The notes beneath the pieces were generated by a model. The model saw nothing but the letters and a program-made list of their open reading frames with translations. It was not told the DNA's origin and made no database searches. Shown one piece after another: positions 1 to 23,303 of a stretch of DNA of 23,303 nt. The first letter of the stretch is position 1. Each line of letters opens with the position of its first letter. The translations under genes and the position numbers were made by a program. Location of the stretch: positions 1 to 23,303 of IMG/VR virus record IMGVR_UViG_3300017963_000759; one strand, given 5' to 3'. Source of the DNA: a virus.

Positions 1-11
1 CTGTCGCTCAT
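1..11 (-). CDS. Start of a further gene, cut by the left window edge
   Basis: An ATG at 11-9 overlaps the TGA stop of the membrane-protein gene as ATGA, and reads Met-Ser-Asp before the window ends. The same ATGA junction links several other gene pairs here, which is the only reason for proposing a start. A spanin gene would fit this place in a lysis cassette, but that is only a guess from position. Confidence 0.25.
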
Positions 12-517
12 TTCGGGTTCTCACTTCTAGCAACAAAAGAACGGCGCGGATTAACGATAAGCATAAAATAATCCCACCGGCCAGTAACCGCAAATCCTCC
101 AGAGTCATTCTGTCCGTCCTTTTGCATCAGTGCGAAAATCGCCCAGGTGCGTAGCGCCATGAATACAAGAACATTAGCTATCGGAAACATCCCGACATAC
201 CAAAGTAATAGGCCTGCGATATTGGCAATTATCTCTATGAGGCAGATCCGCTGCAAGGTGATCGTCAATTCCACGATCTTGATCTGCCTTGCCATCAGCT
301 CCATAGCGAACAAGCTCGTTAAAGCTGCCGTGACGAAGTATGTCACCCCGTCCATACGCTCACCATCCGCCATCTGCCATGAGTAGAAGGCAAGGAAATG
401 AAGCAGCCCCAGCGACGAGAACACGAATCCAACATACATTCTTTCGTCGGTTTTCTGGAACATGGCCGCTAACGCGACCACGCATGCCATCGCCACGGAA
501 ATAAGCTCTACGCTCAT
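8..517 (-). CDS. Five-helix membrane protein of the lysis region, unknown function
   Basis: This 169-residue protein is not one I recognise. Hydrophobic segments at about residues 3-20, 27-47, 57-76, 90-108 and 110-130 suggest five inner-membrane helices. The tail from about 132 is polar and ends in a basic Arg-Arg stretch. Its ATG overlaps the TGA of the 18-residue peptide upstream (ATGA), and its own ribosome-binding site is only a weak GAAG. It is therefore probably translated by coupling to that peptide. It lies just after holin and endolysin, so a role in lysis, lysis timing or membrane modification is possible. The sequence offers no catalytic motif to decide. Its length exceeds usual holins, which have one to three helices. 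Confidence 0.7.
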   Translation of the reverse strand: MSVELISVAMACVVALAAMFQKTDERMYVGFVFSSLGLLHFLAFYSWQMADGERMDGVTYFVTAALTSLFAMELMARQIKIVELTITLQRICLIEIIANIAGLLLWYVGMFPIANVLVFMALRTWAIFALMQKDGQNDSGGFAVTGRWDYFMLIVNPRRSFVARSENPK

Positions 518-570
518 TTTTTCTTCGGTTTTTTGGTCTTGCGTGGTTTCGGTGATTGTCCGCCAGCCAT
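514..570 (-). CDS. 18-residue lysine-rich peptide in the lysis cassette
   Basis: The reading frame encodes MAGGQSPKPRKTKKPKKK and stops at TGA. Eight of 18 residues are Lys or Arg and three are Pro. It is too short for ordinary gene calling, but AAAGGAGGG ends eight bases before its ATG, one of the strongest ribosome-binding sites in the window. It fills most of the otherwise unexplained 57-bp gap between the holin and membrane-protein genes, and its stop overlaps the next ATG as ATGA. It may be a functional micro-protein, since its charge would favour membrane or nucleic-acid contact. It may instead be a leader whose translation delivers ribosomes to the next gene. The function is unknown. 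Confidence 0.6.
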   Translation of the reverse strand: MAGGQSPKPRKTKKPKKK

Positions 571-574
571 GATG

Positions 575-1096
575 CTACCCTCCTTTATTCGCTAGGTGGC
601 GGGTTTTATCTTTACTCCCCGCCGAACTGCCAAAATAGTAGTTGCCTACTTGAATAACTAGCGCCGTTAGTGACCCTAGCAATATATTTATAGGTTGCAC
701 CGCCTGCGCTGGGATATCAATAAATGCAATCCCAGCGAGTACCGAGAAAAATCCCAGTACAATCGTCCCTGCGAGGATCTTCGGCGCATTGTCTTTTGTT
801 GCGATCTCCCGCTTCCTTGCGGAATCCCGGTCTCCTGCTGCGACCTTTTCCAGGTCTACCCCAAGCTCCTTCATGCTTACGGCAAACGCGTGGTCTGCCT
901 TTTTCATCTGCATCAGCGTATCAGGAGATGCGCCAGCTAGAGCCGCTGATACATCCTTCTCGCCAGCACCGTCAGGAAGGCCTAGCCCGGATGCGATAGC
1001 CTTAACAGCCATCCCAGCCATAGGGCTACCTAGGGCCGTAGCCAATGTTGGCGCTACAGATCCAATCAAGCTTTTCCAGTCGAAGTCACCCACCAT
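575..1096 (-). CDS. 3TM-type phage holin
   Basis: This 173-residue protein resembles the Holin_3TMs (DUF3154) family. Visible marks are an N-terminal Gly/Ala-rich hydrophobic stretch (about 10-38), an acidic middle with a DRDSARKRE motif (89-97), two clear helices (about 107-126 and 135-155), NYYFGSS after the last helix, and a basic C-terminus. Holins accumulate in the inner membrane and open it at a set time, giving endolysin access to the cell wall. The ATG follows directly after the endolysin stop (TGA-ATG), with a strong GGAGG site inside the end of the endolysin gene. Gene order is endolysin then holin, the reverse of lambda. Confidence 0.8.
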   Translation of the reverse strand: MVGDFDWKSLIGSVAPTLATALGSPMAGMAVKAIASGLGLPDGAGEKDVSAALAGASPDTLMQMKKADHAFAVSMKELGVDLEKVAAGDRDSARKREIATKDNAPKILAGTIVLGFFSVLAGIAFIDIPAQAVQPINILLGSLTALVIQVGNYYFGSSAGSKDKTRHLANKGG

Positions 1097-1519
1097 TCAA
1101 TCCTCCAGCAACTCTATGTGCGCGCAATCCCAACCATATGGAATGCTGTTAACGTATTCGGGGCTTTTGCTTTTCCACAATCCGCCCCACTTGATGCGGT
1201 AGCCGAGTATCGATGCGGCTTGGAAGAACGCAGCAGCCACCATTGCTAGGTGGTCGTGTTCCCAGCTGGCATCACCGTCAACGAACGCGAAGAAATCCAG
1301 CGCCTTGCCGGACTGGTGCTTGCTTTTCCGATTGACCCCGTCTGCCCTTGATTTGCGTCTGCGGTACAACGCATTCTGCGTGACTGCGGTGCGCAGCCCG
1401 CTATCAGGGCCATGCCCGAAGTCTACAAGTGTAATGACCAAAGCAAGATCTCGAATCTCAATCAACCTCTGATCGACTCCTTCGCTGTTTCGCTTTGAGC
1501 TTTCACTGAGGGTGAACAT
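1097..1519 (-). CDS. Endolysin, M15-type L-alanyl-D-glutamate/D-Ala peptidase
   Basis: This 140-residue single-domain endolysin belongs to the zinc peptidases of family M15 (VanY/T5 endolysin-like). The zinc site is visible: SKHQSGKALDFF supplies His68 and Asp75, and WDCAHIEL supplies His134, with Trp130, Asp131 and Glu136 around it. Such enzymes cut peptide stems of peptidoglycan and degrade the wall at the end of infection. No signal peptide or wall-binding domain is seen, so release should depend on the holin just downstream. The ATG overlaps the TAA of the tail-fibre gene (TAATG), giving translational coupling. The exact bond cleaved cannot be read from the sequence. Confidence 0.88.
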   Translation of the reverse strand: MFTLSESSKRNSEGVDQRLIEIRDLALVITLVDFGHGPDSGLRTAVTQNALYRRRKSRADGVNRKSKHQSGKALDFFAFVDGDASWEHDHLAMVAAAFFQAASILGYRIKWGGLWKSKSPEYVNSIPYGWDCAHIELLED

Positions 1520-2730
1520 TATACCGTTCTCAACCAGACCATTACTGAGTTAACGGCGGTTGATGAGTAACCCATGCATCGCCATGTTCCTGATACCGCT
1601 GCGGCGATTGATGTCCCGTCTGCGTTTGATGGTCGCAAATCCGCCCCTGGCTTTGTTTCACCAAAATCTATCGTTGCATCGGTGCCAAGGTACTGTAGCA
1701 GTGCATACGTCCCAACATCCCCGGCAGCAGAGGAAGCGATAGCGGCCAATACCCCAGACGCTGACACAGGGGCATTAGCAAGCTTTAATGGCGTAACGAT
1801 TTTTTGATCATCTACCCCAGCATCAGTTTCGGCCTGTGTCGCCAGCTCGGCACTCCCGGACGCCGTCTCGGTTGCCTGGGTTATGTTTATAGATAATACG
1901 TTCACGCCATCGCACACGACCATCAAATTAGCCCCGGGCGACACAGTTACGCCGGTACCAGCCGCTGTTTTTACCGTGGCATTATATGTCCCTGCCGAAT
2001 TGTCCACGTAGAGACGGCGCGACTCATCAGGGACGACAATATTGTGATCGGTAGTCCACGATCCATCTGCCAATACAATGCGATCAGCTGTGTATTGGGA
2101 TTCGGTTAGCGTGACATCGGCATCACTCGCCGGAGTGACCGTTACCGCTGTGACGTCGCTGGTTGACGGCCCTTTGACCATCTGGCGAATATCGGTTATG
2201 TCACTATCGGTGATGGTTGTTTGAGATACCACGAGTGAAATTAGCGCAAGCCCCCTTTTATCTCCTGGGATTGGTGGAGCGACTGGAGAGCCGGACTCTG
2301 CGCCAGTGATAACACTTAGCGCTCCGGATAAGTCGGAGACCAGAGCGTCAATACGAGGATTTACGGACGGGGCGGTTATGACTGATGATGTTTGCTCACC
2401 AACAGCTGTGCTGCCCATATACCCCTTAGACGCCCTCACCTGCATTGACGCGGGGTATGTGGGCTGAACCTTGAAAGGGGAAGACTCACCAAACAAGGCA
2501 TCAAGGATATCACCGCCCAGTGCGGTATCGCTGTTGTCGCTTGGCGTAATCCCTGACATCAGGATTAAGCGCTGTTTGAGGCCCTCAAAATCATTTCCCC
2601 ACTCGAAATCTAGCGGGGTTCCGTCATCACTGACATCGGGGACAGTTTCATTTCTGATCGCCCCATCTTGGTAGTCGGCGCTTGCTGGGGTTACCTTGCC
2701 TGGGTATTTATCTTCGAGCCTAATTGACAT
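1519..2730 (-). CDS. Tail fibre or tail-collar protein
   Basis: This 403-residue protein sits at the end of the baseplate module, where receptor-binding fibres normally lie. It is rich in Ala, Ser, Thr and Gly. Around residues 294-319 it has the fibre-typical pattern AELATQAETDAGVDDQKIVTPLKL. The last 45 residues contain a TWRCMGY...VWLR ending like the distal tips of collar and fibre proteins. The N-terminal 60 residues, with an EWGNDFEGLKQRL segment, probably attach it to the baseplate. The start ATG has a strong CGGAGGA site. It probably helps bind the host surface. No chaperone gene for fibre assembly follows it. The specificity is unknown. Confidence 0.72.
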   Translation of the reverse strand: MSIRLEDKYPGKVTPASADYQDGAIRNETVPDVSDDGTPLDFEWGNDFEGLKQRLILMSGITPSDNSDTALGGDILDALFGESSPFKVQPTYPASMQVRASKGYMGSTAVGEQTSSVITAPSVNPRIDALVSDLSGALSVITGAESGSPVAPPIPGDKRGLALISLVVSQTTITDSDITDIRQMVKGPSTSDVTAVTVTPASDADVTLTESQYTADRIVLADGSWTTDHNIVVPDESRRLYVDNSAGTYNATVKTAAGTGVTVSPGANLMVVCDGVNVLSINITQATETASGSAELATQAETDAGVDDQKIVTPLKLANAPVSASGVLAAIASSAAGDVGTYALLQYLGTDATIDFGETKPGADLRPSNADGTSIAAAVSGTWRCMGYSSTAVNSVMVWLRTV

Positions 2731-2733
2731 CTT

Positions 2734-3363
2734 CTATCCTCCGAACTTATACGTGAATTGCGACCCACCAAACTGCGATCTGCCGAACTGAGATACCGAC
2801 GACGCATCAACAAGGCCGGATATATTGACCCCTTGCGGCTTCGGTATAATATCAAAACTCGATAATACTGTCTTTTCCAAGACTGTTAGCGAGTCGAATA
2901 CCACTTCAAAGCTCATATCTTCATTATCAATCAGCTCTATATTATCCGTCTCAACGATAAGTCTTAGGGCGAGTATTATTGAATCTATCGTCGCATCTGA
3001 TGTGTTCTTGGCTATTTTGGCCTTTATCAGTAGTCTGTATGTGTCATTATTGAGGTCTTGGTCTGTGACTCCTTGGGTCGGCTGGAATTGATTACGCCCA
3101 AATTGAGACCTTCCGAATTGGCTTGATGAATACTCAATGACCCCCTCAAAAGACCTCCCAATACCAACAATACGCCCCAGAACATCCAGCTCATAGGTGG
3201 TTGCATCATCAATGTTGTAGCTACCCGATACCCCTTGATATGCTTCTTCTAGATCGTTTGCTAGTTCGCCATTTATGCGAAGCCACGCAACAGCCTTGGG
3301 CTTATCCCTGTACTGGGCGTATATCCTGCTCTCCGCCTGCTCTGCGTGATCTATGGGGTTCAC
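2734..3363 (-). CDS. DUF2612 baseplate protein with SQFGR repeats
   Basis: This 209-residue protein matches the DUF2612 family, which sits after the gpJ-like gene in many simple myoviruses and is probably part of the baseplate wedge or periphery. The N-terminal half contains TTYELDVLGRIVGIGR (about 55-70), typical of this family. Two clusters of a five-residue repeat interrupt it: SQFGRSQFGRNQF (81-93) and SQFGRSQFGGSQF (191-203), the latter close to the C-terminus, which ends YKFGG. The start is a GTG that overlaps the gpJ stop as GTGA. The repeats may be stacked beta-strands used for self-association or for fibre attachment, which is inference. Confidence 0.7.
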   Translation of the reverse strand: MNPIDHAEQAESRIYAQYRDKPKAVAWLRINGELANDLEEAYQGVSGSYNIDDATTYELDVLGRIVGIGRSFEGVIEYSSSQFGRSQFGRNQFQPTQGVTDQDLNNDTYRLLIKAKIAKNTSDATIDSIILALRLIVETDNIELIDNEDMSFEVVFDSLTVLEKTVLSSFDIIPKPQGVNISGLVDASSVSQFGRSQFGGSQFTYKFGG

Positions 3364-4550
3364 GTGATATTGACCGTAATATTGGCATCGGTGAACCGCG
3401 CCAGCTCTTCAAAGTTAATGGCGAGAACAGCGCCGCCGTTAACGGTTATTGATGTCACGTAGCTGTTTCCGTATTGCCCGATCACATGATTGGCAGGGGT
3501 GTATAGCCGCCCATCTTGTACATCCTCGCCGATGCCGAATCCCGTCTGATTAAATCCGCCATCAGCCTCCAGTAGATCCCCATTCACATAGTCCAGCGTC
3601 GCATCCTTTACTAGCTGGCCTGCATTTGCAGGAAGAGTGCCGTCATCTGTTATATTGTAGACAATGATCGCATCAACATAATCAGGGCGATTAAATATGA
3701 TAGTTTTCTCGTTTCCTGTTACTGGAGATACAACTGGGACACTTACCGGGTTTGATAAGGTGTGCTGGATTGGCCCGGGATTCCGTTTGTTATAGGTAGC
3801 CAAGGCGATATCATCATCATCGCCGCCATCAACAACAATGGCGGTACTGTGAATCGGCAGTCCGTTAGCGTCCACGGGAGATGTGTCGTCATTCTCATAG
3901 ATCCTGACACGCCTCACATCATCAACGTTAGCGATGGCTGCATGTGTGCTATCGACCTGGTTCTGCCCGGGTAGCGCGACACCGCTATTTCTCTTTATCC
4001 TTAATTCAGAGTCAGTGTCTGGGTTTGTGCCTGGCGTGGCAACGGTCGGATTTGTGACAGAAGCCCATCCCGCCTGTGCTATGACTATCTTTGTGATTGT
4101 GTCTACGCTTGCTTGAGTTGCCCCGTTTGTTGTTGCGGTTGCGGTTGCGGCTGTTGCACCAAGGATGGTTACGGGGCCGTTTATTGCCCATTGAGAGCCA
4201 TTCTCCACCGACTCCACCAAGGCTCCATCGGCGATCACCTCGCCATCTGTGCCAGTTAGCGTTAACGCGACATCTGATGGCGTCCCGTCGCCCCTCACGG
4301 TGCCGGTTATTGAGCATAGGACATCTAGATCGTTTCCGGTCGCCTTGTTGGGGTCTTTGGAGTTGTAGGCGGACTGCCCCAGCTCATCAAGGTTGGCGAA
4401 AACCTCGGAGTCTGCCGCTATCTTGAGGCCGTCCGGTGTTGAAGGCGCTATATTCCAATTGGGATCGATAGCAGTGTACTTGGCCTGCTCATCAAAAAAC
4501 CATTCGTTTTGAGTCTTTAGAAGATACCCGACGTCTGTTATTTCAGCCAT
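3360..4550 (-). CDS. Baseplate J-like protein
   Basis: This protein of about 396 residues is a baseplate J / gp47-type wedge component. An N-terminal region (FDEQAKYTAIDPNWNIAP, then an AADSEVFANLDELGQSAYNS helix) leads to a Gly/Thr-rich beta-domain and to the family's alpha/beta section with RIKRNSGVALPGQNQVDSTH and a VRRVRIYEN segment. Together with gp25 it forms the wedge that links the sheath to the fibres. I prefer the ATG at 4550, which forms TGATG with the upstream stop. A GTG one codon earlier is possible. The protein ends by a GTGA overlap with the DUF2612 gene. Confidence 0.85.
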   Translation of the reverse strand: MAEITDVGYLLKTQNEWFFDEQAKYTAIDPNWNIAPSTPDGLKIAADSEVFANLDELGQSAYNSKDPNKATGNDLDVLCSITGTVRGDGTPSDVALTLTGTDGEVIADGALVESVENGSQWAINGPVTILGATAATATATTNGATQASVDTITKIVIAQAGWASVTNPTVATPGTNPDTDSELRIKRNSGVALPGQNQVDSTHAAIANVDDVRRVRIYENDDTSPVDANGLPIHSTAIVVDGGDDDDIALATYNKRNPGPIQHTLSNPVSVPVVSPVTGNEKTIIFNRPDYVDAIIVYNITDDGTLPANAGQLVKDATLDYVNGDLLEADGGFNQTGFGIGEDVQDGRLYTPANHVIGQYGNSYVTSITVNGGAVLAINFEELARFTDANITVNIT

Positions 4551-4903
4551 CACACAACCCCATTAATAGATACTGTTGCTTCGCCAAACTGAGTGATTAT
4601 GCTAGCAGACACCGTGTATCCCCTTGTTGGTAAGTCGAAGTCAGTATTAAACGTTGATATCGAATCAACACCTTCCGTCTGGATTATCTGCCGCTTAATT
4701 AGCGCCTCCCTTGTGTCCAGGCTGGCCCCCTTGCCGAGGATCTGCTGAAACCATGGAGTGCCGATTGTTATGTCTCGAAAATATTCCCCAAGGAATAGCT
4801 TGAGATTAGTCTTTACGGTCTGCGCTACCTCTTCAGCCCCGTTTGTAAACTGGGTTCCGCTTGTGGTTATGTCTTCGCCAATATCAAGCGCCCTTACTGT
4901 CAT
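4550..4903 (-). CDS. gp25/gpW-like baseplate wedge protein
   Basis: This 117-residue protein has the size and layout of the GPW/gp25 family. A conserved helix VAQTVKTNLKLFLGEYFRDITIGTPWFQQILGK spans about residues 27-59, with another helix REALIKRQII (65-74). A C-terminal beta hairpin (TRGYTVSASIITQFGEATVSING) follows. In contractile tails gp25 starts sheath attachment to the baseplate. It lies between the spike and gpJ-like genes, the usual order. Start and upstream stop overlap as ATGA. Confidence 0.75.
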   Translation of the reverse strand: MTVRALDIGEDITTSGTQFTNGAEEVAQTVKTNLKLFLGEYFRDITIGTPWFQQILGKGASLDTREALIKRQIIQTEGVDSISTFNTDFDLPTRGYTVSASIITQFGEATVSINGVV

Positions 4904-5592
4904 GATAGCGCTCCAGATGTCCCAGTGACCGGGCTTCCGCCAATATTGTATGACCCCGGCCCGTGATCGTGATCCTTAACCTCAACGCCATTCACGGTCA
5001 TACTCACCGCTGCGGCTACAGTTCCGGCAGTCAGAGTGCCTGATATCGTCGTACTGCCAGTTTGATTCATGTCTCCGGCATGGACAATGTCGCCGTTAAT
5101 ATTTAGCGTAGGGATATTGATCTCGGCGGTGCTGTCATTTTTAAGCCAGATGTATTGAGATCCGTCTTCGTTTCTCAGTCTCACTCCGTTGTTCTGGAAG
5201 TTTGATAACGCATTCGGCTTACTCCTAACCCCCGGAATGAATAGAGCGTCTTGCATATCAAGCTTTCTCAGTACTGGTTGCGACGCCACCCCCCCTTGCT
5301 CCTTCCACCCGTCGATACACCTCTGGGAGATAAGAATTACACCTTCATCTCCATTGTCGATCTGGTGCTCGACTGAAAATGATCCGCCAGAAAAATGAAC
5401 TGGCACATTGATTATAGGGGCCATCGTGAATGTATCTCCATCGGCCTTGACGAACTCAACGCCAACCTGAACCTTTGCAAGCTGAGATTCAGGATTAAAC
5501 GACAATACGTGGCCGGGTATGGATGTGCCCACCCCTTTCAGTAGCTCAGATACGGTTTTCTCTACCATCTCTGTTAGCGTGGCCGTTCTCAT
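4900..5592 (-). CDS. Membrane-piercing tail spike, phi92 gp138 type
   Basis: This 230-residue protein resembles phage phi92 gp138 and P2 gpV-like central spikes. Residues about 20-120 form the OB-fold region (PGHVLSFNPESQLAKVQVG...GDEGVILISQRCIDGW). From about 135 comes a repetitive beta-helix stretch with short hydrophobic strands (EINIPTLNINGDIVHAGDM). The HDH motif at 208-210 matches the His-x-His pair of spike tips, where a trimer is known to bind an iron ion. The spike sits at the centre of the baseplate and punctures the outer membrane. The neighbouring hub and gp25 genes overlap it by four bases (ATGA). Confidence 0.82.
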   Translation of the reverse strand: MRTATLTEMVEKTVSELLKGVGTSIPGHVLSFNPESQLAKVQVGVEFVKADGDTFTMAPIINVPVHFSGGSFSVEHQIDNGDEGVILISQRCIDGWKEQGGVASQPVLRKLDMQDALFIPGVRSKPNALSNFQNNGVRLRNEDGSQYIWLKNDSTAEINIPTLNINGDIVHAGDMNQTGSTTISGTLTAGTVAAAVSMTVNGVEVKDHDHGPGSYNIGGSPVTGTSGALS

Positions 5593-6443
5593 TGCCTAAT
5601 CCCCGTGATCCGCGTGTCCCATACATCGCCTCTTGAATCGCCTGAAAACTGCAATTTATGTACAGTATACACGCCTTGGCCAAGCGTTTCAGGGATGTCC
5701 TGATAGTATATGTTTGAGTAATTAACCTGGGTAAATTCAGATTTTATCTCAAACCTTCCGCCGATCTTGATAGATGGCGAAAGCTTGACGGTGACATCTG
5801 CTCCGACCTCTGTGATCTCTGGCACTCCGACCATCCCGTTTGCAGCGGAGACAACAGATACAAGGCCTTTTCTGGATGAATTTGATCCAACTATAACAAC
5901 CTTTTCACCCTCTATTAGCCATCCGAAATTATGAGCCTTTCCAAGCTTGTTTAGGTAGGCTTTTGGATCTCCAGACATCGCATACCCAGATATATATGGC
6001 GACTGGCTGGGAAAGTCATCATCACTAATCACTATCGGCAGGCTCATTGCGCTGGCGCATGCCCTGCACAGGGCCTGCGGGGTCACCCCTTCTGCAAATG
6101 ACGAGTTTATAGTTGATTTATCTTGAGTTAGCGCCCCTCCTTTGCAAATCACCCTAACGAGATGCTTCTCACGCACAAGATTAACTATCTCACCCTTGAA
6201 AATGTAATCTATTGAATCCTCATATCCAGCCCTTAATGCTATGTATTCATGTTTTTTTAGTATCTTTGCTTCGGTTGATCGAGACAGGCCATAAATAATG
6301 ATTTCTGCGTAGGTGTTGAACCCGCCGAAATCAAGAAGGACATTAAATACGACTCTGAATTGCCTCTCTGTGGTCTCGGCAATAAACGGGTTATCCCTGT
6401 CTGATACGAATAGCTCGAATACTCTGTTATAGAAACTAGGCAT
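5589..6443 (-). CDS. Baseplate hub protein (gpD/gp27-like)
   Basis: This 284-residue protein has features of the baseplate hub: an N-terminal beta-barrel (FRVVFNVLLDFGGFNTYAEIIIYGLS), a second barrel with GYEDSIDYIFKGEIVN, and a middle helix-rich insertion with ALCRACASAMSLP and a DPKAYLNKLGKAHNFGW segment found in gpD/gp27-type hubs. The C-terminal section is beta-rich (VKLSPSIKIGGRFEIKSEF). It should form the trimeric hub that joins the tube to the spike encoded next. Its ATG overlaps the end of the plug gene by eight bases. Confidence 0.75.
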   Translation of the reverse strand: MPSFYNRVFELFVSDRDNPFIAETTERQFRVVFNVLLDFGGFNTYAEIIIYGLSRSTEAKILKKHEYIALRAGYEDSIDYIFKGEIVNLVREKHLVRVICKGGALTQDKSTINSSFAEGVTPQALCRACASAMSLPIVISDDDFPSQSPYISGYAMSGDPKAYLNKLGKAHNFGWLIEGEKVVIVGSNSSRKGLVSVVSAANGMVGVPEITEVGADVTVKLSPSIKIGGRFEIKSEFTQVNYSNIYYQDIPETLGQGVYTVHKLQFSGDSRGDVWDTRITGIRQ

Positions 6444-6726
6444 CTTCCCACACCAAGCTATTGGCGGTGCCTAGATTGTCGAGCGTTGGCTCATCGCCCA
6501 CAAACACGAGCCGACCTATGCCTGCGTTGTAATTCTTTGTGATTTCAGCCCCAGGAACAAGCATGGCTCCGGCAATCAGTAGATCGCCTTCACGCGATAT
6601 GTCAACAGACCATCCGGGTGACCGGGTAATATAATTCACCCGAAACTCAAGGACGTTATCACCAAGCTGGATGGAGAATTCTTGGTGTGCGTTGACCGCT
6701 CCACCTGATAGAGGGATGGTGGCCAT
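6436..6726 (-). CDS. Baseplate plug-family protein
   Basis: This small beta-rich protein of 96 residues matches the phage baseplate plug family known from simple myoviruses such as cyanophage Pam3. Marks are QEFSIQLGDNVLEFRVNYITRSPGWSVDI near the N-terminus and the LLIAGAMLVPGAEIT stretch. It probably closes the baseplate centre between the Dit-like protein and the hub. The ATG at 6726 is preferred over the TTG just before it, because GGAGGTGA lies seven bases upstream and the ATG forms TGATG with the upstream stop. Confidence 0.7.
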   Translation of the reverse strand: MATIPLSGGAVNAHQEFSIQLGDNVLEFRVNYITRSPGWSVDISREGDLLIAGAMLVPGAEITKNYNAGIGRLVFVGDEPTLDNLGTANSLVWEDA

Positions 6727-7379
6727 CAAATCACCTCCGAGGCAAGCGCCTCATCTGCTGGGGTGGTCTCGGTTGTCGATATCTCGCCTTTTTTTAGCAA
6801 TCCAGCCGCTTGGGATTTTGCAGGATCTCCGAATCGTAGCTGTGACTGCCCCGGCTCGTTACTGGTGATAACCGTTGATATCAGAGGCAGTTCCATAAGT
6901 TCCGCAACAAACTCAAGGCCACCCTCATTTTCTGCGGTCTTGGTTCTTTCAACGCTAACAATTACCATGTTCTGTAATTGGATATCCCCTGCATCAATAT
7001 CGAATGGCTGTCTCTGGTACATGAGGCCAAGAAGAAGTTGTAGCGCAGCCCCCGCTCGTGTGCCGTCAGACCCAGACAGAAACCCCGCTGACAGACTTGC
7101 TATAGCTAGCGCTGTAGATGGATCGAATATATTGGTGATGACGCCAGACGCCTCGGTTAGCCCTGCTGATAGCGGGTTATTCGATACGAGCCCAGTGATC
7201 GACCACTCGATAGGATTGATTATCCCGTGGTCTGAGGCATCCGCCCCAACCTCAAGCGGGAATGTCGGGTAATCGACACTTGCCGATAATGTATCCTCGA
7301 GGACGGCATCAAAGGTCACCACGCCAAGGCTGGTGATGAATTCTGGGGACTTCGGGACAAAGATATTAATTAGCGCCAT
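6726..7379 (-). CDS. Dit-like baseplate protein next to the tape measure
   Basis: This protein of about 217 residues resembles the Dit-like N-terminal domain proteins that follow the tape measure gene in phages with simple baseplates. Its middle (IEWSITGLVSNNPL...TRAGAALQLLLGLMYQRQPFDIDAGDIQLQNMVIVSVERTKTAENEGGLEF) has the expected pattern of a beta-sandwich with an inserted helix. The last 45 residues look flexible and rich in Glu, Thr and Ala. It likely links the tail tube to the hub. The ATG at 7379 forms TGATG with the tape-measure stop. The family call rests on pattern and position. Confidence 0.6.
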   Translation of the reverse strand: MALINIFVPKSPEFITSLGVVTFDAVLEDTLSASVDYPTFPLEVGADASDHGIINPIEWSITGLVSNNPLSAGLTEASGVITNIFDPSTALAIASLSAGFLSGSDGTRAGAALQLLLGLMYQRQPFDIDAGDIQLQNMVIVSVERTKTAENEGGLEFVAELMELPLISTVITSNEPGQSQLRFGDPAKSQAAGLLKKGEISTTETTPADEALASEVI

Positions 7380-8623
7380 CACCCGCCCTCTGTGCTTTTT
7401 AGGTCTGTAATAGCCATATCGGCCATTTCGCCAACGGTGTTATTTATGCGTTTATCAATAACCTGTCCATCAATAATCACCTTATTCTCTATCGCTATAG
7501 GGACTGCGTTCATGATTCTTTCTGAGCGCTCTATCTGCCTAAGCGTCTGCTTTGCCGACTCAAGCCCGAAATCGGCCAATATGTGTGTCAGAGTGCCGCC
7601 GATAGCGTCTGCTGTGCTTTCGTCAAGGTTTTCATATATTGCCGCCCCTGCGGCGTATCCTCCCGCAGCAGCCAAACCAACCGCGCCGAACTTCCCCACA
7701 AAGCCGCCAAACTTCCCCACCGATGTTCCGAACTTGGTCACACTCTCAAGGCCAAGCTTTGTACCGGTTGCAGCGAGAGCGCCTCCGCCAGCCGCTGCGG
7801 TGGTTCCCACGGTTATTGCAGTCAAGGCCGCACCTATGGCTACTGCATTCTCCCCTAACGAGTCAAGAAATGTATCAAGGCCGCTATTTATCAGGCCCCT
7901 GTTAGCGTCAAACCAATCATTAGTCCCGGCAACAACTTTGTTTATCTGGGGAAGTAGGGCGGTGCTTATTTTGTCTGCAACGCCGCCTACGTTTGTCGAT
8001 AGGTCTTGAAACTCATCATTGAAGTCTCTCGCCGCATCGGTCATTTCCTTTGTGATTGGCCGCATTTTCCGCTGCGCGTCGGCCACCTGCTCGATATTAT
8101 CTCTGCCCTTCGATAGTAGCCTGATTGCTGACTCATCGAGTCCGAGCGCGCTAGCGGCGTTTAACCTCTGCTGCTGGGATAGCCCCTGGAACTGATCTGC
8201 AAGCTCAAGGAATCCCTCTGTTGCATCCTCTGCCGCAACCAGTGCATTAACATCAAGCCCAGCAATGCCAGCGGCGGAAATAAACCCCGCATCGCCAACA
8301 GCCAGTCCTGCGCGGAACTTTTCAATCCCGGCAAGCTGCGACATGAACCCTTCAAGCGTCCCACCCTCAAGCCGTAGAGCGTTGCCAAATGCTTGTACAT
8401 CATCGGCCTGAACGCCGAAGACCTCAGAGAATTTACCCAGCTGATCCTTGGCGCTAGCAAAGTCATTAGTGAGTGCCTTTATCCCGAATGCGCCACCAAC
8501 AACGGCACCCAACTGGAGGGCCTTTGACTTTATCCCGTCAATCCCAGACGCAACACCGCCCATCGACTTTTTATCTAAGTCGAAGCCAACGCCTACAAGG
8601 AAATTTGAGAGAGTCTTAGACAT
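7379..8623 (-). CDS. Tape measure protein (short)
   Basis: This 414-residue protein lies in the tape-measure position, between the chaperone frameshift pair and the baseplate genes. The N-terminal two thirds are helical and Ala/Gln/Asp-rich. A Gly/Ala-rich hydrophobic region at about 255-330 (GAALTAITVGTTAAAGGGALAATG, then KFGGFVGKFGAVGLAAAGGYAAGAAIY) is typical of the part that enters the host membrane. By the usual rule of about 0.15 nm per residue it predicts a tail of only some 60 nm. No lysozyme or peptidase domain is seen. The ATG overlaps the TAA of the frameshifted chaperone (TAATG). Confidence 0.82.
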   Translation of the reverse strand: MSKTLSNFLVGVGFDLDKKSMGGVASGIDGIKSKALQLGAVVGGAFGIKALTNDFASAKDQLGKFSEVFGVQADDVQAFGNALRLEGGTLEGFMSQLAGIEKFRAGLAVGDAGFISAAGIAGLDVNALVAAEDATEGFLELADQFQGLSQQQRLNAASALGLDESAIRLLSKGRDNIEQVADAQRKMRPITKEMTDAARDFNDEFQDLSTNVGGVADKISTALLPQINKVVAGTNDWFDANRGLINSGLDTFLDSLGENAVAIGAALTAITVGTTAAAGGGALAATGTKLGLESVTKFGTSVGKFGGFVGKFGAVGLAAAGGYAAGAAIYENLDESTADAIGGTLTHILADFGLESAKQTLRQIERSERIMNAVPIAIENKVIIDGQVIDKRINNTVGEMADMAITDLKSTEGG

Positions 8624-9188
8624 TATTTAAGGTCTGCCAGTATCTCGTCTATGGTCATGTGAAACCGCAGGACATCTGCGATCGTATAGGTGCCATCATG
8701 TAACTCAGCCCATGTGCAGAACGGCTGGCATACGGTCGCTACGCCGCCTGTTGATGTAGCCACTGTCACTCCTACGCACGGGCGCATGAGAAACCAATCT
8801 ATGAGGCTTTTTTTACTGCTTCTCTGGTTGCGGCATTTACGCTGTCGAGATAAGTAAAAAAATCAGCGAGGTTTACCACCACGGCCTCCGCAACAAGTCG
8901 GTAATAAGATGATGCTTGATCCTGGAAATCACCAACACCAACAATCTTATCCTTTCCGTTCTCAACCGTTTTGTACAGCACGATCTCAGCGACGGCGTCA
9001 AACTCTGACTCAGGAAGAGACAGGAGCGCTCCGAAGAGCAATGTAGAGTCAATCTCTTCGGCCCCAGACGCGGCGCTGACAAGAGAGATCTTCGCCCCAA
9101 TCTTTGAAAGAAGGCTTTTCTGCTCTGCCGCCGACGCCTGAGCTACATTGAACTTGCGCCCATCAATATCAACTTGCTTGGCGCTCAT
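8623..9188 (-). CDS. Tail-assembly chaperone, -1 frameshift product (G-GT type)
   Basis: The short frame ends at 8799, but just before its stop the mRNA reads GTA AAA AAA GCC. A -1 slip there opens a frame of 61 further codons starting AGC CTC ATA GAT and ending with TAA at 8625-8623. The product has 127 shared residues plus 61 new ones, 188 in all. The extension ends with a helix-like TIADVLRFHMTIDEILADLK. Its TAA overlaps the tape-measure ATG as TAATG, the same junction found elsewhere in the operon, which argues that the frame is translated. The extension has no ribosome-binding site of its own. Long tail-assembly chaperones of this kind bind the tape measure during tube assembly in other phages. 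Confidence 0.8.
8799..9188 (-). CDS. Tail-assembly chaperone, short form
   Basis: This 129-residue protein lies between the tube and tape-measure genes, where tail phages encode assembly chaperones. It begins with a beta strand pair (VDIDGRKFNVAQASAAEQKSLLSKIG) and continues as an alpha-helical protein with a conserved-looking STLLFGALLSLPESEFDAVAEIVLY segment. It is the zero-frame product of a slippery sequence near its end. Its start overlaps the tube stop as TAATG. Confidence 0.75.
   Translation of the reverse strand: MSAKQVDIDGRKFNVAQASAAEQKSLLSKIGAKISLVSAASGAEEIDSTLLFGALLSLPESEFDAVAEIVLYKTVENGKDKIVGVGDFQDQASSYYRLVAEAVVVNLADFFTYLDSVNAATREAVKKAS
8808..8814 (-). promoter_or_regulatory. Slippery heptamer A AAA AAA for -1 frameshifting
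   Basis: Seven A in the mRNA sense are positioned as xxA AAA AAA in the chaperone frame, the classical -1 shift site. The zero-frame stop follows two codons later (GCC TCA TAG), and the -1 frame stays open up to the tape-measure start. I could not establish a stimulating hairpin or upstream Shine-Dalgarno element by eye. Confidence 0.8.
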
Positions 9189-9601
9189 TATTCACCGCCC
9201 TTCGACTGAGTCCATCCGTTAAACTCGATGATGTATTGGTCGTCAGTGATGGTCGCGCCGCCGCGCCCAACCTCGCCGTCATTAATAATCACGCCGCCCG
9301 TACCAGTCGCAATCTCAAGTGTGCCGATTTGCGTCTTACCTAGGACAATATTGGCATTAGCTGTCATCAGCGATTGCATATAGGTCGAATCCGGGCTGCC
9401 GGGGTTGAGGTTTAGGGTCACGGTGCGTCCTGGATTAATGCGATCAAGCCGCACACCATTGCCACCCTGACCTCGCCGGAGGGTTGATTTCTGGTCAATC
9501 GGCGCGTCAGTATATGGCGGGTCGCTTTCACCCCAATCGGTCATGACCCGACCGTTGATCACGATTGCCAGGAGTTCTGTTGAGAAGTTATTAATAGCCA
9601 T
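9188..9601 (-). CDS. Tail tube protein (DUF3277 type)
   Basis: This 137-residue protein follows the sheath gene and matches the DUF3277 tail-tube family in length and pattern. Visible marks are STELLAIVINGRVMTDWGESDPP near the N-terminus, GGNGVRLDRINPGRTVTLNLNPGSPDS in the middle and a final ITDDQYIIEFNGW strand. Stacked hexamers should make the inner tube around the tape measure. AAGGGGA before the ATG is a good ribosome-binding site, suitable for a protein needed in many copies. Its TAA overlaps the chaperone ATG. Confidence 0.82.
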   Translation of the reverse strand: MAINNFSTELLAIVINGRVMTDWGESDPPYTDAPIDQKSTLRRGQGGNGVRLDRINPGRTVTLNLNPGSPDSTYMQSLMTANANIVLGKTQIGTLEIATGTGGVIINDGEVGRGGATITDDQYIIEFNGWTQSKGGE

Positions 9602-9612
9602 TATCGTTCCCC

Positions 9613-10755
9613 TTAAAATACGTCAACAGTGATATCAACGGCATGGATGGCACCGGCACGGAATATCCTAATTCGTATTGGTGCTGACTTGCGATCTGCA
9701 CGATCAGAGTCAGAGATAGTCAAAATATCGTCTGCCTTTGTCAGTATCTCATAGCCCTCCGTGAATTCATCCTGCCCGTTATCTGGGTTAGTCCAAATCC
9801 GAGGCCCAAGGTATCCATTAGAGATGTATTGCTCTCCGACATCCCTTGCGGCTGCCAGCAAGACAGACTGCCCCGGCGGGGTCTGCGCTAGCTTGGTGGG
9901 TTGATTCGCTGTTGCGTTATAGATAGACACTCGAAGATTGTTTACGAATGCGTCAAGGTTAACGACGTCGTCGATGTACTCGCCAAACGATGAATGAGAC
10001 CAGCTATTGATAACGCGCCCGGCATCGGTCGATCCCTGAAGGTCTACTACCGTATAGAATACAGCCTTCTTAGTGTCGAGCCTCATGGCCGCGTACTCAG
10101 TCCCCGTCAGGCTCTCAGCATCAACGCCGGGAAGCTTCTTGAACTCGCCAGTAATGGTAGAGCCTGGGATTGAGTAGTTTACCGAGGAGAACCAGGCGGC
10201 CAGCGAGTGCCCGGCATATGGGTCAGTTGCGTGGCTGAATGTTGAGATGTGGCGGGTTCCCTGCGTAGTCATCTGGGATGCGATGTCTGTATCATCGGCA
10301 ATATCCCTGATGTCTGCGGCCACTGAGCAGTTGAACGAGAACCGGGTATTCGCGTCCAGCCAATCAGCAACGAGAAGCATAGACGCTTCATCACTGTATA
10401 CATCTTCGGTGAAAAACGTCCAATACCACCATGTCTCATTTGCCGCGATATCTAGCGTCTCGACAATGGTCTCAATGGTGGCGGTGGTTGATTTCCTGCC
10501 CCAGACCCTAATCTCTCGCGGGGTTGGAATCATCGACATATAGCGCTGCGCCGCTTTGTATGTCTCTGTCGTGCTGGCGAAGTCTACACTTAGATCTGCC
10601 ATGCTCTGGTACACGCGGAAGGTGTTAACAGTAAAGCCACCCGGCAGCTCATCCTCTGGCGCAAAAAGCATAGCCAGTGAGAAGTTGGCAAACGACAACC
10701 CCTGCGGGCTGATCCGTGTGGCAATGTTAATGATATTTGACGCATCGTAGCTCAT
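9613..10755 (-). CDS. Contractile tail sheath protein (DUF3383)
   Basis: This 380-residue protein matches the DUF3383 family, the sheath of this myovirus group. The region EFKKLPGVDAESLTGTEYAAMRLDTKKAVFYTVVD resembles the sheath core around the insertion loop, and the late QDEFTEGYEILTKADDIL stretch leads to a C-terminal beta segment (IRIRIFRAGAIHAVDITVDVF) of the kind that links neighbouring subunits. It contracts around the tube to drive DNA delivery. The ATG has an AGGAG site. The protein is shorter than the large multidomain sheaths of T4-type phages. Confidence 0.85.
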   Translation of the reverse strand: MSYDASNIINIATRISPQGLSFANFSLAMLFAPEDELPGGFTVNTFRVYQSMADLSVDFASTTETYKAAQRYMSMIPTPREIRVWGRKSTTATIETIVETLDIAANETWWYWTFFTEDVYSDEASMLLVADWLDANTRFSFNCSVAADIRDIADDTDIASQMTTQGTRHISTFSHATDPYAGHSLAAWFSSVNYSIPGSTITGEFKKLPGVDAESLTGTEYAAMRLDTKKAVFYTVVDLQGSTDAGRVINSWSHSSFGEYIDDVVNLDAFVNNLRVSIYNATANQPTKLAQTPPGQSVLLAAARDVGEQYISNGYLGPRIWTNPDNGQDEFTEGYEILTKADDILTISDSDRADRKSAPIRIRIFRAGAIHAVDITVDVF

Positions 10756-10790
10756 AGCTAACTCCTGTTATTTCTGCCGTGATTATAGCG

Positions 10791-11993
10791 TTAAAATGGC
10801 CCGCCGGTATAGGCTAGGCCGTATGGTAGTCCGCTCGGCGTTGCGAACGATGAACTGATCGTGGCAGTAATGCCGCTGTGGATGTAAATTAGGTCGGTTC
10901 CTGAGTCGGCGCTAATTAGGTTTGATCCGTCGTACGTGATGTCGGTTAGAATATCGGACGGCGATGCGAACGATGAACTGATCGTTGCCGTCACACCTGA
11001 ATGGATGTAGATTAAATGGACGCCGTCGTCGGCGCTAATTAGGTTTGATCCGTCGTAGGTTAGGCCTGCTGTATTGGCACCAGGCGTTGCGAACGATGAA
11101 CTGATCGTGGCAGTAATGCCGCTGTGGATGTAAATTAGGCCTGTACCTACGTCGGCGCTGATAAGGTTTATTCCGTCGTAGGCAAGGCCGCGTGGAAGCA
11201 GCCCCCCAGGCGCTGCGAAAGACGAGCCGATTGTTGCGGTGACGCCGGAGTGAATATAGATTAGATCGGTGACGACATCGACGCTGATAAGATTTGCTCC
11301 GTCGTAAGTGAGGCTAGATAGATTGTTTGCAGGCGCTGCAAATGATGTGCTGGTCGTGGCTGTAATGCCGTTATGGATGTAGATCAGATGAGCGCCAAGA
11401 TCGGCACTGATTAGGTTCCCGTCAACAGGAGATGGTACGAGCCCAGACACCGTCTCAACCTGAATGGTATCGCCGCCCTCGTTTTCAATGGCGATTTGAA
11501 CGGTGTAAATAGCATTCGTTGTCACTACCTGTGACTTTTCGTGCAATAGCGTGACGGTAATAAGCGCCCGCTCCTCTCTTTCATTCGACTGCAAAGCGGT
11601 CAAATTACTAACTGCGCTTGAGCCTTTCCAGCCGAGACCGGCAAGGAATAGCGCGGCGCTAATATCTGGGCGTTTATTCGCCTGATAGATACTTGACGCA
11701 CTCTCAAGGGCGCTGCCACGGTAGAAGTTAATGGCAACATCAACGGTTAACTGTGGTCGTATGTCGTGATTAACGTCGAGTACATCCCCGATTGGCGATG
11801 ACACTGGGTCTGTATTTGACGTGATTATGTTGGCTTGGCCGCGCTGCCCCCTACTTGCGCCTACCTTTATTGACGCGTAAGGGCCTGCTGGTGCTTGCTG
11901 GTTATCATCAGCGGGGATCACGTTGTTTATATCAAGACCTGAAACCGCAACAACAACGACCTGCATGACATCAAAGATCTCGCTATCTGTCAT
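10791..11993 (-). CDS. Neck/tail terminator protein fused to five propeller-like repeats
   Basis: Residues about 1-185 resemble the LIC_12616-type tail-terminator or neck protein: QAPAGPYASIKVGAS, a VDVAINFYRGSALESASSIYQANKRPD helix, then REERALITVTLLHEKSQVV. This protein normally forms a ring that closes the head end of the tail. Residues 190-395 are five repeats of 41-42 residues with the pattern DGxNLISADxGTDLIYIHSGITATISSSFATP...GLTY, and the protein ends YTGGPF. The DG-NLISAD-GT-LIYIHSG pattern resembles blades of beta-propellers. Such a C-terminal addition would project from the neck as a collar decoration, perhaps binding a host or environmental surface. That is inference. The start overlaps the preceding gene by 11 bases. 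Confidence 0.75.
   Translation of the reverse strand: MTDSEIFDVMQVVVVAVSGLDINNVIPADDNQQAPAGPYASIKVGASRGQRGQANIITSNTDPVSSPIGDVLDVNHDIRPQLTVDVAINFYRGSALESASSIYQANKRPDISAALFLAGLGWKGSSAVSNLTALQSNEREERALITVTLLHEKSQVVTTNAIYTVQIAIENEGGDTIQVETVSGLVPSPVDGNLISADLGAHLIYIHNGITATTSTSFAAPANNLSSLTYDGANLISVDVVTDLIYIHSGVTATIGSSFAAPGGLLPRGLAYDGINLISADVGTGLIYIHSGITATISSSFATPGANTAGLTYDGSNLISADDGVHLIYIHSGVTATISSSFASPSDILTDITYDGSNLISADSGTDLIYIHSGITATISSSFATPSGLPYGLAYTGGPF
10809..11426 (-). repeat. Five tandem 123-126 bp coding repeats
   Basis: The plus strand repeats with a period of 123, 123, 126 and 123 bases, marked by the copies of GCGAACGATG or close variants at 10843, 10966, 11089, 11215 and 11338. They encode the propeller-like blades of the neck fusion protein. 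Copies at 10837-10893 and 11083-11139 are identical over 57 bases, which suggests recent duplication or gene conversion. Confidence 0.9.
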
Positions 11994-12348
11994 TTAGATG
12001 CACCACGCATTTGCAGTAATTACGCCAAGGCCTATTATCCAGTCTATATGTAGTGAACCGGAGCCCAGACAATTCAGGCGAATCGAACACCCACTCATCC
12101 TGTGGAGTTATCGAATACAAATCACCATCATTAACGTATATTTTGCGGTAATCCTGCACCCTCTCCGCGCCTTCGCCAAGGTTCGCGACCTCCCTCTCAC
12201 TTAGTGGCTGAAGTGTCACCTTGTGGGGGGTCGGGGTTTCTGGCCCTGCCACCCACCTTCCGTCAACTCTGGCCCCGGACTGAGAGTAGCGGGTCGCCGG
12301 GATAGACTGGAGGCAGTCATCAATATGGCCTTCCATATCTAAACTCAC
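11983..12348 (-). CDS. Putative head-tail neck (head-closure-like) protein
   Basis: This 121-residue protein lies between a gp10-like gene and the tail terminator, a usual place for head-closure or stopper proteins. It is beta-rich in its second half (QDYRKIYVNDGDLYSI, DEWVFDSPELSGLRFTTYRLDNRPW). A YSQSGARVDGRWVAGPETP region near residues 21-39 fits the loop of such small neck proteins. The start is GTG, overlapping the preceding stop as GTGA, with GGAGG seven bases upstream. The family assignment is by position and size more than by motif. Confidence 0.5.
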   Translation of the reverse strand: MSLDMEGHIDDCLQSIPATRYSQSGARVDGRWVAGPETPTPHKVTLQPLSEREVANLGEGAERVQDYRKIYVNDGDLYSITPQDEWVFDSPELSGLRFTTYRLDNRPWRNYCKCVVHLNDR

Positions 12349-12824
12349 AGACCCTCCTCCGGCTTCTGCTGCTGCACTTTGTAGGTAACCGCTGCCCTCA
12401 TAGCGCCTTTATTAATCAATGGGTTTGCGCTCTTCTTTCTCTTGATCGTTGATTCCGCGTTGGCAGGGGCCTTTAACTCGGTCATGTACTGCTGCACGTT
12501 TCCAACCGCGAGCAGTCCAACTTGATTCATTGCCTGATCCATTCCTTTGCCGTCTTCAATGGCCTGCGCTACTGCATCTTTCATAATGTCGGAGTAATCC
12601 TCATCCCCGACATGGAATCCAGGCTCAAGCCATGGTCTCGCAGGAATACGATCATTCCCGAATTCTTGCACAGCTCCAAGGGTAGCCATGTTGATTTCAC
12701 CCTCAGGCGGATCTGCTGCATCCTCGTGAATACCTACCGTAACCATCGGCGCGTCAAGACTCTTTAGCACCTCATCAAGCGCCTTTTTTACCTTGTCAAC
12801 GCCAGATACGGTGGACTTGATCAT
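12345..12824 (-). CDS. HK97 gp10-like tail completion/neck protein
   Basis: This 159-residue protein has the marks of the gp10-like family: a start helix with KVKKALDEVLKSL, then MVTVGIHED, LGAVQEFGNDRIPARPWLEPGF (the typical Glu-Phe-Gly...ProAlaArgPro segment), a helix region with QVGLLAVGNVQQYM, and a late NPLINKGAMRAAVTYKV. The family takes part in connecting head and tail. Start and upstream stop overlap as ATGA. Confidence 0.8.
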   Translation of the reverse strand: MIKSTVSGVDKVKKALDEVLKSLDAPMVTVGIHEDAADPPEGEINMATLGAVQEFGNDRIPARPWLEPGFHVGDEDYSDIMKDAVAQAIEDGKGMDQAMNQVGLLAVGNVQQYMTELKAPANAESTIKRKKSANPLINKGAMRAAVTYKVQQQKPEEGL

Positions 12825-13249
12825 ACTGCTCTAGCACCCATGCCTGCACGCCTGCGTAGACGCATAAATTGCTGGCCCCATGAGGTTGACGCAAGCCACC
12901 CATTGCCAGAATCCGAAATATCGGCAACCGATGCGGCCCCGAAAGTCACAGACTCATCGCCAACCGACTTTGACAGCACCGCGTTGTTTGCATTGCCAGA
13001 TTGCGCCGTATCATCCGTAGCGCCTTTGGGGTACGTGGTAGTTAGCCAATGGGCGGCGAACATGAACATTCCGCGCTGTTTGAAGTTATGGCATTCATCG
13101 TCATATGTACCCCACCCTCTACCTCCTGTCTCTGCGTCGCCTTCGCACAGGGCCGTAGTTACAACGCTGTCGGGCCATGTCACCTCATCAGAGAATGCGG
13201 GGTATGCTGTTCTGAATGCCGTGATTACTTCTGCCGTGATATCCATCAT
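12821..13249 (-). CDS. Head-tail connector protein (DUF4054)
   Basis: This 142-residue protein matches DUF4054, a connector or adaptor that binds the portal at the head-tail vertex. Characteristic parts are FRTAYPAFSDEVTWPDSVVTTAL, then WGTYDDECHNFKQRGMFMFAAHWLTTTYPKG, and the Gly/Ala-rich C-terminal half with WLASTSWGQQFMRLRRRAGMGARAV. It starts with two adjacent ATG codons, and the AGAGGG site suits either. Confidence 0.82.
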   Translation of the reverse strand: MMDITAEVITAFRTAYPAFSDEVTWPDSVVTTALCEGDAETGGRGWGTYDDECHNFKQRGMFMFAAHWLTTTYPKGATDDTAQSGNANNAVLSKSVGDESVTFGAASVADISDSGNGWLASTSWGQQFMRLRRRAGMGARAV

Positions 13250-13256
13250 GAACCCT

Positions 13257-14711
13257 CTACGAGAAGTACTCTTCCCATCTAAATGACAGCTCTACCTCGC
13301 TTGCTCCGGCGGATTCGCCAGTAACAAGCATTAACTCTCCCGGATCCATCTCCAAGTGAATATGGCCTGCCCCAAGTACTAGAGATATAGTGTCTGACTT
13401 CGCCATTGGCACAGACATCTCATATTTCCCAGATCCTTGAGTAAATGCGGCCGTTACATTGATCTCTGTTACAGAATTATCCGCATCGACATCATTCCAT
13501 ACTCCACCAATTACCGTGGCGTTCCTCCAGAACCTAATAATAACCGATTTAGTCCCATCCGTTGACGCGCCCATATATGTGGCTTCGATAGCAACCTTGT
13601 TTGCCCTGCCTTGGAATGTATCTTTATTTCTAAATGCCGCTATTAACGTCTCTGTTCCAGCTGAAAGAGAAGAGAACCCCTCCCCCGCGAACACGCGATG
13701 CCCTGCGTGGGTGTGGATGCCCTCGATAGTGCCGCCAGCCCATGACGATGTTCTCATGGTTATATCAGCGCCATCCCCTGCCGTGCGTCCGACCTCAAAT
13801 TTTATCGCCTGGCTCGGCTCACTTATTGTTGGGGATGTTGATGTGTTTGTCTGATCGATGACATGCACAAGTATCCAGTCATATCCTATGCCCCCGTACA
13901 CCCAGAAACTAACCGGCGCAGATCCTAACCATCCGTAAGTTATCTTGTATTGAAGTAGCGCATTGTGATTTAGATTGAACCCAGACTTCCCAGCGCCATC
14001 GCACGGATCAATATTCCACCCTGATTGCGGGAAAAACTCATCTACCCCGTCTTTTCTGAGGGAAACACCAAATACAGTATTTTCGTAACCAAAAAAGAAG
14101 CCATCAACACCATTGAATATCCCGTGCCGCTGATAGGTGCCAGGCTCTGGTGTGTCGTATATGGTGGTGAAGAACGCGTATACCTCATGCCCTGGCCGGT
14201 ATGTGATAAAGCGCTTGCTTTCTATTATCGCCTCACCAACGCCAATCCCCGTTGTAACGGATGCCATAGCATCGGCGTTCCCGGTTGTGCCAGTCCCTGC
14301 TACGGTCTCAATGACGTCCTCGCTTGAGTTGCTGTATTCAAATCGAACCAGCACATCGTCGCCTCGCATCCCCGTTACCAACTGACCATAGCGAGACACA
14401 TCAGCAGCCGCGCCAGCTGTCCCGACAATAGACGTTGACGGGGTGATGGCTTTAGCCACATGCACAGCGCCCCCCATCTGAGAGAACGCCCATATTCCAC
14501 TAGGAGAAGGCGGGGTTACGGTCTTCCCAGCCTTTATCACTAGCTCGTGTCCATCCTCGTCATCTGGTTGATCAGGCCCTATATGTATCCTGACATCACC
14601 AGCATTCAGAGATTGGATTTCTAAAATAGTGCCGACAGCAATACCGGACGCAGCATAGACATCGACCCATTGATCCTTGTCTAGCTGAATTATCGGTAGA
14701 GAGTCGGCCAT
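13257..14711 (-). CDS. Large accessory virion protein, probably capsid- or neck-associated
   Basis: This 484-residue protein is not a standard head gene. The first about 80 residues look like a small beta domain (DQWVDVYAASGIAVGTILEIQ...GIWAFSQMGGAVHV). The middle (about 168-285) carries a block I recognise from phage structural proteins: RPGHEVYAFFTTIYDTPEPGTYQRHGIFNGVDGFFFGYENTVFGVSLRKDGVDEFFPQ, then a KITYGWLGSAPVSFWVYGG strand. The last about 140 residues are another beta domain with charged surfaces. It lies between capsid and connector genes, so head decoration, collar fibre or receptor binding are all possible. There is no catalytic motif I recognise. Confidence 0.6.
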   Translation of the reverse strand: MADSLPIIQLDKDQWVDVYAASGIAVGTILEIQSLNAGDVRIHIGPDQPDDEDGHELVIKAGKTVTPPSPSGIWAFSQMGGAVHVAKAITPSTSIVGTAGAAADVSRYGQLVTGMRGDDVLVRFEYSNSSEDVIETVAGTGTTGNADAMASVTTGIGVGEAIIESKRFITYRPGHEVYAFFTTIYDTPEPGTYQRHGIFNGVDGFFFGYENTVFGVSLRKDGVDEFFPQSGWNIDPCDGAGKSGFNLNHNALLQYKITYGWLGSAPVSFWVYGGIGYDWILVHVIDQTNTSTSPTISEPSQAIKFEVGRTAGDGADITMRTSSWAGGTIEGIHTHAGHRVFAGEGFSSLSAGTETLIAAFRNKDTFQGRANKVAIEATYMGASTDGTKSVIIRFWRNATVIGGVWNDVDADNSVTEINVTAAFTQGSGKYEMSVPMAKSDTISLVLGAGHIHLEMDPGELMLVTGESAGASEVELSFRWEEYFS

Positions 14712-14713
14712 TG

Positions 14714-14917
14714 TTACTTAATCACCTTGGATGACTTTACTTCGATGCTATTTAATCGCATCATCTCTGGCGCGCTATCAGCCATTACACTCCAGTCTAT
14801 AGATACATCCATAATGCATATGCCGAGGTTGTCATATGAGCTTCTTATGACTTCTAGCAATGCATCATGGGTGGCGGTATCAATGGACACATGAATGCCC
14901 TGCTCGATAGTGGCCAT
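14714..14917 (-). CDS. Small conserved-position hypothetical protein
   Basis: This 67-residue protein is not one I recognise. It is mildly acidic at the start and ends in a basic KSSKVIK tail. It lies between the HeH-like gene and the large accessory protein, in the head-gene order. The ATG overlaps the upstream TAA as TAATG, which supports translation. A small head accessory role is possible from position only. Confidence 0.55.
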   Translation of the reverse strand: MATIEQGIHVSIDTATHDALLEVIRSSYDNLGICIMDVSIDWSVMADSAPEMMRLNSIEVKSSKVIK

Positions 14918-15216
14918 TATTCAGCCAAGGCCTTTTCAATCTCTTCCTTAAGCCGAGTTTCGCCCCATCGCTTATCTACGTCGATGCCGAGACCTTCCGC
15001 CTCTTCGCGCAATGTCGCAATGGCTTTTTCTGCCTCTGCTTTGGCTTCGCCTTCAACAATTGCCAGCGTACCATTGGCAAGAAGGGTCTTCAGGTACGGA
15101 CTCTCGTCTTTCGCCTCGTCGGGGATCTCAACAGGATCACCGGCTGGCATGAGTTTGTACTTTTCCTTTTTAAAGGAATAAGTGATTAGTCGTGCTGCGT
15201 TGTTAATGACTTCCAT
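14917..15216 (-). CDS. Small head-region protein with C-terminal HeH-like helix pair
   Basis: This 99-residue protein begins with a beta-rich region (ARLITYSFKKEKYKLMPAGDPVEIPDEA) and contains YLKTLLANGTLAIVEG at about 41-56. After an Ala/Glu/Lys linker, residues about 66-97 (TLREEAEGLGIDVDKRWGETRLKEEIEKAL) fit the helix-extension-helix (HeH/SAP-LEM-like) pattern that often ends small phage head proteins. Its place directly after the capsid gene suggests a head accessory or head-completion protein. It is transcribed past the hairpin that follows the capsid gene. Confidence 0.6.
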   Translation of the reverse strand: MEVINNAARLITYSFKKEKYKLMPAGDPVEIPDEAKDESPYLKTLLANGTLAIVEGEAKAEAEKAIATLREEAEGLGIDVDKRWGETRLKEEIEKALAE

Positions 15217-15239
15217 CGTATTTAACCCCTAATACGCCC

Positions 15240-15300
15240 AAAAATAGAAGCGCAGGAAGGCGGCGGGCTTTTCCGCTTTTCGGTTTCCCTATCCTGCGCT
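15240..15300 (-). terminator. Hairpin with T-run after the capsid gene
   Basis: In the mRNA sense AGCGCAGGA (15300-15292) pairs perfectly over nine bases with TCCTGCGCT (15257-15249), and TTCTATTTTT follows. The 34-base loop contains a second short GCGG/CCGC pairing that may extend the structure. It lies just seven bases after the capsid stop. Downstream head genes continue on the same strand, so partial termination that favours capsid mRNA, or mRNA stabilisation, is more likely than a complete stop. Confidence 0.6.
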
Positions 15301-15306
15301 AACTGG

Positions 15307-16278
15307 TTACGCTGCGTTGTCGTGGTATGCAGCAGAGCCAGGGTAGCGGAATTCAACACCGCCAAACTTATACTCCGCTGGTACGTTAACACGCAGACCG
15401 TCAGGCTGTGGAGCCAGTGAACGCCAAGGCATAGGCATGTGCATGACGAGGTTATCATCATTCATCTCATAGGCCATCATGCGAGGTACGCCACTTTCTC
15501 CAGCCGTCTTCATCTCGAAGTTAGGCTTGATGCTCAACTCTGATCCGGTCATTGCGGTGTAGAGGTTGTTAGTCTTGAAGTACTCAAGCACAGTGGTATC
15601 GGTGCCGGAGTCCATGCGCTTTTCTGAGATGATTGCCCAGTTGTCGCTATCCAGGACGAACATATTAGCAAGATGAGTCTCTGCGCTATTCTGCCACACA
15701 GTGATAAGTAGGGCATTCATGTAAGAAATGACCTCCTGACCAGTTGCGGTGGTGAAGTTCAGCAATGAATTACTGAGTTGCACATTGGCGTTGTTGAACA
15801 GACCGGTGATGCCGCGATCCGAGTCGCCAAAGAATGCGACGCGCTGCGCATGCTCTTGGAAGCCACGGAAGGACATACGCCCCTTGGTGGTGTCAACAGG
15901 AATGCGGAGCTGCTGCGACTTGCGTAGCTCATCGAGCGAGTATCCGTAGCTATTGCCGCCGTAGAACACCTGAATGGTGCTTTTGCTGGCGTTGATATCG
16001 GACTGAGGCAGGTCTTTTGCATTGGCACCGATGAATTTACCCATGGTCACAGCGTCATAGCTGATGTAGGTAACGGTGTCGATCCACTCAGGCTGAGAAG
16101 TATCTACCGGAATAAAGTCAGGGTAGACGATATTACGGTATTTGGCTTCGTAAATCTTCGCCTCAGTCTGTGAAAGCTGGCTGAGGAAGAAGGCGAGACC
16201 GTCATCGACGGTAGGCATGGCGGCGTCAAATTGAATGACCTCACCACTATCCAGGGTTACTGTTGTCATTTGTGGCAT
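15307..16278 (-). CDS. Major capsid protein (DUF2184, HK97 fold)
   Basis: This 323-residue protein matches the DUF2184 capsid family. It shows the N-terminal AFFLSQLSQTEAKIYEAKYRNIVYPDFIPVDTSQPEWIDTVTYISYD segment, the alpha/beta core with GYSLDELRKSQQLRIPVDTTKGRMSFRGFQEHAQRVAFFGD, and the late SLAPQPDGLRVNVPAEYKFGGVEFRYPGSAAY strand. Many copies build the icosahedral shell. A strong GGAGG sits eight bases before the ATG, in keeping with high demand, and a hairpin follows the stop. Cleavage by the upstream protease is possible, but no site was established. Confidence 0.88.
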   Translation of the reverse strand: MPQMTTVTLDSGEVIQFDAAMPTVDDGLAFFLSQLSQTEAKIYEAKYRNIVYPDFIPVDTSQPEWIDTVTYISYDAVTMGKFIGANAKDLPQSDINASKSTIQVFYGGNSYGYSLDELRKSQQLRIPVDTTKGRMSFRGFQEHAQRVAFFGDSDRGITGLFNNANVQLSNSLLNFTTATGQEVISYMNALLITVWQNSAETHLANMFVLDSDNWAIISEKRMDSGTDTTVLEYFKTNNLYTAMTGSELSIKPNFEMKTAGESGVPRMMAYEMNDDNLVMHMPMPWRSLAPQPDGLRVNVPAEYKFGGVEFRYPGSAAYHDNAA

Positions 16279-16283
16279 GGTGA

Positions 16284-16769
16284 TTAACCTCCAAGGCCGA
16301 TTGAAAGCTTCACAAGGTCGCCTTGAGCGCCTGCGGTGATGAACTTGGCACCAGTCAGCAGGATGCTCTCGGTAACGCCGGTTCCTGCTGCGTTTGAGAA
16401 GTCGCCTTGGCTGGTAGCACCTACGCGGAAATAAGCCTGCTCATCGACTGCAACAGCCTCGGCAGCAACCACCCACACAACGCCATGTGTGATGACGGTC
16501 ATGTCCATGTCATCGGGTGCGCCGAAGGTATCGCCGTCTGCATAGGCTCGATTAAGCTCACGCATTACAACGCCATTAAAGTCCAGCGCGGTATCGCCAG
16601 TGGCGACCAGACGGGAGCTTCCCTCGGTGTCGGTTGCTACGGCTTTGCCATACACGATAGTTGCGCCGCTCTTATTGAGCTTCGAGACGGTGTTGCAGAG
16701 CTGTAGATCTACGGGCATGCCCGCGTAGGCCTCGCCGTGATCGATTGAGTATGTGGTTTGAACGGCCAT
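16284..16769 (-). CDS. Head decoration/structural cement protein
   Basis: This 161-residue beta-rich protein sits directly before the capsid gene, a usual place for cement proteins of DUF2184-type phages. It starts with a conserved-looking YSIDHGEAYAGMPVDLQLCNTVSKLNKSG and continues with short strands (VVMRELNRAYADGDTFG, VITHGVVWVVAAEAVAVDEQAYFRV). It probably binds the outside of capsomers after expansion and stabilises the shell. The TAA of the protease gene and its ATG overlap (TAATG). Confidence 0.75.
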   Translation of the reverse strand: MAVQTTYSIDHGEAYAGMPVDLQLCNTVSKLNKSGATIVYGKAVATDTEGSSRLVATGDTALDFNGVVMRELNRAYADGDTFGAPDDMDMTVITHGVVWVVAAEAVAVDEQAYFRVGATSQGDFSNAAGTGVTESILLTGAKFITAGAQGDLVKLSIGLGG

Positions 16770-17947
16770 TACTTATCCCCCTCTAAGGTTTTTTCCCAGC
16801 GATTGCCGAGACTGTCAGTGAAGGCCTGCTTCGCTGATGGCTTGTCTTTGTCGACATGAGCCATATCTTGCGCCAGTTTTGCGCGGGAGTCTTCGGCGGC
16901 CTTCTTCTCCGCCTTCTCCTCTTCGCTCTCGTCCTCTTCCTTCTCCATCTCGATGTCGAACATCGCCTGGATATAGGCGTCCGGCTTGGCGTCAAATCCC
17001 TTACTTGGGTACTTGGCTACCAGTGCGGCACGTTTAATCTCGTCAGGATTTGAGGAATCACAGGTGAATTCTTTACCTGCAACCTTCAATGCGGCGGTCA
17101 TGGCGTCGGTTGTGGCCTCGACACGGGCAAGGATCGCGGAATCAGAAGAGGCCTTCTTTGCCGCTTCTAGCTCCTCGGTGGTTGAATCCAGCTGAGCCTG
17201 CAAGCCATCCAGCTTTGCCTGCACCTCCTCCGCTGAGTCTTTGCTGGTCTGCGCCGCTGTGGTCAGGCGGGCAATACTGTCTTCCACTTGCGCGGCGGCA
17301 GCATCCTCCATCTCGACGGCTCGACCGTTATCTAGCATTACTTTGATCATAGTGATCTCCGGTTGTTTATCTAAAATACGAGCCATCGCGCCCGCTCTTG
17401 CTTTATCCACCACCGCGACGTGGTTAATCTTGATATCGCGCTGGATGAATTCGTAGGGCTGACCATCTTCGGTCTTGCCTGGGGTGTTGTCATATTCTGC
17501 TGTGTACCCGGCTGACAGCTGAGCCTTGCCGGATTCGATTGATTTGATTGCGTCGGCGTCTTTGATCACCAATGGAGCGACAACATAGTCGCCATCCCTT
17601 ACGCCTGCGCCTGAAACGACGCCGACTGTAACTGACTTGAATGTTTTGGAGTTGACCAGCTCATCGGGGTGGCTATCTGTGACATCGGCCACAAGATAAG
17701 TCTCCAGTGATTCATCCTTGAACACCTCCTCTTCGGGGCGGTACACCTTGATGATGCGGAAAGGGTCTCCATCGAGACCAAGCTCAGAGGCTAAGTAATC
17801 TTGAATGCCAGTACGCGCAACACGGCCAGGAACCTTCAAAAATCCCTCAGGCGTGTATTCTCGCTGGCTTATGGCGAATGTAGAGCGGTCGAACAGCGTT
17901 ACTTTCAAAGGGGTAACTCCACTTCTTTTGATGTCCCATTGTACCAC
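16769..17947 (-). CDS. Prohead protease fused to scaffold (DUF2213)
   Basis: Residues about 14-195 form a DUF2213 capsid-maturation protease of the assemblin-like group. It shows TDSHPDEL with His93, QLSAGYTAEYD with Ser145, and DIKINHVAVVDKARAG with His176 as plausible catalytic residues. Residues about 210-265 are a coiled coil rich in Glu, Gln and Lys, and the highly charged tail from about 330 fits a scaffold, so one gene supplies both functions. The GTG at 17947 has only a weak AGGG site. A TTG at 17908 (residue 14) follows GGAG by eight bases and fits the family's MKVTLFDR-like start better. Confidence 0.82.
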   Translation of the reverse strand: MVQWDIKRSGVTPLKVTLFDRSTFAISQREYTPEGFLKVPGRVARTGIQDYLASELGLDGDPFRIIKVYRPEEEVFKDESLETYLVADVTDSHPDELVNSKTFKSVTVGVVSGAGVRDGDYVVAPLVIKDADAIKSIESGKAQLSAGYTAEYDNTPGKTEDGQPYEFIQRDIKINHVAVVDKARAGAMARILDKQPEITMIKVMLDNGRAVEMEDAAAAQVEDSIARLTTAAQTSKDSAEEVQAKLDGLQAQLDSTTEELEAAKKASSDSAILARVEATTDAMTAALKVAGKEFTCDSSNPDEIKRAALVAKYPSKGFDAKPDAYIQAMFDIEMEKEEDESEEEKAEKKAAEDSRAKLAQDMAHVDKDKPSAKQAFTDSLGNRWEKTLEGDK

Positions 17948-17971
17948 GCTGCCCTAGCGATCAACCACATA

Positions 17972-18871
17972 CTAGCCATTCTTCTTACTTTCCGCAACCT
18001 GCCTACTGGTTACCGGCTGGGCCACGCATCGGCAATTTATCTCCTGTCCGGGGATTATTGGCTGCCCTTTGTCGTTCTTTGGCGGGTCTGACCACTTGTA
18101 AACGCCCTTGCCATACCCTACATCTGCATTGGATATAGCCTCATGCCTATGCCTGACGCGTGAATCATCAGCATCAAGCCATCGGAAAAACTCAAAGCCA
18201 GCATCTTCTTGCCGCTGCTTTGATAGCTCCCCGTTGGCCTTGGATGTCTGGTCGCGGGCTATCATGGTTGCACGCTGCCTGGTGACGCCGAACCGCTCTT
18301 GAAGCTGGGATACTATGGCAGAAGGTCTTAGCCCTGCCTTCATGTTCGTGGTGACTAGCTGCTCGACCTGTCCGAGATATTGGCTAGGGATAGATTTGAT
18401 CAATCTAGTGTTTTCCGCTACTGATGCGTCCAATATGTTCTCTAGGTTTGGTGAGTCGCCGAACACATCTATCCCTACGGACTTAACGGACTTTGCGAAC
18501 CGACTCCTGTTATTTCTGCCAATAGCATTAACAAAGGCTGATGCCACGCCCTTGGCTGCCCCGAAGAATTCAGGAGATGACCACTTAGCCGTCAATCTCT
18601 CGAATAACGCCGAGATATCAGCCGCCCACCCGTCATAAACAGCAGAATCTCCGACGTATTGAGGCTCAAGAGCTTTAATCATCGGTATCAGCTGCTCGTC
18701 GATATCCTTCCTTATGGCCTTGACCAGCTTTTGGAGGGTTGAATTATATGTGCGCGCCGCTGCCTTGTCAGGCTGCACTGACTTTGCCGCCTTGGCCTTC
18801 TTTGGTCGATTGGATATCTCCTCAAGCTGAGATTGCAAAAGCTCCTTGCCGCGCAGTATATCACTCACCAC
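17972..18871 (-). CDS. MuF-type minor head protein
   Basis: This 299-residue protein has a helical N-terminus and a C-terminal Mu gpF domain at about 183-283: RQRATMIARDQTSKANGELSKQRQ, then FFRWLDADDSRVRHRHEAI, and PGQEINCRC with the conserved Cys pair and Arg. Proteins of this family bind the portal inside the head and are often ejected with the DNA. No C-terminal toxin domain is attached. The GTG start overlaps the portal stop by 11 bases. Confidence 0.85.
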   Translation of the reverse strand: MVSDILRGKELLQSQLEEISNRPKKAKAAKSVQPDKAAARTYNSTLQKLVKAIRKDIDEQLIPMIKALEPQYVGDSAVYDGWAADISALFERLTAKWSSPEFFGAAKGVASAFVNAIGRNNRSRFAKSVKSVGIDVFGDSPNLENILDASVAENTRLIKSIPSQYLGQVEQLVTTNMKAGLRPSAIVSQLQERFGVTRQRATMIARDQTSKANGELSKQRQEDAGFEFFRWLDADDSRVRHRHEAISNADVGYGKGVYKWSDPPKNDKGQPIIPGQEINCRCVAQPVTSRQVAESKKNG

Positions 18872-20375
18872 TGCTCTCGCCTTCCTTTACATCAGACAAT
18901 AGCGCGCGGGCTTCTGCTTGAGATACGGGGAATGATGCGGATACTATCTTCTCTCCGGTCTCCTTTGATATTTCGCCTAATCCTATCTGCGAGATAACCT
19001 CCATCAGCGCCGTAACCTGTGCGCCATTAAGTGACTTAGATGGGTCTATTTCTCCATCTACCCCCTCCTCAAGGTCAAACGGATCGCTACCCTCAATCGC
19101 CTCGGCCTCCTCTATCTGCCCATCAAGGAACTGGTACTCCTCGTTGGCCTCAAGGTTCTTCTGTACTTGGGATACGACAACAACTCCGTCTTCGAGGTAG
19201 ACGGCGCTCTTCTGCGCACGCAACAATTCCGCCTGAGCTAGCTCCACCTGATTAGGCTGCTTCAGCGGGTTCCATGTGTAGTCGTAGTCATCCGGCATAT
19301 CCCCCAAGGCAGATCTAACGAGAACCTGATCAATATGGATTAACGGCTTCGCAAGCTGGCTTGTTTGCTTGGCGCGTATCGAGTCATAGTAGTTTGATAG
19401 ATCCCCCTCTCCTGTGGAGTTTAACCCGCCAGGGCTTTGCCCGAAGAATCGGGTCATCGGGATGTCAGCGCACCCGGTAAGCCATACCATGAGATTTTCA
19501 AGGATTGGAGCAACACCGGATAAATTGAGGGTCTTTCTATCGTATGACTCTTCCCCATCGAGCAGGGCGAGATTAACAATGGACTTAAGCTGGGAAAATA
19601 GGATATACCGGTCTGTGATCGCTTCATCCTGATCGCTGGCAAGCTCCTCAGATAGGCCATCACGGGTAATCACATCAACATTGGCTTCTTGCATTAGCTC
19701 AGCGATGCCGCCCTTGGCCGATACCGTATCAAGCAGATCCTCCATGCACTTCCTTAGCTCAGAGTCCCCCCAGCCTTGGGTTATAGCCATTTGCCTACGC
19801 GGCAGTTTCGCCCCATTGAACCGGGCTATATGAGACCAGTGGATTTGCTGCGATCCGCCCTGGATTGTGTAAAATTCTGGCAACAAGTAATTATCGGACA
19901 GCACATCCCATGTGTTAAGCGTCATTGCTGACATTTCCCAACGATCAAAGACTAGGAGTCGCTCCAAATCGCCCTTCTTTATCTTGGTAACATCAAGCGG
20001 CTTGCTCAAGTCTTGATTCGTGATCATGAGGATACCGCCACCGCCATATAATCTAGCCCAGCTTAGCGCGTCATCACATGCGAATTTCAGTCCTACTCTC
20101 TGCTCCTCCCGCTGGATATCCTCGGCCCCGGCACTTTTTATGGTTCTCCACTCTCGCACCATGTCCCCAGCTGGGATATCAACGATCTTGCGTGCTATCC
20201 AGTTGGTTTGGTACGCAGCATCCATCTCGGCAAAGTTCGTCATTACCCCGGCAACGAATTGATTGTATGCGCGCTTGCCTTTTGCTGTACCAAGGCCGGA
20301 TGCGACATTCTGTAGTCCATCAACGGATGATTTCGGGACTATCAGGCCTGAGTCTGTTTGAGTGTACTTTTCCAC
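18861..20375 (-). CDS. Portal protein (DUF1073)
   Basis: This 504-residue protein matches the DUF1073 portal family: YNQFVAGVMTNFAEMDAAYQTNWIARKIVDIPAGDMVREWRTI near the N-terminus, DDALSWARLYGGGGILMI in the first alpha/beta part, and RFFGQSPGGLNSTGEGDLSNYYDSI around 340-361. Twelve subunits normally form the channel through which the terminase pumps DNA. The acidic last 90 residues (IEGSDPFDLEEGVDGEIDPS and a helix) fit the crown region. The GTG start overlaps the terminase stop as TAGTG. No Acb1 phosphoesterase domain is present, although the Pfam name of this family refers to it. Confidence 0.88.
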   Translation of the reverse strand: MEKYTQTDSGLIVPKSSVDGLQNVASGLGTAKGKRAYNQFVAGVMTNFAEMDAAYQTNWIARKIVDIPAGDMVREWRTIKSAGAEDIQREEQRVGLKFACDDALSWARLYGGGGILMITNQDLSKPLDVTKIKKGDLERLLVFDRWEMSAMTLNTWDVLSDNYLLPEFYTIQGGSQQIHWSHIARFNGAKLPRRQMAITQGWGDSELRKCMEDLLDTVSAKGGIAELMQEANVDVITRDGLSEELASDQDEAITDRYILFSQLKSIVNLALLDGEESYDRKTLNLSGVAPILENLMVWLTGCADIPMTRFFGQSPGGLNSTGEGDLSNYYDSIRAKQTSQLAKPLIHIDQVLVRSALGDMPDDYDYTWNPLKQPNQVELAQAELLRAQKSAVYLEDGVVVVSQVQKNLEANEEYQFLDGQIEEAEAIEGSDPFDLEEGVDGEIDPSKSLNGAQVTALMEVISQIGLGEISKETGEKIVSASFPVSQAEARALLSDVKEGESSGE

Positions 20376-21820
20376 TAGAGCATGTCCTTTAGGCTTGGTT
20401 TTGCATTGTGTAGCATATCGGATATAGCATCACACATAGGGTCTATTTGGTCATCATGGTCGTGAGCGTCATCTGCCGTGAACGCCTCGCATTCAGCTAT
20501 AAAATCATGCACCCACGGTGCATTTAGTGGAATCATAACATGCCCAGACTCGATATAGCCTAGCACATCCTGAAGCCTGGTTACCTTGTCGATGCTTCTG
20601 GGGATAGCCTTAACCGGGATAGCGGGAGTAATCTTCTTGCGCATCCTTTGGATTAACTCTGTCCCGCTACTCTTATCCTCTATCCCGAAGTACCTGAGCC
20701 TTCCGGTATCGGCTGATTTGTGCTTTTGCCAGAAATCAGGAAACCTTTTCTCCAGCTCGTACGCCTCAAACTTACCCCTCAGCATGTCAATCAGGTATAT
20801 TTTTCCATCATCGCCAAGGCCCCAGCACTCGGCAACCTGATAATCGCTTGCTTCTTTCTTTTTCTGCGCGGTGTCGCCGAATATCGCCCGCCATTTCATC
20901 TTTGGTAGTGTCGTGTATCGGCCAAACCAGCCGCCCTTTATAATCTCTCCGCCTATAGTGAATGGATTCTGTTGATATAGGCTCTGCCAGCTATTCGTGT
21001 CCATGATAGATTTTCTATCGAGCAAAAAGTCTACACTTTTGTGCTCAGGGAATAACGCCTCCCCCTCCTTCCTATGCTCCTCATTCCTCTCTGCTATGGC
21101 GCTATAAGTCAGGACTCGCACGTCATCAGAGGAATCAATCAGTCGCCCTATAGGATCGTCAACATGCCACCTAGTGAGGATTGCGAGCAATGCCCCGCCC
21201 TCGCTAAATCTGGTAAAAAAATCATCAGTAAACCAATCCCATGCCGCATCTCTCACCGTCCTAGAGTTGGCATCTGCCCTCCCCTTTATCGGGTCGTCAA
21301 TAACCCCCAAATCCAGAGACTCGCCAGTGATCGCCCCCCTTACGGTTGTATTCCTAAAAAACCCGTCATTACCACAATACTCCAATATCTCCCTGTTTCT
21401 CAGGTATTGCCCAGACACTGTTACTGTATTTGAGCTATTTATTGATGTTTCCGGGAATATTCGCGAGTACAACCTCGATGTATATGTGCGCTGTAGCCTC
21501 AAGTTAGCCCTTACCCCCAATCTCTCAGAGAACGAGGTATAAATAGTCTTCTTTGATGGGTCTTTACCGGCCACCCATGCGATTAGGTCAATAATCTGCA
21601 CGGACTTTCCGTGCTGTGGAGGAGCCTGGATTACAAGCTTCGGGGATTCACCGCATAGAAAGGACTCTGCGAATTGCTGCAATTCCGCTGCCACCTCGCG
21701 TTGCCACCATCCATCCTTCATGCCAGGATTCATAAGCTGGCGAAAGGAATAGAAGTCCTCCCTGGCATCCCTTATTTTCTTTTCGAGTAGTAACTCAAAT
21801 ATCCTTTGGTTCGAGTGCAT
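20375..21820 (-). CDS. Terminase large subunit
   Basis: This 481-residue DNA-packaging motor has an N-terminal ATPase and a C-terminal nuclease. Walker A is APPQHGKS (66-73), Walker B is LDLGVIDDP (169-177), and the coupling motif lies near LTRWHVDDP (215-223). The RNase H-like nuclease shows FGDTAQKK (Asp316), GIEDKSSG (Glu381) and HDHDDQID (Asp455-Asp460). It cuts concatemeric DNA and pumps it through the portal encoded next. The ATG lies 26 bases inside the small-subunit gene and has only a weak GAAGAAA site, so coupling is likely. The packaging type, pac or cos, cannot be read here. Confidence 0.92.
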   Translation of the reverse strand: MHSNQRIFELLLEKKIRDAREDFYSFRQLMNPGMKDGWWQREVAAELQQFAESFLCGESPKLVIQAPPQHGKSVQIIDLIAWVAGKDPSKKTIYTSFSERLGVRANLRLQRTYTSRLYSRIFPETSINSSNTVTVSGQYLRNREILEYCGNDGFFRNTTVRGAITGESLDLGVIDDPIKGRADANSRTVRDAAWDWFTDDFFTRFSEGGALLAILTRWHVDDPIGRLIDSSDDVRVLTYSAIAERNEEHRKEGEALFPEHKSVDFLLDRKSIMDTNSWQSLYQQNPFTIGGEIIKGGWFGRYTTLPKMKWRAIFGDTAQKKKEASDYQVAECWGLGDDGKIYLIDMLRGKFEAYELEKRFPDFWQKHKSADTGRLRYFGIEDKSSGTELIQRMRKKITPAIPVKAIPRSIDKVTRLQDVLGYIESGHVMIPLNAPWVHDFIAECEAFTADDAHDHDDQIDPMCDAISDMLHNAKPSLKDML

Positions 21821-22301
21821 ACTTTGCTATTTCTTCTGCCAGCTCTTCATCGGATATCTCGGAAACCAGGATCGGCCCGCCTCCCGGCCCTGTGACCTCG
21901 CTCGTTGTCGAGTCCCTAAGCCCCAGGTCTCTAGCTATGATGTTGGCATTAAACAGGTCTGCCGCAGCCCCTGTGAACTTCTGGGTACGTATTACGCGCT
22001 CAATATTGGCAACGACATCAATAAAATCTTCCCTCCCCCTGTAATCACTCCATGTCTGTGTGGATATATCAAGGAAGATATGCAAGCCGTCAAGCGTCAT
22101 TGCCCTTGCTTTGTTGATTGTTAGGTCTACTTGCTCCCCTTGGAATTGGGCAGCCTTATTTTCTACTAGCGGGTTGCTGTCCACCCACTCGAAATACTCG
22201 CACGCAGCCGACCATAACGAGTTTTTATCGGAGAATATCTTATCCCTGCCGTGTTTGGCTCTTGCTTTCCAGAATTGGTTTCCTGGCGGGGCTGGCATCA
22301 C
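21795..22301 (-). CDS. Terminase small subunit (P22 gp3-like)
   Basis: This 168-residue protein starts with GNQFWKARAKHGRDKIFSDKNSLWSAACEYFEWVDSNPL, the pattern of P22 gp3-type DNA-packaging proteins. A helical body follows (TLDGLHIFLDISTQTWSDYRGREDFIDVVANIERVIRTQKF), then NANIIARDLGLRD, and the acidic C-terminus probably binds the large subunit. It recognises phage DNA and starts packaging. A GTG at 22301 has the better spacing to AAAGGA. The ATG at 22298 would form TGATG with the upstream stop, so the true start may be one codon later. Confidence 0.82.
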   Translation of the reverse strand: MMPAPPGNQFWKARAKHGRDKIFSDKNSLWSAACEYFEWVDSNPLVENKAAQFQGEQVDLTINKARAMTLDGLHIFLDISTQTWSDYRGREDFIDVVANIERVIRTQKFTGAAADLFNANIIARDLGLRDSTTSEVTGPGGGPILVSEISDEELAEEIAKYALEPKDI

Positions 22302-22603
22302 TCACCAATCCTTTCTTCAGCAGTCCACATATTAGCCGTGACTCCATTATCGCCGTATACCCGCACCTCATGCGCCCCGGACTCCCCTACAGATAGGGCG
22401 GTAGCCGGGAAGTCCTTTCTTGTGATGATGCACCCGCGCTTTACTAGCCATTCAATCGCCCGCTTATCGCCAGTATTGACGGCCGTTGCTAGCTGGGTAA
22501 GCTTATCCTCACTCGTACACGCAATAGAGCCAGCGCTTAGCGTTGCGGCCATGGAGGCGTTCATGGATAGCGCGGCGGCGGTTATCAGTACAGCCTTTAT
22601 CAT
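22298..22603 (-). CDS. Small exported protein upstream of the terminase
   Basis: This 101-residue protein has a clear Sec signal peptide: Lys at residue 3, a hydrophobic core to about residue 14, and ASMA as cleavage site at about 16-19. The mature protein of about 80 residues has two Cys (29 and 58), which could form a disulphide in the periplasm, and a short Leu/Ala helix (KLTQLATAVNTGDKRAIEWLVKRG). I recognise no family. Exported small phage proteins can alter the envelope or block superinfection, but nothing here proves this. Start and upstream stop overlap as ATGA. Confidence 0.6.
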   Translation of the reverse strand: MIKAVLITAAALSMNASMAATLSAGSIACTSEDKLTQLATAVNTGDKRAIEWLVKRGCIITRKDFPATALSVGESGAHEVRVYGDNGVTANMWTAEERIGE

Positions 22604-22869
22604 TGCTGCGCAGATTCCATCAGCGGGATAGTCAGCAGCTCCGCGTCATATTCGGCCTTTGTCAATTCAATGATCGTAGTTCCGTTGGCGGTTACCGAGT
22701 CGTCAGCGATACCAAGCATAAACTCATCCTCGTAGTGTTGCACCTGTCCGCTTTGGTGCTGGTATCGTGCAGGAATAATGCCGTCGGCGCTGTACCCGTC
22801 TGGGTATACCCAGTCCACCCTGCCGTTGCTTCCTAGGCTCTTTGTTATCTCTACTCTAACGTATTTCAT
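22600..22869 (-). CDS. Small hypothetical protein
   Basis: This 89-residue protein is not one I recognise. The first half has strands (KYVRVEITK, RVDWVYPDGYSADGIIPARY) and the second contains a Thr-rich strand followed by a helix (IIELTKAEYDAELLTI). There is no signal peptide or membrane helix. AGGAG is correctly placed before the ATG, and the stop overlaps the exported-protein gene as ATGA, so the two are probably made together. Confidence 0.6.
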   Translation of the reverse strand: MKYVRVEITKSLGSNGRVDWVYPDGYSADGIIPARYQHQSGQVQHYEDEFMLGIADDSVTANGTTIIELTKAEYDAELLTIPLMESAQQ

Positions 22870-22907
22870 ATTTTCTCCTGGTTTTGTCTATTGTGTCTTT
22901 TAAGCGA

Positions 22908-23303
22908 TCATCCGGTATAAGTCAGGCCCCTGTTCACCTCGCCAGGCGTCGCGAAAGATGTGCTAATCGTGGCAGTGATGCCTGAGTGAACGTAGATTAA
23001 ATCGGTGCCGTTGTCGGCGCTGATTAGGTTGGTGCCGTCGTATGTGAGTCCGGTTATGCTGCCATCAGGCGTTGCGAATGATGTGCTGATCGTGCTGGTG
23101 ATGCCGCTGTGAACGTAGATTAAATCGGTGTCTGCGTCGGCGGTTATCAGGTTTGCGCCGTCGTATGCCATGCCACGAACATTCGCCCCAGGCGTTGCGA
23201 ATGATGAACTGATTGTGGCGGTGACTCCGGAATGGATGTAGATTAAGCCGGTGCCTGCGTCGGCGCTGATTAGGTTGATGCCGTCGTATGTCATGACACG
23301 AAA
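22908..23303 (-). CDS. C-terminal part of a propeller-repeat protein, cut by the right edge
   Basis: The frame is open to the window edge (Phe-Arg-Val-Met-Thr-Tyr-Asp-Gly), so the Met at 23294 is probably internal. Three repeats of 41 residues are visible with the pattern DGxNLISADxGTDLIYVHSGITATISTSFATPG, and the protein ends GLTYTG. This is almost the same repeat and ending as in the neck fusion protein near 10.8 kb. The N-terminal part is outside the window, so it is unknown whether another virion domain is attached. Confidence 0.75.
   Translation of the reverse strand, partial: FRVMTYDGINLISADAGTGLIYIHSGVTATISSSFATPGANVRGMAYDGANLITADADTDLIYVHSGITSTISTSFATPDGSITGLTYDGTNLISADNGTDLIYVHSGITATISTSFATPGEVNRGLTYTG
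22911..23303 (-). repeat. Tandem 123 bp coding repeats at the right edge
   Basis: Marker copies of GCGAAAGATG or GCGAATGATG on the plus strand lie at 22951, 23074 and 23197, a strict period of 123 bases. They are close in sequence to the repeats at 10809-11426 and in the same orientation, so the two loci are direct repeats about 11.9 kb apart. The array continues beyond the window. Confidence 0.88.

Follow-up and report, generated by a model that had tools for sequence, protein, structure and literature searches.

The window analysed here is the whole of an IMG/VR virus record of 23,303 bases, which is classed as a linear virus record; such records are often fragments. Its minus strand carries an open reading frame that starts with ATG, encodes 400 residues and ends with a stop at 10791, and in which a phage neck terminator domain is joined to a predicted beta-propeller (Table 1). 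On the head side, the window encodes the small and large terminase, the portal and the major head protein, followed by a DUF4054 adaptor-like protein. The local order is then adaptor, Neck1, gp28-like protein, terminator, sheath and tube, and the tail-side genes after the tube are those for the tape measure, baseplate, tail fibre and endolysin. A comparable gene order is found in PhiPLPE, KsaM-C1 and CP-T1, and, judged by their profile matches, the neighbours are those expected of a contractile-tailed phage. The gp28-like neck gene, whose product matches PF22755 (E217_gp28) with an E value of 0.21 only, overlaps the start of the fusion gene by 11 nt. The sheath gene starts 35 nt beyond the fusion gene with an AGGAG site, and both flanks are syntenic with relatives. 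Between the head and neck genes lies a gene for a 484-residue virion structural protein (13257-14711; phrog_1645); the matching region of PhiPLPE holds two virion proteins confirmed by mass spectrometry and two putative tail-fibre genes.

A second propeller gene, which is missing from a preliminary description of this DNA, is cut by the contig end. Its repeat array (22942-23302) has the same 123-nt period, or 41 codons, as the array of the fusion gene (10832-11190), both detected by Tandem Repeats Finder. The second-array blades scored 97, 92 and 97 bits with the blade HMM and are 72% identical to those of the fusion. Homologues of the 89-residue companion that follows this gene also stand after propeller genes in contigs L003 and L092/L093. 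An open reading frame of 101 residues with a signal-peptide-like start (22298-22603) separates this companion from the small terminase gene.

Table 1. Coordinates of the fusion gene, its domains and its neighbours in the window.
Feature	Coordinates	Strand	Evidence
Terminator-propeller fusion gene, 400 aa	10791..11993	minus	ORF, profiles, AlphaFold2
Neck/tail terminator domain, residues 1-185, including C-terminal arm	11439..11993	minus	PF23961, NF047498; arm by homology
Predicted five-bladed beta-propeller, residues 193-400	10794..11417	minus	AlphaFold2, blade HMM
Blade 1, register B-C-D-A, residues 193-233	11295..11417	minus	
Blade 2, residues 234-275	11169..11294	minus	
Blade 3, residues 276-316	11046..11168	minus	
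Blade 4, residues 317-357	10923..11045	minus	
Blade 5 and last A strand (GLAYTG), residues 358-400	10794..10922	minus	
Tail sheath, directly after the fusion gene; putative partner of the terminator arm	9613..10755	minus	PF11863 3.5e-28, phrog_205 1e-74
gp28-like neck protein	11983..12348	minus	phrog_6753 1.4e-37; phrog_939 head protein 2.2e-4
Tail completion/Neck1 protein	12345..12824	minus	phrog_222 1.4e-45
DUF4054 head-tail adaptor-like protein	12821..13249	minus	PF13262 1.8e-15, phrog_302
Second propeller protein, C-terminal part, at least 3 blades, cut by contig end	22908..23303	minus	blade HMM
89-aa companion gene, after the second propeller gene	22600..22869	minus	homologues

The terminator domain and its arm

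Terminators are usually taken as conserved plumbing parts. Residues 1-185 of the fusion match PF23961 with 63.7 bits (2e-17; curated cut-off 27) and NF047498, 'phage neck terminator protein', with 42.3 bits (5.6e-11; curated cut-off 28). Since both cut-offs are passed and the neighbouring genes fit, the earlier assignment of the N-terminal 185 residues as terminator-like holds, and the boundary with the repeats lies where it had been placed, at about residue 185-192. The residues that are invariant in the family are retained, AlphaFold2 was confident across most of residues 1-160, and the viral models in BFVD that match this predicted fold include proteins named neck terminator gp12-like. A tblastn search matched 345 phage records, and every match listed was confined to the terminator part; the best, gp44 of Iodobacter phage PhiPLPE, is 49% identical over residues 1-187.

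The gp29 protein of E217 also passes PF23961 (28.1 bits against a cut-off of 27), while direct hhalign of gp29 against the terminator alignment gave no match, nor did a sequence comparison of the terminator profile with solved structures. In E217, gp29 forms a hexameric gateway, and its C-terminal residues 172-182 extend outwards to pair with the sheath (PMC10329688); the C-terminal arm of XM1 gp5 likewise binds the sheath (PMC10457771). The fusion keeps the arm to its usual end: the PhiPLPE protein stops after '...EEFTVGVTP', whereas the fusion reads '...QVETVSGLVP' and then enters the first blade. By homology with E217 gp29, residues 1-185 would form a hexameric ring on the tail tube, and the arm would contact the sheath.

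The fusion thus shares with the PF23961/NF047498 terminators (PhiPLPE gp44 and E217 gp29, with XM1 gp5 as an analogue) the family score, the length of residues 1-185, the conserved residues, the position before the sheath gene and the C-terminal arm. The difference is in what follows. The relatives found end at about 165-200 residues with no further domain, which is a usual and not a defining trait of terminators, whereas the fusion has 400 residues and goes on into a 208-residue propeller. The preliminary description had called for a comparison with the terminators of related phages: in a set of 86 reading frames, in which the window gene is counted twice, the extension is absent from all 84 others, none of which has more than 32 residues past the aligned core.

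Predicted fold and history of the repeats

The repeats of the fusion start at residues 193, 234, 276, 317 and 358. The AlphaFold2 model of the monomer, built with 31 sequences, has a mean pLDDT of 88.5 and a pTM of 0.56. Alignment A7 was the one used for structure; A4-A6 were discarded because MAFFT had placed terminator C-termini within the blades or had given the blades no separate rows. In the repeat region, where pLDDT is mostly 93-98, the model contains 20 strands in four-strand groups that close into a five-bladed ring. The connection between the domains (residues 161-190) is mostly at pLDDT 51 and below, and the angle between the domains is not fixed by the model. Among PDB entries listed by Foldseek, the matches are overwhelmingly propellers, including the five-bladed glutaminyl cyclases (3mbr, TM 0.63 by target; 2iwa, 0.57). 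Against BFVD, both neck terminators and propellers were matched, as a true fusion should give. A predicted ring of five four-stranded blades is therefore well supported, and the propeller-like fold proposed in the preliminary description agrees with both the model and the superfamily matched. That description had also named two outcomes that would speak against it, namely a disordered or unrelated fold of the repeats and a first part unlike any terminator; both were looked for and neither was found. None of the Pfam, NCBIfam and PHROG models tested recognizes the propeller family convincingly; GFO_IDH_MocA_C3 and RHS repeat were rejected as identities of the blade, their HMM signals being below the cut-off.

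The five repeats of about 41 residues had been called near-identical. The count stands, and the likeness holds for the protein, in which the 29-residue blade cores are 66-93% identical to one another, but not for the DNA, in which synonymous sites are mostly near saturation. Pairwise comparison of the eight blades in the window gave dN of 0.05-0.29 and dS of mostly about 0.5-2, at or near saturation; the sole recent pair is T_3/T_5, with a dS of 0.27. Owing to this combination of saturated synonymous sites and low dN, the array is taken as old and under strong purifying selection, and the synonymous divergence between blades speaks against both a recent tandem expansion and a mere stutter of the assembly.

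Among 132 distinct blades, variability is highest at columns 40, 15, 16 and 42, which lie within the DA and BC loops or beside them. Mean entropy is about 2.9 bits in the BC loops and 2.1 in DA, and the conserved AB and CD loops have values of about 0.9 and 1.3; these values pool propellers borne by many different proteins. In propeller geometry, the BC and DA loops share one face. A fixed frame with a single variable face would be the pattern of a ligand-binding scaffold.

Spread of the propeller family

The propeller family was found on 55 IMG/VR contigs, several of which are near-copies of one another: 48 came from the blade profile and seven from two more scans (L160, L161, L163, L164, L167, L169 and L170). 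A blade query of 84,980 prokaryote genomes (GTDB) confirmed none at the sensitivity used, and tblastn of 50,697 phage records gave nothing significant; both depend on conserved words or on moderate similarity, and distant members may have escaped them. The plasmid search returned one match only, to a Nostoc NB-ARC protein with an E value of 0.8, and nothing significant. Within the collections searched, the family occurs only in uncultivated viruses, with no isolate carrier.

Most complete propeller reading frames contain five of each scored strand, and L094 contains ten. A few propellers score four, namely L003 (frameshifted), L104 (unknown bases) and L090, which have divergent or damaged blades. 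Two registers occur, one starting at strand D and ending after C and the other starting at B and ending after A, and the sum is still five. A circular shift of this kind, which leaves the number of blades unchanged, is expected of a closed ring. The frameshift in L003 (1372-1384) breaks its propeller reading frame, the N-terminal half of which resembles Lactonase/SGL propellers below the cut-off.

The carriers of the domain are diverse. Stand-alone propeller genes are short (about 235-241 residues); in L095 the gene immediately after it encodes a tail assembly chaperone (PF16778, 1.2e-18). In L111 the propeller ends a tail assembly protein (phrog_1082), behind a Ser/Thr-rich linker. In L114 (5593-8043) and L185 (5641-8091) it is internal to a tail protein (phrog_376) and not terminal, as would result from the insertion of a domain. 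Elsewhere it occurs with a LamG lectin-like domain (L091) or with a BNR-repeat protein (L115). Right behind the propeller genes of L088 and L089 stand genes of about 190 codons (857-1435 and 6773-7342) whose products resemble Anp1-type glycosyltransferases weakly, with scores below the cut-off.

Of the contigs found, the window is the only one in which the propeller is joined to a PF23961 terminator. In L131, a 499-residue protein with the propeller behind a poly-Ser linker lies between Neck1 and a tail-tube-like protein, which is the terminator position. Its 160-residue N-terminal part has no relatives, no family match and no terminator profile match, and its single-sequence AlphaFold2 model is at pLDDT 40; it was not accepted as a second proven terminator fusion, and reading it as a terminator depends on gene position. 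Several head and tail proteins of L131 (270-7476) contain or end in long poly-Ser tracts.

Proposed function of the fusion and known systems

We propose that the fusion is probably a PhiPLPE-like contractile-phage terminator with a propeller after its arm, about six copies of which would serve as neck-mounted auxiliary adhesins. The fold and the neck placement are well supported, and the copy number is taken from homology. The terminator would assemble into a hexameric ring that joins the head-closure ring to the tail tube, and its arm would pair with C-terminal strands in the first ring of the sheath, as do those of E217 gp29 and XM1 gp5. Since the chain runs straight from the arm into the propeller, about six propellers would stand exposed around the outside of the sheath at its top. 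The preliminary description had likewise pictured about six propellers around the neck that might bind glycans, flagella or other surfaces; we would retain both the number and the binding as presumed properties. The propeller would be one copy of a mobile, virus-borne display domain, which is found again in another gene of this phage and on the tail proteins of phages unrelated to it. Its binding to a glycan or other surface ligand from the neck would be of low affinity and multivalent and would complement the tail fibres. The most variable residues lie together on a single face, in the BC and DA loops, which makes such an auxiliary adhesin the most likely role. More tentatively, it is possible that uncultivated tailed phages have attached a plug-in adhesin propeller repeatedly and independently to different structural proteins. 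The neck terminator would be one of these in two or more unrelated phages (the window and L131), and certain phages would then carry a ring of variable binding heads at the neck in addition to those at the tail tip.

The position of the propeller, directly behind an arm that touches the sheath in relatives and a few residues past the end of a PhiPLPE-like terminator, would also suit a structural collar, in which six propellers pack together or on the top sheath ring and strengthen the neck and nothing outside the virion is bound; collars that encase the neck are known from other myophages such as phage 7-7-1. We consider this unlikely. The occurrence of the same domain in stand-alone genes, in a tail assembly protein, in a tail protein and beside a chaperone gene makes a neck-specific role unlikely, and its absence from the 84 terminator relatives and the gathering of its variability on one face also speak against a collar. 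The whiskers of T4 hold the long tail fibres at the neck, and the propeller might similarly dock another virion part, for which the product of the second propeller gene (22908-23303) and a tail fibre are candidates. Two genes of one phage with the same blade type at 72% identity would fit this; however, there is no sign of pairing between propellers, and the second gene, cut by the contig end, is followed by a companion of its own; we regard docking as less probable still. An assembly artefact or a dying, functionless fusion is very improbable: although the fusion comes from a single metagenomic contig, repeats commonly cause misassembly and the related reading frame of L003 is frameshifted, the flanks are syntenic with those of relatives, the sheath gene and its AGGAG site are in place, blades of the two arrays show many synonymous differences, a dN/dS far below 1 and no stop codon, and the domain closes at exactly five blades in a predicted fold of high confidence.

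With the fusion read as a terminator bearing an adhesin, the neck ring would be reused as a display platform, for which the arm offers a natural attachment point outside the sheath. The five-blade rule, the shifted registers and the one-face variability make the family a clear candidate for a modular ligand-binding scaffold of uncultivated phages, and what a phage neck binds becomes testable with a single recombinant domain.

Each half of the fusion is of a known kind, and no description of this viral propeller family was found. Their union was not found in the literature searched, most subscription journals being outside its scope. Highly repetitive beta-propellers are known that were amplified from single blades (PMC9218822). 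The window propeller resembles them in that its blades are far more alike than those of old, diverged propellers, but its array is mostly not newly amplified and its family is found in viral contigs only. The receptor-binding protein Gp45 of phi11 contains a five-bladed propeller, a cavity of which has been proposed as a site for GlcNAc (PMC4901313). Both are five-bladed, glutaminyl-cyclase-like by fold and, in our reading, carried on a phage virion, whereas the phi11 propeller (residues 142-439) has longer blades and forms trimers at the baseplate (PMC4901313). By sequence, the fusion matched no PDB entry, and the propeller profile gave weak WD40/NHL and chance matches only, with Gp45 not among them. 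In lactococcal 936 phages, neck and tail structural proteins can bear host-binding modules, two of which bound the host of their phage (PMC6669499). Those BppA-like modules are placed on a separate neck protein or on the major tail protein, whereas the five-bladed propeller of the window is placed on the terminator itself. The fusion is not a member of the neck carbohydrate-binding modules, from which its scaffold differs, but would work as they do, with carbohydrate as a presumed ligand.
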